From contig NZ_JRGL01000128.1 of the NCBI RefSeq assembly GCF_000764655.1, forward strand, positions 1-64,000: DNA of 64,000 nucleotides, written 5' to 3'. The stretch comes from Aeromonas aquatica (GTDB lineage: Bacteria; Pseudomonadota; Gammaproteobacteria; Enterobacterales; Aeromonadaceae). Each line of letters opens with the position of its first letter. Position 1 is the first letter of the stretch. Below, piece by piece: positions 1 through 64,000 of the stretch. Both the position numbers and the translations under genes were made by a program. The notes under the pieces are model-generated. The model ran no database searches. It saw only the letters and a program-made list of their open reading frames with translations, and was not told where the DNA came from.

Positions 1-153
1 TGATTTGGGAAACAACGCCCTAAGAAACCGTGATAACCAGACGGCTGCCTCAGCCGGTTCAAGTTGACGTTCCCCTACGTAAAAGCGCTCCCGGTCGAGT
101 CTAGATGTCAGCAGTTGAGTGATGAGCTGTTCATAAATGCCGCATTGTTGCAT
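1..153 (-). CDS. Partial 5' end of a probable DEAD/DEAH helicase (DUF3427-type)
   Basis: An open frame runs off the left edge, so only the first 51 codons are present. The start at 153 gives MQQCGIYEQLITQLL. The pattern G-[IL]-Y-E-x-L-I-T, followed by an alternating acidic/hydrophobic stretch and a WLSRFLRAL segment, resembles the N-terminus of large phospholipase-D/DEAD-box/DUF3427 helicases; that match is from memory. An AAGG lies about 10 bases upstream of 153. A further in-frame ATG at 180 has no visible ribosome binding site. Family assignment is tentative because no helicase motif lies inside the window. Confidence 0.45.
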   Translation of the reverse strand, partial: MQQCGIYEQLITQLLTSRLDRERFYVGERQLEPAEAAVWLSRFLRALFPKS

Positions 154-306
154 CGCACACTGACCTTGAACGTTGTACATAAGGGTGGTGAGAAGAGTAT
201 CATTTTTTACAACTAAATCAGTAAGCTGTTATCGCCTGTTACTCGTTTGAAAATCGCTCCGGTTTTCCGTTGTGCAGGTCGATAGGGCAACCACAGGGAG
301 GTGGTA

Positions 307-774
307 ATGGATCCGGTTTCTTGGCTTTTTTCGGCCTATCTCAACCTGGTGCAACAACAGGTGTCGGATATCTATGGCACCGAGCCCAAGGCGTTGGTGG
401 TGGAGTATGAGGGGGAGCAGGTTCCCTTTGCCTTCCAGTTTTGGCAGATCCAGCCAAAAAGCGTTTGCCGCCCCCATGAGCAGGACGTACAGCGATTCAG
501 TCGCTGCACCGTCAAGGCTGCCGCCCTGTTTGGCAGGTTGTGCGACGAATTGTCGCGTCAGGATGACAGTAGCTGGCAGCTCCCTAAGTACCGCACCATG
601 TACTGCTCGGCCGCCATCGGCTATCGCCCCATGATTGCGGAGATCGCCGATGCCAAGCAGAGCCCGGCGAAGCTCGCGGAGCGGGCCTGCAATCAGGCTA
701 TTCTGGCGGCCATGGAGAGCGAGGACGAAGCCCTGCTTGCCCAGCGCGACAAGGCCTGTGCCGCCGTACGATAA
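307..774 (+). CDS. Hypothetical protein, 155 aa
   Basis: The frame opens with GTG at 301 and ATG at 307. The ATG is preferred because GGGAGG (296-301) sits five bases upstream of it. The product is a soluble-looking protein of about 155 residues with no signal peptide or membrane segment, several cysteines and an Ala-rich helical C-terminus. I do not recognise the family. It is a single gene, divergent from the helicase fragment and about 115 bp upstream of the VOC gene on the same strand. Codon use and GC are like the neighbours. Confidence 0.75.
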   Translation: MDPVSWLFSAYLNLVQQQVSDIYGTEPKALVVEYEGEQVPFAFQFWQIQPKSVCRPHEQDVQRFSRCTVKAAALFGRLCDELSRQDDSSWQLPKYRTMYCSAAIGYRPMIAEIADAKQSPAKLAERACNQAILAAMESEDEALLAQRDKACAAVR

Positions 775-889
775 GGCGTATTTCCCTGATAAAATAAATG
801 GTTAGGAATATTTGATGTGCGCCAAGGCACAGTCTCTGCCAAGGGGACGGGCTATTATGGGGCGGCGATCACCACCACAGGGAAGAAGC

Positions 890-1258
890 ATGATCAGCCA
901 TATCGACCATCTGGTATTGACGGTGAGCGACATAGAGCGGGCGGTGGGATTTTACAGCCGCGCCTTCAAGATGGAGCCCATCACCTTCGGGGCCGGGCGC
1001 CGGGCCCTGCGCTTTGGCAACCAGAAGATCAATCTGCAATTGCTGGGGCAGGAGCCGCGCAACCGGGCACAGGTAGGTTCGGGGGATCTCTGCCTCATCA
1101 CCCGCTGGCCCCTGGATCAGGTGATGGCCCAGCTCGAGAGCCAGGGGGTCGAGATAGTGGAGGGGCCCGTGATGAAGAGCGGTGCCTGCGGCCCCATCGA
1201 GTCGGTCTATTGCCTGGACCCGGATCAGAACCTGATCGAGATCAGCCGTTATCGCTAA
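890..1258 (+). CDS. VOC-family (glyoxalase/bleomycin-resistance fold) protein
   Basis: A 122-residue single VOC domain. The N-terminal strand ISHIDHLVLTV carries the usual first metal-ligand His, the middle has a FYSRAF helix, and the C-terminus DPDQNLIEISRY carries the usual Glu ligand. The ATG at 890 is chosen over in-frame starts at 812 and 815 because GGAAG lies just upstream and the domain begins immediately there. The best guess is the small VOC group often labelled virulence protein, but the substrate cannot be read from sequence. The gene is followed by a strong bidirectional hairpin shared with gdhA. Confidence 0.85.
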   Translation: MISHIDHLVLTVSDIERAVGFYSRAFKMEPITFGAGRRALRFGNQKINLQLLGQEPRNRAQVGSGDLCLITRWPLDQVMAQLESQGVEIVEGPVMKSGACGPIESVYCLDPDQNLIEISRYR

Positions 1259-1342
1259 GCTGAACCTCGTCGCCCAGCGTGCTGATAAGAAGGGATAGGA
1301 CAGGCCGGTGACGGCCGGGTGCCAGACTCAGGATCACACCAG

Positions 1343-1375
1343 ACAACAACGGCAGCCATGGGCTGCCGTTGTTGT
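1343..1375. terminator. Bidirectional terminator between VOC gene and gdhA
   Basis: A perfect 15-bp stem (1343-1357 with 1361-1375) has a three-base ATG loop and is partly T-rich on the + side. It lies between the convergent VOC and gdhA genes and probably ends both transcripts. Confidence 0.75.
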
Positions 1376-1397
1376 GTTGATGCCGCACCTTGAGAGG

Positions 1398-2744
1398 TTA
1401 ACAGACCCCTTGCGCCAGCATGGCGTCGGCTACCTTGACGAAGCCGGCGATGTTGGCGCCCGACTCGTAGTTCACGTGGGACTCGCCATCCTGACCGTAA
1501 CGCACGCAGGTGGCGTGGATGCTGTTCATGATCCCCTTGAGGCGCGCATCCACCTCTTCCCGGCTCCAGGAGAGGCGTTGAGCATTCTGGCTCATCTCGA
1601 GGCCGGAGGTGGCGACGCCGCCCGCGTTGGCGGCCTTGCCTGGGGCAAACAGCACGCGGGCGGCATGGAAGGCCTGGATGGCGGCCGCGCTGCTCGGCAT
1701 GTTGGCCCCCTCGGCCACCAGTTGCACTCCGTTGGCGATGAGGTTGGCGGCATCATCTTCCCCCAGCTCGTTCTGGGTGGCGCAGGGCAGGGCGACCTGA
1801 GCCGGCAGGTGCCAGGGGGTGCGGCCGGTGAAGAACTCCAGCCCCAGCTCATGGGCGTAATCCGCCACCCGCTTGCGCTGCTCGTTCTTGAGCTCCATCA
1901 GGCGGGCCAGCTTCTCTGGGGTGAAGCCGTCCGGATCATGGACGGTGCCGCCGGAGTCGGAGGCGCTGATCACCTTGGCGCCGAGCTCCATCGCCTTCTC
2001 GATGGCGTATTGCGCCACGTTGCCGGAGCCCGAGACCGACACCGTCATGCCTGCCAGGGACTGGCCGCGGTGGGCCAGCATGGCCTCGACGAAGTAGAGC
2101 AGGCCGTAGCCGGTGGCTTCCGGGCGAATGAGGCTGCCCCCGAAGGAGAGTCCCTTGCCGGTAAAGACGCACTCGGCGCTGTTGGTGAGCTTCTTCATCA
2201 TGCCCGCCATGTAGCTCACCTCGCGCCCGCCGACGCCGATGTCACCGGCCGGCACGTCGATGTTGGCACCCAGGTGGCGGTAGAGCTCCAGCATCAGCGC
2301 CTGACAGAAGCGCATCACCTCGCCCTCGCTCTTGCCCTTGGGATCGAAGTCACTGCCGCCCTTGCCGCCGCCCATGGGCAGGGTGGTGAGGGCGTTCTTG
2401 AAGGTCTGCTCGAAGGCGAGGAATTTCAGCACCGAGAGATCCACCGAGGGGTGGAAGCGCATGCCGCCCTTGAAGGGACCGATGGCGGAGCTGTGCTGGA
2501 TGCGGTAGCCACGGTTCACCTGCACCTGACCCCTGTCGTCCACCCAGCTGACTCTGAACTGCACCAAGCGCTCCGGCTCCACCAGTCGCTCCAGCAGGCC
2601 GTGCTGCAGGTAACGGGGATGGCGGGTCAGATAGGGCCAGATGGAGGCGACCACTTCGCTCACCGCCTGGATGAACTCGGGCTGATGGGCGTTGCGCTTG
2701 GCGACCTGGGCCAGAAAATCGGCCTGGGATAGGGAATGACTCAT
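1398..2744 (-). CDS. gdhA: NADP-specific glutamate dehydrogenase
   Basis: 448 residues, the normal length for hexameric bacterial GdhA. It aminates 2-oxoglutarate to glutamate with NADPH in ammonia assimilation. The substrate region GGMRFHPSV, the catalytic stretch PMGGGKGGSDFDPKGKS with its lysine and aspartate, and a Rossmann SVSGSGNVAQYA segment are all visible. The start has a clear AGGAG upstream, and the product begins MSHSLSQADFLAQ. It is a monocistronic gene, convergent with the VOC gene. The 5' region to rluF is about 600 bp and should hold its promoter. Confidence 0.97.
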   Translation of the reverse strand: MSHSLSQADFLAQVAKRNAHQPEFIQAVSEVVASIWPYLTRHPRYLQHGLLERLVEPERLVQFRVSWVDDRGQVQVNRGYRIQHSSAIGPFKGGMRFHPSVDLSVLKFLAFEQTFKNALTTLPMGGGKGGSDFDPKGKSEGEVMRFCQALMLELYRHLGANIDVPAGDIGVGGREVSYMAGMMKKLTNSAECVFTGKGLSFGGSLIRPEATGYGLLYFVEAMLAHRGQSLAGMTVSVSGSGNVAQYAIEKAMELGAKVISASDSGGTVHDPDGFTPEKLARLMELKNEQRKRVADYAHELGLEFFTGRTPWHLPAQVALPCATQNELGEDDAANLIANGVQLVAEGANMPSSAAAIQAFHAARVLFAPGKAANAGGVATSGLEMSQNAQRLSWSREEVDARLKGIMNSIHATCVRYGQDGESHVNYESGANIAGFVKVADAMLAQGVC

Positions 2745-3358
2745 CTGTAACTCCTGTAATGAATGGTAAAAATGGCCTCATGCCAGAGAAGGATTCATGC
2801 CCCGTATCCAAATTTATGTTCGGTGTTTTAGGTGAATACGGACAACAATTTGGTTTCCTGTGATGTTTGCCGACAGAGGGCGCAATGGCGCCCGTGGGCG
2901 TTCAACCTTGGCAAGATAATTCGTGCTGACGAAAATCTTTTTATGCATTTTCAGTCAATAAATAGCAAGTCTTAGTTCTCCCTTTTCACGTCGGACGGGC
3001 TCGCCATCGGCGGTGGCCATTCCGGCCCGGCAATAAAAGGGGGGGGGGCGAATGAATCGGTGAAACTGATCCGGGGAGGTCAGCTCGGGGAGAATGGCAC
3101 GGAGCAAGTGGCGCCGCCGATGGCGCAGGCTGAGTGGCGACCTGTGCCCTGCCACCCCCATTGGCAGGGGCGGGATCCGGGGCGGCTGCAAGTATCCGGC
3201 GAACGGAGCGGGGCAATATGCTACTGTAGCGGCGTTTTTTTGAAGAATGCGCAGGCTTTGACCCTTTTAATGATGGAATGCTATGCACACTAACCCGATG
3301 ACGACCCGGCTGACCCAGCCGACAACCCCCCTCAACCCCATGATCTGGCAGGTGACCC
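2745..3358. other. Long intergenic region between gdhA and rluF
   Basis: About 610 bp with no convincing gene. It contains a small hairpin at 2878-2893, a run of ten G at 3039-3048 and a plausible rluF promoter near 3258-3287. Leftward promoter signals for gdhA must lie in the AT-richer part near 2745-2950, but none is clear enough to mark. Confidence 0.6.
3258..3287 (+). promoter_or_regulatory. Candidate sigma-70 promoter for rluF
   Basis: TTGACC at 3258-3263 and TATGCA at 3282-3287 are separated by 18 bases, giving fair matches to the -35 and -10 consensus. The predicted transcript would start about 65 bases before the rluF ATG. Confidence 0.4.
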
Positions 3359-4366
3359 ATGCTGGCCGATGAATCCATGCGCCTGAACAAGTACATCAGC
3401 GAGAGTGGCATCTGCTCGCGCCGTGAGGCCGACCGCTTCATCGAGCAGGGCCAGGTCTTCATCAACGGCAAGCGCGCCGGCATCGGCGATCAGGTGTTTG
3501 CCGGGGATCTGGTCAAGGTCAACGGTCAGGTGATCGAGGCGCGGGAAGCGGACAGCCTGGTGTTCATCGTGCTGAACAAGCCGGTGGGCATCGTCTCCAC
3601 CACCGAGGCGGGGGAGAAGGACAACATCGTCGACTTCGTCAACCACAGCACCCGCATCTTCCCCATAGGCCGGCTCGACAAGGACTCCCAGGGGCTCATT
3701 TTCCTCACCAACCACGGGGATCTGGTGAACAAGATCCTGCGGGCGGGCAACGATCACGAGAAAGAGTACCTGGTGACCGTCGACAAGCCGGTGACCGATG
3801 AGTTCATCAAGGGGATGGGGGCCGGGGTGCCGATCCTCGGCGCCGTCACCAAGAAGTGCAAGGTGAAGCGAGAGGCCCCCTTCGTGTTCCGCATCACCCT
3901 GGTGCAGGGCCTGAACCGCCAGATCCGCCGCATGTGCGAGCACTTCGGCTTCGAGGTCACCAAGCTCGAGCGCATCCGCATCATGAACGTCAGCCTCAAG
4001 GGGCTGCCGGTGGGGGAGTGGCGGGATCTCACCGACGACGAGCTGATCGAGCTGTTCAAGCTCATCGAGGATTCCTCCTCCGAGGTGAAGCCGGCCAAGG
4101 GGGCGCAGCCTGCCAACAAGCCGGTTGCCAAGGCGGCGCAGGGCAAGAAGCCGCGCCGGGACGACGATCACGAGATAGGCGGGCGTCCCAACGTACCGGG
4201 TCCGGCCGCATTCGAAAACAAGAGTCCGGCGGGCAAGGGCGGCGCAGGCAAGGGGACAGCGTCTAAAGGCGCCGCTGGCAAGGGAGCTCCGGCCAAGGGC
4301 GGCAAACCCGCCGCGGCGGGCAAACCGCGCACCAACCAGGGTGGACGGCAGAAGAAGGGGCGCTAA
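3359..4366 (+). CDS. rluF: 23S rRNA pseudouridine(2604) synthase RluF
   Basis: 335 residues. An N-terminal S4 RNA-binding domain ([19 protein letters not shown]) is followed by an RsuA-type catalytic domain with the GRLDKDSQG motif, whose Asp (about residue 107) is the nucleophile. The sequence closely matches E. coli RluF, which modifies U2604 of 23S rRNA. AGGTGA precedes the ATG. Residues after about 245 form a long low-complexity Lys/Ala/Gly/Pro tail. E. coli RluF has a shorter basic tail in the same place, so this is an extension of a family trait. The gene ends in a shared hairpin terminator. Confidence 0.95.
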
Positions 4367-4396
4367 GGCGCCCCGTCACACGGTTGTCCATGCACC

Positions 4397-4430
4397 CAAT
4401 ACACCGGCCCTAGGCCGGTGTATTGCTTTT
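4397..4430. terminator. Bidirectional terminator between rluF and transporter gene
   Basis: A perfect 13-bp stem (4397-4409 with 4413-4425) is followed by TTTT on the + strand after rluF. The three-base loop 4410-4412 is the TAG stop codon of the leftward transporter gene, so the last codons of that gene form one arm. Confidence 0.8.
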
Positions 4431-5636
4431 GGCGCTCAGCGGAGTGGCCGTCTTGCCAGCCACGGGCAGGCGCATCGCGCTTGGATAGTGCAGGGGGTTG
4501 AGGCGCAGCACCAGCAGGCTCATCAGCGCCAGGCCGCCCAGCTGCCACTGCCAGGCGCTGGCGAAGTCGCCGCTTAAGTGATGCAGGCGCGCCGCCACCC
4601 AGGGCCCGGTCGCCGCCAGCATGAAGCCAAACCCCTGCATCAGGGCGCTGAGGGTGCCGGCGCGGCGTGGATCCGGCAAATGATCGAGCGCTATCACCAT
4701 GATGAGGGAGAAGCTGCCGCCAAGGCCTGCGCCGCACAGCATGCACCAGAGGATGGGGGCGCTGGTCGGCGCCAGCCAGAGGCCGCCAAAGCCGAGCACC
4801 TGCAGCAGGATGGCGAGCCCCATCCAGGGGCGCCTGTCCTCCTTGCGCGCCGCCAGCAGCGGCAGGCCGAGACCGCTCAGGGTCTGGGCCAGGGCCAGCC
4901 AGGCCACCAGCTCACCCCCTTGCTGGGCACTCCAGCCCAGCGCCATGTAGGCCGGCGCCAGCCAGGCCACGACGATGCCATAGCCGCTGTTGATGATGCC
5001 AAAGCACAGGATCAGCAGCCAGCTGCGGGGCAGGGCGAGCAGGCGCTGCTCCCCCTCGGGCGTGGGCGGTGCAGGGGTGACGGGCAGGCGCACGCGCCAG
5101 CCGAGCCAGCCGAGCGCCAGCAGAACCGGCAGGCTCCAGAGCGCCAGCACCCGCGACCAGTCCAGCTGGCTCACGAGCTGGGGACTGAGCACGGCGCCGA
5201 GGGCGCCGCCCCCCATCATGCAGGCGGAGAAGATCCCCATCACCAGCGGTACCCGGTTGGCGAAGACCTGCTTGATGAGGCCGGGCAGTACCCCCTGCAC
5301 CAGGGCCGAGCCCAGCCCGCAGAGGGCGGCGCTGGCGATGAGCAGGGCGCCGCTCGTCAGATCGAAACGCAGGGCGCTGCCGAGGGCCAGCAGCAGCAGG
5401 GCCGCGGCCAGCAGCGGGCGCGGGCCGGCCAGGGTGCGCAGGGTCGGGGTGAACAGCACGCCCACTCCGATCAGCAGCAGCGGCAGCAGGGTCACCCAGG
5501 CCAGGTTGTCCATGCCGAGTGCCAGCCGCGCGTCTATCTGCCCCGCCAGGGGGCCGATGGCGGTGAGGAAGGGGCGCAGGTTGATGCCGATCAGCATGAC
5601 CAGCACCAGCAGGGCGCTGGATCCTTGCTTACTCAT
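4410..5636 (-). CDS. MFS transporter, CynX/NimT-like
   Basis: 408 residues with about 12 hydrophobic segments. The first segment reads LVLVMLIGINLRPFLTAIGP, and the GVLPGLIKQ region is typical of the CynX/NimT (cyanate/nitroimidazole permease) branch of MFS proteins. It is an inner-membrane transporter; the cargo cannot be read from sequence. Its ATG lies inside the end of the upstream deaminase gene (8-bp overlap), so the two are co-translated. Together with the divergent LysR gene this looks like a small regulated purine- or amine-related unit, which is inference. Confidence 0.85.
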   Translation of the reverse strand: MSKQGSSALLVLVMLIGINLRPFLTAIGPLAGQIDARLALGMDNLAWVTLLPLLLIGVGVLFTPTLRTLAGPRPLLAAALLLLALGSALRFDLTSGALLIASAALCGLGSALVQGVLPGLIKQVFANRVPLVMGIFSACMMGGGALGAVLSPQLVSQLDWSRVLALWSLPVLLALGWLGWRVRLPVTPAPPTPEGEQRLLALPRSWLLILCFGIINSGYGIVVAWLAPAYMALGWSAQQGGELVAWLALAQTLSGLGLPLLAARKEDRRPWMGLAILLQVLGFGGLWLAPTSAPILWCMLCGAGLGGSFSLIMVIALDHLPDPRRAGTLSALMQGFGFMLAATGPWVAARLHHLSGDFASAWQWQLGGLALMSLLVLRLNPLHYPSAMRLPVAGKTATPLSAKSNTPA

Positions 5637-6138
5637 GGGGCAGGGCCCCGTAGAGGGCGGCGGCCGGGAGCGGGCTCGGCAGCTTGATCAGCGGCAGCGG
5701 CGGCGGGCTGAGGGGCAGTCGCAGCTTGTCATAGCTCGATGTGCTGTCGAAACCGAAGGGGGCCGCATCCTGGTTGTCGAAGGCGTAGTAGACGGCGCCG
5801 ATGCCGTTCATCACCAGGGCGCACAGGCACATGGGGCAGGGGTGGCCGCTGGCATAGACCACGGCGTCCTTGAGGGCGCCGTGCTGGCTGGCTTCGCGCA
5901 GCGCCTCCAGCTCGGCGTGACGGGTGGGATCCCCCGCCTCCAGCATGCGATTGACGGCGCTCGCCAGCAGCTTGCCCTCCTTCACCAGCAGGGCGGCGAA
6001 GGGGCGGCCCCCCTGTTGGCGGTGGGTCAGCGCCAGGTGCAGCGTCTGTTCGAGCCACTCCTGATGAGTGGGAGCACAGAGCGCGGTCAGCGAGTTGACG
6101 AGACGGGTGCCGGACTGGGGGAGATGGGCCTGTGGCAT
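5629..6138 (-). CDS. Nucleoside/cytidine-type deaminase
   Basis: 169 residues from the ATG at 6138, which has AGGA upstream; an in-frame ATG at 6192 lacks a site. The zinc-dependent deaminase signature is intact: RHAELEAL (His ligand and catalytic Glu) and PCPMC (two Cys ligands). This is the guanine deaminase/tRNA-adenosine deaminase-like group, acting in the cytosol on a base or nucleoside. The C-terminus is unusually Pro/Leu-rich. It is the first gene of a two-gene operon with the CynX-like transporter. Confidence 0.85.
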   Translation of the reverse strand: MPQAHLPQSGTRLVNSLTALCAPTHQEWLEQTLHLALTHRQQGGRPFAALLVKEGKLLASAVNRMLEAGDPTRHAELEALREASQHGALKDAVVYASGHPCPMCLCALVMNGIGAVYYAFDNQDAAPFGFDSTSSYDKLRLPLSPPPLPLIKLPSPLPAAALYGALPHE

Positions 6139-6204
6139 GGGAGATCCTGCGAAAGAGGGGGATGGGAGCAGCCTAGCGGGCCGCCATGTCATTTGGAAAT
6201 TAAA

Positions 6205-6221
6205 TGATAGAATGACTATCA
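6205..6221. promoter_or_regulatory. Dyad in the LysR/deaminase divergent region
   Basis: TGATAG-N5-CTATCA is a perfect 6-bp inverted repeat in a short AT-rich spacer between the divergent deaminase and LysR genes. It fits a LysR-type T-N11-A operator. It also contains the ATG at 6212, which argues for the LysR start at 6251. Confidence 0.5.
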
Positions 6222-6250
6222 GTGATTTTATAAATGGGAAAACCCCTCAA

Positions 6251-7105
6251 ATGGACAGCCCCCTGCTGGATCCCCAGCTCTTGCGCAGCTTTGTCGCCAT
6301 CCTCGAGACCGGCAGTTTCACCCGCGCCGGCGAGCGGGTGCACCTGACCCAGTCCACCATCAGCCAGCAGATGCGCCGCCTCGAGCAGCAGCTCGGCTGC
6401 CCGCTGCTGGACAGAAGCGGCCGCACCGTGGTGGCCACGGTGGCCGGGGAGAAACTGCTGGGGCTGGCGCGCCGCATCCTGGCGCTGCTGGCACAGGCCG
6501 GGGAGCGGGTCAGCGAGGCCAGCCTGCCGCTGCGGATCGGGGTGCCGGAGGATTTCGTCGCCGGCGTCATGGCACCGGTGCTCGCCGCCTTCGCCCGCCA
6601 GTATCCGATGGTGCGGCTGGAGGTGCAGAGCGGGCTCAGCCACGAGTTGTGGCGCAGTTTCGAGGAAGGGGGGCTGGATCTGGCCCTGGTCAAGCAGGCG
6701 CGGGGGCAGGGGGACCCCGTCGCCCGCTGGCGCGAGCCGCTCGCCTGGGTCGACAGCCGCGACTGGCCCGCCTGCGGGCGGGATCCGGTGCCCCTGGTAG
6801 TGTTCCCGAGTGAGGGGCTTTATCGGCGCCAGCTGACGGAGGCCCTCGACGCCAAGGGGCTGCGCTGGCACATCGCCTATGTCAGCGCTAGCCTCGTCAG
6901 CCTGCAGGGGGCGGTGAGCGCGGGGATAGGGGTCAGCCTGCTGCCGGCGCGGTTGCTGCTGCCGGATCAGGTGGCGCTGACAGACTGGCCCCAGGTGCGC
7001 TCGGTGGAGCTGGCGCTGCACCTGGGGATGGACAAGGGGGCACCGCTCGAGGGGCTGAGCCAGGCGCTCATTCGCCTGTGCGACGAGGTGATGGGGCCGC
7101 GCTGA
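6251..7105 (+). CDS. LysR-family transcriptional regulator
   Basis: 284 residues from the ATG at 6251. The N-terminal winged helix-turn-helix is clear (LLRSFVAILETGSFTRAGERVHLTQSTISQQMRRLE, shown here as its opening part only: LLRSFVAILETGSF), followed by a periplasmic-binding-like effector domain. The upstream ATG at 6212 would add 13 residues, but it lies within the probable operator. It is divergent from the deaminase/transporter pair, which it probably controls in the usual LysR arrangement. Its 3' end is convergent with an exporter gene only 25 bp away. Confidence 0.88.
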   Translation: MDSPLLDPQLLRSFVAILETGSFTRAGERVHLTQSTISQQMRRLEQQLGCPLLDRSGRTVVATVAGEKLLGLARRILALLAQAGERVSEASLPLRIGVPEDFVAGVMAPVLAAFARQYPMVRLEVQSGLSHELWRSFEEGGLDLALVKQARGQGDPVARWREPLAWVDSRDWPACGRDPVPLVVFPSEGLYRRQLTEALDAKGLRWHIAYVSASLVSLQGAVSAGIGVSLLPARLLLPDQVALTDWPQVRSVELALHLGMDKGAPLEGLSQALIRLCDEVMGPR

Positions 7106-7129
7106 GCGCAGGCCGCGAGATGAGCCGCG

Positions 7130-8329
7130 CTAGCGCACCCTGAAGCGGACGATCAGTGCGGCCACCAGGGCCAGGGCGAAGATGGCGGGGGCCCAGGTGC
7201 CGTGATGGCTCAGCAGGGTGGCGCCTGCGGCGGCGATACCCGCCAGCCCCTGTTGCAAGAAGCCGCACAATGCCATGGCATAGGCGCCATGTTCCCTGGC
7301 ATCGCTGACCGCCAGCGCCATGCTGTTGGGGAAGAGCACCGCCTGCCCGAAGATGATGAGGCAGTAGAGCCCCATCATGATCACCAGCACCCCCTCTCCC
7401 TGTAGATCGGACAGCATAGACAGCACCACCATGCCGGCAGCGGCCAGCAAGATGAGGCCGGCCCCTTGCCTCATCAGCCGCTTGCCGCCCACCCTGGCGA
7501 CCTGCCGATTGACCGCCATGGCCCCCGCGAAGTAGGCGACCCCGATCAGCAGCCCCAGCGCCCCGAAGGTGGTGACCTCCAGCTCAAATCCTTGTTGCAG
7601 GACGAAGGGGCTGATCTCTTGCAGGGTGACCGTGATGGCAAAGCCCAGACCCCCGGCGCAGGCGGGCCAGAGGAAGCCGGGGCGTTGCAGCAGGCTGGCG
7701 TAGCGCCGCCACATGCCGGTAGTGGGGGCGGCGGCATTGGGGCCCTGCAGCGGCAGGCGGATCATCAGCGCCAGTGCCACCATGCCAACGGCCGCCACCA
7801 GGACGAACCCTAACTGCCAGTGGGCATAGCGACTGATGAGCCCACCTATCCATTGGCCGCCACCGAGCGCGGTGATGAAGGCGATGGAGAGGACAGAGAG
7901 GCGGCGAGCCAGCTCATCCCCCTGCCAGTGATCCCGTATCAGGATGCGGGCGATGATGGTGGCGCCCCCCGCCGCAATGCCCTGCAGGGTACGCAAGACC
8001 AGCAACAGCGGCCCCTGGCTCGTGGTGGCGAGCAGCAGGCTGATCCCGACAAACAGCAGCAGTGACAGGACCAGGGGAAGCCGGCGGCCATAGCGATCGG
8101 CGGCGGCGCCCCAAAACAGCAGTGGCAGGGCGGCGCCAATCACGAACAGGGAGATGGAGAGCTCCGCATCTTGTCTCGTCATGGCGAGATCGCTCATCAC
8201 GACCGGCAGGGAGGGGAGGTAAACCGTGGTGGCCATCTGGGCCATGAAGACGATGAGGCAGGCCAGCGTCATGAGCCGGGCCGACAGGCTCCAGGGCCCT
8301 GGCCGTTCGATGCAATTGGGGTTATCCAT
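7130..8329 (-). CDS. MFS drug exporter, Bcr/CflA-like
   Basis: 399 residues, about 12 membrane segments. The motif A-like DRYGRRLPL lies between TM2 and TM3, and RILIRDHW is in the TM4-TM5 region; these features fit the Bcr/CflA branch of DHA1 exporters. The start is taken as the ATG at 8329; a GTG at 8341 is also in frame, and neither has a strong ribosome binding site. It is an inner-membrane protein, probably a proton-driven exporter. It is monocistronic and convergent with the LysR gene. Confidence 0.85.
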   Translation of the reverse strand: MDNPNCIERPGPWSLSARLMTLACLIVFMAQMATTVYLPSLPVVMSDLAMTRQDAELSISLFVIGAALPLLFWGAAADRYGRRLPLVLSLLLFVGISLLLATTSQGPLLLVLRTLQGIAAGGATIIARILIRDHWQGDELARRLSVLSIAFITALGGGQWIGGLISRYAHWQLGFVLVAAVGMVALALMIRLPLQGPNAAAPTTGMWRRYASLLQRPGFLWPACAGGLGFAITVTLQEISPFVLQQGFELEVTTFGALGLLIGVAYFAGAMAVNRQVARVGGKRLMRQGAGLILLAAAGMVVLSMLSDLQGEGVLVIMMGLYCLIIFGQAVLFPNSMALAVSDAREHGAYAMALCGFLQQGLAGIAAAGATLLSHHGTWAPAIFALALVAALIVRFRVR

Positions 8330-8447
8330 CACGAGGCTCACGCAAAGAGGGGCTCCATCCTTGCATGGCCTTCGTTCGGCGTCACCCCATTTATAAGCTG
8401 TTGTTATGCATATTTATCCGCGCTTGAGCGGTCGGTGCCTGAGTGGA

Positions 8448-8915
8448 TCAGGCGATCGCCTGTCCGGGCCTTACGGCGAGCCAGACTTCCAGCTCACCGC
8501 CGCCGGTTTCGGGGTCAAACGCGGCGCCGTAGCGCTCGAAGTCCGGTTTGTGGGCAGACTCATAATCGGACCGGGCCAGCCAGTCGAGCGCCCCTTGCCA
8601 GGTCTGCGGCAGGGTGGAGACGTGGCCCTTGTGCAGGAAGACGGCGTAGGTCTGGGGGTCGATGCGCATCCGGCCAAGGGTCTTGGGCAAGACCTCCAGC
8701 GCCGCGACTTCCACCGCGCACATGTATTCGCAACTGGTGGCGTCGGCACCGCAGATGACGCCGTAGGCGTGCTCCCCGAGCTGGCCGGGCAGCGGGCCCA
8801 GGGCGCCGAAGTCGCGCCACTGACCGCCGAAGTCCCCTTGCTGGAACTCATGGCGGCGGCGCAGGCCCCCCAGCAGCATGGGGCGACCGGTCTCGAAACG
8901 GATGGGATCTGTCAT
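8448..8915 (-). CDS. GyrI-like small-molecule-binding domain protein
   Basis: 155 residues forming a single AraC effector-binding/GyrI-like domain: an early GGLRRRHEF segment, a CGADATSCEYMCAVEV strand, and a C-terminal WLARSDYESAHKPDFERYG segment with LEVWLAV. There is no DNA-binding domain, so this is a stand-alone binding or inhibitor protein like SbmC/YeaM-type members. AGGAGG precedes the ATG. It is the last gene of a leftward run of small genes. Confidence 0.85.
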   Translation of the reverse strand: MTDPIRFETGRPMLLGGLRRRHEFQQGDFGGQWRDFGALGPLPGQLGEHAYGVICGADATSCEYMCAVEVAALEVLPKTLGRMRIDPQTYAVFLHKGHVSTLPQTWQGALDWLARSDYESAHKPDFERYGAAFDPETGGGELEVWLAVRPGQAIA

Positions 8916-8949
8916 GTAACCTCCTGGTGTGGGCGCAACCGAGCCGCGC

Positions 8950-9105
8950 TCAGTGATCCTTGCCTTCTTTGAGCTTGCGTTGATAGTCCTGAGTGACGAT
9001 GGCCAGCGCCGCCAGCGCCAGCTCTGGCGCTATCCGGTTGGTCTCCAGCAGTTCGATAAGATCCACCGCGAGCTTGACCTCGGGGGGGGCATTTTCCAGT
9101 GACAT
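8950..9105 (-). CDS. ybaM: YbaM/RsmS-like DUF2496 small protein
   Basis: 51 residues starting [20 protein letters not shown], closely matching E. coli YbaM (DUF2496), which also begins MSLENAP. The homologue in soft-rot enterobacteria is known as the pleiotropic regulator RsmS. The start at 9105 has GGAG upstream; the longer reading from 9141 adds residues absent from the family. The molecular function is unclear. It lies between the thioesterase and GyrI-like genes. Confidence 0.85.
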
Positions 9106-9198
9106 GGGTTGCTCCGATACTCGTCTGTCGATGGCGGCCATTATACAGGGCAGCGCCCGGATCGGGAGCTGGCCTGAAGCGTATCTGGCATACAGCCC

Positions 9199-9669
9199 TC
9201 ACAGATGCTGGCGCATCTCCTTGTCTATCTCCTCGCGCAGGGCCATCAGCTTCCTGGCGTACTGCTGCAACTGCCGATCCTCATCCGAAACGGGCTGCCA
9301 CTGGGGCACCTTGTTCGGTTTGCCGCCCTCGTCCATGGCGACGAAGATGATGATGCAGTGAGTGGTCTTGTGGCGTTCCCGCTCGGTGGGGTGGCGGCTG
9401 TAGACGTCCACCGCCAGGTGCATGCTGGTGGTGCCGGTGTGGATCACCCGGGCGTGCACCTCCACCAGCTGGCCTATCTGGATGGGGCGCAGGAAGCGGA
9501 TGCCCCCCACGTAGACGGTGACGGCGTAGCCGCCGCACCAGCCGGCGGCGCAGGCGTAGCCCGCCTGATCGATCCACTTCATCACCATGCCGCCGTGCAC
9601 CTTGCCGCCGAAGTTGACGTCGGCGGGCTCGGCCAGAAACTGCAGGGTCAGCTCGCGGGGTGGGGTCAT
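9199..9669 (-). CDS. Acyl-CoA thioesterase, hotdog fold (YciA/VdlD type)
   Basis: 156 residues from the ATG at 9669, with AAGGAG upstream. The hotdog core shows ADVNFGGKVHGGMVMKWID, with Asn and Asp positions typical of acyl-CoA hydrolases, and a conserved TVYVGGIRFLRPI strand. It hydrolyses acyl-CoA to free acid and CoA; chain length cannot be inferred. It lies 20 bp downstream of a small secreted-protein gene, so co-transcription is likely. Confidence 0.9.
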   Translation of the reverse strand: MTPPRELTLQFLAEPADVNFGGKVHGGMVMKWIDQAGYACAAGWCGGYAVTVYVGGIRFLRPIQIGQLVEVHARVIHTGTTSMHLAVDVYSRHPTERERHKTTHCIIIFVAMDEGGKPNKVPQWQPVSDEDRQLQQYARKLMALREEIDKEMRQHL

Positions 9670-9689
9670 GCTCTCTCCTTGTATCCGGT

Positions 9690-9989
9690 TCATTGCCGAT
9701 CACTCTTGCGGTAAGCCTCGGCCTGCTGGCAGGGCGCCAGGGGCGACACATAGGGGCGCTCGTTGCCGGTGCGCTGGCCGACGCTGGCGTATTGCTGCTG
9801 GCATCGGGTCGCCTTGCCCCCGGCCCTGACGCAGGCATCGATGAGTTGCTGCCTGTCTTGCCCCGTCTGTTGTTGGCGGGCGTTGATGCAGGCTCTGTCC
9901 AGCCCGGCCTGATGGGTTGCCCTGTCCGGGTTGGCGGCAAGCAGGCCGGTCGAGAAGGTAAGTCCGAGCAGCAGTATGGCGATCTTCAT
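9690..9989 (-). CDS. Small secreted Cys-containing protein
   Basis: 99 residues with a signal peptide (MKIAILLLGLTFSTGLLAA), then a Gln/Arg-rich mature part with four cysteines (DRACINAR, DACVRA, ATRCQQQ, APCQQA), suggesting two disulfides in the periplasm. I do not recognise the family. Its ATG overlaps the stop of the upstream EamA gene (ATGA), and the thioesterase gene follows at 20 bp. All three look like one operon. Confidence 0.75.
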   Translation of the reverse strand: MKIAILLLGLTFSTGLLAANPDRATHQAGLDRACINARQQQTGQDRQQLIDACVRAGGKATRCQQQYASVGQRTGNERPYVSPLAPCQQAEAYRKSDRQ

Positions 9990-10837
9990 GGTTTGTCTCC
10001 CGCCGGGGGGCGTCCCGAGATGACCAGGGCTATGCCCCCCAGAATGCCCAGCGATGACAATAACAACCGCAGCGACCAGGACTCATCCAACCAGATGAGC
10101 CCGGCCATGGCCGCGAGCAGGGGCACCAGCAGCTGGACGCTGGCGGCCAGGGTGCGTCCCAGCTGGGGCAGCACGCTATACCAGAGCGCATACCCCAGGC
10201 CGGAGGCGAGGGCCCCCGAGGCCAGGGCATAACCGATGGCGGCCGGGCTGGCCTCGAGCCGGCCCAGCAGCAGATAGAGCAGGGCCGCAGGCAGGCTGGC
10301 GCGCAGGAAGTGGCCGGCATTGGCGGCGACGGGATCGCCAAAGCGCGAGGCCCGCAGGGTATAACAGGCCCAGGCGATGCCGGCGGTGACCATCAGGACC
10401 GCCCCCAGGAGATCCGGCGCCTGGATGCCGGGCAGCAACAGCAGCACCAACCCCGCCATGGCGAGCAGCAAGCCGGCCCATTGGCGAGCAGGCAGGCGCT
10501 CGCCCCGCAGCAGAGGGGGCGCCAGCATGCTGAGCTGGACGGCCGCAAACAGCAGCAGGGCACCCGTGCCCGTGGTCAGGGTGAGGTAGGCAAAGGAGAA
10601 GGCGGCGGCGTAGACGAGGAGGGCCAGGGCGCCCCCCCAGTCTCCCTGGCGGGGCGGCGTGGGGCTGCGGGCTGCACAGAGCAGGAGCAGCACCAGGGCC
10701 CCGCTGGTCAGTCGCAGCAGGGTGAACAGCGCCGGATCCATCCGCTCTTCGAACAGGGCCAGGCGGCAGAGCAGGGAGTTGGCCGCGAAGGCGAGCAGGG
10801 TAAAGAGGGTCAGCAGGGCCAGTCTTGGGAGCGGCAT
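9986..10837 (-). CDS. EamA/DMT-family exporter
   Basis: 283 residues, about ten hydrophobic segments forming two EamA repeats. The first ends near GLLLAMAGLVLLLLPG, and the second begins after GAVLMVTAGIAWACYTL. It is an inner-membrane drug/metabolite transporter, probably exporting an amino acid or small metabolite. AGGTGA lies upstream of the ATG. It is the first gene of a likely EamA/small secreted protein/thioesterase operon and divergent from the DUF533 gene. Confidence 0.88.
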   Translation of the reverse strand: MPLPRLALLTLFTLLAFAANSLLCRLALFEERMDPALFTLLRLTSGALVLLLLCAARSPTPPRQGDWGGALALLVYAAAFSFAYLTLTTGTGALLLFAAVQLSMLAPPLLRGERLPARQWAGLLLAMAGLVLLLLPGIQAPDLLGAVLMVTAGIAWACYTLRASRFGDPVAANAGHFLRASLPAALLYLLLGRLEASPAAIGYALASGALASGLGYALWYSVLPQLGRTLAASVQLLVPLLAAMAGLIWLDESWSLRLLLSSLGILGGIALVISGRPPAGDKP

Positions 10838-10897
10838 TCATTCACCTCAGATTCAGTCAGGCCAACCTAGCATGAAAACCACCGTGGAGGAGGACCT

Positions 10898-11548
10898 ATG
10901 AAACAAATACTCGACCAACTGCTGGGTGCCGGCAAGGGCTGGCTCAACGACGGCGGCGACAGCCGCAAGGCCCAGATGAAGGGCATGGCGCAGGGCGGTC
11001 TGGCCGCCGGGGCCATGGCCTTGCTGCTTGGCAACAAGAAGGTGCGCAAGTATGGCGGCAAGGTCGCGGCGGTAGGCGGTGCGGCGGCCCTGGGCGGCCT
11101 CGCCTACAAGCTCTATCAGGACTGGCAGTCCCAGCAGGGGGGCGCGAGCCAGCCTGCCCAGCCCCTCGATACGCTGCAAGGGCAGGCGCTTGACGCCCGC
11201 TCGACCCTGCTGGTGCGCGCCATGGTGGCGGCGGCCCGGGCCGACGGCCACATCGACGACGCCGAGCGTCAGAAGATCCAGCAATACCTGACCGAGCAGG
11301 GGCAGAGCGATGCGGCGCGCTGGATTGATGCCGAGCTCGCCCGTCCGCTGGATCCCCAGGCGCTGGCCCGGGAGGTCACCGACATGGAGCAGGCCACCGA
11401 GGTCTACCTCGCCTCCCTGCTCGCCATCGACGTGGATCACTTCATGGAACGCGGCTACCTCGACGAGCTGGCGCGGGCCCTCAAGCTCGACGACAACCTC
11501 AGGGGCAGCATAGAGCGGCAGGTGGCCCAGCTGAACGGGCCGGGCTAA
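10898..11548 (+). CDS. DUF533 (YebE/TerB-like) protein
   Basis: 216 residues. A hydrophobic Gly/Ala-rich stretch (about residues 30-65) is followed by a TerB-like helical domain with the acidic motif AARADGHIDDAE, typical of metal-binding TerB/DUF533 proteins. E. coli YebE has the same plan. It probably sits at the inner membrane. Function is not established. A strong GGAGGAGG ribosome site precedes the ATG. It is monocistronic with its own terminator. Confidence 0.9.
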   Translation: MKQILDQLLGAGKGWLNDGGDSRKAQMKGMAQGGLAAGAMALLLGNKKVRKYGGKVAAVGGAAALGGLAYKLYQDWQSQQGGASQPAQPLDTLQGQALDARSTLLVRAMVAAARADGHIDDAERQKIQQYLTEQGQSDAARWIDAELARPLDPQALAREVTDMEQATEVYLASLLAIDVDHFMERGYLDELARALKLDDNLRGSIERQVAQLNGPG

Positions 11549-11565
11549 GCCTCGGTCATCGCTTT

Positions 11566-11598
11566 AACAACAAGGCCCCGTGAAGGGGCCTTGTTGTT
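11566..11598 (+). terminator. Terminator after DUF533 gene
   Basis: A perfect 14-bp stem (11566-11579 with 11585-11598) has a five-base loop and a T-rich 3' arm 18 bases after the stop codon. Confidence 0.75.
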
Positions 11599-11720
11599 GG
11601 TGTCGGCAAAACAGAAAAAGCTTCAAATGGGTTTCTTTTTCGCTTTGGCTGCCGTTATGATTGACCCTCGTCCCCCTGTTGAGGGGGACTTCGGAAGTGT
11701 GACATTGCAGGGAGCATCCA

Positions 11721-12179
11721 TTGAACATACGCAAGGCTACTGAGCAGGATATCGACGCCATTCTCGAACTGAATCGGCAAATCGGATTGATCCATTTTGA
11801 GCAGGCCCCAGAGGTGTTTTGCCCACCCTCGTCCCAGGAGCGTGTATTTCTGCTGGGCGCCATAGGCTGCGAGGAACGGCTGTTCTGCGTGGCGGTGGAC
11901 AGCGAACGGGTGCTGGGATTTCTGACGGCCAGGATCGAGATCAATGAAGCCGTCCCCTTCCTCTCCAAGCTCCCCATCTGCCGTATCGGTTCCGTGGTAG
12001 TCGATGAGGATCATCGCTCCCGCGGCATCGGCAAGGCGTTGATGGCTCACTGCGATGACTGGGCAAAGGCCCATGATGCGAGCCAGATCCGGCTGGAGGT
12101 GATGTCATTCAATGAGAGGGCCAAGTCCCTTTACGAATCCCTTGGTTTCACCAGACAGTCCGAAATTTATGCCCGATAG
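11721..12179 (+). CDS. GNAT-family N-acetyltransferase
   Basis: 152 residues in a GNAT fold. IGSVVVDEDHRSRGIGKALM is the acetyl-CoA-binding motif A, and LEVMSFNERAKSLYESLGF is the C-terminal motif B. It transfers acetyl from acetyl-CoA to an unknown amine. The start is TTG at 11721, supported by AGGGAG six bases upstream; no ATG is suitably placed. GC is slightly lower than the neighbours. It is monocistronic, with hairpins on both sides. Confidence 0.88.
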   Translation: MNIRKATEQDIDAILELNRQIGLIHFEQAPEVFCPPSSQERVFLLGAIGCEERLFCVAVDSERVLGFLTARIEINEAVPFLSKLPICRIGSVVVDEDHRSRGIGKALMAHCDDWAKAHDASQIRLEVMSFNERAKSLYESLGFTRQSEIYAR

Positions 12180-12198
12180 GCGGGCCCTTTCTCGATGA

Positions 12199-12223
12199 AC
12201 GAGGCCCCGTCATGGGGCCTCGT
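12199..12223. terminator. Hairpin between GNAT and anti-sigma genes
   Basis: A 10-bp stem (12199-12208 with 12214-12223) has a five-base loop and lies between convergent genes. Only a weak T stretch follows, so termination strength is uncertain. Confidence 0.55.
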
Positions 12224-12258
12224 GGTTTATGTCGCGGGTTTGATGGCAACATTTGTGC

Positions 12259-12963
12259 CTAGCTCTGTGTCGGCCAGGGGCCGAGCTCGATGCAGTGGCC
12301 GCGATAGAGTGGACGTTCGTCCCCCTTCGCCATCACCAGCAACTCGCTGCTCGCCTTGAGCTGCTGCCACTCGGTCGGGCTCATCAGGCGACCCGCCATG
12401 ACCTCTTTGAGGGGGGCCAGGGGCACCAGCTTGGCGGACGTTTTGTCGCGCATCCAGAGCATGGCGTCGGCGGGCAGGTGCAGCGGGCTCGCCTGATTCT
12501 GCTGCAAGCGGATGCTGGACTGGCCCGGCTGCTTGCCTTGGTAGGCGACCAACACGAAGGGAGCCTCCTCGCCCGCGGAAGACATCATGGCCAGGTAGCG
12601 CACGGGCTGGATGGGGGCGGAGGGCGAGGGGAGCAGGGGTTGCAGCCACAGGCCCAGCAGCAGGGAAGCGGCCATGGCCAAAGGCCACCACAGGCGATGG
12701 GGCCTGGGTTTGGGGGAGATCCCCTGTTCTATGTTGCGCCAGACGCTGCGGGGCAGGGGCGGGGCGGGCTGGGGTTGATGCAGCAGGGGATCCAGGTGTT
12801 GTTGCCACTGGGCTATCCACTGCCACCAGTCGGGATCGCGGGCCATCAGGCGGGTCATCCTGGCCTGCACCCGCGGGCTCAGGGTGCCCAGCACGTATTC
12901 GCCGGCGAGCCGCTCGCGAAGGGCGGGATCCCGGTAGCGTTTGGGGGTCATTGGGTCAGGCAT
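12259..12963 (-). CDS. Anti-sigma factor, RskA-like
   Basis: 234 residues. The N-terminal sigma-binding region (YRDPALRERLAGEYVLGTLSP) is followed by Trp-rich RDPDWWQWIAQWQQHL. One transmembrane helix near WWPLAMAASLLLGLWLQPLL (about residues 95-115) leads into a periplasmic RskA-type domain ending in a WPTQS tail. It should hold the adjacent ECF sigma factor inactive at the inner membrane. The ATG at 12963 has GGAGG about ten bases upstream; a second ATG at 12951 forms an ATGA overlap with the sigma stop. No zinc HxxxCxxC motif is present. Confidence 0.85.
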   Translation of the reverse strand: MPDPMTPKRYRDPALRERLAGEYVLGTLSPRVQARMTRLMARDPDWWQWIAQWQQHLDPLLHQPQPAPPLPRSVWRNIEQGISPKPRPHRLWWPLAMAASLLLGLWLQPLLPSPSAPIQPVRYLAMMSSAGEEAPFVLVAYQGKQPGQSSIRLQQNQASPLHLPADAMLWMRDKTSAKLVPLAPLKEVMAGRLMSPTEWQQLKASSELLVMAKGDERPLYRGHCIELGPWPTQS

Positions 12964-13478
12964 AGTTTGAGCTCCTCCAGTCCGCGCCGGATCCAGGACT
13001 TGACGGTGCCAAGCGGAGTCTGGGTGTGGGTGACGATCTCCTGGTGGCTCAGGCCGTGCCGATAGGCCAGGACGATGGCGTTGCGCTTGTCGGCGGAGAG
13101 TTGCCCGAGGCAGCGTTCGAGGGAAAAAGAGGGGGCAAGCCCCCCTTCCGTACTCTGACCGGGTTTCTCCTCGAAGGACTCCTCCAGCGGGATCTCCCCG
13201 TGGCGGGCCTTGGCCCGCAGGGCATCGATGGCCAGATTGCGCATGCACTGGCAGAGCCAGGCCCAGGGATAGTCGACCGGATAGGCGCTCTGGCCGTGCC
13301 AGATCTTCAAAAAGCCCTCCTGCAGTACGTCCGCGGCCCACTGCTTGTCCTTGAGCAGGGCGTGGAGCAGGGCGAACAGGGGCTGGCCCGTCAGCTGGTA
13401 GAGCGCTTCAAACGCCTGCTTGTCCCTGAGCCGACTGCGGGCGAGCAGGTGGGCGAGCTGCTGATTGTCGATATTCAC
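12948..13478 (-). CDS. ECF-family RNA polymerase sigma factor
   Basis: 176 residues. Region 2 is visible as ADVLQEGFLKIWHG, and region 4 as LGQLSADKRNAIVLAYRHGLSHQEI with a C-terminal TPLGTVKSWIRRGLEEL helix. It resembles the SigK-like group paired with RskA anti-sigmas. The start is GTG at 13478, with GAGG upstream. It overlaps the anti-sigma gene and lies 7 bp after the secreted protein gene. The genes it controls probably include this unit itself, which is inference. Confidence 0.9.
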   Translation of the reverse strand: MNIDNQQLAHLLARSRLRDKQAFEALYQLTGQPLFALLHALLKDKQWAADVLQEGFLKIWHGQSAYPVDYPWAWLCQCMRNLAIDALRAKARHGEIPLEESFEEKPGQSTEGGLAPSFSLERCLGQLSADKRNAIVLAYRHGLSHQEIVTHTQTPLGTVKSWIRRGLEELKLCLTQ

Positions 13479-13485
13479 TCAGACC

Positions 13486-13905
13486 TCATCGTTGGACGCG
13501 GTGCCAGACATTCTTCATGCCATCCCCGCTGCTCTGGCCGGGCTGCTCATCCTTGATCCAGCGATAGAGCGGCTGGCCACGGTAGCTCCACTGATAGCGG
13601 CCGTCGTCGCGCAGGACCAAGCCGACCCCGGCGTCGGCCGCGCTGCCGACCCCGGCCTTGACCTCGCTGTCGCTGGCCAATGCCGGCGGCCATTTCTCGG
13701 CGCATTCAGCATAACAGTTTGATTTTCCTTGGGCATCCTTGTCGAAGCGGTAGAGGCTAAAGCCCTTGGCATCGACCAGATAGGCCTTGCCGTTCTCGGT
13801 CATCTGGGCGAGGGGCACCTGCTCGGCCCCGTTCAGGGGCTGGGTCTCGAGGGCCCAGGCCGAGGCGAGGGGCAGGCAGGCGAGGGTGATGAGGAACTTG
13901 TTCAT
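13486..13905 (-). CDS. Secreted COG4315 protein with Yx(FWY)xxD repeats
   Basis: 139 residues from the ATG at 13905, with AGGAG upstream. It has a signal peptide (MNKFLITLACLPLASAWA) and two copies of the family motif, LYRFDKD and LYRWIKD, plus a CYAECAEKWPP segment between them. The family is annotated as predicted lipoprotein of unknown role, but this member has no lipobox Cys at the cleavage site, so it is probably a free periplasmic protein. It is placed directly before the ECF sigma gene, as a likely member of its regulon. Confidence 0.85.
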   Translation of the reverse strand: MNKFLITLACLPLASAWALETQPLNGAEQVPLAQMTENGKAYLVDAKGFSLYRFDKDAQGKSNCYAECAEKWPPALASDSEVKAGVGSAADAGVGLVLRDDGRYQWSYRGQPLYRWIKDEQPGQSSGDGMKNVWHRVQR

Positions 13906-13936
13906 GGTGTGTCTCCTGAGATGCATGGGGTTGGGG

Positions 13937-14758
13937 TTAACGGGTCCAGCCATCCTGGGCGAAGAGGGGCTCGCCCCGGGGGCTGTCGATGAAGTCGAGG
14001 AAGCGCTGGGTGCTGGCGTCGGCCCCCGCGGCTTTGGCGATGACAAGATCGCGATAGATGCGGCGCTCCGGCTCGATTTCGACGAAGTCGGCCTTGTCCT
14101 GGTGGTTCAGGGGCCAGTGCACCCAGGTGATCCAGGCATCGGCCTGCTGGCCGGTGAAGGCCCGGAAGCTGGCGCCGCTGCCCTGCTCGAAAGCAACGAT
14201 GTTTCGTCTGAGCTTCTGCACATCGGCCAGGGAGCCCTTGCGCCCGGCCACGTCTTCCCAGAGGCCGGTGCCGGAGGTGTTGTAGCTGCCGAGCCCCTCG
14301 GTCACCACCACCTTGAGGGGGCGGTTGATCAGATCCTCGATGCCGCGGATCCCCGTCGGATTGCCCTTCTGCACGGCGATGACGCTGCGCCTCAGGTAGT
14401 AGGCGTGGGCACTCTGCTTGTCGAGGAAGGGGTAGCGCTCCAGGTAGGCGGACATGGATTGCTCGGCGCCAGCGAAGAACAGATCGGCATCCTGCAGCGC
14501 CCTATCGCGCCAGCTGGACTCGGGGCCAGCGGTGACCTCGACCTTGATCCCGGTCTCCTGCTGGAAGGCCGCGGCCGCTCGTTTCAGCGCGGTATCGGGC
14601 CCGCCCGGGCCATAGAGGCGGATCACGCCGTCGCCGGCCTGATGGGCAACGGCGGTCTGGGGGGAGGCGCCAGCCTGATCAGCATTTGGGGCGGCCTGCA
14701 GCGGCAGTTGAACGAGGGCCGCGCAGAGCAGGGCCGGCCATAGGGGGTGGGGTTTCAT
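13937..14758 (-). CDS. AcfC/ModA-like periplasmic binding protein
   Basis: 273 residues from the ATG at 14758, with AAGGAG upstream. A signal peptide is followed by IRLYGPGGPDTALKRAA, GPESSWRDRAL, DLFFAGAEQSM and YNTSGTGLWEDVAGR, the pattern of the Vibrio accessory colonisation factor AcfC and related molybdate-type binding proteins. No ABC permease or ATPase is adjacent, so it may be a sensor or orphan binding protein. It is the first gene of the secreted protein/sigma/anti-sigma unit. Confidence 0.75.
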   Translation of the reverse strand: MKPHPLWPALLCAALVQLPLQAAPNADQAGASPQTAVAHQAGDGVIRLYGPGGPDTALKRAAAAFQQETGIKVEVTAGPESSWRDRALQDADLFFAGAEQSMSAYLERYPFLDKQSAHAYYLRRSVIAVQKGNPTGIRGIEDLINRPLKVVVTEGLGSYNTSGTGLWEDVAGRKGSLADVQKLRRNIVAFEQGSGASFRAFTGQQADAWITWVHWPLNHQDKADFVEIEPERRIYRDLVIAKAAGADASTQRFLDFIDSPRGEPLFAQDGWTR

Positions 14759-14788
14759 CGTCTCTCCTTGATTGAGGTTCAAGCAAGA

Positions 14789-14815
14789 GACGACGGGGGG
14801 AAGCGATTGGATGCA
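14789..14815 (-). promoter_or_regulatory. Possible ECF-type promoter upstream of AcfC-like gene
   Basis: On the minus strand, TGCATCC and CGTCGTC are separated by 14 bases, about 30 bases before the AcfC-like ATG. Some ECF groups use a CATCC-like -35 and a CGTC-like -10. This is a weak, single-site guess. Confidence 0.25.
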
Positions 14816-14865
14816 GCCGCCCGGAAAAAAAGATGGGTTATGGGGCGGGGGGATCGGCGTTGAAG

Positions 14866-14890
14866 GGGAGCCCGCTACTCTGGCGGGTTC
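14866..14890 (-). terminator. Hairpin after MocR gene
   Basis: A seven-base stem (14869-14875 with 14883-14889) lies about 13 bases after the MocR stop on the minus strand. There is no good T run, so termination is uncertain. Confidence 0.35.
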
Positions 14891-14902
14891 TGACGGACGT
14901 TG

Positions 14903-16318
14903 CTAACCGGCGTCCAGTTGCCGGTGAATGAGATTGGCCAGCTGCTCCAGAGCCGCCTCCAGCGCCGGGCTCCAGGGATGGGAGCTGTTGATGCGCAGGC
15001 AGTGGTTGTGCTGGCCCTGGCTGGAGAACAGCGCCCCCGGCGCCAGCGAGAAACCGCAGGCCAGCGCCTGGGCGTGCAGGGCCCGGCCGTCGAGGCGGGG
15101 GTCAAACTCCAGCCAGAGGAAGTAGCCGCCATCCGGGGCGCTGATGCGCACCTCATCCGGGAAGAGGCGCAGCAAGGCCGCCCGCATCTGCTGCTGACGC
15201 TGGGCCAGGGTGTGGCGCAGGCGCCGAAAGTGGGCGTCCACCCCGCCCTGGCGCAGCATGTCGGCGAGCGCCAGCTGGCTCGGCACATTGGTCGACAGGG
15301 TCGACATCAGCTGCAGCCGCTGGATGCGCTCGGCGTGGGGGCCTGCCACCACCCAGCCGACCCGAAAACCCGGCGCCAGGCACTTGGTCCAGGAGCTGCA
15401 CAGCAGGCTGTCTCCCCGCGCATCCCAATGCTTGATGGGGCGAGGCCGCTCCCGGCCGAAATAGAGCTCGGCGTAGACGTCGTCCTCCACCAGCGGCACC
15501 CGGTGTTCGTTGAGCAGGGCCATCAGCGCCTGCTTGTGCCCGTCCGGCATCGTATGGCCGAGCGGGTGCTGGACGTTGCCCATCAGCCAGCACGCCTTGA
15601 TGGGGCGCAGGATCAGCGCCTCCACCAGCAGGGCGAGATCGATGCCGACCCCGGGGATCACCGGGATCTCCACCACGTTGAGCTTCAAGCGCTCGATGGC
15701 CTGCAGGGCGCCGTAGAAGGTGGGGGACTCCACCACCACCCAGTCCCCCGGCTCGGTCAGGGCCTGCAGCCCGAGGGAGAGCGCCTCCATGGCGCCGGTG
15801 GTGATGATGATCTGCTGGGGGTCGACCGCCAGCCCGTCGCCGGCATAGCGCTGGGCGATGGCGCGGCGCAGCGCCTCGTTACCGGGGGGGAGGTCTGCGA
15901 CCGTGCTGAAGGGGTCGAGCCGGCGCATGCAGCTGGCCAGAGCCCGGCCGAGCTGGGGGTGGGGGAAGAGCGCGGGATCCGCCACCGCCATGCCGAGGGG
16001 CACCAGCGCCCGGGACTTGCTCGCCTGCAACACCTCGAACACCAGATCGTTGATGTCCACCGAGCCGCTGTAGTGGGCCTGTTGCGGCGTGCTGGCCCGC
16101 AGCGGGGAGGGGGCGGCCTTGACGTAGTAGCCGGACTGGGGCCTGGCCAGGATCAGGCCGCGGCTCTCCAGCAGTTGATAGGCCTGCAGCACCGTCATGG
16201 GGCTGAGGGCGTGGGTCTTGCAGCTCTGGCGAATGGAGGGAATGCGCTCCCCCGGTTGCCAGACGCCGCGCTCTATCTGTTGTTGCAGCAGGGCTGCCAG
16301 CTGGCCGTAGCGGGACAT
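14903..16318 (-). CDS. MocR/PdxR-family regulator (GntR HTH + aminotransferase-like)
   Basis: 471 residues from the ATG at 16318. An N-terminal GntR winged helix (GERIPSIRQSCKTHALSPMTVLQAYQ core) is followed by a fold-type I aminotransferase-like domain. The PLP lysine is in the SSWTKCLAPGFRVGW segment, and VEDDVYAEL and the usual Asn/Asp positions are present. Members sense PLP or amino-compound ligands. A longer frame reaches upstream, but the GntR domain starts at 16318. It is divergent from cydA, with only 120 bp between, so it may act there. Confidence 0.88.
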   Translation of the reverse strand: MSRYGQLAALLQQQIERGVWQPGERIPSIRQSCKTHALSPMTVLQAYQLLESRGLILARPQSGYYVKAAPSPLRASTPQQAHYSGSVDINDLVFEVLQASKSRALVPLGMAVADPALFPHPQLGRALASCMRRLDPFSTVADLPPGNEALRRAIAQRYAGDGLAVDPQQIIITTGAMEALSLGLQALTEPGDWVVVESPTFYGALQAIERLKLNVVEIPVIPGVGIDLALLVEALILRPIKACWLMGNVQHPLGHTMPDGHKQALMALLNEHRVPLVEDDVYAELYFGRERPRPIKHWDARGDSLLCSSWTKCLAPGFRVGWVVAGPHAERIQRLQLMSTLSTNVPSQLALADMLRQGGVDAHFRRLRHTLAQRQQQMRAALLRLFPDEVRISAPDGGYFLWLEFDPRLDGRALHAQALACGFSLAPGALFSSQGQHNHCLRINSSHPWSPALEAALEQLANLIHRQLDAG

Positions 16319-16350
16319 GGTGGGCTCAAACTGTTCTAGGTGTATTTCAA

Positions 16351-16369
16351 TATAACTGCATCTGTTATA
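16351..16369. promoter_or_regulatory. Palindrome between MocR gene and cydA
   Basis: TATAAC-N7-GTTATA is a perfect 6-bp dyad centred 33-51 bases upstream of the MocR ATG. It is a candidate MocR operator in the divergent promoter region. Confidence 0.5.
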
Positions 16370-16438
16370 GGTGTCATGACTCATGGTGTACTTGGCAGGC
16401 GAAAACCTGTCTGTTAAATGCAACATAGAGAGTCCTGC

Positions 16439-18010
16439 ATGATTAGCCTGGATGATGTGGTAAGCCTGTCCCGATTGCAGTTCGGGGCCACGGCCATGTT
16501 TCACTTCCTGTTTGTGCCCCTCACCCTAGGGTTGTCCTGGATCCTGGTGATCGCCGAATCCGCCTACGTGATGACCGGCAAGGTGATCTACAAGGACATC
16601 ACCCGCTTCTGGGGCAAGTTGTTCGGTATCAACTTCGTGATGGGGGTGACCACGGGGATCACCCTGGAGTTTCAATTCGGCACCAACTGGGCCTACTACT
16701 CCCACTATGTCGGCGACATCTTCGGCGCCCCCCTGGCGGTGGAAGGACTGATGGCCTTCTTCCTCGAGTCCACCCTGGTGGGCCTGTTCTTCTTCGGCTG
16801 GGACAGGCTCTCCCGCGGTCAGCACCTGATGGTGACCATGCTGGTGGCACTCGGCTCCAACCTCTCCGCCCTCTGGATCCTGATCGCCAACGGCTGGATG
16901 CAGAACCCGGTCGGCGCCGAGTTCAATCCCATGACGATGCGCATGGAGCTGACCGACGTCACCGCCGTGCTGTTCAACCCGGTGGCCCAGGTCAAGTTCG
17001 TGCACACGGTGGCGGCGGGTTACGTGGCCGCGTCCCTGTTCGTGATGGGGGTGAGCAGCTGGTATCTGCTGCGCCGCATGGAGGTGCGCTTCGCCCTGCG
17101 CTCCTTCGCCATCGCCTCCGGCTTCGGTCTGGCCGCCATCCTCTCGGTCATAGTACTCGGGGACGAGTCCGGTTATCGCACCGGTGAGGTGCAGAAGGTC
17201 AAGCTCGCCGCCATCGAGGCGGAGTGGGAGACAGAGCCCGCCCCGGCGGCCTTCACCCTGTTCGGCTGGCCCGATCAAAGCGCCGAGACCACCCACGCGG
17301 CCGTCAAGATCCCCTATCTGATGGGTATCATCGCCACTCGCTCCCTGGATGAGGCGGTGACCGGCATCAAGGATCTCAAGGCCGAGCACGAGGTGCGCAT
17401 CCGCAGCGGCATGCTGGCCTATGGCGCCCTGGAGGCGCTGCGCCAGGACGGTGGCAACGACGCCGCCCGCGCCACCTTCGAGCAGCACCGCCAGGATCTC
17501 GGCTACGGCCTGCTGTTGACCCCTCATGCCAAAGACATTGCCAAAGCCGACGAGGCGGCCATCGCCCAGGCGGTGGCGGATTCAGTGCCCCTGGTGGCGC
17601 CGCTGTTCTGGAGTTTCAGGCTGATGGTGGGCATAGGGGTGGTGTTGCTGGTGCTCTTTGCCGCGGCCTTCCTGCAACTGTGCCGGGGTCGGCTGGTGCA
17701 ATCGCCGCGCCTGCTGAAAGTGCTGTTCTGGAGCATTCCGCTGCCCTGGGTCGCCATCGAGGCGGGCTGGTTCGTGGCCGAGTTTGGCCGCCAGCCCTGG
17801 ACCATCAGCGAGGTGTTGCCGGTGTCGGCCTCGGTCTCCTTGCTGCAGCCGGGCCAGATCTGGTTCAGCCTCATCTCCATCAGCCTCATCTACACCAGCT
17901 TGCTGGTGGTGGAGCTGTTCTTGTTGCGTCATGTGATCCGCAAAGGGCCGGCCAGCCTGCAGACGGGTCGTTATCAAGGTGAAGTCTTGGCAAGCGGGAG
18001 TGCGCTCTGA
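16439..18010 (+). CDS. cydA: Cytochrome bd ubiquinol oxidase subunit I
   Basis: 523 residues, close to E. coli CydA (522). Haem-ligand region [10 protein letters not shown] (His22), [10 protein letters not shown] (His near 189), the quinol-binding GDESGY loop region, and [12 protein letters not shown] near the C-terminal membrane segments are all conserved. It is an inner-membrane terminal oxidase oxidising quinol and reducing oxygen without proton pumping. Divergence from E. coli CydA in the first residues, and its place next to a MocR gene, suggest it may be a second bd oxidase rather than the main CydAB; this cannot be settled here. It overlaps cydB by one base. Confidence 0.93.
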
Positions 18011-19137
18011 TGGATTACGAAACCCTGAAAGTGATCTGGTGGGGGCTGGTGCTGTTCATGCTCATCGGCTTCGTGGTGATGGACGGCTTCGATCTGGGGG
18101 TGGGCCTGTTGCTGCCCATCGTCGGCAAGACAGATGAGGAGCGGCGGGTGCTGCTCAACAGCGTGGGCCCGGTGTGGGAGGGCAACCAGGTGTGGCTCAT
18201 CGCCGGTGCCGGCGCCCTGTTCGCCGCCTGGCCGCTGGTCTATGCCGCCGCCTTCTCGGCGCTCTACGTGCCCTTCATGTTCCTGCTGTTAGGCCTCTTC
18301 CTGCGCCCGGTCGGTTTTGACTATCGCAGCAAGCTGGAATCGGCCCAGTGGCGCCGCTGGTGGGACCGGGCCCTGGTGACGGGGGCCCTGCTGCCGACCC
18401 TGGTGTTCGGCGCGACGCTGGGCTTCCTGCTGCAAGGCTTGCCGTTTCGCTTCGACTCGCATTTGCGTATCCACTACGGCGCCTTCGAGTTCAACTGGCC
18501 GCTGCTGTTGACCTGCATGGGCACGGCGCTGGCCCTGCTGATGCTGCACGGCGCCAGCTTCCTGCAGTGCAAGACCCAGGGGGTGATCGCCGAGCGCTGC
18601 GCCCGCCAGAGCCTCTGGCTCGGCCCCCTGGCGAGCGGCCTGTTTGCCCTCGGCGGCGTCTGGCTCAGCCAGATGGAAGGCTACCGCGTGCAGGAGATCG
18701 GCGATCTCAATGGCGCCCTCACCCCGCTGATGAAGCAGGTGGCGCTGGCACCGGATGGCTGGTTCAGCAACTTCGCGGCGCAGCCCTGGCTCTGGTGCGT
18801 GCCGGCCCTGGGCCTGCTGCTGCCCATGGTGAGCAGCCTCGCCAGTGCCCGCGGCCTGCCGCGCCTGGCGATCATGGCCAGCGGCGGCGCCTGCGCCACC
18901 ATGATGCTGACCATCGCCATCGCCCTGTTCCCCTTTGTGCTGCCCTCGTCCCTGGATCCGTCGAGCAGCCTGACCCTGTGGGACGGCACCTCCAGCGAGG
19001 GCACCCTGCTGATCATGCTGGGGATAGTGGGGGTGCTGATGCCCATCAACATCGGTTACACCCTCTGGGTCTACCGGGTGGTGCGCGGCAAGGTCAGCAC
19101 GGATCAGGTTCGCCAGCACGGCCACAGCCTCTACTAA
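18010..19137 (+). CDS. cydB: Cytochrome bd ubiquinol oxidase subunit II
   Basis: 375 residues, near the usual 379. Typical features are MDGFDLGVG in the first helix region, [12 protein letters not shown], the aromatic [12 protein letters not shown] segment, and a C-terminal [15 protein letters not shown] helix. It forms the oxidase with CydA. The start codon shares a base with the cydA stop (TGATG), so translation is coupled. The cydX gene follows after 28 bp. Confidence 0.95.
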
Positions 19138-19165
19138 CCGTCTTCTACTCAAGGGAGTTTCGACT

Positions 19166-19279
19166 ATGTGGTATTTCACCTGGATTCTGGGGCTGGGCTT
19201 TGCCCTGCTCTGCGGCCTGGTCAACCTGCTCTGGCTGGAGGCCCGCTGGGCCGCTGACGAGGATCTCAAGGAGTCTTGA
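19166..19279 (+). CDS. cydX: Cytochrome bd accessory subunit CydX
   Basis: A 37-residue single-membrane-segment protein beginning MWYFTWILGLGFALLCG and containing NLLWLEARW. E. coli CydX begins MWYFAWILG. AAGGGAG lies upstream of the ATG, and the gene is the third of the cyd operon. CydX stabilises the haem site of bd oxidase. It is short enough to be missed by ordinary gene calling. Confidence 0.9.
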   Translation: MWYFTWILGLGFALLCGLVNLLWLEARWAADEDLKES

Positions 19280-19299
19280 GCCCCGGACTCTGGAAATGC

Positions 19300-19328
19300 A
19301 AAAGGCCGACACTCAGTGTCGGCCTTTT
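19300..19328. terminator. Bidirectional terminator after cydX
   Basis: A perfect 13-bp stem (19300-19312 with 19316-19328) with a TCA loop and A/T runs on both sides lies between convergent cydX and the exporter gene. Confidence 0.85.
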
Positions 19329-19340
19329 CGTTTGAGGGGG

Positions 19341-20513
19341 TTAGACCGCCAGCGCCAATTTGGCCTCGCGCTTCTCGCTGATGTGGGTCAGGCCGTAGGC
19401 CAGCAGCACGATCAGCGCGCCTATCCAGGGAGTGTGCATCAGCCCGAGGTGCTCCACCACGAAGCCACCAACGACTGAACCCAAGGCGATGCCGACGTTG
19501 AAGGCGGCGATGTTGAGGCCGGAGGCCACGTCAACGGCGTTGGGGGTATGGATCTCCGCCTGTTTCACCACCAGCACCTGCAGCCCAGGCACGTTGCCAA
19601 AGGCGAAGGCACCCCACACCAGCACGGTCAGCACCGCCAGCACCGGGTGCGGTGCGGTGAAGGTGAGCATCAGCAAGATGAGCGCCAGCCCGGCAAACAT
19701 CAGCTTGAGGGCGGGCAGGGGGCCCATCTTGTCCGCCAGCTTGCCACCCCAGATGTTGCCGAACGCCACCGATACCCCGTACACCAGCAGGATCAGGCTC
19801 ACCGCGTTGGCGCCGAAGCCGCTCACCTGTTGCAAGATGGGGGCGAGGAAGGTAAACGCCGTGAAGGCGCCGCCGTACCCGAGCGCTGTCTTGGCATAGA
19901 CCAGCAGCAGCGGCTTCTTGGTCAGCACCAGCAGTTGTTCACGGATGCTGGAGGCGGCCCCCTTTGGCAGGTTGCTCGGGATCAGCAGCAGGCTGCCCAC
20001 CATGGCGATGAGGCCGAGCAGGCTGACCACCAGGAAGGTCTCGCGCCAGCCAAACTGTTGGCCAATCCAGGTGCCGAGCGGCACGCCGGTCACCAGGGCC
20101 ACGGTCAGGCCGCTGAACATGATGGCGATGGCGCTGGCCGCCTTCTCTTTGGCTACCAGACCGGTGGCGATGGTGCTGCCCACCGAGAAGAAGACCCCGT
20201 GGGCCAGACCGGTCAGCACCCGGGCGACGATCAGGCTCTCGTAGCCCGGAGCCTGCCAGGCCAGCAGGTTGCCGGCGGTGAACAGCGCCATCAACCCCAC
20301 CAGCAGCCACTTGCGCGGCAACTTGCCGGTGAGCGCGGTCAACAGCGGCGCACCTATGGCGACGCCGAGGGCGTAGAGGCTGACCAAGAGGCCCGCCGAG
20401 GGCAGGGAGACATGAAGTTGCTCGGCGATGGTGGGAATGAGCCCCACTATCACAAATTCGGTGGTGCCGATCGCAAAGGCACTCAGGGTGAGGGCAAATA
20501 ACGCCAGTGGCAT
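19341..20513 (-). CDS. MFS exporter, AraJ/YdhP-like
   Basis: 390 residues, 12 membrane segments. The opening LSAFAIGTTEFVIVGLIP is typical of the AraJ/YdhP/PbuE branch of DHA1 transporters, and GVPLGTWIGQQFGWR in TM5 is motif C-like. It is an inner-membrane, probably proton-coupled exporter of sugars, nucleosides or drugs; substrate unknown. AAGGAG precedes the ATG. It is monocistronic, with the bidirectional terminator at its 3' end. Confidence 0.88.
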   Translation of the reverse strand: MPLALFALTLSAFAIGTTEFVIVGLIPTIAEQLHVSLPSAGLLVSLYALGVAIGAPLLTALTGKLPRKWLLVGLMALFTAGNLLAWQAPGYESLIVARVLTGLAHGVFFSVGSTIATGLVAKEKAASAIAIMFSGLTVALVTGVPLGTWIGQQFGWRETFLVVSLLGLIAMVGSLLLIPSNLPKGAASSIREQLLVLTKKPLLLVYAKTALGYGGAFTAFTFLAPILQQVSGFGANAVSLILLVYGVSVAFGNIWGGKLADKMGPLPALKLMFAGLALILLMLTFTAPHPVLAVLTVLVWGAFAFGNVPGLQVLVVKQAEIHTPNAVDVASGLNIAAFNVGIALGSVVGGFVVEHLGLMHTPWIGALIVLLAYGLTHISEKREAKLALAV

Positions 20514-20682
20514 ACAAACTCCTTGGATAGGACTCCCGACGGGAGAATGGCGCCAGTATGCCGATGAGCTTTGTTGGCAAAAATGACGATGACATCAAAT
20601 TACTTTTGCTTAATCAGCAGCAATAACCGAGGGGAGGTGGGTGTTATCGGGCGGGGAAAGGGGGTTGGCAGCGCACCAAACC

Positions 20683-20712
20683 AAAAAAAGCGGGAGGCAC
20701 AGTGCCTCCCGC
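20683..20712 (-). terminator. Terminator after dkgB
   Basis: A nine-base GC-rich stem (20690-20698 with 20704-20712) has an ACAGT loop and is followed on the minus strand by seven T. It lies 39 bases after the dkgB stop. Confidence 0.85.
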
Positions 20713-20750
20713 TTTCACATATTTATGATGCAGTTAAATATTCTTATGGA

Positions 20751-21551
20751 TTAATCCCAGGCAGGTGAAAACTCCGGGTTGGCGCAGCGCTCGCCCCGCT
20801 CCAGAGTGGCAATTTGAGCCATCTCCTCGGCACTGAGTGTGATCTCGAGGGCACCCAGGTTGGCGGCCAGATTGGCGCGCTTGGTGGAGCTCGGGATCAC
20901 CGTCATGTCCTGCGCCAGCAGCCAGGCCAGCGACACCTGGGCCGCCGAGACGCCGTGGCGCGCGGCAATTTGTTGCATCAGGGGCTCGGCGAGCACCTTG
21001 CCGTAGGCCAGCGGCATATAGGCGGTGATGGCGATGCCCTGCTCGCGGCAGAACTCCACCACCTTGCGGTTTTGCAGCAAGGGGTGAATTTCCACCTGCT
21101 GGTGGGTGATGGCACCCGGTCCCAGGATGTCGATGGCTTCTTTAAGCTGAGCGACCGTGAAGTTGGATACCCCGATCTCCCGGGTCAGGCCCTGGGCCTT
21201 GGCTTCGGCCAGTTGCTCCAGATAGACCGCCATCGGCACCTCATCCTTGGGGGAGGGCCAGTGAATGAGGGCCAAGTCCAGGTAGTCAGTACGCAGCTTC
21301 TCGAGGCTCACCTTCAGGCTCGGTATCACCTTGCCCGGACCGAACTCGCTGGTCCACACCTTGGTAGTGAGATAGATATCCTGGCGGGGAACACCGCTCT
21401 CGCTCATCAGCAGGCCGACTTCGGCCTCGTTGTCATAGATCTGGGCGGTGTCGATATGGCGATAGCCGAGCTCGAGTCCCATGGTCAGCGAATCGCGCAG
21501 GGGTTGGTCTTTCAGGCGGAAGGTCCCCAGACCCATCTTTGGCATTTTCAT
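20751..21551 (-). CDS. dkgB: Aldo-keto reductase, 2,5-diketo-D-gluconate reductase B type
   Basis: 266 residues. The AKR signature GYRHIDTAQIYDNEAEVG carries the catalytic Asp and Tyr, TTKVW the Lys, and LIHWPSP the His. The C-terminal IPSSTKRANLAANL is the NADPH-binding segment. It is close to E. coli DkgB throughout. Several ATGs lie together; 21551 has GAGGAG at a seven-base spacing and fits the family start (21554 is possible). It reduces 2-keto aldehydes such as methylglyoxal with NADPH. In E. coli, dkgB adjoins yafC; here a yafC-like gene lies about 3 kb away. Confidence 0.92.
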   Translation of the reverse strand: MKMPKMGLGTFRLKDQPLRDSLTMGLELGYRHIDTAQIYDNEAEVGLLMSESGVPRQDIYLTTKVWTSEFGPGKVIPSLKVSLEKLRTDYLDLALIHWPSPKDEVPMAVYLEQLAEAKAQGLTREIGVSNFTVAQLKEAIDILGPGAITHQQVEIHPLLQNRKVVEFCREQGIAITAYMPLAYGKVLAEPLMQQIAARHGVSAAQVSLAWLLAQDMTVIPSSTKRANLAANLGALEITLSAEEMAQIATLERGERCANPEFSPAWD

Positions 21552-21663
21552 CATCAAACTCCTCATGTTCTGCATTTTTACGTTCTTGTTTATCGGGTTT
21601 ACCCATCAGTCAGTTCGCCGTCGGCGGCCGAACTGCTGGTGGGCAGCAAAGTGGTGCAGGCGG

Positions 21664-21954
21664 TCAGGCCAAGTGATAACGGCGAACCTGGCTGCTGGCA
21701 AACCAGCCCTGGGTGTCGGCCACGAAGGCAATGAAGTGGGGCTCTTGCTGGTGGGCGTCGAGGGCCCCCTCGCTCACCCACTCCTCGTGCAGCATCCAGG
21801 ATTGGGGGTTATCCAGGCTCTGGTGCAACTGATAGCGCAGGCAGCCAGCCTCCTGCAAGGTGGCCGCGATCAGTGAGTCCAAGACTGCGCGAAACTGGGC
21901 GGCAAATTCGGGTTTGGCGTCGAGCTGGGCAATCACTATGACGGGGGCGGACAT
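21664..21954 (-). CDS. ABM-domain putative quinol monooxygenase
   Basis: 96 residues, a single dimeric ferredoxin-like antibiotic biosynthesis monooxygenase domain: VIVIAQLDAKPE, EAGCLRYQLHQS, SWMLHEEWVSEGALDAHQ and PHFIAF. Relatives such as YgiN oxidise quinols. GAGGAG precedes the ATG. The gene may be co-transcribed with dkgB, about 110 bp downstream, but the spacing is loose. Confidence 0.85.
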   Translation of the reverse strand: MSAPVIVIAQLDAKPEFAAQFRAVLDSLIAATLQEAGCLRYQLHQSLDNPQSWMLHEEWVSEGALDAHQQEPHFIAFVADTQGWFASSQVRRYHLA

Positions 21955-22063
21955 CTGACTCTCCTCGAGACAACAAGAGCCAGTATGCCTGCGGCGGCGT
22001 GCGGATAAGAGGGGCGCTGTCGCAAAACACTATTGAGGTGAGCGCAGCAATGGGGGAGATATA

Positions 22064-22094
22064 AGAAAAAAGACACCGATTTAATACCGGTGTC
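22064..22094 (-). terminator. Terminator after HEPN gene
   Basis: A GACACCG/CGGTGTC stem (22072-22078 with 22088-22094) has a nine-base loop and is followed on the minus strand by a T run (22064-22071). It lies about 39 bases after the HEPN stop. Confidence 0.75.
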
Positions 22095-22132
22095 AGGTGA
22101 CAACTAAGTAAGAAAGTATTATGTGCACACGC

Positions 22133-22723
22133 TTAGCCTGATTTTTGATGTTGTCGTTCAAAAACGGAAGCATGATGTTGGTCAATCTTATCATTGACAT
22201 AGTTATCTGTCGCTTTAACGAGATCTTTGATAAAACGAATAACTTTTTCAAGTTCATCACGTTTAATCAGATGTGCTGATGGGATACCTGAGTTAATGGG
22301 CTTGGAGCGGTGAACTGCATCGCCACGCTTTTTAATCCATTGATTCAGAGTTGATCTTGCCTTATCTGGTTCATAGTTAGGCCATTTCCATCCTTCCGTG
22401 ACATCAAACCCAAGATAATCTTGAAATATCTTCTTTGTTTTATCTGAGCTAGGGGTATTAAATATTTTTAAATCGGTATGTAGTTTTTTTAAAATAAATT
22501 CACCGAGGTAGCTACCTTGCACGATGGCGAGTTTTTTGTGCATTTCTTCAACAAGACGATCCTCCACATATGTTTCCCAAGCCGTAAGAGCCATTACAAG
22601 ACTAGCTCGCTTTAATACCTCACTATTTGGTGGTGGAGGGTTCGCATTAATGCTATCGAAATGAGCTAGGAGTTCTTCGGCATCTTTTATTGAATATTCG
22701 AATCCTTGAATTGCTTTTGACAT
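22133..22723 (-). CDS. HEPN-domain protein (RiboL-PSP-HEPN-like)
   Basis: 196 residues, markedly AT-richer than all neighbours. RASLVMALTAWETYVEDRLVEE in the N-terminal helix and KKRGDAVHRSKP with an R-x4-H motif (RGDAVH, about residue 130-140) are the HEPN RNase signature. The plan fits RiboL-PSP-HEPN proteins, which are associated with RNA ends and defence. It stands alone, with its own terminator and no visible antitoxin or partner. Base composition suggests recent acquisition. RNase activity is inferred from the motif only. Confidence 0.75.
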   Translation of the reverse strand: MSKAIQGFEYSIKDAEELLAHFDSINANPPPPNSEVLKRASLVMALTAWETYVEDRLVEEMHKKLAIVQGSYLGEFILKKLHTDLKIFNTPSSDKTKKIFQDYLGFDVTEGWKWPNYEPDKARSTLNQWIKKRGDAVHRSKPINSGIPSAHLIKRDELEKVIRFIKDLVKATDNYVNDKIDQHHASVFERQHQKSG

Positions 22724-23005
22724 ATTATCTTCCTGATAAGATGGTTTGGTAGTTATGTATGATTATTCATCGTTGCCTTGGTTAATATATTACGGCTCAG
22801 TTTTTTAAGTTCATTGTAAAGAGAGATGAGCATTGTTCTATTAGTTTTTGTGCACTTATGCTAAGTGACTAGCATCCTATCGTGATGATGGTTGGATCAC
22901 AAATTGAAAATTCAATTAGCATTTTTCATAAATGGGAGATGTAGCATCTAATTTGGCGAATGGATAGAGACGGATATTACATTGTCCCTATCCACCTTGG
23001 TTCTA

Positions 23006-23371
23006 TCAGGCGCCGGCCGCCTCGGACCAGACCGCAAACTCATTGCCGCTGGGCTCGACGAAGTGGAAACGGCGGCCACCGGGGAAGTCGAACAGCGGGC
23101 GAATGATGGTGCCCCCATGCTGGAACACCTTGGCCTGGGTCGCGGCAATGTCGGCGCTGTAGAACACCAGCAGGGCGCCGCCCTGGGCGCTCTGACCGCA
23201 GAGATCCGCCCGGTAGAAGCCGCCATCGAGCCCTTCCCCCGCAAAGGCGCAGTAGTCGGGGCCGTAATCCACAAACTGCCAGCCGAAGGCGGCGGTAAAG
23301 AAGGTCTTGGTGGCCGCGATATTCCGGGCGGCAAACTCCACATAGTTCAGTTTTTCATGGGCCTTGGTCAT
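23006..23371 (-). CDS. VOC-family protein
   Basis: 121 residues, one glyoxalase-fold domain: LNYVEFAARNIAATKTFFTAAFGW, a central LLVFYSADI strand, and RFHFVEPSGNEFAVW with the usual C-terminal Glu. AGGAAG precedes the ATG. This subgroup is often annotated as lyase or bleomycin-resistance-like; the substrate is unknown. It is separate from the HEPN gene by an AT-rich gap of about 280 bp with no recognisable gene. Confidence 0.87.
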   Translation of the reverse strand: MTKAHEKLNYVEFAARNIAATKTFFTAAFGWQFVDYGPDYCAFAGEGLDGGFYRADLCGQSAQGGALLVFYSADIAATQAKVFQHGGTIIRPLFDFPGGRRFHFVEPSGNEFAVWSEAAGA

Positions 23372-23413
23372 ATGGCTTCCTGGCTTGTCGATTGATGTTC
23401 CATTACTGACACC

Positions 23414-23803
23414 TTACTGCTTGGGTTGCCAGCGCTTCTGGGTCCGCGGCGTGGAGTGGGGCAGTGCCTCCCATGGGGTCAACTTGAGCTGTCGGCGGCG
23501 AATCTGGAAGGCGATGGCCATCAGCAGGCCGACACCGATGGCAAAGAAACTGGTTTGGCGCAGGGCATACCCCAGGCTCACCTCATGCTCCCAGCCGAAG
23601 AACCACATCAGCAGACCCCAGATGATGCCCACCGGTAGCCCCATGGCGATCAGGTTGACCATAAAGCGCTCATAGTGGGGCGGTTTCAGTTGCCAGCCGA
23701 ATTTGCGAAGCAACTGGCACAGGGGCGGGTTGTAGTTGATCTCCTTCACGCCCTTGCTGGCCAGCTCTTGATGGGCGGCGTACAGGCGATGTTCAAATGA
23801 CAT
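23414..23803 (-). CDS. DUF6404-type small membrane protein
   Basis: 129 residues. The N-terminal MSFEHRLYAAHQELASKGV and YNPPLCQLLRKFGW, followed by two membrane segments (about residues 50-70 and 85-102), match the DUF6404 pattern I recall. The C-terminus is basic and cytoplasmic-looking. Function unknown. It is 42 bp upstream of the VOC gene in the same direction. Confidence 0.75.
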   Translation of the reverse strand: MSFEHRLYAAHQELASKGVKEINYNPPLCQLLRKFGWQLKPPHYERFMVNLIAMGLPVGIIWGLLMWFFGWEHEVSLGYALRQTSFFAIGVGLLMAIAFQIRRRQLKLTPWEALPHSTPRTQKRWQPKQ

Positions 23804-24041
23804 TGTGCTTCCTTCGTGTGACAGCAGGGCTGGTGATAAGACGCCTGCTCAACATCCTTATGTGGGCGCCGATTGTAGCCTGATTCTCGGTTGGGGTGTT
23901 TGCACAGGATCACATCGTCGGTGCGAGGGGAGGGCAGTGTCTGCGAGAAGGTCGGTGGCGGGGAGAGGGGGCATCCTGACGGCTGATCGCACGCCGGGGC
24001 TTCATTGCCCCAGCGTGCGGATGGCTTGGCTCAGCGCCCAG

Positions 24042-24389
24042 TCACAGGGCCCGGCCATCGTAGTGCTGCACCGGCACCGAATCCGGCTCAACCCCCTCCA
24101 GGCAGCGAATATTGATGGCGGCGATGTGGTTGCCCTTGGGATCGATACCTTCGCCATAGGGGTGCATGCCGCAGATCGGGCAGAAGCGGTGTTTGACCAC
24201 GTGCTTGTTGAAGGTGTAGGTGCTGGCCGCCGCATCCGGGGTCAGCAGGTGCAGCTTGTCGTGCGGCACGAACCAGAGCAGGGAGCCCTTGCGCTGGCAG
24301 ATGGAGCAGTTGCAGGCCATAGCCTGGGTCAGCTCCCCCTCGACTTCGAATGCCACTCTGCCACAGTGGCAGCTTCCCTTGTATTTCAT
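24042..24389 (-). CDS. GFA-family (glutathione-dependent formaldehyde-activating-like) zinc protein
   Basis: 115 residues. Zinc ligands are arranged as in the GFA/CENP-V fold: SCHCGRV near the N-terminus, CNCSICQRKG (about residues 26-33) and FCPICGMHPY (about 69-76). Function for most members is unproven. The ATG has GGAG upstream. It is a monocistronic gene in a run of small accessory genes. Confidence 0.88.
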   Translation of the reverse strand: MKYKGSCHCGRVAFEVEGELTQAMACNCSICQRKGSLLWFVPHDKLHLLTPDAAASTYTFNKHVVKHRFCPICGMHPYGEGIDPKGNHIAAINIRCLEGVEPDSVPVQHYDGRAL

Positions 24390-24645
24390 GACCGACTCCT
24401 TGATTGATGGAGCCCCGAGCAGGCGCCGACACTGCGGTCTGCTTGACCCAGGGCGCGCTGTCTCGGGGCGATAAGCGACCCGCCTCAGTATAGTCAGGCC
24501 CTATTTTGGAGGCCGGGAGCGGCAGGGGAACCTGTCTGCAAAGGGCTGTAGCAACGCCAGTAAAGGGCCGTGCGCCCTCATCCGTCTTGCCAACTAACCG
24601 GTATTACGCCTATAAAGGCCCATCTTTCTTGCCAGGATAACAACA

Positions 24646-25548
24646 ATGAAGACCCATTCCGATGAGCTGACCCTGTTCGTGGCCGTGGTGGAGGCGGGCA
24701 GCTTTCGCCAGGCGGCGGAGAACCTGGGGATGGACAATTCAGTGGTGAGCCGTGGCATCAAGCGGTTGGAGGAGAAGCTCGCTACCGTGTTGCTCAATCG
24801 TACCACCCGGCGGGTCAGTCTGACCGAGGAGGGGAGCTGGTTCTATCAGCGGGCGGTCAAGGTGCTGACCGAGATGAGCGAGGCGGAGAGCCACCTGCTG
24901 ATGCGCCGGGAGCAACCGGAGGGGATATTGCGGGTCGATGCCGCCACCCCCTTCATCCTGCATCGGCTGGTGCCCATCATCGGGGAGTTTCGCCGCCGCT
25001 ACCCGGCCATCGAGCTGCAGCTGCACAGCTCCGAGGGCTTCATCAACCTGATGGAGCGGCGGGTGGACATGGCCATTCGCATCGGCGAGCTGACGGATTC
25101 TTCCCTGCGCGCCCTGCCGCTCGGTCGCTCCAAGCTGCGGCTGCTGGCCTCTCCCGCGTACTTAAGCGAGCGCGGCACCCCGCGCCAGCCGGCGGATCTG
25201 CTGGAAGGGCACGAGCTGCTCGGCTTTTTGCACCCCGATCACCTCAACCACTGGCCGCTGCTGAGCGCGGAGCAGGGAGACCGTTTTGCCATCACCCCGA
25301 CCCTGAGGGCCAGCAGCGGCGAGACCCTGCGTCAGCTGGCGCTGGGGGGGCAGGGGATCGTCTGCCTGTCGGACTTCATGACCGGGGAGGACAGGGCGAG
25401 CGGGGCCCTGGTGGAGGTGCTGGCGCGCAGCAACAGCGGTGCCTCGCGGCCCATCAATGCGGTGTTCTACTCCGATGCCCAGCGCGACATCCGGCTGCGG
25501 GTCTGGCTCGACTTTATCAAGGAGCAGCTCGGCAACCATTCCCTGTAG
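24646..25548 (+). CDS. yafC: LysR-family regulator, YafC-like
   Basis: 300 residues. HTH segment ELTLFVAVVEAGSFRQAAE, then NRTTRRVSLTEEG, and an effector domain with SSEGFINLMERRVDMAIRIGELTDSSLRALPL. This is close to E. coli YafC along its length. No perfect ribosome site is visible, but ATG 24646 gives the family N-terminus. Targets unknown; in E. coli yafC neighbours dkgB, which here is about 3 kb to the left. Confidence 0.88.
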   Translation: MKTHSDELTLFVAVVEAGSFRQAAENLGMDNSVVSRGIKRLEEKLATVLLNRTTRRVSLTEEGSWFYQRAVKVLTEMSEAESHLLMRREQPEGILRVDAATPFILHRLVPIIGEFRRRYPAIELQLHSSEGFINLMERRVDMAIRIGELTDSSLRALPLGRSKLRLLASPAYLSERGTPRQPADLLEGHELLGFLHPDHLNHWPLLSAEQGDRFAITPTLRASSGETLRQLALGGQGIVCLSDFMTGEDRASGALVEVLARSNSGASRPINAVFYSDAQRDIRLRVWLDFIKEQLGNHSL

Positions 25549-25606
25549 GGGAAATAGCCGGCGTCTGTGTGCCCGCTCTGCACTGAAGCACAAGAGAGAA
25601 TAATAA

Positions 25607-25634
25607 AAGAGGCCGACATCGCTGTCGGCCTCTT
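25607..25634. terminator. Bidirectional terminator between yafC and glpK
   Basis: A perfect 12-bp stem (25607-25618 with 25623-25634) with a four-base loop, between convergent genes. Confidence 0.82.
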
Positions 25635-25666
25635 GGCATTTTCACCTGGGTGAAAGGATCTTGCTG

Positions 25667-27184
<1,518 letters not shown>

Positions 27185-27198
27185 TTAGGGGGCCACTC

Positions 27199-28047
27199 TT
27201 ATGCGGCGGCTTTGTCTTTAGCGAGTTGGTCGGCTTGCTCGGTGGCGGCAACACGGTTGCCCGGCACGCAGGGAGCCAATACTTTCACATAGAGCGCGGT
27301 TCCCAGCTGGGCGCCGACGATGGGGCCGAGGATGGGGACCCAGAAGTAGGGGTTGTCACGACCGCCGGTCAGGGCCACATCACCCCAGCCTGCGACGAAG
27401 GCGAACAGCTTGGGACCGAAGTCACGGGCCGGGTTCATGGCGAAGCCGGTCAAGGGGCCGAGGGAGGCGCCGATCACCGCGATCAGGATGCCGATCAGCA
27501 GGGCGGCGGCGAAGCCTTTGGGGGCGCCGTTGTTGTTGTCACCCAGTGCCATGATGCCCAGCATCAGCACGGCGGTGATCACCAGCTCGACCGCGAACGC
27601 CTGCATGTTGGAGAGCAGGGCATTGGGGTAGGTGGAGAAGATGCCGGCGGTGCCGAGGCTCTCGACGCTGCCGCGCACCACGTTGTGGGTCAGCTCCCAC
27701 TGGGTGAACAGGCCGCCGTAGAGGAAGTAGACCAGGGCGGCGGAGCAGAAGGCACCGGCCACCTGGGCGATGATGAAGGGCACAACCTTGCGTTTGTCAA
27801 AGCCGGCGAAGGTCATCAGCGCCAGGGTGACGGCCGGGTTCAGGTGGGCACCTGAAATACCGCCGGTCACATAGATGGCGATGGCGACACCCAGACCCCA
27901 GGTAATGGAGATTTCCCATTGTCCGAAGTTGGCACCGGCCAGCACCAGGGCGGCCACACAACCGACGCCGAAAAATATCAGCAGGCCGGTTCCGATAAAC
28001 TCGGCGATGCACTCGCCAAGCAGGGTATTGGGTCTTTGTATGCTCAT
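27199..28047 (-). CDS. glpF: Glycerol uptake facilitator (aquaglyceroporin)
   Basis: 282 residues, six membrane segments with both NPA half-helices: SGAHLNPAVTLALM and FAMNPARDFGPKL. The GLFTQWELTHNVVRGSVES loop matches GlpF. It conducts glycerol across the inner membrane for GlpK. AAGGAA precedes the ATG. It is the first gene of the glpFK operon, divergent from glpT. Confidence 0.97.
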   Translation of the reverse strand: MSIQRPNTLLGECIAEFIGTGLLIFFGVGCVAALVLAGANFGQWEISITWGLGVAIAIYVTGGISGAHLNPAVTLALMTFAGFDKRKVVPFIIAQVAGAFCSAALVYFLYGGLFTQWELTHNVVRGSVESLGTAGIFSTYPNALLSNMQAFAVELVITAVLMLGIMALGDNNNGAPKGFAAALLIGILIAVIGASLGPLTGFAMNPARDFGPKLFAFVAGWGDVALTGGRDNPYFWVPILGPIVGAQLGTALYVKVLAPCVPGNRVAATEQADQLAKDKAAA

Positions 28048-28536
28048 AACTTGTTATTCCTTATATCCACCCAGAGTAGGTTTGATGTTCCATCTCGTTA
28101 TCGTTCAGTTCCATTTGTTGCGTCCGCAAACGTTTTTTCTTGTTTTTTGAGCCGGCGCAAACGTTATGCTCGTTTGCGCTCGTTCTTGGACGAGAGAGAA
28201 AATAAACCTTCTGTATCAATTCACCATACCCCCGCCACAGGAAATGTGGACAAGATCCCACTCATTGCTAAGAAAATGTGACGAAAAGCAACTTATGTCG
28301 AGCGCGATACCACTAATGGGGTATGTAAAAGCCGTGCTATATAAGGGCTCGCGGCTATTGAGTCCTCACTCATCCGATGACTTTCTCTGTAATAAAACTG
28401 CAATATTTCCGCCTACATCACAGATTGAATGTTCACATGTGAGCACAATAGGCTCGCTTGCGAATCGGGACTCATCTGGTTTGTCTGCACGAACGGGGCA
28501 CCCTCAACCGCCCATAACAACAATAAGGAAGCGAAC
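28048..28536. promoter_or_regulatory. Divergent glpFK/glpT control region
   Basis: About 490 bp without a gene. It holds a perfect dyad GCGCAAACG-N7-CGTTTGCGC (28155-28179), a PurR-box-like GCAAACGTTT (28126-28135), a GlpR-like half site AATGTTC with partial dyad (28428-28449), and AT-rich stretches suitable for promoters. Which regulator uses which site cannot be read directly; control by the GlpR encoded nearby is expected. Confidence 0.6.
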
Positions 28537-29895
28537 ATGCTTAGTCTCTTCAGGCCAGCACCCCACATCGACCGGCTACCCGCCGACAAGGTCGATCCCT
28601 TCTACAAACGCATGCGCTGGCAGGTGTTCTTCGGGATCTTCTTCGGTTATGCCGGCTACTACCTGGTACGCAAAAACTTCAGCCTGGCCATGCCCTATCT
28701 GATCGAGCAGGGCTTCTCCCGCGGCGATCTGGGCCTGGCCCTGTCCGGGGTCTCCATCGCCTACGGTCTGTCCAAGTTCCTGATGGGGAACGTGTCGGAT
28801 CGCTCGAACGCGCGCTACTTCCTCTCCGCCGGCTTGCTGCTGTCGGCCGGTATCATGTTCATGATGGGCACCATGCACTGGGCCACCTCCAGCATCGCCA
28901 TCATGTTTGTGCTCTTGTTCCTGAACGGCTGGGCGCAGGGCATGGGCTGGCCCCCCTGTGGTCGCACCATGGTGCACTGGTGGTCACAGAAAGAGCGTGG
29001 CGAAGTGGTTGCGGTCTGGAACGTGGCCCACAACGTGGGGGGCGGCATGATAGGTCCGCTGTTCATCCTGGGGATGGGCTGGTTCAACGACTGGCGCAGC
29101 GCCTTCTATGTGCCGGCTGCCGCCGCCGCCGCCATCGCGGTGATCGCCTTCTTCGTGATGCGCGATACCCCGCAATCCGTCGGCCTGCCGCCCATCGAGG
29201 AGTACAAGGAAGATTATCCGAAGGATTACAACGAGAGCCACGAGCAGGAGTTCTCTGCCAAGGAGATCTTCGTCAAATACGTGCTGCACAACAAGCTGCT
29301 GTGGTACATCGCCATCGCCAACGCCTTCGTCTACCTCATCCGCTACGGGGTGCTGGACTGGGCGCCGACCTATCTCAAGGAGGCCAAGGACTTCAGCGTT
29401 GACAGCTCCTCCTGGGCTTACTTCCTCTACGAGTGGGCCGGTATTCCGGGCACCCTGCTGTGTGGCTGGATCTCGGACAAGCTGTTCCAGGGTCGCCGTG
29501 CCCCGGCCGGTATCCTGTTCATGGTGCTGGTGACCGTCGCCGTGCTGGTCTACTGGCTCAACCCGGCCGGCAACCCGACCATCGACATGATGGCGCTGGT
29601 GGCCATCGGTTTCCTCATCTACGGCCCCGTCATGCTGATCGGTCTGTATGCGCTGGAGCTGGCACCCAAGAAGGCGGCCGGTACCGCGGCAGGCTTCACC
29701 GGGCTGTTCGGTTACCTGGGTGGCGCCGTGGCGGCCAACGCCATGCTGGGCTACACGGTTGACCACTTCGGCTGGGATGGTGGCTTCATGGTGCTGACCG
29801 CGTCTTGCGTGCTCTCCATCATCTTGCTGGCCATGACCCTCAAGCACGAGAACATTGCCGTCGCGGCCAAGAAAGCGGCTGCCGATAAGGCATAA
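28537..29895 (+). CDS. glpT: Glycerol-3-phosphate:phosphate antiporter
   Basis: 452 residues, 12 membrane segments. The N-terminal [21 protein letters not shown] and [20 protein letters not shown] match GlpT of the organophosphate antiporter family, with the substrate Arg in [19 protein letters not shown] is a further hallmark. It imports G3P in exchange for phosphate. The start at 28537 has AAGGAA upstream. It heads a rightward glpT, glpR, glpD, glpQ series, though terminators lie between. Confidence 0.97.
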
Positions 29896-29907
29896 AACGT
29901 GATCCTG

Positions 29908-29935
29908 ACCTTATCGATCCCAAAGGGGATAAGGT
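29908..29935 (+). repeat. Inverted repeat just after glpT
   Basis: ACCTTATC and GATAAGGT form a perfect 8-bp outer stem with inner CCC/GGG pairing and an AAA loop, 12 bases after the glpT stop. It lies directly before the T-tailed terminator, making a tandem hairpin. Confidence 0.6.
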
Positions 29936-29945
29936 AAACTCCGAG

Positions 29946-29972
29946 AGGCCCCGCATTGCCGGGGCCTTTTTT
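29946..29972 (+). terminator. Rho-independent terminator after glpT
   Basis: An eight-base GC-rich stem (29946-29953 with 29960-29967) is followed by six T. It separates glpT from glpR, whose GTG start is 24 bases further on. Confidence 0.9.
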
Positions 29973-29995
29973 CGTCCCATCAGCGGAGTGCAAGC

Positions 29996-30754
29996 GTGAA
30001 GCAAACCCAACGACATCTGGAGATCCTGGACGTCCTGACGCGGCAGGGTTTCGTCTCGACCGACGATCTGGTGACCCATTTTGACGTCAGCCCCCAGACC
30101 ATTCGCCGGGATCTGAACGATCTCGCCGAACAGAACAAGATCCGGCGCCATCACGGCGGGGCCTCCCTGCATTCGAGTACCGTCAACACCGCCTACAGCG
30201 CCCGCAAGGTGATGCAACTCAAGGAGAAAGAGCGCATCGCCCGCGAGGTCGTCGCCCACATTCCCGATGGCTCCTCCCTCTTCATCGACATCGGCACCAC
30301 CACCGAAGCCATCGCCCGCGCCCTGCTCGATCACCGCGAACTGCGCATCGTCACCAACAACCTGAACGTCGCCAGCATCCTCACCGCCAAGGATGACTTC
30401 ACCGTCATCATCGCCGGTGGCGAGATCCGCAACCGGGATGGCGGCATTGTCGGGGAGGCGACCCGCGACTTCATCGGCCAGTTCCGCATGGACTATGGCG
30501 TCATTGGCATCTCGGGCATCGACAACGACGGCTCCCTGCTCGATTTCGATTACCACGAGGTGAAGATCGCCCAGGCCATCATGGCCCACTCCCGCCAGGT
30601 GTTCCTGGCCGCCGACCACACCAAGTTCGGCCGCAATGCCATGGTCAACCTCGGCAATATCAACCAGATCCACGCCCTGTTCACCGATCAGGAGCCGCCG
30701 GAGCGGCTGCTGCGGCTGATGTCCCAGCACCAGATAGAATGCCACATCTGCTGA
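29996..30754 (+). CDS. glpR: DeoR-family glycerol-3-phosphate regulon repressor
   Basis: 252 residues beginning from GTG with MKQTQRHLEILDVLTRQG and a DeoR HTH (DDLVTHFDVSPQTIRRDLNDL). The sugar-phosphate-sensing domain includes IGTTTEAIARAL and FLAADHTKFGRNAMV. It is very similar to E. coli GlpR, which represses glp genes and is released by G3P. CGGAG lies upstream. In E. coli the gene lies next to glpD in a different order; here it sits between glpT and glpD. Confidence 0.95.
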   Translation: MKQTQRHLEILDVLTRQGFVSTDDLVTHFDVSPQTIRRDLNDLAEQNKIRRHHGGASLHSSTVNTAYSARKVMQLKEKERIAREVVAHIPDGSSLFIDIGTTTEAIARALLDHRELRIVTNNLNVASILTAKDDFTVIIAGGEIRNRDGGIVGEATRDFIGQFRMDYGVIGISGIDNDGSLLDFDYHEVKIAQAIMAHSRQVFLAADHTKFGRNAMVNLGNINQIHALFTDQEPPERLLRLMSQHQIECHIC

Positions 30755-30780
30755 TAACCCCTTAACCCGCACCGGCATCA

Positions 30781-30811
30781 GGCCGCCGCGCTGGCGGCCG
30801 CTTCTTTTCTT
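30781..30811 (+). terminator. Terminator after glpR
   Basis: GGCCGCC/GGCGGCC stem (30781-30787 with 30793-30799) followed by a T-rich stretch, 27 bases after the stop. Confidence 0.65.
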
Positions 30812-30973
30812 CCATATTCCTGTTTCCATCCTCTCTACCCGCGCCGCGGGTCAGCCCCGGCATCTCCCCTGTCTCGCACCCTGTGCGCGCCGCATCCCTT
30901 CCTGGCTATTCCGTCACCGACTGGCAGCATTTTTAGCATTGTCGGAACAATCCCGATCACATTCTCATCATAA

Positions 30974-31014
30974 AATGTTCGTTTATCATTTTTTCATGTT
31001 CTAATATGAGCGAA
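30974..31014. promoter_or_regulatory. GlpR-like operator region upstream of glpD
   Basis: AATGTTCGTT (30974-30983) matches one half of the GlpR consensus exactly. A second ATGTTC-containing segment (30995-31014) follows, and the start codon region carries GCGAACATT. These repeated half sites lie just before glpD and suggest GlpR control. Confidence 0.5.
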
Positions 31015-31062
31015 ATAAAACATTGCCCACATGGCAAACACAAAATAAGAAAGTAGGTGAAC

Positions 31063-32550
31063 ATGAGCGAACATTATGATCTGGTCGTCGTCGGCGGCGG
31101 CATCAACGGGGTCGGCATCGCGGCGGATGCGGCGGGGCGGGGGCTGAAGGTGGCGTTGTTCGAGGCACAGGATCTCGCCTCGGCCACCTCTTCCAACTCC
31201 AGCAAGCTGATCCACGGTGGCCTGCGCTACCTCGAACACTACGAATTCCGGTTGGTGAAGGAGGCGTTGGCGGAGCGGGAGGTGCTGCTCGGCATGGCGC
31301 CGCACATCGCCCGTCCCATGCGTTTTCGCTTGCCGCACCGCCCGCACCTGCGCCCGGCCTGGATGATCCGTGCCGGCCTCTTCCTCTATGACAACCTGGC
31401 CAAGCGCGACAGGCTCAAGGGCAGCTGCGGTCTGCGCTTCCTGCCGCAAGACGGCCTCAAGAGCGGCATCAACAAGGGCTTCGAATACTCGGACGCCTGG
31501 GTCGACGACGCCCGCCTGGTGGTGCTCAACGCCATGATGGCCCGCGACAAGGGCGCCGAGGTGCAGACCCGCACCCGCTGCATCAAGGCAGTGCGTGGCT
31601 CCAAGCACTGGACCCTGACCCTGGAGCGGGAAGGGGGCGAGCAGTTCACCGTCACCTGCCGTGGCCTGGTCAATGCGGCCGGGCCCTGGGTCAAGACCTT
31701 CTATGACGAGAGCCTGCACGAGAAATCTCCGCGTGGCATCCGCCTCATCAAGGGCAGCCACATCATAGTGCCGCGCATCCATGAGCGCGAAGAGGCCTAT
31801 ATCCTGCAAAACGAGGACAACCGCATCGTCTTCGTCATCCCCTATCAGCAGGATTACTCCCTGATCGGCACCACGGACGTGGAACACAAGGGCGATCCGC
31901 GGGAGGCGAAGATCAGCGCCGCCGAGGTGGATTACCTGTGCAAGGTGGTCAACGCCCACTTCACCCGCCAGATTGCGCCCTCCGAGGTGATCTGGACCTA
32001 TGCGGGGGTGCGCCCGCTCTGCGATGACGAGTCTGACTCACCCCAGGCGGTGACCCGCGACTACACCCTCGAACTGTCCGGTGAATCCGATGGGGCGCCG
32101 CTCTTGTCGGTGTTTGGCGGCAAGCTCACCACCTACCGCAAGCTGGCCCAGGCCGCCTGCAACAAGCTCAAGCCCTGGTTCAGCCAGATGGGGGATGACT
32201 GGACCGCCAGCAGCCGTCTGCCCGGTGGCGAGTTCGACTGCTCCACCACAGAGCTGGCCCGCGCCTACCTGCTCGAATTCGACTGGCTGGATGAGCGCAG
32301 CGCCCGCCGCATCGCCGAGGCCTATGGCAGTCATGCCCGTCTCTGGTTGCACGAGGAGCGCGGCCAACACTTTGGTGCCGGGCTGTACGAGTCGGAAGTG
32401 CGCTATCTGATGAGCCGCGAGTGGGCCCATTCGATGGAAGACATACTGTGGCGCCGCAGCAAGCTGGGGCTGCGCCTCTCCGATACCGAACAGCAGCAAC
32501 TGCACGCCTGGCTGGAGCAACACCATCACGCCCTGCCCAAGGCAAGCTGA
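31063..32550 (+). CDS. glpD: Aerobic glycerol-3-phosphate dehydrogenase
   Basis: 495 residues. FAD-binding YDLVVVGGGINGVGIAADAAGRG at the start (opening seen as VVVGGGINGVG), SSKLIHGGLRYLEHYEFRLV, and TTDVEHKGDP are GlpD hallmarks. It is an inner-membrane-associated enzyme that oxidises G3P to dihydroxyacetone phosphate, passing electrons to ubiquinone. The ATG at 31063 is chosen with AGGTG just upstream; a GTG two codons earlier is also possible. Likely GlpR-controlled. Confidence 0.97.
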   Translation: MSEHYDLVVVGGGINGVGIAADAAGRGLKVALFEAQDLASATSSNSSKLIHGGLRYLEHYEFRLVKEALAEREVLLGMAPHIARPMRFRLPHRPHLRPAWMIRAGLFLYDNLAKRDRLKGSCGLRFLPQDGLKSGINKGFEYSDAWVDDARLVVLNAMMARDKGAEVQTRTRCIKAVRGSKHWTLTLEREGGEQFTVTCRGLVNAAGPWVKTFYDESLHEKSPRGIRLIKGSHIIVPRIHEREEAYILQNEDNRIVFVIPYQQDYSLIGTTDVEHKGDPREAKISAAEVDYLCKVVNAHFTRQIAPSEVIWTYAGVRPLCDDESDSPQAVTRDYTLELSGESDGAPLLSVFGGKLTTYRKLAQAACNKLKPWFSQMGDDWTASSRLPGGEFDCSTTELARAYLLEFDWLDERSARRIAEAYGSHARLWLHEERGQHFGAGLYESEVRYLMSREWAHSMEDILWRRSKLGLRLSDTEQQQLHAWLEQHHHALPKAS

Positions 32551-32556
32551 TGACAA

Positions 32557-32580
32557 GGCGGGCGGCCTTTGCCGCCCGCC
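32557..32580 (+). terminator. Hairpin between glpD and glpQ
   Basis: A ten-base all-GC stem (32557-32566 with 32571-32580) has a CTTT loop, six bases after the glpD stop. No T run follows, so it may stabilise or attenuate rather than end the transcript. Confidence 0.55.
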
Positions 32581-32639
32581 GATAAACTGCAATAAACCTC
32601 TGCTATAACAACTACCTACAATAACAAAGAGCCGTTTTT

Positions 32640-33719
32640 ATGAAACAACCTCACCTCTCCCTGGTGGCCCTTGGCCTCGGGGCTGCCCTCGCCTTGCCCG
32701 CCCTGGCCGCCGACGAAGGCAAGATAGTGATCGCCCATCGCGGCGCCTCCGGTTACCTGCCCGAACACACCCTGGCGTCCAAGGCGCTGGCCTACGGCAT
32801 GGGGGCCGATTATCTGGAGCAGGATCTGGTGATGACCAAGGATGACCAGCTGGTGGTGATGCACGATCACTTCCTCGACGGCATCACAGACGTGGCCGAG
32901 CGCTTCCCCGGCCGGGCTCGCCCGGATGGTCGCTACTATGTGGTGGACTTCACCCTGGCCGAGGTGCGTTCATTGCGTATGACGGAGCCGTTCCAGCTGG
33001 TGGATGGCAAGCAGGTGCCCGTCTATCCGGCCCGCTTCCCGCTCTGGCAATCCCGCTTCGAGATCCACACCTTCCAGGAAGAGATCGAGATGATCCAGGG
33101 GCTCAACAAGAGCACCGGCAACAACATCGGCATCTACCCGGAGATCAAGGCCCCCTGGCTGTTCCGCCACGAGGGCAAGGACATCTCCAGCGCCGTGCTC
33201 AAGGTGCTCAAGCAGTACGGCTACACCAATAAAGAGAGCAAGATCTACCTGCAGAGCTTCGATGCCGACGAGCTCAAGCGCATCGACACCGAGCTGATGC
33301 CTGCCTTAGGGATGGACTTGAAGCTGGTGCAGCTGATGGCCGAGACCGACTGGAATGAGACCATGGTCTACGATGCCAAGGGCAAGGCGACCCCCTACGA
33401 CTACGACTGGATGTTCAAGCCGGGGGCCATGAAGACGATCGCCGGCTACGCCGACGGCATAGGCCCCTGGAAGCCGATGATAGTCACCGAGCCGGGCACC
33501 CCGGGCAAGCCGGTGTTCACCGGCATGGTCAAGGAGGCCCACGCCGCCGGCCTCAAAGTGCATCCCTATACCTTCCGCCAGGATCAGGGGCAGATCCCGG
33601 CCTATGCGAAAGACTTCACCGACCTGCTCAACATCTTCCTCTATCAGGCCGATGTGGACGGGGTGTTCAGCGATTTCCCGGACAAGGCGGTGGCGGTCAT
33701 CAAGGCCCACGGCAAATAA
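32640..33719 (+). CDS. glpQ: Periplasmic glycerophosphodiester phosphodiesterase
   Basis: 359 residues with a signal peptide (MKQPHLSLVALGLGAALALPALA). GDPD motifs: IAHRGASGYLPEHTLASK with catalytic His/Arg/Glu, YLEQDLVMTKDDQLVVMHD with the second His, and PEIKAPWLFRHEG. It cleaves glycerophosphodiesters in the periplasm to G3P, which GlpT imports. The ATG has only a weak GAG site. It may be transcribed from glpD through the hairpin. Confidence 0.96.
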   Translation: MKQPHLSLVALGLGAALALPALAADEGKIVIAHRGASGYLPEHTLASKALAYGMGADYLEQDLVMTKDDQLVVMHDHFLDGITDVAERFPGRARPDGRYYVVDFTLAEVRSLRMTEPFQLVDGKQVPVYPARFPLWQSRFEIHTFQEEIEMIQGLNKSTGNNIGIYPEIKAPWLFRHEGKDISSAVLKVLKQYGYTNKESKIYLQSFDADELKRIDTELMPALGMDLKLVQLMAETDWNETMVYDAKGKATPYDYDWMFKPGAMKTIAGYADGIGPWKPMIVTEPGTPGKPVFTGMVKEAHAAGLKVHPYTFRQDQGQIPAYAKDFTDLLNIFLYQADVDGVFSDFPDKAVAVIKAHGK

Positions 33720-33744
33720 TAAAAGAAGAGCAACACGGGAACGC

Positions 33745-33771
33745 AAGCGGGGCCAGGTGCCCCGCTTTTTT
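33745..33771 (+). terminator. Terminator after glpQ
   Basis: An AAGCGGGGC/GCCCCGCTT-type stem (33745-33753 with 33759-33767) with a five-base loop and continuing T run, 25 bases after the stop. Confidence 0.88.
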
Positions 33772-33830
33772 ATGCCCGAGAGAGAAACAAGAAGGGAACC
33801 AGTCGTCTGGACTCATGCGAATGACTTTGT

Positions 33831-33848
33831 TGTAAATTAAAATTTACG
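33831..33848. promoter_or_regulatory. TyrR-box-like sequence, distal
   Basis: TGTAAATTAAAATTTACG differs from the TyrR consensus TGTAAA-N6-TTTACA at only one defined base. It lies about 220 bp upstream of aroF. Confidence 0.6.
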
Positions 33849-34010
33849 ATATTTTGTTCTTTGGGGATTATGGACGCCCGATTTTATGGCTGCCGAGGTC
33901 AATAATCTGGTCATTTATTCACCTGCTGAGCCATTGCACCGCTGATTTCACTTGATTGTTTGTTTTTCCTTGGTAAGGTGAGGGCGGTTGCGTAACAAAG
34001 TGCTGACTTG

Positions 34011-34028
34011 TGTAAACAATAAAATACA
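34011..34028. promoter_or_regulatory. TyrR-box-like sequence, proximal
   Basis: TGTAAACAATAAAATACA fits TGTAAA-N6-TTTACA with the second half imperfect. It lies 42 bases before the aroF ATG, where it could overlap the promoter or transcript start. Confidence 0.5.
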
Positions 34029-34069
34029 CCCGGCGCGATTGGCTTAAATACAGTAGAGAGAATGAGAAA

Positions 34070-35143
34070 ATGCAGAGAGACCCCCTGAACAACATCCATA
34101 TCCAGTCCGAACAAGTGATGATCACGCCTGCCCAGCTCAAGGAGAAGTTACCCATCTCCGAGCGTGCGCTGGCCTTCGTGCAAGGGGCTCGCACCACCAT
34201 CGCCGACATCATCCACCGTCGTGATCACCGTCTGCTGGTGATCTGTGGACCCTGCTCCATTCACGACATGGACGCCGCCAAAGAGTACGCAACCAGACTC
34301 AAAGCGCTGCATGATGCCTACCAGGACTCTCTCTACATTGTCATGCGGGTCTACTTTGAGAAGCCACGCACCACGGTCGGCTGGAAGGGCTTTATCAACG
34401 ATCCTAACCTCGATGGCACCTTTGACGTGGAGCTGGGGCTGCACCGCGCCCGCGAGCTGCTCTGCTGGCTCGCCGAGCTGGAGCTGCCACTCGCGACCGA
34501 GGCACTCGACCCTATCAGCCCGCAATACCTGGCGGAGCTGTTCTCCTGGTCGGCCATCGGCGCCCGTACCACCGAATCCCAGACCCACAGGGAGATGGCC
34601 TCCGGCCTCTCCATGCCGGTTGGCTTCAAGAACGGCACCGACGGCAACCTCGGCACCGCCATCAACGCACTGCAGGCGGCCTCCAGCCCCCATGCCTTCA
34701 TGGGCATCAACCAGCAGGGTCAGGTCGCGCTGCTGCAGACCCAGGGCAACCCGGATGGCCACGTGATCCTGCGCGGTGGCAAGCACCCGAACTACGATTC
34801 GGTCAATGTTTCCCTGGCGGAAGAGGCGTTGGAGAAGGCGGGTCTGCTGCCCGGCCTGGTGGTGGATTGCAGCCACGGCAACTCCAGCAAGGATCACCGC
34901 CTGCAACCCAAGGTGGCGGACAACGTCATCCACCAGATCCAGGAGGGCAACCGCTCCATCATAGGGGTGATGCTCGAATCCAATCTGCTGGAGGGCAACC
35001 AGTCCAGCGAGCAGCCCAAGGAGCAGATGCGCTACGGGGTCTCCATCACCGATGCCTGCATCGACTGGGACACCACCGCCGACTTGCTGGCCCGCTGCCA
35101 TCGTCAGCTGGCGGCGCCGCTTCAGGGCAGAACTGCGTCTTAA
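34070..35143 (+). CDS. aroF: 3-deoxy-7-phosphoheptulonate synthase, Tyr-sensitive type
   Basis: 357 residues. The class I DAHP synthase core is clear: LLVICGPCSIHD, MRVYFEKPRTTVGWKG, GARTTESQTHREMASG and VDCSHGNSSKDH. The start MQRDPLNNIHI and general sequence are closer to E. coli AroF (MQKDALNNVHI) than to AroG or AroH. It condenses PEP and erythrose-4-phosphate at the entry to aromatic synthesis and is probably tyrosine-inhibited. It is upstream of tyrA as in E. coli, with TyrR-like boxes before it. Confidence 0.95.
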   Translation: MQRDPLNNIHIQSEQVMITPAQLKEKLPISERALAFVQGARTTIADIIHRRDHRLLVICGPCSIHDMDAAKEYATRLKALHDAYQDSLYIVMRVYFEKPRTTVGWKGFINDPNLDGTFDVELGLHRARELLCWLAELELPLATEALDPISPQYLAELFSWSAIGARTTESQTHREMASGLSMPVGFKNGTDGNLGTAINALQAASSPHAFMGINQQGQVALLQTQGNPDGHVILRGGKHPNYDSVNVSLAEEALEKAGLLPGLVVDCSHGNSSKDHRLQPKVADNVIHQIQEGNRSIIGVMLESNLLEGNQSSEQPKEQMRYGVSITDACIDWDTTADLLARCHRQLAAPLQGRTAS

Positions 35144-35169
35144 GCCGTGGTATCTTGTCATCATCTGGA

Positions 35170-35208
35170 GCAGGAGGGCGCCACGGCCAACGGCGGTGGC
35201 GCCCTCCT
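35170..35208 (+). repeat. Long hairpin between aroF and tyrA
   Basis: A perfect 14-bp GC-rich stem (35170-35183 with 35195-35208) with an 11-base loop. No T run follows, so it is more likely an intercistronic stabiliser or attenuator than a full terminator. Confidence 0.65.
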
Positions 35209-35272
35209 GACATCTGTTGCAATCGATTGAATCACAAGGCGTCGCCGCCAGCGGCGCCAGCAAGGATTGGAC

Positions 35273-36412
35273 ATGGCCGAAGAATTGAATGCCCTCAGGG
35301 ACAAGATTGATGCGGTGGACAGGCAGTTGATCGATCTGTTCGCCGAGCGCCTGGCCCTGGTGGGGGAAGTGGGGGAAGTGAAGAGCCGGCACGGCCTGCC
35401 CATCTATGCGCCGGATCGGGAGGCGAGCATGCTGGCCCGCCGCCGCGCCGAGGCAGAGTCCCTCGGGGTGCCGGGGGATCTCATCGAGGACGTGCTGCGC
35501 CGTGTGATGCGCGAGTCCTATATCCTGGAATCGGCAAGCGACAAGGAACACCACTTCAAGTGCATGAAGCCGACCCTCGGCAAGGTGGTGATCATCGGCG
35601 GTCAGGGCCAGCTCGGCCGGCTGTTCGGTCAGCTGTTCAGCCTGTCGGGTTACAGAGTCGAGAGCCTGGAGCAGGCCGATTGGCCGCGGGCGGACGCCAT
35701 CCTGGCCGGGGCCGGGCTGGTGATGGTGGCGGTGCCCATCGATGTCACCTGCCAGATCATCGACCGGCTCGGTGCGTTGCCCGAGGATTGCCTGCTGGTG
35801 GATGTCACCAGCGTGAAGGCACAGCCGCTGTCACACATGCTGGCGGTGCACAAGGGGCCGGTCCTCGGGCTGCACCCCATGTTCGGGCCGGACGTGGCGA
35901 GCCTCGCCAAGCAGGTGATCGTCTGCTGCCAGGGCCGGGACCCGGCAGCCAGCCAGTGGCTGCTGGATCAGATGACCATCTGGGGCGCGCGGCTGCAACA
36001 GGTGGAGGCCAAAGCCCACGACGAGGCCATGACCTTCATCCAGGCGCTGCGCCACTTCGCGACCTTCGCCTACGGCTGGCACCTCTCCCGGGAGCAGGCC
36101 AACCTGGATCGGCTGCTGACTCTGAGTTCCCCCATCTACCGGCTGGAGCTCGCCATGGTGGGACGGCTGTTTGCCCAGGATCCGCACCTCTATGCCGACA
36201 TCATACTGTCGTCACCGGAGAACCTGGCGATGATCCGCCGCTACTACCAGAACTTCGGCGAGGTGCTGGGGATATTGGAGCAGGGGGACAGGGCGGGTTT
36301 CATCGATGCCTTCGAACAGGTCTCCGGCTTCTTCGGCGAGCGGGCGGACGAGTTCCTGCGCGAGAGCCGCATGTTGCTGGCCCAGGCCAACGACCGCCGA
36401 CAACACGGCTGA
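35273..36412 (+). CDS. tyrA: Bifunctional chorismate mutase/prephenate dehydrogenase
   Basis: 379 residues. The N-terminal chorismate mutase helix bundle ([20 protein letters not shown], with the catalytic Arg and Lys region [11 protein letters not shown]) is followed by a TyrA dehydrogenase domain with the nucleotide-binding [18 protein letters not shown] and [10 protein letters not shown]. The ATG at 35273 has AAGGA upstream; a TTG two codons earlier is less likely. It converts chorismate via prephenate to 4-hydroxyphenylpyruvate with NAD+. Operon with aroF. Confidence 0.97.
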
Positions 36413-36431
36413 GGTTAGAACTCATCCATAC

Positions 36432-36456
36432 AAAAGGGGCCATCAGGCCCCTTTTT
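36432..36456 (+). terminator. Terminator after tyrA
   Basis: A ten-base stem (36432-36441 with 36446-36455) with an ATCA loop and a T run, 19 bases after the stop. It may also serve the convergent hdfR gene. Confidence 0.88.
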
Positions 36457-36532
36457 CGTTGCGGTTACGCTGCTTTGTGCAAACCCGGTAGAGAAATACG
36501 CAGGTAAAATGCCATCCAGGCAGCTGCTTGCT

Positions 36533-37408
36533 TCACTCGAGCGACGGCGGTCGCAGCTCGGCCTCGTCCCAGCCGAGCGGCAGGGTCAGCAACTGATCGA
36601 TGAGCTCCCGGCGATCGGATTTCTCCAGATAGGCGAGGTAGAGCGGGCGGCTGAGCGGCTGCCCTCCTTCCACCAGGTGCAGCCGTCCCTGTTCGAGGAA
36701 GGGGCTCACCATCCGCCGCGGCAGGTAGGCGGCGCCACCGTTGGACAGCACGAACTGCAGCGCCATGCTGGCGGAGCTCGAATGCAGCACAGGTGTCTTC
36801 TGCAGGCTCTGCAAGCGACTGGATTGGGGCTCGAAGCTGGTGCCCCAGTCAAGGTGAATGTGCGGCATCTGCATCAGGCTGTCGGCGTTGGCGGCACTGT
36901 CCCGACTCACCAGCACGAACACCAGCTCACCGATGGGGTGCAGGGCGATCTCGTCGATCTTGGTCGGCTCTGAGAGCAAGGCCAAGTCGAGGGAGCGCTC
37001 CAGCAACTGGCGGCACAGGTGCTCGCGCGACGCGGTTTCGAGCCGCACCGCGAGGCCGGGGGCCAGTGCATAGACGTGATTGAGCCAGTCGTTGAAATCG
37101 AGCTCCCAGAACACCGCGGGAGCGCCGATGGCGAGCTGCTGACTGAAGCCGGGGGAGAGAGCCACGTCCTGTTTGGCGCGGCCTAGCGTGTGCAAGATGG
37201 CGTCTGCGTAGGGCAGCAGACGTTCACCGGAGGCGGTCAGGCGGATGTTGTTGCGATGACGGGCAAACAGGCTGACCCCGAGTTGCTGCTCAAGCTGGCG
37301 GATCCGAAAGCTCACCGCCGACTGGGTCAGGTAGAGATTCTCGGCAGCCCGGCCAAAGTGCCGGGTCTTGCTGACCTCGATGAAGGTCCGAAGCAGCTCG
37401 GTATCCAT
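36533..37408 (-). CDS. hdfR: LysR-family regulator HdfR
   Basis: 291 residues beginning MDTELLRTFIEVSKTRHFGR, almost identical to E. coli HdfR ([20 protein letters not shown]) in its HTH. It ends with an effector domain carrying SRPLYLAYLEKSDR. E. coli HdfR represses flhDC. Here the ATG overlaps the maoP stop (TAATG), so the two genes form one operon, whereas in E. coli they are divergent as I recall. Regulation of flagella in this organism is inference. Confidence 0.93.
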   Translation of the reverse strand: MDTELLRTFIEVSKTRHFGRAAENLYLTQSAVSFRIRQLEQQLGVSLFARHRNNIRLTASGERLLPYADAILHTLGRAKQDVALSPGFSQQLAIGAPAVFWELDFNDWLNHVYALAPGLAVRLETASREHLCRQLLERSLDLALLSEPTKIDEIALHPIGELVFVLVSRDSAANADSLMQMPHIHLDWGTSFEPQSSRLQSLQKTPVLHSSSASMALQFVLSNGGAAYLPRRMVSPFLEQGRLHLVEGGQPLSRPLYLAYLEKSDRRELIDQLLTLPLGWDEAELRPPSLE

Positions 37409-37773
37409 TAATCGAGGGACTCGTCGCTGCCACCGCCGCCGCCAGCGCTGCTTTCAAAACTGCCGCCCATGTCTTCATTGGCGCCACCGGCGACGGTGCA
37501 CAGACGATGCACCCGCTTGGGACCAATCACCTTCAGATACTTGAACCACACCTTGGCGTGGGGGTTGCTGCCGGCGGTGCCAGACTTGACCTGCTCGATG
37601 AAGGCACTCTCGACCTCGTCGCGCGGAGCCAAGTTGCCCTGGTAGAGCGCCAGCATGACGGTGCCGTATTTTTCCAGACTGTCCGCTTCGGCCACGGTGA
37701 ATTCGCCGCTGCGACGCAGGCCACGGGGAAAATGTTTGAAGTCATTGAAACGCTTGTCTGATTCGAAGCTCAT
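37408..37773 (-). CDS. maoP: Macrodomain Ori organisation protein MaoP (YifE)
   Basis: 121 residues: NDFKHFPRGLRRSGEFTVAEADSLEKYG and KVWFKYLKVIGPKRVHRL match E. coli MaoP (FDNKHYPRGFSRHGDFT, KPKRFHTL). The C-terminus is Gly/Ser-rich (SAGGGGGSDES), unlike E. coli. MaoP with the maoS site helps organise the Ori macrodomain. The ATG at 37773 is preferred; a longer frame to 37818 has no family match. First gene of a maoP-hdfR pair. Confidence 0.9.
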   Translation of the reverse strand: MSFESDKRFNDFKHFPRGLRRSGEFTVAEADSLEKYGTVMLALYQGNLAPRDEVESAFIEQVKSGTAGSNPHAKVWFKYLKVIGPKRVHRLCTVAGGANEDMGGSFESSAGGGGGSDESLD

Positions 37774-38001
37774 AGTGCTCTTATTCTGGTTAGTTTGACC
37801 TTTGCGGGCAAGTATCATCAGGCCGTCGCAGAGTGCAAAATCAATTTTTTTACTATGTTAATAAATATATTTCATCGAACTGGGTTTCGCTCATCCCGAG
37901 GCGGGATTTTGCGGTGAGTGCCACAAAAAAGCCTGAAAAATAGTGGAGTTATGTCAGCTTCTGTAAAGGAAATGGCGGCATTGACGCGCGAAAAACCCAA
38001 A

Positions 38002-38029
38002 AAATAAGGCGCCATGTGGCGCCTTATTT
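38002..38029 (-). terminator. Terminator after ecotin gene
   Basis: A 12-bp stem (38002-38013 with 38018-38029) with an ATGT loop, followed on the minus strand by a T-rich run. About 38 bases after the eco stop. Confidence 0.85.
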
Positions 38030-38066
38030 GGATGTTTATGAACAACTGTACCCGAGCATCAGGCAC

Positions 38067-38549
38067 TCATTCGATCATGGCTGGCTGCGCGAGGTTGTCG
38101 GCACGCCACAGACGATAGCGCACTTCATACTCTTGCGGCACATAGATGACGAACGGCAGTTTGGAGTTGTAGTTCACGAAGAAGCCCTGGCCATAGATCT
38201 GGACGAAGGTATCCTTCTTCTGGCCATCCGGGCAGGCCATCAGGGTACTGACGGGGCCGGAGACCTGGCCCAGGGTCAGGTAGTTGTAGCCCCAGCCCTT
38301 GACGCTGTGCTGTTCCAGGTTGCCGGCGAAGCGCGGCAGGTTGCAGTCGACCAGCATCTTCTTGCCGACCTGCAGTTCGACCATCATGTCGGCTTCATTC
38401 TCGACTTCCGGCAGACGGATCACGACACGTTCCTGGTTCACTTCGGCGGCGGGGAACATGCTGATATCAAATTTTTTCGGTTCGGCGGCGAAGGCATGGC
38501 CACCCAATAACAAGGCGCCCAGCAGGCTAAAACGCAATACGGTTTTCAT
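38067..38549 (-). CDS. eco: Ecotin, periplasmic serine protease inhibitor
   Basis: 160 residues from the ATG at 38549, with GAGG upstream. The signal peptide (MKTVLRFSLLGALLLGGHAFA) is followed by the ecotin core: VDCNLPRFAGNLEQHSVKGWGYNYL, and the reactive loop VSTLMACPDGQKK keeps the P1 Met, as in E. coli (STMMACPDG). The disulfide cysteines are present. It inhibits trypsin-like and elastase-like proteases, protecting the periplasm. It lies near the protease operon but in a separate unit. Confidence 0.95.
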   Translation of the reverse strand: MKTVLRFSLLGALLLGGHAFAAEPKKFDISMFPAAEVNQERVVIRLPEVENEADMMVELQVGKKMLVDCNLPRFAGNLEQHSVKGWGYNYLTLGQVSGPVSTLMACPDGQKKDTFVQIYGQGFFVNYNSKLPFVIYVPQEYEVRYRLWRADNLAQPAMIE

Positions 38550-38729
38550 CTGTACCTCATGGGATTGCTTCAACGCCGCTAGACTAACCGCTCTGCCGTT
38601 TTCATGCCAGCGCTGCGGGGCGCAAAACCTGCCGTTACCGGCACACAATGACGTAATTTGATGCTTTTTTGACGGCTTGCCTCACAAACAGGCAACAGGG
38701 TAGGGGTCATGAGACCCCCACCCAGGCCA

Positions 38730-39287
38730 TCAACGCACCAACAACACCTGCTTGGCCCAGGCGCTGGGGGCCCGCAGGCCGACGGAGCCACTGGTGATGT
38801 CGAGATAGGCCACCGTCTTGCCCGCCGGGAAGGGGGTGGCGGACCAGAGATAGACGTAGCCGTCATTCACCTCTTTCCCGTCACCGGCCATGGCGCGGGG
38901 GAAGATGGTCTCGTTCAATGCCGGCTTGTAGCAGGCGGACTCCAGTATGCTGGTCAGCTCCTTGATGGTGGGCAGGCGCCAGTCCTGGTGGCCACCGAAG
39001 CCATGGAGGGCGTGATTGGGTTCGGTGCGGATCCGCTCGGCGGTCAGCAGCGCCTGCTGCCAGTAGAGCCGGGTAGGCTCGCCGCGACAGCTGTCATTTT
39101 GCCAGGTTTGCCCCAGCTGGCAGCGCATCCAGGTGAGGCCGGAGGCCCGGTCGGTCACGGTGCCGTTACCGTGATCGAGGAAGCGGGAGCTGGGGCTGGT
39201 TCTGGGCATGTTGTCGTCGCAGATGGCGATGGCCAGTGCCAGCGGGCTGCACAGACCGAGCAGCAGGGTCAGGAGAAACTTGTTCAT
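38730..39287 (-). CDS. Secreted DUF1566 (Lcl-type) protein
   Basis: 185 residues with a signal peptide (MNKFLLTLLLGLCSPLALA). DUF1566/Lcl features: RFLDHGNGTVTDRASGLTWMRC, DWRLPTIKELTSILE, and YLWSATPFP with a final SVGLRAP strand. Cysteines suggest a periplasmic or surface location. Its ATG overlaps the stop of the upstream DUF1566 lipoprotein (ATGA). It is the last gene in the Fur-preceded set. Lcl domains occur in surface adhesins; role here unknown. Confidence 0.88.
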   Translation of the reverse strand: MNKFLLTLLLGLCSPLALAIAICDDNMPRTSPSSRFLDHGNGTVTDRASGLTWMRCQLGQTWQNDSCRGEPTRLYWQQALLTAERIRTEPNHALHGFGGHQDWRLPTIKELTSILESACYKPALNETIFPRAMAGDGKEVNDGYVYLWSATPFPAGKTVAYLDITSGSVGLRAPSAWAKQVLLVR

Positions 39288-40654
39288 CGGGTTACCTCGG
39301 CCACCAGGCGCAGTTGCAGGGCATTGGTGTCGTCAGGGGTTTGTACGGGGGTCGGGTAATCGGTGCCGGCATCCTCACCCCAGAAGAGCGGGGCAATGAC
39401 GCTGAGCGGTGCGCTCTCGAGGCGACGGGACGGGGTCAGGGTCTGACTCCAGTAATAGCCATCGAAGCCATTGAACCCGGTGCCCAGATCGGGGAAGTAG
39501 CGCACATCCAGGGTCGCTATCTGACCATCCTGCTGACTGAGGGAGCCAAAATGCTGCAGGCTCATCAGCTCCTGGGCCTCGGGCAGGCGCCAGTGCGCGA
39601 TGCCGCACAGCTGCTGGCTGTTGAGCCACTGACGGTATTGCTCCGTGGTGCAGATGGCCTCGCCGTTCGGGCAGGCGTAATCCAGCTCCTCCTGCAAGGG
39701 ATGGTAGTTGCCAAATTCCCAGGCGAAGGCCCGGTGCAGATCCCGCGGGCTGTCCGGATCATCCAGCTTCTTCTCCCAGACGAGACCCGTATTGAGATCC
39801 TCCACGCAGTCCCACAGAGTTGCGCTGTCCGGCAGCGGCTGCCCCTGGTTGTCGAGCTTGCGATAGCGCAAGGGGGACTGCTTGAGGCTGGCGTCCTGGC
39901 CCGGATGATCCGCGGGCTCGCTGGTCAGCAGGTAGTCCACCCCGTCGCTGTAAGTGGTGACACCGCTGGCGGTGATCAGGGCTCTTGGCTGCTGCTGCAG
40001 CAAGACGGCACTGAGTCTGGCCTGCAGGCTCTGCAGCTCGGGGCTGTTGGCAAAGTGCTGGCCGAGCTCGGGCAGCAGGGTGACCAGCCCCTGCCAGATC
40101 TGACGTCGGCGCTCATCGGCAGAGAGCCCCGGCAAGGTGCCGGCGTCACCGAGGGCGGCCAGCGCCAGCTCGGAGAGGGCCTGGTTGAAGGCGGTCAGCT
40201 GAGCGAGGGCAGCGAGATCCTGGCCAGGCTGGAGCGGGGCCAGAGCCAGCAGCAGCTCGGCCAGTGCCTGGGCTGGGGGGATACCGTCGCCGATGCGGGT
40301 CTGCAACAGGCTGCTCAAGAGGGTGGGGGTGAGCTGTTGTCCATCCAGACGCGCCGCCGGGTGGGTCAGGGTCAGGGCGGCCGGATCGCGTGGGATGAAC
40401 AGCAAGGGGCTGGTCAGCAAGGTGGGGGAGGTGCCGCTCAGCTGACGGGCACCGGCGGCGCCACTGACTTCGGGTTCGCCGGCATCGCAGCGATCGTTCT
40501 GGTTGAGGTTGACGCACAGGGTGCCCGCCTGGGGCAGCTCAACCGTCAGGCGATAATCCGGCGCCGCCAGCGGCGCCTCATCCGTGCTGCCACCACCACA
40601 GGCGGTGAGCAGGGGGGCCAGCAAACAGGCCAGCGGGGTCATTCTCATCTTCAT
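39284..40654 (-). CDS. DUF1566 (Lcl-type) lipoprotein
   Basis: 456 residues with a lipobox (LLAPLLTAC-GGGS). A Leu/Ala-rich middle leads to a C-terminal DUF1566 domain: LWDCVEDLNTGLVWEKKLD, CGIAHWRLPEAQELMSL and GYYWSQTLTP. An early segment CVNLNQNDRCDAGEP resembles a short surface-protein (calcium- or EF-like) loop. It is probably outer-membrane anchored. It overlaps the next gene (ATGA), and a hairpin lies between it and the metallopeptidase gene. Confidence 0.88.
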   Translation of the reverse strand: MKMRMTPLACLLAPLLTACGGGSTDEAPLAAPDYRLTVELPQAGTLCVNLNQNDRCDAGEPEVSGAAGARQLSGTSPTLLTSPLLFIPRDPAALTLTHPAARLDGQQLTPTLLSSLLQTRIGDGIPPAQALAELLLALAPLQPGQDLAALAQLTAFNQALSELALAALGDAGTLPGLSADERRRQIWQGLVTLLPELGQHFANSPELQSLQARLSAVLLQQQPRALITASGVTTYSDGVDYLLTSEPADHPGQDASLKQSPLRYRKLDNQGQPLPDSATLWDCVEDLNTGLVWEKKLDDPDSPRDLHRAFAWEFGNYHPLQEELDYACPNGEAICTTEQYRQWLNSQQLCGIAHWRLPEAQELMSLQHFGSLSQQDGQIATLDVRYFPDLGTGFNGFDGYYWSQTLTPSRRLESAPLSVIAPLFWGEDAGTDYPTPVQTPDDTNALQLRLVAEVTR

Positions 40655-40666
40655 TTATTGTCCTTG

Positions 40667-40685
40667 GAGGGGCCCTGGGCCCCTC
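40667..40685 (-). repeat. Intercistronic hairpin, metallopeptidase to lipoprotein
   Basis: GAGGGGCC/GGCCCCTC stem (40667-40674 with 40678-40685) with a CTG loop, just before the lipoprotein ribosome site. No T run on the coding strand, so it is probably not a full terminator. Confidence 0.55.
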
Positions 40686-40721
40686 GCTGTTTTTTAGCCA
40701 TTAATAATGTCGAGGGGCGTC

Positions 40722-43136
40722 TCAGCCGCGGCGACTGACACGGCGCCAGAGGGCGAGCGGCAACAACCAGAGCAGATTGAGGCTGCCGCCACCGCTGCTG
40801 TCCGCGGTGTCGAAGTGGATGATGCCGTCATCCGGCAGCACTATGGGCTCGCCACACTGGGCGCCGGTGCGCTGGCTGATGCTCCAGCCATTGAGGCGAC
40901 CCTGCTTGCCGGGGGCGTTGTCCACCACTTCCAGGGTCCATTGGCCGGCCAGCGGCTCGCCGATGAACTGACTCAGGGGTTGCAAGGATTGCAGCTCGGT
41001 CGGGAAGACACCCTTGAGGCGCGGCAGCGGGCTGTAGCCCTTGTCCCAGATCTGGACCCGGGTGCCGGAGGGGGAGTTGAGCCAGATCTCCAGCTCGTCC
41101 AGCGCCTCGTGTTGCAAGTCCAGGCTCAGCTGCAGTTGGTCGCTCACCCGGGTCTGGGTCTTCTCCAGCAGCAGGCTGGCCTGGCTCAACCCTTTCTCCT
41201 CCGCGCTCTGCGCATCCTTGAGGGTCAGGGCCTGGCCGTTGGCCCGGCTGATGACGGGGGTACCGATGGGCAGGCTCAGGGGCTGTTGCCATTGGCGCTC
41301 GCTCGGGCTGGCACCGGTCAGGGTCAGGTTGACGGGCAGGGCGGCCACGTCGCCGCAGGCGAGGGGGCTCTGGGCCAGCAGTCGCAGGGTGGTGCTCATG
41401 CTGGCGCCCGCCGCCAGGGTGCTGGCCTGCCACTGATAGGGGTCGACTTGCAGGCCGGTCGGCAGGGTCAGGGTCAGATCGTGCAGGGTCACCGCCGTGT
41501 TGCCCGGGTTGCTCAGGGTGAGCACCACGGACTGGCGTTGACCCAGCTCGATGGCGCTGCCATCGGCCAGGGCCAGGTTGACCGGGGCCTGCAGCAGGCC
41601 GTGCTGACGAAATGCCTGCTCCAGGTGGCGGCCATAATGGCGCGCCGGGTAGAGCCGCTCGGCGGTGTCCACCGTGAGGCGGGCCAGCTGCGGCATGCGG
41701 ATGGCCGGGCCCAGACCGAAGTGGGACTCGATGATCAGGCGATCGAACTCGTCCCGCGCCACCTCACCGTACTCGGCGACCGAGGCCAGCAGGGCCTGGA
41801 ACAGCGGCGTGCCCCACAGCTGATCCCCGTTGCTGCCGTTGATGGTTCTGTGGGCCGGGTAGTTGTAGTCCGGGTGGTAGCGGGCGCGCAGATCGTCCAG
41901 CTGACGCGGGGCCCGGTCGGTGAAGCGGGCATCCCAGTTGAACACCAGGGCCGGCTCGAAGTTGCGACCGGCCTCGCTGCGCTGGCGGTGGCTGGCGGCG
42001 AGATAGTCGCTGAAGCCCTCGCCGATGGCGCCCCAGTCCGCCTCGTCACCGAGATCCGGCACTATGTGGTGCTGCACCGCGTGGCCGAACTCGTGCCAGA
42101 TGACCATGGGATCCTCGGCATCGGGCACGCCGCTGCGGCCCAGCTCCAGCCTGCGCTCGAAGGGGTCATAGAGGGAGTTGTCCTGATAACCCGCATCGGT
42201 GTCGATGTCGAGGGCGCCGGGGATGAGGTCGGTGAAACCGAGCGCCTTGAGGTGCCGCTGGGCAAGATCCAGGTGGTAGTAGGCATTGATGTCGGCAAAG
42301 CCGGCATCGTCTCGGATCAGGCGAAATGCCTGGGGGTTGTCGGTGCTGTAGGGGGCCGTGGCGGGCTCCATGGCATCCACCACCCGGGCATTGGGGCCGC
42401 TCAGCACATAGTCACTGCCTCGCAGGCTGACCGGCAGGGCCACATTGTCCTGATAGGCTGCCTCTGCCAGCACCAGGGATTCGTGCCAGACCAGGCTGGC
42501 ATCCTGCAACTGGGTGCGGGGATCCGGGTCAAACACCCGGGCCAGTACGGACTGATCCCCCGCATCCGGGGTGAAGGGTGCCGCCGTGGTGGCGGCGTCC
42601 ATCCAGCGGCCGAGCTCCTGGCTGCCGTCACAGCTGGCAAACAGCTGCTGGTAGGCGGCCTTGGCGTTGCCGTCCTTGTGCTCGCGCACCCGCAGGCGCA
42701 GGGCCGGCACCAGGGTGTCGCCGTCGCGCCAGTACCAGGCCTCGACCGGCCCCAGCGTATCTACCTCGGCACCCGCATCACGCAGGCTGGTGAGCAGGGG
42801 ATCCAGGCTGGTGGCGGGGTCGCAGACGGGCTCGGTGCTCTGCAGCGGACGCAGGTTGTGATAGAGGCGCCAGGGCTTGCCGGTCGGATCGATGCTGACG
42901 GCGGCCTGGGTGGTGGCCACCGGCAGGCCGTTGACCAATTGATGGAAGCTATGGTGGTGGCCGAGCAGGCTGACCCTGTCGTAGTCGGGGACGAGGGTCA
43001 CGCCGAGGCGGCTCTCCAGCCAGGCTTGGGGCGTGGTGGTGAGCGGCGGTGCATCGACATACAGCAGCTCGGCGGCCTGCAGAGGCTGAGCGAGCAGGGT
43101 CGCCGTCAGCCAGAGGGCCAGGGATGAGGGTTTCAT
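40722..43136 (-). CDS. Secreted HEFGH metallopeptidase with P-domain and GlyGly-CTERM tail
   Basis: 804 residues from the ATG at 43136, with GGAG upstream and a typical signal peptide (MKPSSLALWLTATLLAQPLQA). An FTP-like N-terminal region (VSIDPTGKPWRLYHNL) precedes zinc motif WHEFGHAVQHH (about residue 348) and GEGFSDYLAAS with a further Glu, then a Leu-rich beta region and a P/proprotein-convertase-like domain (LEIWLNSPSGTRVQIWD, about 680-770). The final 25 residues SSGGGSLNLLWLLPLALWRRVSRR are a GlyGly-CTERM signal for rhombosortase. It is probably surface-displayed. A longer start at 43172 overlaps the upstream stop. Confidence 0.85.
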   Translation of the reverse strand: MKPSSLALWLTATLLAQPLQAAELLYVDAPPLTTTPQAWLESRLGVTLVPDYDRVSLLGHHHSFHQLVNGLPVATTQAAVSIDPTGKPWRLYHNLRPLQSTEPVCDPATSLDPLLTSLRDAGAEVDTLGPVEAWYWRDGDTLVPALRLRVREHKDGNAKAAYQQLFASCDGSQELGRWMDAATTAAPFTPDAGDQSVLARVFDPDPRTQLQDASLVWHESLVLAEAAYQDNVALPVSLRGSDYVLSGPNARVVDAMEPATAPYSTDNPQAFRLIRDDAGFADINAYYHLDLAQRHLKALGFTDLIPGALDIDTDAGYQDNSLYDPFERRLELGRSGVPDAEDPMVIWHEFGHAVQHHIVPDLGDEADWGAIGEGFSDYLAASHRQRSEAGRNFEPALVFNWDARFTDRAPRQLDDLRARYHPDYNYPAHRTINGSNGDQLWGTPLFQALLASVAEYGEVARDEFDRLIIESHFGLGPAIRMPQLARLTVDTAERLYPARHYGRHLEQAFRQHGLLQAPVNLALADGSAIELGQRQSVVLTLSNPGNTAVTLHDLTLTLPTGLQVDPYQWQASTLAAGASMSTTLRLLAQSPLACGDVAALPVNLTLTGASPSERQWQQPLSLPIGTPVISRANGQALTLKDAQSAEEKGLSQASLLLEKTQTRVSDQLQLSLDLQHEALDELEIWLNSPSGTRVQIWDKGYSPLPRLKGVFPTELQSLQPLSQFIGEPLAGQWTLEVVDNAPGKQGRLNGWSISQRTGAQCGEPIVLPDDGIIHFDTADSSGGGSLNLLWLLPLALWRRVSRRG

Positions 43137-43171
43137 AGGTGACTCCAAAGCAGAAAAGATGAGGCGTGGCA

Positions 43172-45211
43172 TCAGTGGTTCACCCCGGCGAGGGTGAGCA
43201 GGAAGGCATACTCCTGGGCCGCGCGCAGCTGCGCCGTACGGGGGTTGGCGAGGTGGCCGCCATCGAGCTCGGTCCTGAGCAGATAAGGGCCCTTGCCTGT
43301 GCTGTGGGCCCGCAGGCGGGCTATCCACTTGAGCGGCTCCCAGTAGGGGACCTGACTGTCATGGAGCCCTGCCGTCACATAAAGTGGCGGGTAGGGGGCA
43401 GCGTGCAGATTGTCATAGGGGCTGAGTCGGCGCATGGCAGCATAATCGGCGGCGTTCGCCGGGTTGCCCCACTCCGCATACTCCTGGCGGGTGAGCGGCA
43501 GCTCGGGATCCATCATGGTGCCGAGCATGTCGACGAAGGGCACCTGCAGCACGGCGCCGGCGAAACGGGTCGGCGCCTGATTGAGGGCCGCCGCCACCAG
43601 CAGACCGCCAGCGCTGCCGCCCATGGCAAACAACCGGGCGGGATCGATGGCGGGATCCCGGGCGAGGCTGTCTGCCACCGCCAGGAAGTCGTCCACGCTG
43701 TGCTGCTTCTGCTGGCCACGGCCATCCAGATACCAGGCCTCCCCCAGCATGCCGCCGCCGCGCACATGGGCGATGGCGTAGACGAAGCCGCGATCCAGCA
43801 GGCTCAGCACCTGGGACTGGTAGTAGGGGCGCATGGGGGTGCCGTAGGCACCATAGCCATAGAGCAGCAGCGCCTTGGGTTGGCTGATGTCCTTGCGCCA
43901 GACCAGGGAGACCGGCACCCTGACCCCATCCTTGCTCTGCACCCAGCGCCGCTCACTCTGATAGGGAGAGGCCTGGGTCGGCTTGTCGCCAGTCAGCCAG
44001 GCGCCCGAGTCCAGATCCAGCCAGCGCTGGTGCGGGGCCTCGGCCATGCCCTGACGGCGAATGAGGACCCGCTCGCTCGCAGGATCCTGGGCGCCCTGGA
44101 TCCAGGCCGTGCCGGCTCCTTCGGTGAGCGGCAGGCTGTGGGTCAGCTTGCCGTCGGCGTCCAGCACGTCGAGCCAGTCGTCCCCGTCTTTGCGGTATTG
44201 CAGCACGGTATGGGCGGCAAACAGGCGCCACTTCTCGAGGCTGCGATCCTGCCCGGACCAGAGCGGTCGCCAGGGTTTGCTACCTACCTCGGCCAGGCTG
44301 GCTGCCTGGTAGAGGCCGAGCTCCCCATCCCGATTGCTCTTGATGAGCACCCGCTCGGCCAGGGTGTCCAGGTAGTATTCGACCCCGGGCTGGCGCGCCT
44401 TGACAAGGGCCGCCTTGCCGCCGTCCAGCAGGTATTGTTCCGAGCTGTCGTGGTTGTTGCTCTGCAGGATCAGGTGGCGCTTGTCCGTGGTGCGATAGAG
44501 ACTGAGTAGCCAGGCGGCGTCCGCCTCTTGATGCACCATGGTTTCTTTGCCGTCTCGCCAGGCCCAGAGTTGCCAGGGGCGCAGGGTGTTGCGCTCGTTG
44601 GCGACCGTGTAGAGGGTCTTGCCATCCAGGCTCCAGAGCAGATCGCTGGTTCTGTGGGGCAGGGTGGCCAGGGTCTCGCCGCTTGCCAAGTCCAGCAAGG
44701 TGATGCGGTAGTCTCTATCGCCTCGGCTGTCTTCGGCCAGGGCCAGCCAGCGCCCGTTCGGGTGCAGGGACCAGGCGGCGAGCTCGTAGTAGCCGTCGGC
44801 TGGCTGACGCGGTGCCAGCCGTTGGCGGGGCTCCGCCTGCTCATCGTTGCGTTGCCACAGGCTGCCATCGGCACTCATGCGCCACTGGCTGCCGGCCTGG
44901 CTCAGCCACTCGACGGGCATGGGCTCGCCCCGCTCCCGGTGCTGCCACTCGGTTTGCAGCTTGGCTGCGAGAGGCTTCTGGCCAGCGAGCTGTTGCTCGG
45001 TCCAGCGGTTCTGCTCGCGCAGCAGCGTCAGCAACTCGTGAGAGTTGCGGCTGTCATCGCGCCAGCCGCCATAGGCGTCGAAGCGGGCTATCTCTCCCTT
45101 GTGCAGTTGTGGACGCTCGGGGATGAGGGGCGCCGCGGCTTGGGTCACTTCATGGACAGAGGCGGGCGCCGGGGTGGCCAGCAGGCTGGCCAGGATCAAA
45201 AGAGCGTGCAT
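43172..45211 (-). CDS. Secreted S9 family peptidase, oligopeptidase B-like
   Basis: 679 residues with a signal-like N-terminus (MHALLILASLLATPAPA). An N-terminal beta-propeller is followed by an alpha/beta hydrolase domain: LLYGYGAYG, GGSAGGLLVAA (catalytic Ser about residue 532), and TELDGGHL with the catalytic His near 651. It resembles oligopeptidase B (PtrB), cleaving peptides after basic residues, but is exported. Start and stop both share bases with the neighbours (TGATG), so it is translationally coupled within the operon. Confidence 0.88.
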   Translation of the reverse strand: MHALLILASLLATPAPASVHEVTQAAAPLIPERPQLHKGEIARFDAYGGWRDDSRNSHELLTLLREQNRWTEQQLAGQKPLAAKLQTEWQHRERGEPMPVEWLSQAGSQWRMSADGSLWQRNDEQAEPRQRLAPRQPADGYYELAAWSLHPNGRWLALAEDSRGDRDYRITLLDLASGETLATLPHRTSDLLWSLDGKTLYTVANERNTLRPWQLWAWRDGKETMVHQEADAAWLLSLYRTTDKRHLILQSNNHDSSEQYLLDGGKAALVKARQPGVEYYLDTLAERVLIKSNRDGELGLYQAASLAEVGSKPWRPLWSGQDRSLEKWRLFAAHTVLQYRKDGDDWLDVLDADGKLTHSLPLTEGAGTAWIQGAQDPASERVLIRRQGMAEAPHQRWLDLDSGAWLTGDKPTQASPYQSERRWVQSKDGVRVPVSLVWRKDISQPKALLLYGYGAYGTPMRPYYQSQVLSLLDRGFVYAIAHVRGGGMLGEAWYLDGRGQQKQHSVDDFLAVADSLARDPAIDPARLFAMGGSAGGLLVAAALNQAPTRFAGAVLQVPFVDMLGTMMDPELPLTRQEYAEWGNPANAADYAAMRRLSPYDNLHAAPYPPLYVTAGLHDSQVPYWEPLKWIARLRAHSTGKGPYLLRTELDGGHLANPRTAQLRAAQEYAFLLTLAGVNH

Positions 45212-47376
45212 CAGATCCCCACGAAGGTGTAGCGCAGGCTGGCACTCAGGGTGCGACCGCTTTGGGTGAAGAGGGAGGCATCGGTACCGGCTTCCAGCCC
45301 GGCCACATCCTGATAGCGGGTGTAGCGGGTGTCGAACAGGTTATCGAGCTTGAGGTTGACCTTGAGGGCATCGGTGACCAGCCAGTCGGCGGTCATACCT
45401 AAGCTGAACCAGCCGGCGCTCTTGAGGCAGTCGTCCTGGCTGCTGGTCAGGCTGTTGCCACAGGTGGGCACCCGGTTCATGGCGGCGGCGTAATCCGCCT
45501 GCAGCCCCAGGCTCCAGTCGTTGGCCTGATAGCTCAGGCGGGTGTTGCCCTCCAGCGGGGTGAGGGTACGCAGCGCCTCGCCCTGACTGTCTTGCCCGTC
45601 GACCCAGCCGAGCTTGGTGGCGACTTCCCATTCCTGGGTCAGCCAGTAGCTGGCGGCGACTTCCGCTCCCCAGGTTTCGGCCTTGGCCACGTTGCGGTAC
45701 TGGCGCAGTATGACCCCGTCGCGCAGGCGCAACCCCACCTCACGCCAATCGATGAAGTTGTAGTAGCGGTTGTAGAACAGGGCCGGTTTGATGCTCCAGT
45801 TCTGTCCCTCACCACTCAATCCCCACTCGAAACTGTGGCTGGTCTCCTCCTGCAGCTCGGTGTTGGCGATGATCTCGAACGGCGGCAGGGCGAAGTAGTG
45901 GGGTATGTTGCCGTACACCTTGTCATAGGAGGGGGCGCGGAAGCCGTTGGCGTAGCTCAGCCAACTGCGCCACTCCTCGTTGAAGCGATAGCTGGTGGCC
46001 AGGCTCGGGGAGATGTGCCAGCTGTGGTTCTCGCCGTTGCTGCCATCGAGCGGCTGCAGCCATTGGTGATCCATGCGCAGGGTGGGGGTGAATTGCCACT
46101 GGCCCAGGGTTGCCACGTCGCTCAGCCAGACGCCGGCCCTGTCGGTGCGGGCCCGGCTGAAGGGGGCAGACTGCTGGGGTTGCGGCACGCCGGCCTCCAG
46201 GCTCAGCTTCTCCACCGGTCGCTCGTGGTTGGTGCGCTCCAGCTCCAGGCCGTAGCTCAGCTTGTGGGCGATGTCACCCGTGGTCAGATCACGGCGCACA
46301 TCCAGCTCGGTGCCGACCCTGTCTTCGGTGAAGGTGGCGAGCTCGCGCTCGCTGCGATAGCGGGGATAGCCGCTCAGCAGATCGTTTTGCAGCAGGCTGC
46401 GCTTGTTGGCGGTGTTTTTGGCGTGATTGCCGTAGGCACTCCAGGTGAAGCTGTCGGCCAGCAGGGTATCGAGGCTGCGGGCCTCCCAGCTCAGCTTGCC
46501 GCCCTGGGTCTTCTGGGAGGCGTCTTCGCGGTACTGGCGCACCTGCCACTTGCCGTCGGGCTGGGGCACCTCGCGGGGTCCCTGATCCCGCTGGGCGTTG
46601 TCCTCGAAGTAATCGAGCTCGAGGCGCAGCAGGTGGTGATCGCTCAGATCGAAGCGGGAGCTGGTGGAGGCGCTCAGGCCGTCCAGATCCGCCGGGATGC
46701 GACTCTCGTCATAGTTGGCGGTCTCGTGCCCCTGCCAGCCGGAGAGGCGCAGCAGGTGCTCGGTATCCCATACCCGGGCGGCGCCGGTGGCGCTCAGCTT
46801 CTGCTTGTCGCTGCTGCCATCCTGCAACACCTTGCTGCTCAGATAGGCATCCTGACCCTGCAGGTAGTCTTCCGGTTGCTTGGTGCTGATGACGATGGTG
46901 CCGCCGATGGCATCGGAGCCATGGAGGGAGGAGCCGGCGCCCTTGGCGACTTCGATCTGCTTGACGTCGTCCAGGTCGAAGCTGAAGCGGCCCACCTTGT
47001 CGTTGAGGTCGTCAGCGCCGAAGCCGTCGCTGACCCGAACCCCGTCCTTGATGATCAACACCCGGTTGCCGCCCATGCCGCGAATGATGATGTTCTGCGG
47101 CCGGCCGGCGGAGCCGGTCACCGAGACGCCGGGCTCATTCTTGAACACGTCGGTGAGTTCGGTGGCGACCTGGCGATCCAGATCCTCCTCGGTGATGACG
47201 GTGATGGAGCCCGACACGTCGGACAATTTCTGCTCTATGCGCTGGCCCTTGACCACTATGGTCTCGCGCGCCTTGAGCTCGGGGTTCATCTCGGTTGAGT
47301 CGATCCTGGCCGGATCGCTGGCGGCCAAGGCTGTACCGGACAGCAGCATGGGCCAGTAGTGCAGTAGTCTTTTCAT
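45211..47376 (-). CDS. TonB-dependent haem/haemoprotein-type receptor
   Basis: 721 residues with a signal peptide, a TonB box region, a plug domain (TVITEEDLDRQVATELTDVFKNEPGV, NIIIRGMGGNRVLIIKDGVR) and a 22-strand barrel ending in aromatic RYTFVG. NGFRAPSYDKVYG (FRAP box near residue 478) and a His in NIPHYFALPP are like haem receptors HutA/HemR; the usual NPNL is replaced by NTEL. It probably imports haem from haemoproteins; the ligand is inference. Two Fur-box-like sequences precede it. Confidence 0.85.
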   Translation of the reverse strand: MKRLLHYWPMLLSGTALAASDPARIDSTEMNPELKARETIVVKGQRIEQKLSDVSGSITVITEEDLDRQVATELTDVFKNEPGVSVTGSAGRPQNIIIRGMGGNRVLIIKDGVRVSDGFGADDLNDKVGRFSFDLDDVKQIEVAKGAGSSLHGSDAIGGTIVISTKQPEDYLQGQDAYLSSKVLQDGSSDKQKLSATGAARVWDTEHLLRLSGWQGHETANYDESRIPADLDGLSASTSSRFDLSDHHLLRLELDYFEDNAQRDQGPREVPQPDGKWQVRQYREDASQKTQGGKLSWEARSLDTLLADSFTWSAYGNHAKNTANKRSLLQNDLLSGYPRYRSERELATFTEDRVGTELDVRRDLTTGDIAHKLSYGLELERTNHERPVEKLSLEAGVPQPQQSAPFSRARTDRAGVWLSDVATLGQWQFTPTLRMDHQWLQPLDGSNGENHSWHISPSLATSYRFNEEWRSWLSYANGFRAPSYDKVYGNIPHYFALPPFEIIANTELQEETSHSFEWGLSGEGQNWSIKPALFYNRYYNFIDWREVGLRLRDGVILRQYRNVAKAETWGAEVAASYWLTQEWEVATKLGWVDGQDSQGEALRTLTPLEGNTRLSYQANDWSLGLQADYAAAMNRVPTCGNSLTSSQDDCLKSAGWFSLGMTADWLVTDALKVNLKLDNLFDTRYTRYQDVAGLEAGTDASLFTQSGRTLSASLRYTFVGI

Positions 47377-47379
47377 TGT

Positions 47380-47394
47380 TGATAATGATTATTA
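47380..47394 (-). promoter_or_regulatory. Fur-box-like sequence, proximal
   Basis: TGATAATGATTATTA fits the 7-1-7 Fur consensus except for one base in the second half. It lies 3 bases upstream of the receptor ATG. Confidence 0.7.
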
Positions 47395-47447
47395 TTTAAG
47401 CCTGAAGGGCGCGGATTATTACAGATGAATCCTTTTGGTTCAATGAC

Positions 47448-47462
47448 TGATAATCATTATCA
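47448..47462 (-). promoter_or_regulatory. Fur-box-like sequence, distal
   Basis: TGATAATCATTATCA is a perfect 7-1-7 Fur inverted repeat, about 70 bases upstream of the receptor start and likely covering its promoter. Confidence 0.85.
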
Positions 47463-47614
47463 TTTTGTTTTTATGATCTTGATCAGACTGACTTTTTTGA
47501 CTTATACATCATTAGTGGAAGGGATACGTTTGCGGATATGGGGGATAAAACAGGGCAACATGGAGACGATGACAGGGGGCCTTTTCAGTCCCTAAGCGAG
47601 TCTTTAGGCAATAA

Positions 47615-47639
47615 AAAGCCCGCCAAGGCGGCGGGCTTT
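47615..47639 (-). terminator. Terminator after yejM/lapC
   Basis: A ten-base stem (47615-47624 with 47630-47639), GC-rich in the centre, followed on the minus strand by a T run. About 20 bases after the stop. Confidence 0.85.
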
Positions 47640-47659
47640 AAGGGACGGGGTCAAGCCCG

Positions 47660-49507
47660 TTATGGGGCGCGATAGAAGCGGTTGAGCTCGTTCATCACCT
47701 GGATCATGGCGCCCATGTCCGGGGTGCCGTGCTTGATGGGGCGATAGGTGTTGCGATCCAGCAGCTCGAAGTCACCCTGCTTGTTGAAGTGGGTGATGGT
47801 GTTGCCCTGATAGATGGCGAAATCGTTCTGATCCCCCGCCAGCAACCAGCCACGGGGGCTGTCGTCAAACAGGCTGCGACCTATGCTGTAGTCGCGCACC
47901 GGATTGCGTACCCCCAGCATGCCCTTCATCAGGGTTGGCACCAGATCCAGGTGGCTGCTGGCCTGCGGCTGCGGCTTGTTCTCGGCACCGGGCCAGGCGA
48001 GCACCAGCGGCACCTGCACCTGATAGGGGGAGTAGTTGCTGCCATAGCCCCAGCTGTTGCTCTGAGTCTCATTGAACTCCTGGCCGTGATTGGAGGTGAT
48101 GACGACGATGGTCTGTTCGCTCAATCCCTGTTGCTGCAACCGGGTCAGCATCTGTTCCAGCAGCTGATCGGTGTAGAACACCGTGTTCTTGTAGCGATTC
48201 TCCAGCTTCTGCAGGTTCTCTGGCTTATAGGCGGTGGCCGGGTTGAAGCGGGTCAGTTCCGGCTGGAAGGGGCCTTTCACATCGGCAGGCACCTGATAAT
48301 CCCCCGGGCTGGACAGGTAGACCAGGGAGAACCAGGGTCTGTCCGCCGAACGTTTGGCGAGCCACTGCTGCCAGTCACCGATGAGACGGGTGTCGTCGGT
48401 CTGCTCGGAGACGAACACCTGCTTGCGCAGGCCGGCGAGCAGGCTCTGCTGATATTGCTGGGCGTCTTCCAGCGCCCCGAACAGGCCGAACTGGTAGTCC
48501 TGGCGCAGCATCTCGTCGAACAGCACCGGCGGGCGCTTGTCGGTGCGGATGTCGCCGTAATAGTGGCCTGGCAGCCCGTAGAAGAGGCTGAACATCCCCA
48601 TCACATCGTCATTGCCGCCACTCATGTGGTTCTGGAAATTAAGGTGCTGATCCGCGTAACGCTGCAGATTGGGCATGTTGATGTTGTTGAGCATGTCGGC
48701 CCGCAGGGAGTCGACCACCACCACCAGCAGGTTCTTGTGTTCAGCGGGCGCGCTCACGTTCAGCGGGCGCAGCGGATAGATCAACCGGTTCTCGGCGCTG
48801 CCCTGATCCTCGGCCCGCTTCTCATACTGCTCCAGATCCAGCCAGCCATGCTTGGCCAGGAAGCTCCTGGCGGTCATGGGGTAGGAGAGCGGGAAGTTGG
48901 CGCGCTGCATGGTGATGGGCTGATACAGGGTTGCATCGGCCCAGCTGTTGACCAGATGGGTCAGTATGAAGCAGACCAGCAGGGCCAGCCCGACCTGGTT
49001 GCCGTACTGGCGCCGTTTGCGTTTGTTGATCTTGCGCCACACATAGGCCGACAGCAGCAACTGCAGCAGGAAGATGGTCGGCACTGCCACGAAGATGATG
49101 CTCCAGATCGAGCCCTCTTCGGTCTGGGCCTGATCCAGCAGCAGTTGCCACACCTGACCATTCAAGTGGAACTTGAACAGCTGGAAGACCTGGGTGTCGA
49201 TGAGCAGCAGCACCTGTGCCAGGGTGGCGATGATGGCCGAGATGAAGCGCAGTGACCTTTCCCTTGGCAGCACGAAGCTCAGGGGGAAGACGGTCAGCAG
49301 GTAGGTGACGAAGCTCAGGAACGAGAAATGGCCTATCCAGCTGATGATGAGATAGGTAATGCCGAGCGTGGTCGATGGCCAGCTGATGGAACCCAGATAG
49401 CGGGTCGCGATCAGCATGGCCAGAATGATGTTGAAGAAGGAGAACCAATGCCCCCAGGTGATCAGGCGAGAAACATTATCACGATAGGGGTTGCCGGTTT
49501 CGACCAT
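47660..49507 (-). CDS. lapC: LapC/PbgA (YejM) inner-membrane LPS regulator
   Basis: 615 residues. Five N-terminal membrane segments (ITWGHWFSFFNIILAML, ISWIGHFSFLSFVTYLL, and others) are followed by a periplasmic sulfatase-fold domain (VVVVDSLRADML, VVITSNHGQEFNE). TMQRANFPLSYPMTARSFL matches E. coli YejM. YejM/PbgA/LapC controls LpxC degradation via LapB and so LPS amount. In E. coli the sulfatase fold is not known to be catalytic. Operon with yejL. Confidence 0.94.
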   Translation of the reverse strand: MVETGNPYRDNVSRLITWGHWFSFFNIILAMLIATRYLGSISWPSTTLGITYLIISWIGHFSFLSFVTYLLTVFPLSFVLPRERSLRFISAIIATLAQVLLLIDTQVFQLFKFHLNGQVWQLLLDQAQTEEGSIWSIIFVAVPTIFLLQLLLSAYVWRKINKRKRRQYGNQVGLALLVCFILTHLVNSWADATLYQPITMQRANFPLSYPMTARSFLAKHGWLDLEQYEKRAEDQGSAENRLIYPLRPLNVSAPAEHKNLLVVVVDSLRADMLNNINMPNLQRYADQHLNFQNHMSGGNDDVMGMFSLFYGLPGHYYGDIRTDKRPPVLFDEMLRQDYQFGLFGALEDAQQYQQSLLAGLRKQVFVSEQTDDTRLIGDWQQWLAKRSADRPWFSLVYLSSPGDYQVPADVKGPFQPELTRFNPATAYKPENLQKLENRYKNTVFYTDQLLEQMLTRLQQQGLSEQTIVVITSNHGQEFNETQSNSWGYGSNYSPYQVQVPLVLAWPGAENKPQPQASSHLDLVPTLMKGMLGVRNPVRDYSIGRSLFDDSPRGWLLAGDQNDFAIYQGNTITHFNKQGDFELLDRNTYRPIKHGTPDMGAMIQVMNELNRFYRAP

Positions 49508-49550
49508 AGTGATCCATCTGCTTGAAAAACATCAAAGAATACGAAGAAAC

Positions 49551-49778
49551 TCAGTGAGCATCGTGGCGATGATCCACCGAGGCGGTGAGCGCCTGGATGT
49601 ACTTCTCGGTGATCGCCTGACGCTGGGCCGGGGCCATACCGTTGATGATATTGGTGGTCAGATTACCAAGCACCATCAGGCTGAGATCCACCGGCGCCTT
49701 GTGTTTCTCAAGGGCGGTGATCAGATCGTTCATCAGGGCGTCAAACTGCTCGTTATTGTACTTTGATACGATGGGCAT
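49551..49778 (-). CDS. yejL: UPF0352 small protein YejL
   Basis: 75 residues: [23 protein letters not shown] and [12 protein letters not shown] match E. coli YejL ([23 protein letters not shown]). The start at 49778 gives [11 protein letters not shown], as in E. coli MPQISRYSDEQ; a longer start at 49802 is also possible. Ribosome site weak. Function unknown. It precedes yejM by 43 bp, as in enterobacteria. Confidence 0.93.
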
Positions 49779-49851
49779 AATCTTGGGTTCATCTCGGTTC
49801 AAAGCGCCTTATAATACTTCACCCTTTCGGCTAACACTATGGCTTTGTGAC

Positions 49852-50901
49852 ATGAGTCTCGATATCGACAAGATCATTCTTCACTCCCTGCGGCCTGGCC
49901 ACGATGGTCAACCCCACGCCGACACTCGTAGCCAGACTCTGCCCGCAGACGAGGCGGTACAAGGGTTGATGGCGGAGCTGCATCGCATCTATAACGGCAA
50001 GGGCGGCAAGGGGTTTGGTTTCTTTGCTGACCCCGAGGCGGCCGTCGCCGAGCTCACCGACGGCGAGGAGGCTCCGAAGCAGCCTTCCCCGGCCTTTCGC
50101 ATCGCCCTCGAGCAACTGCTTGGCGAACAGACCGACTTCGTTCCCTTCTCGGTGGCCATGACCCAGTTGCTGGTGAAAAATCTGGTGGATCACGCCCTGG
50201 ATGAGCAGGGTGTGCTGCTATTTGCCAAATACAACTATGTCGGCGTGGATTATCTGATGCTCGCCCTGCTGGAAGGCAAGGAGAGTGTCACCGTCAGCGA
50301 GGCGCTGGAATTGCGTCATATCCAGTATCTGGATATCGGCAAACTCAATCTGGTGGCGCGCATCGACCTGACCGAATGGAAAACCCAGCCGGATTCACGC
50401 CGTTATATCACCTTCAGCAAGGGGCGAGTCGGCCGCAAGCTGGGGGATTTCTTCATGGACTTGCTGGGTGCTCGCGAGGGCATGGATGCCAAGGTGCAGA
50501 ATAAGGGGCTGCTGCAGGCGGTGGACGATTATTGCGACAGCCGTCAGCTCGAGCCCGCCGAACGCAATGACTACAAGAAACAGGTCTTCAAATATTGCAC
50601 CGAGCAGGCCAGTGCCGGTGAGGAAATTGAAATCAAGGAGCTGTCGGCAGAATTGCCGGGGGAGGGCGACCTCGATTTCTACAGCTTCATCGGCCAGGAG
50701 TACGAGCTCGAGGACCGCTTCCCGGCGGACAGATCCACCCTGCGTGGCCTGACCAAGTTCGTCGGCTCCGGCGGTGGCCTGACCCTGAGCTTCGAGCAGA
50801 AGTTATTGAACAGCCGTGTATTTTATGACCCGCAGACCGATACCCTGACCATCAGGGGCGTGCCGCCGAACCTCAAGGATCAGCTGCTGCGCCAGTCATA
50901 A
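49852..50901 (+). CDS. yejK: Nucleoid-associated protein YejK
   Basis: 349 residues: SLDIDKIILHSLRPG, DFVPFSVAMTQLLVKNL, and YITFSKGRVGRKLGDFFMDLLG and the DNTLTI-like C-terminus match YejK/NdpA, a 37-kDa nucleoid protein (E. coli 335). It binds DNA and interacts with topoisomerases in E. coli reports. Its ATG at 49852 is divergent from yejL with a 70-bp gap, as in other gammaproteobacteria. Confidence 0.95.
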   Translation: MSLDIDKIILHSLRPGHDGQPHADTRSQTLPADEAVQGLMAELHRIYNGKGGKGFGFFADPEAAVAELTDGEEAPKQPSPAFRIALEQLLGEQTDFVPFSVAMTQLLVKNLVDHALDEQGVLLFAKYNYVGVDYLMLALLEGKESVTVSEALELRHIQYLDIGKLNLVARIDLTEWKTQPDSRRYITFSKGRVGRKLGDFFMDLLGAREGMDAKVQNKGLLQAVDDYCDSRQLEPAERNDYKKQVFKYCTEQASAGEEIEIKELSAELPGEGDLDFYSFIGQEYELEDRFPADRSTLRGLTKFVGSGGGLTLSFEQKLLNSRVFYDPQTDTLTIRGVPPNLKDQLLRQS

Positions 50902-50925
50902 TGTGATCCAGTCATCACTTTTAGC

Positions 50926-50959
50926 AAAAAGACACCGGGGCTCGCTCCGGTGTCTTTTT
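50926..50959 (+). terminator. Terminator after yejK
   Basis: An eight-base stem (50931-50938 with 50947-50954) flanked by A and T runs, about 25 bases after the stop. Confidence 0.88.
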
Positions 50960-51296
50960 ATTTAAGGGGTTGGCGCACGTCGAAATTGACTCGGTACTTT
51001 GTTAACACATTAAACAAAATAATGGGTGTGAAAGGGTTTTCAATGGGGTGAAAGCCCTTTCATTGGTGTAATTTTATTTCTATTCGGTAATTATTTTTCT
51101 GTGTGCAGACAAAAATATGGCGATAAACCCCGATAAGTCGCTGAAATAAGAAAATGTTTTCAGAACTTTCTGGAAGAAAATACGTAATTGCATTTCAAAA
51201 ATGCGAGGCATGTCATGTGAGGCATTGGCGGCTTGGGATAATATTCATCTCGCACACAATGCTCTTACAGCGCGGAACTCATACAAGGAAAGGCTC
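50960..51296 (+). promoter_or_regulatory. malE upstream control region
   Basis: About 340 AT-rich bases before malE. AATGGGTGTGAAAG (51021-51034) and AATGGGGTGAAAG (51042-51054) are near-identical direct repeats about 21 bp apart, and TGAAAGGG (51029-51036) is inverted at CCCTTTCA (51055-51062). A further dyad GCATTT-CAA-AAATGC lies at 51190-51204. The tandem G-rich repeats recall MalT-box spacing but match the consensus only partly. Confidence 0.5.
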
Positions 51297-52478
51297 ATGA
51301 AAAAGAAATTGCTGTCATCCCTGATCGGTCTGGCTACCCTGGGTGTGGCTTGTTCAGCCACCGCCGCCATTGACGAAGGTCAGCTGACCATCTGGATCAA
51401 CGGTGACAAGGGCTACAACGGCCTGGCCGAAGTAGGCAAGAAATTTGAAGCCGAGACCGGCATCAAGGTGACCGTCGCTCACCCGGATCAGGTTGAAGTG
51501 AAATTCCAGCAAGCCGCTGCTACCGGCAATGGTCCGGACATCTTCCTCTGGGCTCACGACCGTTACGGTGAGTGGGTCAAGGCCGGTCTGCTGGTGCCGG
51601 TCGCTCCGAACGCCGCCACCAAGGCCAAGTTTGAGCAGTTCGCCTGGGATGCCATGACCGTCGATGGCAAGACCTACGGTTACCCGGTTGCGGTGGAAGC
51701 CGTGAGCCTGATTTACAACAAGGATCTGCTGCCGAACCCGCCGAAGACCTTCGAAGAGATCGCCAAGATCGACGAAGATCTGAAGAAAAATGGCAAGCGC
51801 GCCATCATGTGGGCCTATGACACCCCTTACTTCAGCTACCCGCTGGTGGCCGCCAACGGCGGTTATGCCTTCAAGAAGACCGCTACCGGTTATGACGTGA
51901 AAGACACCGGCGTGAACAACGCAGGTGCCAAGGCCGGCGTCGGCTACATCTCCGAGATGATCAAGTCCGGTCACCTGGAGAAGGGCATCGACTACGGTGT
52001 CATGGATGCCAAGTTCAACAAGGGCGAAGTGGCCATGATGATCAACGGTCCCTGGGCCTGGAGCAACCTGGACAAGAGCGGCATCAAGTACGGCGTAGCG
52101 CCGCTGCCGACCCTGAATGGCAAGCCGGCCAAGGCCTTCGTTGGCGTGCTGGGCGCGACCATCAACGCCGCCAGCCCGAACAAGGATCTGGCTGTCGAGT
52201 TCCTCGAGAACTACCTGCTGACCGATGCTGGCCTGGCGCCGGTGAATGCCGACAAACCGCTGGGCGCCGTGGCGTTGAAATCCTTCCAGAAGACCCTGGA
52301 ATCCGACGCCAACATCAAGGCCACCATGCAGAACGCCCAGAATGGCGAGCCGATGCCGTCCGTGCCTGAGATGAGCCGTTTCTGGTCCTCCTTCGAAACA
52401 GCCCTCAAGAACGTCACCTCCGGCCGTCAGAGCGTTGACGAAGCCCTGGATACCGCTGCCAAGCGTATCGTTCAGTAA
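51297..52478 (+). CDS. malE: Maltose/maltodextrin-binding periplasmic protein
   Basis: 393 residues with a signal peptide ([24 protein letters not shown]). The mature part [38 protein letters not shown], and C-terminal [17 protein letters not shown] match E. coli MalE (396). It binds maltodextrins for the MalFGK2 transporter. AAGGAAAG lies upstream of the ATG. First gene of malEFGK; here malK follows malG on the same strand rather than being divergent as in E. coli. Confidence 0.98.
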
Positions 52479-52488
52479 GCATGCACCA

Positions 52489-52508
52489 GGGAGGCCTTCG
52501 GGCCTCCC
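52489..52508 (+). repeat. Stable UUCG-loop hairpin between malE and malF
   Basis: GGGAGGCC-TTCG-GGCCTCCC: a perfect 8-bp stem with a C(UUCG)G tetraloop, ten bases after the malE stop and followed by no T run. It is placed like the E. coli malE-malF REP element that raises malE mRNA. Confidence 0.75.
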
Positions 52509-52549
52509 ACTCTCTCCAATCTCTCTTGGCGTAATAAAGGTTAATTGGC

Positions 52550-54202
52550 ATGGAAGTAGTACCTTCTATCGAATCCTATGCCGGTCCGAAGGATAAGCAC
52601 ACCTGGCTTAAGTGGACCCTCGCTGCCCTGGTCGCCATTCTCAACGGCTATGCTGCCGTGATGATGTATGCCAGCGGTGAGTGGGTGTTCGCCCTGCTCG
52701 ATCTGGTGGTGGTCTCCGTCGGTCTGTATGTCTTCATGAACAAGAAGACCTATGCCCACCGCTATATTTTCCCCGGTGTGGCTGGCATGGTGGTGTTCAT
52801 CATCTTCCCTCTTGCCTACACGATCGGCATCGCCTTCACCAACTACTCGGGTGCCAACCTGCTCTCCCTCGAGCAGGCGCGGGAATTCCATCTTAAAAAG
52901 ATCTACAAGGTGGCGGGCGGTGAATTCGATTTCACCCTGCTTGGCGGCGAGAACAATCAGTTCCAGCTGTTGCTGCAACAGGATGACCAGTCCTTCATCA
53001 GCCAGCCCCTTAGTCTGCTGAACAACAAGGCGCATGCCCTGGCCGTCCGTGAGGGCAAGGTCCGTGACGAGGCGCAGGTTGTCCAGTTGCAACCCCTGAA
53101 CGGGGCATCCATCGGCCAGGCGGCCCCCATTCGCGCCATCGTCGATCATCGCACTCATCTCACTGCGCTGGATCTGGTGCTGCCGGAAGGCAACATCCAC
53201 CTGACCATGAGCAGCCTGCGCAAGTTTGCGGCGCAAAAACCTCTCTACACCCAGCTGGCGGATGGCGCCGTGCTGCCGTCCGGCGTGGTGATCAAGGACA
53301 GCAACCTGCTGCGCGACAACCAGAGCGGCGAGCTGATGCTGCCCAACGGTGACACCGGCTTCTACCAGTACATCGATGCCAATGGCGAGTTCGTCGGCAA
53401 GGGCATGGCCCCCGGTTTCGTGGTGAGCGTGGGCTGGAAGAACTTCGTCCGCATCATGACAGACCCGGGTATCCAGGGTCCCTTCATGCAGATCTTCGTC
53501 TGGACCGTGATCTTCTCCGCCTGCTCGGTGTTCTTCACCCTGGCCATCGGCACCGTGATGGCCTGTCTGGTGCAGTGGGATCAGGTCAGGGGGCGCGGTT
53601 TCTACCGGGTCATGCTGATCCTGCCCTATGCCATACCAGCGTTTATCTCCATCCTGGTGTTCAAGGGCTTGTTCAACCAGAACTTCGGTGAGATCAACCT
53701 GTTCCTGGAAGCGGCGTTCGGCATCAAGCCGGACTGGTACACCACCCCCTTCCTGGCCAAGGTGATGATCCTCATCGTCAACACCTGGCTCGGCTACCCC
53801 TACATGATGATCCTCTGCATGGGGCTGCTCAAGGCGATCCCGGAGGACCTCTACGAGGCGTCGGCCATGGACGGTGCGGGTCCGGTACAGAACTTCTTCA
53901 AGATCACGGTACCGCTGTTGATGAAGCCGCTCACGCCGCTGCTGATCGCATCCTTTGCGTTCAACTTCAACAACTTCGTACTCATCCAGTTGTTGACCAA
54001 CGGGGCACCGGACATCATAGGGGCCAGTACCCCGGCCGGGACCACGGATCTGCTGGTGAACTATACCTACCGGATCGCGTTCCAGGGCTCGGGTGGTCAG
54101 GACTACGGTCTGGCCAGTGCCATCGCCACCGCCATCTTCCTGATCGTCGGCGCGCTCGCACTGCTCAACCTGAAATTGTCCAAAGCCGACAAGCAACAGT
54201 AA
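52550..54202 (+). CDS. malF: Maltose ABC transporter permease MalF
   Basis: 550 residues, longer than E. coli MalF (514). Early membrane helices are followed by a large periplasmic P2 loop (about residues 95-290), then the transport core with the EAA loop EASAMDGAGPVQNFFKITVPLL coupling to MalK. It forms the inner-membrane channel with MalG. The start follows a short spacer after the malE hairpin, without a strong ribosome site (AAAGG about ten bases upstream). Confidence 0.97.
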   Translation: MEVVPSIESYAGPKDKHTWLKWTLAALVAILNGYAAVMMYASGEWVFALLDLVVVSVGLYVFMNKKTYAHRYIFPGVAGMVVFIIFPLAYTIGIAFTNYSGANLLSLEQAREFHLKKIYKVAGGEFDFTLLGGENNQFQLLLQQDDQSFISQPLSLLNNKAHALAVREGKVRDEAQVVQLQPLNGASIGQAAPIRAIVDHRTHLTALDLVLPEGNIHLTMSSLRKFAAQKPLYTQLADGAVLPSGVVIKDSNLLRDNQSGELMLPNGDTGFYQYIDANGEFVGKGMAPGFVVSVGWKNFVRIMTDPGIQGPFMQIFVWTVIFSACSVFFTLAIGTVMACLVQWDQVRGRGFYRVMLILPYAIPAFISILVFKGLFNQNFGEINLFLEAAFGIKPDWYTTPFLAKVMILIVNTWLGYPYMMILCMGLLKAIPEDLYEASAMDGAGPVQNFFKITVPLLMKPLTPLLIASFAFNFNNFVLIQLLTNGAPDIIGASTPAGTTDLLVNYTYRIAFQGSGGQDYGLASAIATAIFLIVGALALLNLKLSKADKQQ

Positions 54203-54214
54203 GGAGGCTTCTCA

Positions 54215-55105
54215 ATGGCAATCGTACAACCCAAGTCAGTCAAATACCGGGTGTGGGCAACCCACCTGGTCATGTGGGGCTTCCTCGCACTGATCATCTT
54301 CCCGGTGATCATGGTCATCGCCATCTCGTTTCGTAACGGCAACTTCTCGGTGGGGGAGATCATCCCCTCCGATCCGACCCTGGATCACTGGAAGCTGGCC
54401 CTTGGCATGTCCATCACCAACGCCGATGGCAGCATCACGCCGCCACCCTTCCCGGTGCTGACCTGGCTGTGGAACTCCATCAAGATCGCCGGCATCACCG
54501 CCGTGATGATAGTGGCGCTGTCGACCACCTGTGCCTATGCGTTTGCCCGCCTGCGGTTCCGTGGCAAGCAGACCATTCTGCAGGGGATGCTGATCTTCCA
54601 GATGTTCCCGGCGGTGCTGGCCCTGGTGGCCATCTATGCGCTGTTCAACAAGATTGGTGACTACATCCCCTGGCTGGGTCTCAACACCCACGGCGGCCTG
54701 ATCCTGGCCTACATGGGCGGCATAGCGCTGCACGTCTGGACCATCAAGGGCTACTTCGAGACCATCGACTCCTCCCTGGAGGAGGCGGCGGCCATCGACG
54801 GCGCCACCCCGTGGCAGGCTTTCCGCCTGATCCTGCTGCCCCTGTCGGTGCCCATCCTGGCGGTGGTGTTCATCCTGGCCTTCATCGGCACCATCACCGA
54901 GGTGCCCGTGGCCTCCATCCTGCTGCAGGATGTGAACAACCTGACCCTGGCGGTCGGTGCCCAGCAATACCTCTATCCGCAGAACTATCTGTGGGGTGAC
55001 TTCGCGGCCGCCGCCGTGCTGTCGGGTCTGCCCATCACAGTGGTGTTCCTGCTCGCCCAGCGCTGGCTGGTCGGCGGTCTCACCGCCGGTGGCGTCAAAG
55101 GTTAA
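54215..55105 (+). CDS. malG: Maltose ABC transporter permease MalG
   Basis: 296 residues, exactly the usual length. Six membrane segments, with EAA loop [23 protein letters not shown], and the C-terminal GLTAGGVKG conserved in MalG. Forms MalFGK2 with MalF and MalK. AAGGAGG precedes the ATG by 12 bp from the malF stop. Confidence 0.97.
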
Positions 55106-55174
55106 GGTTTGTGGCCGGGGGAGTGCGCTCCCCCCGCCATCACGATTTGCAAAGATTCAAGAGCGGAGCTCGTC

Positions 55175-56311
<1,137 letters not shown>

Positions 56312-56347
56312 GAGCGTTCAGGTTTTCCTTGTATTCAATGCCTTTTT

Positions 56348-56370
56348 GCCGGTCGTCAGACCGGCTTTTT
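56348..56370 (+). terminator. Terminator after malK
   Basis: GCCGGTC/GACCGGC stem (56348-56354 with 56359-56365), GTCA loop, five T. A second 8-bp inverted repeat (56374-56381 with 56395-56402) follows before the convergent ppk2 end. Confidence 0.88.
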
Positions 56371-56415
56371 ATTGCCTGCCGTTTGGGATCTGTCCGGCAG
56401 GCATAGCACCCGAGC

Positions 56416-57237
56416 TTATGCACAGGCCTCCAGCGCGGCCGTGATGTCGGGTACGAAGGTCTGGCTGGTCAGTGGGGGGCGCTCATAACCTTCGGTCTTG
56501 ATGGGGGGCAGCTTGATGGGTTCGTAATGGATCGCCTCGTAGGGCACCTTGCCGAGCAGGTGGGCGATGCAGTTGAGGCGGGCGCGGCGCTTGTCGTCGG
56601 CATCGACCACGAACCAGGGGCAGTCCTCGGTATCCGTGTAGGTGAACATGTCATCCTTGGCGCGGGAGTACTCCACCCAGCGAGAGCGGGACTGCAAGTC
56701 CATGGGGCTGAACTTCCAGCGCTTGATGGGAGTGTTGATGCGCTCCTTGAAGCGTTTCTCCTGCTCCTCGTCCGACACCGAGAACCAGTACTTGATGAGG
56801 GTGATGCCGGAGCGAGTCAGCATCCGCTCGAACTCGGGGCAGGCACGCAGAAACTCGCGGTATTCGGCATCGGTGCAAAAGCCCATCACCCGCTCTACCC
56901 CGGCCCGGTTGTACCAGGAGCGATCGAACAGCACCATCTCACCCGCCGAGGGCAGGTGGGCGGCATAGCGCTGGAAGTACCACTGGGTACGCTCCCTGTC
57001 AGAAGGGGCGGGCAGGGCGGTGACCCGGCAGACCCGGGGGTTAAGGGGTTCGGTGATGGTTTTGATGACGCCGCCCTTGCCGGCGGCATCGCGCCCCTCG
57101 AACAACACCACCACTTTCAGTCCCTCCTGCTTGACCCACTCCTGCAGCTTGACCAGCTCCTCTTGCAGCTGAGCGAGGTGGTGTTCATAGGTTTTTTTGT
57201 CCAGGCGCGGGCGTTTCTTGCTCTTTTCCTTCGGCAT
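56416..57237 (-). CDS. ppk2: Polyphosphate kinase 2
   Basis: 273 residues, single PPK2 domain. Walker A is FEGRDAAGKGG (about residues 46-56), Walker B is MVLFDRSWYNRAGVE, and the lid region is KRFKERINTPIKRWKFSPMD. One-domain PPK2 proteins phosphorylate nucleoside di- or monophosphates with polyphosphate. AGGAGA precedes the ATG. The class (I or III) cannot be fixed by eye, though the length and lid fit class I. Monocistronic. Confidence 0.92.
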   Translation of the reverse strand: MPKEKSKKRPRLDKKTYEHHLAQLQEELVKLQEWVKQEGLKVVVLFEGRDAAGKGGVIKTITEPLNPRVCRVTALPAPSDRERTQWYFQRYAAHLPSAGEMVLFDRSWYNRAGVERVMGFCTDAEYREFLRACPEFERMLTRSGITLIKYWFSVSDEEQEKRFKERINTPIKRWKFSPMDLQSRSRWVEYSRAKDDMFTYTDTEDCPWFVVDADDKRRARLNCIAHLLGKVPYEAIHYEPIKLPPIKTEGYERPPLTSQTFVPDITAALEACA

Positions 57238-57339
57238 GCTCTTCTCCTGTTTGAGTCTGATCCAGCTTGCACCAGGGAGGCGTCACTGCCAATAGGGACG
57301 TGCTACACTGCCGCCCCCTTTGCGGCAACAGGAGCAAAC

Positions 57340-58140
57340 ATGAAAAAAGTGATGGAGATAGCGGGTCGTCAACTGGCCTACCTGGACGAGGGTCAGGGCC
57401 CGGTCCTGCTGTTTGGCCACAGCTATCTGTGGGACAGCGCCATGTGGGCGCCGCAGGTTGCCGCGCTCGAGGGGCAATATCGCTGCATCGTGCCCGAGCT
57501 GTGGGGCCACGGTGATTCCGATGTCTTGCCCGCAGGCCCCTGCACCCTGGGAACCCTGGCCCGGGATCATCTCGCCCTGCTCGATGCCCTCGGCGTCGAC
57601 GACTTCGTGCTGGTGGGCCTCTCCATCGGCGGCATGTGGGGTGTCGAGTTGGCAAGAGCCGCCCCTGCTCGCCTCAAGGGACTGGTGCTGATGGACAGCT
57701 TCGTCGGTTGGGAGCCCCAGATCCCCTGCGAGCGCTATCTCGCCATGCTCGGCGCCATCGAGCAACTTGGCAGCATCCCCGAGCCCATCGTGGAGCAGGT
57801 GGCGCCGCTGTTCTTTGCCCATCAACCGGATGCGGCGCTGATGGCTGGCTTCAAGGCTCGGCTTGCCAGCTGGCCAGCGGACAAGGTGGCGAGCCTGGTG
57901 GCGGTGGGGCGCAGCTTCGTGACCCGGGACGACAGAATGGAGTGGCTCGAGGAGATCACGGTACCGAGCCTGGTGATGACCGGCTGCGAGGACAAGGCGC
58001 GCCCGGTGCTGGAGGGTTATCTGATGGCCGAGACGCTGGCTTGTCCCTTCAAGGAGATCCCGGCTGCGGGCCATATCTCGACTCTGGAGAACCCGGCGTT
58101 CGTCAACCAGGTGCTGGCCGAGTTTTTGGCCGGACTATAG
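57340..58140 (+). CDS. Alpha/beta-hydrolase fold protein
   Basis: 266 residues. The fold is read from LLFGHSYLWDSAMW (oxyanion region), GLSIGGMWGVE (nucleophile elbow, Ser near residue 93), and a C-terminal AAGHISTLENP with the catalytic His. The Asp is likely near MTGCEDKARP. Cytosolic esterase or lactonase of unknown substrate. AGGAG lies upstream. Monocistronic, divergent from ppk2 with a 100-bp spacer. Confidence 0.88.
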   Translation: MKKVMEIAGRQLAYLDEGQGPVLLFGHSYLWDSAMWAPQVAALEGQYRCIVPELWGHGDSDVLPAGPCTLGTLARDHLALLDALGVDDFVLVGLSIGGMWGVELARAAPARLKGLVLMDSFVGWEPQIPCERYLAMLGAIEQLGSIPEPIVEQVAPLFFAHQPDAALMAGFKARLASWPADKVASLVAVGRSFVTRDDRMEWLEEITVPSLVMTGCEDKARPVLEGYLMAETLACPFKEIPAAGHISTLENPAFVNQVLAEFLAGL

Positions 58141-58162
58141 TGCTCGCCGTCAATCGATGAAA

Positions 58163-58189
58163 AAGAAGGGAGCCTCGGGCTCCCTTCTT
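58163..58189. terminator. Bidirectional terminator after hydrolase
   Basis: A perfect 12-bp stem (58163-58174 with 58178-58189) with a TCG loop between convergent genes. Confidence 0.85.
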
Positions 58190-58223
58190 GCTGTTGGCGT
58201 TTTCTTGCTACCGGGCGCTCCGG

Positions 58224-59033
58224 TTACCAGATATAACCGATCCCGAAGCCGGCGTAGAGCTCGCCATCGTGCTGGACGATGGGGCTGTTGGCGATGTCGT
58301 TGTCATACAGCTCGTAGTTGGCGGCAAACATGCCGATCCAGTGGGGGCTGAAGCGGTAGCTGGTGATGAGGGCGACCATGGGGGAGAGGGTGGTGCCGGT
58401 GTCCCATTCGGGGCGCTGGGCCATGGCCTCGCTGCCGGAGACGCCGCCGAAGTAGTAGTTCGCCATCTTGTCGCTGCGGATCATCACCCCCATGCCGGGC
58501 ATGATGAGCAGCTTGTCGCGAATGATGGGGAAGTCGGCCCACAGCAGCAGCTCCTGGCCGTTGCTGGTCCCTGTCACGTCCGTGCTGAGGCGGGTGCTGA
58601 GCAGGGCGTAGGGGGTGATCAGGCTGGCGCCTACGCCCCCTTCCAGCTCCCACTCGCGCTCTTCCATCCCCGCGAGCTCGGGGGCATCGTCGGGATCCAG
58701 GTTGCCGAAGCGCAGCCGGCCATAGCCGTAAGCGGCAAAGTTGTCGTCCTTGTGGAAGTAGTAGCGGGCCCTGTCCCCGAGGAACATGAACTGATCGCCG
58801 AAGTAGATGGCGCCGGGCACGGCCAGGGCGGTGTTGTCCTGGCCCTGATAGCGTGCATCCCCGCCGATGACGGCGGCGCCCAGCACCAGCCCCTTGGGGA
58901 CCGGGCTGGTGGGACTGTCCTGCACGAAGATGTCGAGGGAGCCGAGATCGATCTCGGCCCGGACGGCGGGTGCGAGCAGCAGGGTCAACAGGCAGCCGAG
59001 AGGCGCATGGCGCAGGGCACGGAGAGGGGGCAT
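58224..59033 (-). CDS. MipA/OmpV-family outer membrane protein
   Basis: 269 residues with a signal peptide (ending AVRA) and a beta-barrel of about 230 residues. MipA/OmpV features include KGLVLGAAVIGGDARYQGQD, YYFHKDDNFAAYGYGR and the C-terminal YAGFGIGYIW with aromatic end. AAGGA precedes the ATG. Family members act as porins or murein-enzyme scaffolds; function here is unknown. Confidence 0.87.
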   Translation of the reverse strand: MPPLRALRHAPLGCLLTLLLAPAVRAEIDLGSLDIFVQDSPTSPVPKGLVLGAAVIGGDARYQGQDNTALAVPGAIYFGDQFMFLGDRARYYFHKDDNFAAYGYGRLRFGNLDPDDAPELAGMEEREWELEGGVGASLITPYALLSTRLSTDVTGTSNGQELLLWADFPIIRDKLLIMPGMGVMIRSDKMANYYFGGVSGSEAMAQRPEWDTGTTLSPMVALITSYRFSPHWIGMFAANYELYDNDIANSPIVQHDGELYAGFGIGYIW

Positions 59034-59212
59034 GGAAACATCCTTTTAGTCGGGGCCACGGCTGGGGGCACAGGGTAGTGCTGACGATGCTGTCAGTGAA
59101 GCCTGTTTTTATTTTAAATTCAAGTCGATAGAAACATTTCGGTCACCCTGACCTCCCGATGCGTCAGGGGGGGCGCTAAGCGGATCTCCTTGTCGTCGCC
59201 GTCTGGCCACGC

Positions 59213-59244
59213 AGACAAAAAAAGAGAGGCTGGCGCCTCTCTTT
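59213..59244 (-). terminator. Terminator after perM
   Basis: A ten-base stem (59221-59230 with 59235-59244) followed on the minus strand by a run of eight T, about 47 bases after the perM stop. The 59034-59220 stretch is otherwise without a visible gene. Confidence 0.8.
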
Positions 59245-59290
59245 CGTATCAGGTCATCGAGCGGGGTTGATGATCCCGCTTATCTCAATA

Positions 59291-60361
59291 TCAGGCCGTG
59301 GGACGGGGTTGTTCATCCCGCTTGGGCCAGGCATTGAGCACCGCCTTGACCAGGGTCGCCAGGGGGATGGCGAAGAAGACGCCCCAGAACCCCCAGAGAC
59401 CGCCAAACACCAGCACGGCGATGATGATGGCGACCGGGTGCAGGTTGACCGCCTCCGAGAACAGCACGGGCACCAGCAGGTTGCCGTCCAGCGCCTGAAT
59501 GATCAGATAGGCCACCATCAACCAGGCAAAGTCGGGGGTCAGCCCCCACTGGAACAGGGCGACCATGGCGACGGGCACGCTGATGGCGACGAAGCCGATA
59601 TAGGGCACCAGCACCGAGAAACCGACCGCCACCGCCAGCAGCACCGAGTAGCGCAGCCCCATCAGCGCGAAGGGCACATAGGTCGCCACCCCGACGATCA
59701 GGATTTCGATCACCTTGCCACGGATGTAGTTGATGATCTGGTCGTTCATCTCCACCCAGACCCGGTTGACCAGGGTGCGGTTGCGCGGCAGGAAGCGGCG
59801 CAGGCCTCCCATCAGCACCGTCTTGTCCTTGAGCATGAAGAACACCATCAGCGGCACCAGGATGACGTAGATGAGGATGGCGACCACGTTGATAAGCGAG
59901 CTCAGGGAAGCGCTCACCAACTGCTCACCCCCGGCCAGGATGCGCTGGCGGATGTTGTCTATGATGGTCTCGACCAGGCTGACGTCGATGATCTCGGGGT
60001 ACTTCTCCGGCAGGGTGCGCACGTAGTCCTGGGCATGGTTGAGCATGGAGGGCGCCTCCTTGGCCAGGTTGATGCCCTGATTCACCAGGGTCGGGATCAG
60101 CCCCAGGAATGCCATGGTGGTGAGCGCGATGAACAGCAGCAATATCAGGCTGGTTGCCAGGGCGCGAGAGAGCCCGGCCCGTTGCAGCCGGCTGACCGGC
60201 CACTCCAGCAGATAGGCCATCACCAGTGCGACCAAGAGCGGCGCCAGCAGATCGCCGAACAGCCAGAGCACGGCGAAGCAAAATACCAGCAGCAGGAACA
60301 GGGTGACGGCGTCCGGATCGGAAAAACGGGTCTGATACCAGCGCTTCAATACTTCTAACAT
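59291..60361 (-). CDS. perM: AI-2E family membrane protein PerM
   Basis: 356 residues, about eight membrane segments. PLLVALVMAYLLEWPVSRLQR at the start and the conserved ALDGNLLVPVLFSEAVNLHPVAIIIAVLVFGGLWGFWG near the C-terminus (seen as its parts NLLVPVLFSEAVNLHP and GGLWGFWG) are typical of the family. In E. coli perM and bepA are also adjacent and divergent, as here. Transport substrate unknown. Probably co-transcribed with the TusA-like gene upstream. Confidence 0.93.
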   Translation of the reverse strand: MLEVLKRWYQTRFSDPDAVTLFLLLVFCFAVLWLFGDLLAPLLVALVMAYLLEWPVSRLQRAGLSRALATSLILLLFIALTTMAFLGLIPTLVNQGINLAKEAPSMLNHAQDYVRTLPEKYPEIIDVSLVETIIDNIRQRILAGGEQLVSASLSSLINVVAILIYVILVPLMVFFMLKDKTVLMGGLRRFLPRNRTLVNRVWVEMNDQIINYIRGKVIEILIVGVATYVPFALMGLRYSVLLAVAVGFSVLVPYIGFVAISVPVAMVALFQWGLTPDFAWLMVAYLIIQALDGNLLVPVLFSEAVNLHPVAIIIAVLVFGGLWGFWGVFFAIPLATLVKAVLNAWPKRDEQPRPTA

Positions 60362-60443
60362 CGAGGCTTCCTTAGATTACTGGGGTCATGACGACGGCAT
60401 GGCCCCGACGACGGACTGCAAAGGGAGATCGCTGGCATTGGCG

Positions 60444-60689
60444 TCACGGTGACGGCCCGGCCCCGACGACGAGCCGCAAGACGAGACGGCTATCGGACTC
60501 CTGCTGCAGCGACACCTGATGACCCTGACGGCGCAGCCAGGCCGGAATGTCCTGTCTGGAGCCGGCATCCCCCAGTAAAATGAGCAGGGATTGACCAGCT
60601 TGGGCGCCGCGTAGCCAGAGTTTGAGCCGGATCAGGGGCTCGGGACAACGCCAGGGGGTCAGGTCGAGCCGTTCCCATTGCTGTTCCAT
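60444..60689 (-). CDS. TusA-like sulfurtransferase domain protein
   Basis: 81 residues: LTPWRCPEPLIRLKLWLRG carries the TusA CPEP motif (Cys about residue 15), followed by SLLILLGDAGSRQDIPAWLRRQGH. E. coli TusA has the same segments. It may bind persulfide sulphur. The sequence directly upstream on its strand has no Shine-Dalgarno, so translation may be weak or start differently. First of a pair with perM. Confidence 0.85.
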   Translation of the reverse strand: MEQQWERLDLTPWRCPEPLIRLKLWLRGAQAGQSLLILLGDAGSRQDIPAWLRRQGHQVSLQQESDSRLVLRLVVGAGPSP

Positions 60690-60818
60690 AGAGGGAGGAG
60701 GGTTCCATCGCGTGTGTGGTCGTCATTATGGCCGTGATGGCACCGTGAAACAACGCTTGTGAGCCTTGATGGGCAAGGGTATTCTGCCGAAGCCTTTTCT
60801 GATGGAGATAGAGATAAC

Positions 60819-62273
60819 GTGGCACGTTTTTCCCCCTTGATGGCATCACTTCCGCTGCTGGTTTCCATGATGGGCGCCACTTTTCATGCCCAGGCGAGTA
60901 ATCAGCTGCCCGACATCGGCACCGCCGGCGTCGCGGCCCTGCCCATCGAGCAGGAGGTGCGCTATGGCAATGCCTTCATGCGGTTTGCGCGGGCCGGTCT
61001 GCCCATCATCGACGATCCCGTATTGAACGAGTACATCGACGATCTGGGTCAGCGACTGCTCACCAACGCCGACGGGGTGCGTTTCCCCTTTACCTTCTTC
61101 CTCATCAACGATCCCAGCATCAACGCGGCCGCCTTCCTCGGCGGGCGAGTCAAGGTGCACACAGGCCTGTTTCTCTACGCCGACAGCGAGAGCGAGCTGG
61201 CCTCGGTACTGGCTCACGAAATCACCCACGTGACCCAGCGCCACATCGCCCGTTACATGGAGGCGCAGGCCAGCAGCTCGGCCATGACCCTGGCGGGTCT
61301 GGTGGGCTCCATCGCGCTGGCGGTGATCAACCCCACCGCCGGTATCGCCGCCCTGCAGGCGACGCTCGGCCTGTCGATGCAGTCGGCCATCAACTACACC
61401 CGCGACAATGAATACGAAGCGGACCGGATCGGCATGAAGACCCTGTATGACGCCGGTTTCGATCCCATGGGCATGGCCAACTTCTTCCAGAAACTGGCGG
61501 CCGAGTACCGTTACGCCAGCAAGCCGCCCGAGATGCTGCTCACCCACCCCCTGCCGGAGACCCGGATCAGCGAGGCCCGCGCCCGCGCCGGCAGCTATGG
61601 CCAGCGGACGTTACCCCCCAGCCTCGACTTCTGGCTGGCCAAGGTGCGTATCCAGGTGCGCTACGGCACCGAGAACCCGCAGGCGCTGCTCACCTACTTC
61701 GACAGCCGCTTGCAGAAGGGGGACTATCCCCTCAAAGACGCCGCCCTCTACGGCAAGGCACTGGTGCTGCTTCAGCTCAAACGCACCGACGAGGCCGACA
61801 CCCTGATGCAGCAGCTGGCGACCCGTCATCCCGAAGATCTGTTCGTGCTGGATGGCCTGACCGACATCGATCTCGCCAAGGGGCGCAGTGCCCAGGCCAT
61901 CGCCCGGCTGGAGCGATTCCGCACCCGCATGCCTGACAACGAGGTCGTCGTGGTCAACCTCGGCAACGCCTATCTGGAGGGGGGTAACTACAAGAAGTCC
62001 ATCGCCATCCTGGACCCTTATGCCCGCGAGCATGAAGAGAACAGCTTGGCCTGGAGCCTGCTGTCCGATGCCTATCGCAAGGCCGGCCGGATGACGGAGC
62101 TGCACATGGCGCGGGCGGAGACCCTCTCCCTGCGCGGGGACTACCAGGCGGCCATCGACGAGCTGATCGTCGCGCGGGGCACCACCAGCGACAAGCTGAC
62201 CCTGGCCCGCATCGAGGCGCGCATCACCCAGCTGGAGCGTGCGAAGAAGGATCTGGACAGCCTGAAGGGCTGA
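60819..62273 (+). CDS. bepA: Periplasmic beta-barrel assembly-enhancing protease BepA
   Basis: 484 residues from GTG at 60819, giving a signal peptide (MARFSPLMASLPLLVSMMGATFHAQA), with GGAG about 11 bases upstream. Zinc metallopeptidase motif LAHEITHVTQRH, third ligand NEYEADRIGM, and C-terminal TPR repeats (VVVNLGNAYLEGGNYKKS). E. coli BepA (YfgC) is 487 residues and assists LptD assembly or degrades misassembled forms. Divergent from the tusA-like/perM pair. Confidence 0.93.
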   Translation: MARFSPLMASLPLLVSMMGATFHAQASNQLPDIGTAGVAALPIEQEVRYGNAFMRFARAGLPIIDDPVLNEYIDDLGQRLLTNADGVRFPFTFFLINDPSINAAAFLGGRVKVHTGLFLYADSESELASVLAHEITHVTQRHIARYMEAQASSSAMTLAGLVGSIALAVINPTAGIAALQATLGLSMQSAINYTRDNEYEADRIGMKTLYDAGFDPMGMANFFQKLAAEYRYASKPPEMLLTHPLPETRISEARARAGSYGQRTLPPSLDFWLAKVRIQVRYGTENPQALLTYFDSRLQKGDYPLKDAALYGKALVLLQLKRTDEADTLMQQLATRHPEDLFVLDGLTDIDLAKGRSAQAIARLERFRTRMPDNEVVVVNLGNAYLEGGNYKKSIAILDPYAREHEENSLAWSLLSDAYRKAGRMTELHMARAETLSLRGDYQAAIDELIVARGTTSDKLTLARIEARITQLERAKKDLDSLKG

Positions 62274-62295
62274 TCCGCCAACCCGCGTGGGTATG

Positions 62296-62324
62296 AGACG
62301 GGGTGCCGAGAGGCACCCCGTCTT
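62296..62324 (+). terminator. Hairpin after bepA
   Basis: A perfect 11-12-bp stem (62297-62307 with 62312-62322) capped by a GAGA tetraloop, 23 bases after the stop. Short T stretch only. Confidence 0.7.
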
Positions 62325-62405
62325 GTCATGGTGGATTTATATGCTGGTTTTGATGTTTTATACAGGGTTAGATGGCGTTAAATCATGCCTGGATAGCAGC
62401 TTGCG

Positions 62406-62855
62406 CTAGGGTTGCGCCGCCAGTCGGGCCTTGAGGGCGGCGATCTTCTGCTCATCGAGCTCTCCCACCAGGGTCTCCTGCAACTTGCCCTCCCTATCGA
62501 GCAGATAGCTGGTGGGCAGCATCGTCGGCCTGGGGAAGGGGAGGTTGGCCTCATCATCGGGGATCATCAGCGGCACGGCGATATGATACTGCTGTGCCAG
62601 CACCTTCAAGTCGGCCGGGGAGGCGGGATCGAAGCTGATGGCGAGCACCCCGATCTGGCCTTCCCGGTGCAGGGCCGCCAGCAGCGGCATCTCCCGCAGG
62701 CAGGGGGCGCACCAGGGCGCGAAGTAGTTGACCAGCAGCGGCTTACCACCGAGCTGATCCAGGCCAATCTGTTTGCCCGCCCCATCGGTGAAGCTGGGGG
62801 CCGGGGTGCAGGCCCCCAGCAGGCTGGCCACAATCAGCCAACAAATTCGTTTCAT
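62406..62855 (-). CDS. TlpA-like thioredoxin-fold lipoprotein
   Basis: 149 residues from the ATG at 62855; another ATG at 62861 lies nearer the AGGAGG. The lipobox LIVASLLGAC is followed by a thioredoxin domain: LLVNYFAPWCAPCLREMP with the CxxC pair, a cis-Pro region MLPTSYLLDREG, and a final helical tail. It is probably an inner- or outer-membrane-anchored thiol reductase acting in the periplasm. Convergent with bepA and divergent from the arsC-like gene. Confidence 0.9.
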   Translation of the reverse strand: MKRICWLIVASLLGACTPAPSFTDGAGKQIGLDQLGGKPLLVNYFAPWCAPCLREMPLLAALHREGQIGVLAISFDPASPADLKVLAQQYHIAVPLMIPDDEANLPFPRPTMLPTSYLLDREGKLQETLVGELDEQKIAALKARLAAQP

Positions 62856-62945
62856 TTCCATTCCCCTCCTGCTTACCCTGCGCATCGGTTTCCCCTACAA
62901 TAGCGCCATTTCTTGCCCCATCTTGCGATCAATCAGGGAGTTACC

Positions 62946-63296
62946 ATGAGCGAGACCCAAATTTACCACAATCCGCGTTGTTCCAAGAGCCGTGAGACCC
63001 TGGCCCTGCTGGAGCAGCAGGGGATCGCCCCCGAGGTGGTGCTCTATCTGGAACAGGCGCCGAGCGAGGCGCAGATCCGTACCCTGCTGAGCCAGCTCGG
63101 CTTTAGCGACCCCCGCCAGCTGATGCGCACCAAGGAAGATCTCTACAAGGAGCTGGGGCTCGGTTCGCAGAGCGGCGATGCCCTCATTAGTGCCATGCAC
63201 CAACACCCCAAGCTCATCGAGCGCCCCATCGTCATCAAGAATGGCCAGGCCCGGCTCGGCCGTCCGCCCGAGCTGGTGCTGGAGATCCTCAAGTGA
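62946..63296 (+). CDS. yfgD: ArsC-family oxidoreductase YfgD-like
   Basis: 116 residues from the ATG at 62946, with GGGAG upstream. IYHNPRCSKSRETLALLEQQG has the catalytic Cys (about residue 12), and the C-terminal LIERPIVIKNGQARLGRPPE is the ArsC anion-binding region with conserved Arg. E. coli YfgD lies next to bepA in the same way. Arsenate reductase activity is unproven; no ars genes are adjacent. Overlaps the DUF2069 start. Confidence 0.92.
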   Translation: MSETQIYHNPRCSKSRETLALLEQQGIAPEVVLYLEQAPSEAQIRTLLSQLGFSDPRQLMRTKEDLYKELGLGSQSGDALISAMHQHPKLIERPIVIKNGQARLGRPPELVLEILK

Positions 63297-63676
63297 GCAC
63301 CCGCTTCGCCCGTCTGCTGACCCTGGTCGGCTTCTTCGGCCTGCTGGCCTGGGTCATACTGTGGCACCTGTGGCTCTCGCCCCACCCGGATCTCAACCCC
63401 TGGTTGCTGCCGGTGATCTGGACGGTGCCGCTGCTGTTCCCCCTCAAGGGCATAGTGCAGGGCAACCCCTACACCCACGCCTGGGGCAACTTCGTGCTGA
63501 TGCCCTATTTCCTGCACGCCCTGACCCTGATCACCACGGATGAAGGGGAGCGGTGGCTGGCGGTGGTGGAGTTGGTGTTCACTACCCTCGCCTTCGTCGG
63601 CACCATCTACTACGCCCGCCTGCGCGGCCGTGAGCTGGGGCTCAGCATTCGCAAGAAGAAGGGTGAGGCTCAATAA
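63293..63676 (+). CDS. DUF2069 inner-membrane protein
   Basis: 127 residues with about four membrane segments: LTLVGFFGLLAWVILWHLWL, LLPVIWTVPLLFPLKGIVQG, AWGNFVLMPYFLHALTLI and LVFTTLAFVGTIYYARLRG. The order and the LFPLKGIVQGNPYTHAW motif fit DUF2069. The start is GTG at 63293, overlapping the yfgD stop (GTGA). Function unknown. Confidence 0.9.
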   Translation: MSTRFARLLTLVGFFGLLAWVILWHLWLSPHPDLNPWLLPVIWTVPLLFPLKGIVQGNPYTHAWGNFVLMPYFLHALTLITTDEGERWLAVVELVFTTLAFVGTIYYARLRGRELGLSIRKKKGEAQ

Positions 63677-63697
63677 GCCAGCCCCGATCCTGACAAG

Positions 63698-63719
63698 ACG
63701 CCCCTCGGGGCGTTTTTTT
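63698..63719 (+). terminator. Terminator after DUF2069 gene
   Basis: ACGCCC/GGGCGT stem (63698-63703 with 63708-63713) followed by seven T. The T run overlaps the stop codon of the convergent acpH-like gene. Confidence 0.88.
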
Positions 63720-64000
63720 ATGGGGCCGGCGGCCGGCGTCGCTCGGTCAGCTGCCGCTCGCTATAGGCCATCAGCTCGGGATAGAAACGCAGGAAGCCCC
63801 GTTCGCCGGCCTGCCATGCCGGCGCGTCCAGAGTCGTGAGCGCCTCTCCCAGCGGCAGCGGGCGGCGCAGCCGATGGCCTATGCCGTTGAGGGCCCGAGT
63901 CAGCCCCTCCCGGCTGCGATAGGAGGCGATCCAGTCCTGCTCCGCCATCCGCTTGAGGGGCGGGGGCAAGCCCTCCGGCAAGGAGGTGTCGTCTGACAGC
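63718..64000 (-). CDS. acpH: Partial C-terminus of acyl carrier protein phosphodiesterase (AcpH-like)
   Basis: The frame is open through the right edge, so the 5' end is missing; 93 codons and the stop remain. WIASYRSREGLTRALNGIGHR, LDAPAWQAGERGFLRFYPELMAYSERQ matches the end of E. coli AcpH (NVLNGMASR, FWQFYPRMMAQASR). AcpH removes the phosphopantetheine arm from ACP. Any apparent start inside the window (TTG at 63981) is unlikely to be real. Confidence 0.75.
   Translation of the reverse strand, partial: LSDDTSLPEGLPPPLKRMAEQDWIASYRSREGLTRALNGIGHRLRRPLPLGEALTTLDAPAWQAGERGFLRFYPELMAYSERQLTERRRPPAP

Follow-up and report, generated by a model that had tools for sequence, protein, structure and literature searches.

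The locus raises the question of whether a haem receptor, two exported peptidases and two DUF1566 proteins encoded side by side in Aeromonas aquatica form one iron-controlled system, and whether such a system has been described before. The window, i.e. the whole analyzed stretch of 64,000 nt, contains five leftward ORFs on the same strand (38730-47376) behind two Fur-like boxes. This arrangement had been reported in a first-pass annotation and was recovered here by ORFs, profiles and box matches. Taken as a whole, the block is probably best explained as the Aeromonas version of an accessory operon for haem uptake of the HutR/HvtA type.

Gene content and control region

The first gene (45211..47376, reverse strand, like all genes described here) encodes a TonB-dependent haem receptor of the HutR/HvtA type (P0001, 721 aa). 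It exceeds the cut-offs of TIGR01785 and TIGR01786, scoring 347.3 bits against 316.85 for the former (TonB-dependent haem/haemoglobin receptor), and its closest solved chain is the haem/haemoglobin receptor PhuR (E 4.5e-43). The FRAP box and the conserved histidine are present (FRAPSYDKVYGNIPHYFALPPFEIIANTEL); the NPNL box is degenerate. The second gene (43172..45211) encodes an exported S9 peptidase of the PtrB type (P0002, 679 aa; signal peptide recognized by eye). This relative of oligopeptidase B, an enzyme that cleaves peptides and not whole proteins, scores 206.5 bits with Peptidase_S9 and matches oligopeptidase B structures at an E value of about 2e-105. The name oligopeptidase B was rejected for it, as its best NCBIfam, the oligopeptidase B equivalog NF007511, gave 380.6 bits versus a cut-off of 1313, which places the protein in a related S9 subfamily. 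Ser533, Asp618 and His653 are aligned in 33/33 operon S9 rows. A putative specificity residue of the pocket is Glu in all 24 Aeromonas rows and Gln in all nine others, so that these enzymes need not cut alike in every lineage.

The third gene (40722..43136) encodes an M36-like zinc metallopeptidase of 804 aa with an FTP-like propeptide, a P-domain and a GlyGly-CTERM tail, as judged from motifs, profiles and tails. HEFGH...GEGFSD is accompanied by the P-domain, a Gly-rich tail, a hydrophobic stretch and a basic end. HExxH followed by a third-ligand motif of the GExxxD type is the M36-like gluzincin pattern; HEFGH and GEGFxD are invariant in the 14 aligned Aeromonas members, and HExxH is found in 26/26 tree rows, from which zinc binding is predicted. 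Profiles detected P_proprotein in 14/14 of these members, FTP weakly in 8/14 and Peptidase_M36 weakly in 5/14 (best E 0.1). Formal membership in M36 (fungalysin) was rejected and the term M36-like retained, since the four scanned cassette relatives reached at most 20.5 bits against the PF02128 gathering score of 23.3. One of four non-cassette relatives (L104) passes the Pfam cut-offs for M36 (34.6 bits) and FTP. By eye, all 24 Aeromonas tails show a GlyGly-CTERM-type C-terminus (Gly/Ser-rich motif, hydrophobic stretch, basic end); five GlyGly-CTERM proteins are given for A. hydrophila ATCC 7966 in the available text of PMC3237569.

The fourth gene (39284..40654) encodes a DUF1566 (Lcl_C) lipoprotein (P0004, 456 aa) with an invariant Cys19 within the lipobox, and the fifth (38730..39287) a small secreted DUF1566 protein (P0005, 185 aa; signal peptide by eye). 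Both pass the Lcl_C (PF07603) gathering cut-off of 34.9, with 46.7 and 89.6 bits, respectively. The small protein shows a weak likeness to the Leptospira surface adhesin Lsa25 (33.5 bits versus a cut-off of 260). The structure models of the metallopeptidase (mean pLDDT 58.8, catalytic region mostly below 50) and of the lipoprotein (pLDDT 50.5) are too low in confidence to carry a fold claim. A PDB search with the metallopeptidase model gave mainly beta-sandwich matches of low TM-score, also furin chains and, at rank 19, a 175-residue vibriolysin chain, by length the propeptide. These matches would agree, if weakly, with the domain calls.

Three overlapping junctions had been claimed. Those between receptor and S9 gene (1 base) and between lipoprotein and small DUF1566 gene (4 bases) are certain, whereas the third depends on the start codon of the metallopeptidase: a 1-base overlap with the S9 gene requires ATG 43172, and ATG 43136, which provides a clean signal peptide, leaves a gap of 35 bases. 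With the signal-peptide start this gap measures 26-40 bases in 23/24 Aeromonas loci, and one locus has an overlap of 4. In the two divergent loci examined, L053 and L055, the metallopeptidase frame also extends back to an ATG overlapping the S9 gene by 4. Given these alternative ATGs, the junction may be either a short overlap or a gap.

Upstream of the receptor gene, Fur-like box 1 (47380..47394, 7-1-7 with one mismatch) and box 2 (47448..47462, a perfect 7-1-7, TGATAATNATTATCA) are aligned over the 24 Aeromonas loci. The expected number of matches in the window is 0.03, and two at once occurred in 0/100 shuffles. A Fur site before the first operon gene is thus predicted for Aeromonas by sequence match. 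Between the two boxes sits a promoter-like TTGAAC-17-AATAAT on the reverse strand (47415..47443) with TG preceding the second hexamer. Two sites of this pattern were found versus 1.6 expected, so their number alone is no evidence; the -10 region of this site is conserved over the 24 Aeromonas loci.

Conservation of the gene set

A search of genomes for co-occurrence of the five genes found their linkage conserved in Aeromonas and beyond. All five are present in 25/37 Aeromonas genomes, and none is intact in the other 12, two of which keep scars (G024, with the locus split over two contigs, was excluded from the 24-locus comparisons). Ecotin, encoded downstream (38067..38648, reverse strand; Ecotin 159.6 bits), was considered as a further member and rejected as probably outside the system, because it is found in 37/37 Aeromonas genomes, including all 12 without the cassette. 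Outside Aeromonas, the set or its core was found in 15 cases, namely 11 genomes from the sample of the order and four records identified by name. Of these four, Vibrio campbellii and Vibrio sp. THAF190c have five genes, the two Pseudoalteromonas records four, without S9. As no operon S9 gene was seen in 4 of these 15 holders, the constant core consists of the receptor, the metallopeptidase and the two DUF1566 proteins. Among 394 genomes of the order, searched with up to two or up to four candidates scored per genome depending on the search, a lipoprotein score of at least 118 bits was reached in 26, with 92 bits as the next lower value, and a linked metallopeptidase is present in these same genomes. 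Within the order sample, metallopeptidase and receptor were linked in five family codes. That the genes are chance neighbours without common function has a negligible probability: presence is all-or-none over the 37 Aeromonas genomes, and the same set recurs in other families at 28-47% identity in another gene order, a linkage that contradicts chance.

In the trees, operon receptors of Aeromonas and of other families, including the Vibrio-type ones, group together (100/100), apart from eight paralogues (8/24 Aeromonas loci and 11/11 operon loci from elsewhere in the order sample; the L102 and L103 receptors are partial). Aeromonas and Vibrio-type receptors are about 36-39% identical. A 99/98 branch separates the operon S9 peptidases, Vibrio-type ones included, from 19 OpdB and POP rows (8/24 Aeromonas and 9/9 other operon loci; L179 left out, L100 partial). 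Independent recruitment of S9 into the operons was rejected, because the operon S9 peptidases form one group. Both the receptor and the S9 tree were flagged for long branches and composition.

The metallopeptidase and the DUF1566 proteins might alternatively belong to an iron-starvation secretome serving colonisation or protein feeding, with merely Fur control in common with the receptor. This is supported by metallopeptidase relatives: of the 22 genomes outside Aeromonas having a match, 11 carry them without a receptor. It also fits the available descriptions of two related proteins: VCA0065 of V. cholerae, probably the counterpart of the operon metallopeptidase, is RpoH-regulated (PMC6219818), for which Fur control alone gives no explanation, and the DUF1566 domain of Legionella Lcl is C-type-lectin-like and binds glycosaminoglycans of the host (PMC11162425). 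However, a 100/100 split divides the cassette metallopeptidases from nine sampled stand-alone relatives (5/24 Aeromonas and 12/15 other cassette loci, 9/14 stand-alone stretches; L103 row incomplete), and the high-scoring lipoprotein was found only alongside the receptor set (26/26), which is tighter than shared regulation requires. A separate secretome is therefore possible, but somewhat unlikely.

Correspondence to Vibrio haem operons

By gene content, Fur-like boxes and grouping with Vibrio-type operon genes, the accessory haem-uptake operon proposed for Aeromonas is predicted to be the equivalent of a described one. In V. vulnificus, ptrB-hvtA-VV21550-VV21551-VV21552 are five genes on one transcript that is controlled by Fur and iron and includes a haemin receptor; the last three are called hypothetical, of unknown function, in the available text (PMC6813434). 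The statement that no system of this make-up had been described must accordingly be withdrawn, whereas the proposal that iron starvation induces the operon and that it serves haem uptake is strengthened by this counterpart and by the conserved linkage. Both operons comprise five co-directional genes for an S9 (type II) protease, a haem receptor and three further proteins, with a Fur site (predicted in Aeromonas) before the first gene and a receptor that has a FRAP box, an NPNL box (degenerate in Aeromonas) and the conserved histidine. They differ in gene order, with S9 first in V. vulnificus and receptor first, S9 second in Aeromonas. Judged by gene order in relatives sharing the Fur site, the last three V. 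vulnificus genes would encode the metallopeptidase and the DUF1566 proteins. What is new is the proposed identity of the three hvtA-operon genes: one for an M36-like metallopeptidase that carries a P-domain and a GlyGly-CTERM tail, and two for DUF1566 proteins.

The Fur site described for V. vulnificus is found again upstream of 9/13 operons outside Aeromonas: its first 16 bases are exact in three and match at 14-15 of 16 positions in six. The core is missing before the other four operons, two of which carry another 16-of-19 consensus match. When compared with shuffled sequence, three of nine operons had a best consensus match that was equalled by 8-19 of 200 shuffles. By analogy with V. vulnificus, the Aeromonas genes would be expressed as a single transcript under Fur and iron control and take part in haemin uptake.

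The block also probably corresponds to V. cholerae ptrB-hutR, presumably VCA0063-VCA0064, in which ptrB lies upstream of the haem receptor gene. From the locus tags we take VCA0065 to follow hutR (VCA0064). In common with the Aeromonas metallopeptidase, VCA0065 is a GlyGly-CTERM putative Zn-metalloprotease. It was detected in V. cholerae supernatant at lower levels without rhombosortase (PMC6219818, PMC13393428); the 2026 report puts this decrease short of significance and did not see VCA0065 in membranes (PMC13393428). In the available parts of these two texts the word heme does not occur, and neither "hutR" nor "operon" appears in PMC13393428. ptrB is listed among the low-iron transcripts of V. 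cholerae (PMC4324432, as available). A literature search that mostly did not extend to subscription titles found nothing joining VCA0065 or DUF1566 to HutR/HvtA, and the operon genes are not named in the available main text of Aeromonas iron-limitation and secretome studies (PMC9503180, PMC4035829, PMC5987420, PMC4516982, PMC3852671). The four-gene core joins work on the hutR/hvtA operon with work on rhombosortase substrates, among which VCA0065 is an orphan.

Possible roles of the proteases and DUF1566 proteins

Most likely, the block is an operon for accessory haem uptake that includes a module of surface protease and adhesins. Where each protein would fit in Aeromonas, and how protease, adhesins and receptor would share the work, we infer as follows. 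With plentiful iron, Fur on the two boxes flanking the promoter would shut the operon off, and under iron starvation one message would be produced. The receptor would use TonB energy to bring haem across the outer membrane. After its export, the metallopeptidase would lose its propeptide and be processed by rhombosortase at the GlyGly-CTERM tail, leading to release or surface attachment. Both DUF1566 proteins may act at the surface through a C-type-lectin-like domain, tethering either the cell or the protease to a substrate rich in glycans or protein. From a substrate that is not plain haemoglobin, the metallopeptidase could liberate haem or fragments bearing it, and the resulting peptides could be trimmed by the S9 peptidase.

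Porphyromonas HmuR/HmuY with gingipains and RagA/RagB likewise combine a TonB-dependent receptor, a surface lipoprotein and surface proteases, but these lipoproteins and proteases are unrelated to those of Aeromonas, and gingipains are cysteine proteases encoded elsewhere. Legionella Lcl, a protein secreted to the surface, has a DUF1566 domain in common with the Aeromonas proteins; it differs in being a collagen-like trimer, and the available description includes neither a lipobox nor a receptor operon (PMC11162425).

The first-pass annotation had suggested surface proteolysis of haemoproteins feeding the receptor. Surface degradation of haemoglobin by both proteases, followed by haem uptake through the receptor, would agree with the assignment of the receptor to the haem/haemoglobin subfamily (TIGR01785) and with one predicted secreted or surface-bound protease being receptor-linked in five family codes. 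However, in a plate assay two V. vulnificus hupA mutants that keep hvtA used haemin, but not haemoglobin, and the available text lists no other ptrB-hvtA operon gene as deleted in them (PMC6813434). In addition, the S9 peptidase is oligopeptidase B-like and missing from the Pseudoalteromonas operons. Proteolysis of haemoglobin is thus very unlikely, and this part of the suggestion is not supported; haemoproteins other than haemoglobin may be the protease substrate.

A route via haem-carrying peptides, made by the metallopeptidase, passed to the receptor by the DUF1566 lipoprotein and trimmed in the periplasm by the exported S9 peptidase, would account for the use of haemin but not haemoglobin and would explain why Aeromonas, Vibrio and relatives encode an exported oligopeptidase-like enzyme beside the receptor. 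The lack of an S9 gene in Pseudoalteromonas operons and the variation of the S9 pocket residue between lineages argue against it, and we regard it as quite improbable. It also seems doubtful that the receptor, the M36-like metallopeptidase and the two DUF1566 lectin-like proteins constitute a dedicated outer-membrane machine, with VCA0065 as a part. Such a machine would bind a haemoprotein other than haemoglobin, strip it of haem-bearing peptides and import haem or haem-peptide; in most lineages an exported S9 peptidase would trim the peptide. For the accessory haem-uptake operon, three genes to which no role had been assigned are linked to haem uptake by the conservation of the set in several families. 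This conservation predicts that in Aeromonas, Vibrio, Pseudoalteromonas and related bacteria the surface metallopeptidase and the two DUF1566 proteins act together with the haem receptor.

Searches for other element types gave no Rfam family (gathering cut-offs) or tRNA in the window, no match of the five operon proteins to PADLOC defence systems (0/5) and, in one scan of viral contigs, no relative of the DUF1566 lipoprotein. Among plasmid records, lipoprotein DNA was found in one and the receptor protein in five, all replicons of 1.2-4.9 Mb. A feature absent from the earlier annotation is an 8-bp stem-loop without a U-tract on the coding strand in the gap between metallopeptidase and lipoprotein genes (40667..40685, reverse strand). 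In the gap between S9 and metallopeptidase genes, the best stem of the Aeromonas loci has 3-6 pairs. The metallopeptidase/lipoprotein stem is conserved with 7-9 pairs in 23/24 Aeromonas loci, and its sequence differs in the five divergent copies.

Gene content, junctions and upstream sites

ORF calls place five co-directional genes on the minus strand at 38730-47462, Fur boxes included. The assignments of the first-pass annotation, read leftward as a TonB receptor, an exported S9 peptidase, a metallopeptidase and two DUF1566 proteins, agree with Pfam and NCBIfam within the family cut-off limits. The metallopeptidase is of the secreted type, with a P-domain and a GlyGly-CTERM tail, and the DUF1566 pair consists of one lipoprotein and one short secreted protein. 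Signals read by eye (lipobox, signal peptides and GlyGly-CTERM) predict a location outside the cell for the metallopeptidase and both DUF1566 proteins. Of the three overlapping junctions described earlier, receptor/S9 (1 base) and lipoprotein/DUF1566 (4 bases) were recovered, but the overlap of S9 and metallopeptidase hinges on the start codon.

Two Fur-like boxes, putative sites identified by sequence match, were found upstream of the receptor as annotated, and chance alone would not be expected to give such a pair in the window. Across 24 Aeromonas loci, a comparison that excluded G024, the best match to the Fur consensus in the 200 upstream bases was 13-17 of 19 and was equalled by at most one of 100 shuffles. 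Alignment of these loci located a conserved promoter-like element between the two boxes. A stem-loop lies in the gap between the metallopeptidase and lipoprotein genes (40667-40685, minus strand). In 23 of the 24 loci this gap contains a stem with 7-9 pairs, whose sequence differs in the five divergent copies; for comparison, the S9/metallopeptidase gap yields at best 3-6 pairs. No U-tract was present on the coding strand at the stem-loop in the aligned Aeromonas gap sequences printed, and the corresponding gap of Vibrio-type loci mostly spans just a few bases. The stem-loop may set the ratio of the message parts.

Published counterparts and iron control

The first-pass annotation knew of no described system of this make-up; however, a five-gene ptrB-hvtA operon of V. 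vulnificus is published. In the available text of that report, RT-PCR joins ptrB and hvtA with three hypothetical genes (VV21550-2) in a single transcript, iron limitation induces hvtA, a response lost in a fur mutant, and the authors liken the operon to the hutR operon of V. cholerae (PMC6813434). The first 16 bases of the Fur site printed there occur exactly before three of 13 operons scanned (L100, L120 and the V. campbellii locus L185), and six further operons are preceded by a match at 14-15 of 16. The published operon is therefore tied to the loci studied here, the link running through its printed Fur site and not its own sequence. By homology to this operon, the proposed iron-starvation control and coupling to haem uptake are well supported for the Aeromonas genes. 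The window operon is conserved and belongs to a haem operon family already known, so it is not a new system; added here are the identity of the three formerly hypothetical genes, an S9-free core and a link to VCA0065. By locus tag, VCA0065 presumably follows hutR directly in V. cholerae. The accessible parts of two papers describe VCA0065 as a putative Zn-metalloprotease with GlyGly-CTERM, reportedly RpoH-regulated and found in the supernatant (PMC6219818, PMC13393428). Without rhombosortase it was 5.4-fold lower in the 2018 study (PMC6219818) and 2.5-fold lower, not significantly, in that of 2026, where it was not detected in membranes (PMC13393428). The word heme is absent from both texts.

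Linkage within and outside Aeromonas

A genome search, suggested as a check on conserved co-occurrence, found all five genes in 25 of 37 Aeromonas genomes and none intact in the other 12, and the set also occurs in other families. In one of the 25 (G024) it is divided between two contig ends. In another (G008) the receptor is split across two frames (L043 9639-11802); this break may reflect a mutation or an assembly error, and the sequence was left as read. Two of the 12 cassette-free genomes retain scars. In G013 just the final 54 codons of the short DUF1566 gene remain between both flanking genes (L057 7660-7821), and in G025, an assembly rated 80% complete, the receptor start adjoins the end of the DUF1566 gene (L058 6101-7130). 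Five genomes (G005, G014, G020, G026 and G035) carry a divergent copy with a receptor 66-67% identical. Neither YejM nor ecotin was found in the stretches fetched from them (L051-L055), of which that of G014 ends at a contig end directly after the cassette; because both are absent, the divergent cassette seems to occupy a different chromosomal site. Ecotin, a serine protease inhibitor encoded directly downstream on the same strand (38067-38648), is present in all 37 genomes and still adjoins the cassette in G021, another divergent genome. The five genes are thus passed on and lost together as one unit.

In an order-wide sample of 394 genomes, a metallopeptidase search (E 1e-15, up to two candidates per genome scored) matched 37, comprising 15 Aeromonas and 22 others, and 25 stretches were taken from the latter. 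Eleven of these 22 contain the set at 28-47% identity, and the other 11 have metallopeptidase relatives without it. The order is S9-receptor-metallopeptidase-lipoprotein-DUF1566 in nine; the remaining two (G130, G145) show receptor-metallopeptidase-lipoprotein-DUF1566 at a contig end, and their best S9 proteins cluster with ordinary oligopeptidase B, both assemblies being fragmented. One of the nine (G037, L100 5109-14844) has a stop within the S9 frame, a lipoprotein in two ORFs and, by eye, a transposase-like ORF ahead of the DUF1566 gene; frames were left as read. The reverse search with the lipoprotein (E 1e-12, up to four candidates per genome scored) matched 67 of the 394 genomes. Scores of at least 118 bits were confined to exactly the 26 cassette genomes; the remaining matches, at most 92 bits, span the C-terminal DUF1566 part, with the exception of an N-terminal fragment of the lipoprotein of G145 itself. 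Among named records, Vibrio campbellii and Vibrio sp. THAF190c possess all five genes, and Pseudoalteromonas sp. NC201 and P. piscicida 2515 four, without S9. Given the S9-free sets of Pseudoalteromonas, G130 and G145, the constant core is the receptor, the metallopeptidase and the two DUF1566 genes. Upstream of the four-gene set, both Pseudoalteromonas loci (L187, L188) also carry a 1307-aa ORF and, on the opposite strand, another TonB receptor, divergent at 30% identity. Two PLSDB records labelled plasmid, NZ_AP026896.1 and NZ_CP050465.1 (4.9 Mb and 2.1 Mb), are chromosome-like and almost without annotation.

Operon members separated from paralogues in the S9 tree (99/98; 17 operon rows, 19 others) and the receptor tree (100/100; 19 operon rows, 8 paralogues), and the metallopeptidase tree split cassette from stand-alone proteins (100/100; 17 and 9 rows). 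A single origin of the operon members is favoured but not proved, since sampling was partial, the trees are unrooted, and warnings concerned long branches (S9, receptor) and composition (all three).

Putative substrates and division of labour

Proteolysis of haemoproteins had been proposed. Speaking against haemoglobin as their substrate, two V. vulnificus strains bearing hvtA but lacking hupA could use haemin for growth but failed to grow with haemoglobin, both additionally lacking venB and one tonB gene, in the available text of PMC6813434; a further paper, in its accessible part, terms HvtA a minor receptor (PMC8706444). The DUF1566 domain of Lcl is C-type-lectin-like, and Lcl binds glycosaminoglycans, according to the portion available of PMC11162425.

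The S9 triad of Ser, Asp and His is kept in all 33 operon rows. Oligopeptidase B-like enzymes cut peptides, so S9 more probably trims peptides than attacks folded proteins. A pocket Glu sets the specificity of oligopeptidase B for basic residues. The putative equivalent, residue 577 of the S9 protein (gene at 43172-45211), is Glu in 24/24 Aeromonas operon rows and 15/15 oligopeptidase B rows, and Gln in 9/9 operon rows from other families. The preferred S9 peptides may differ among lineages.
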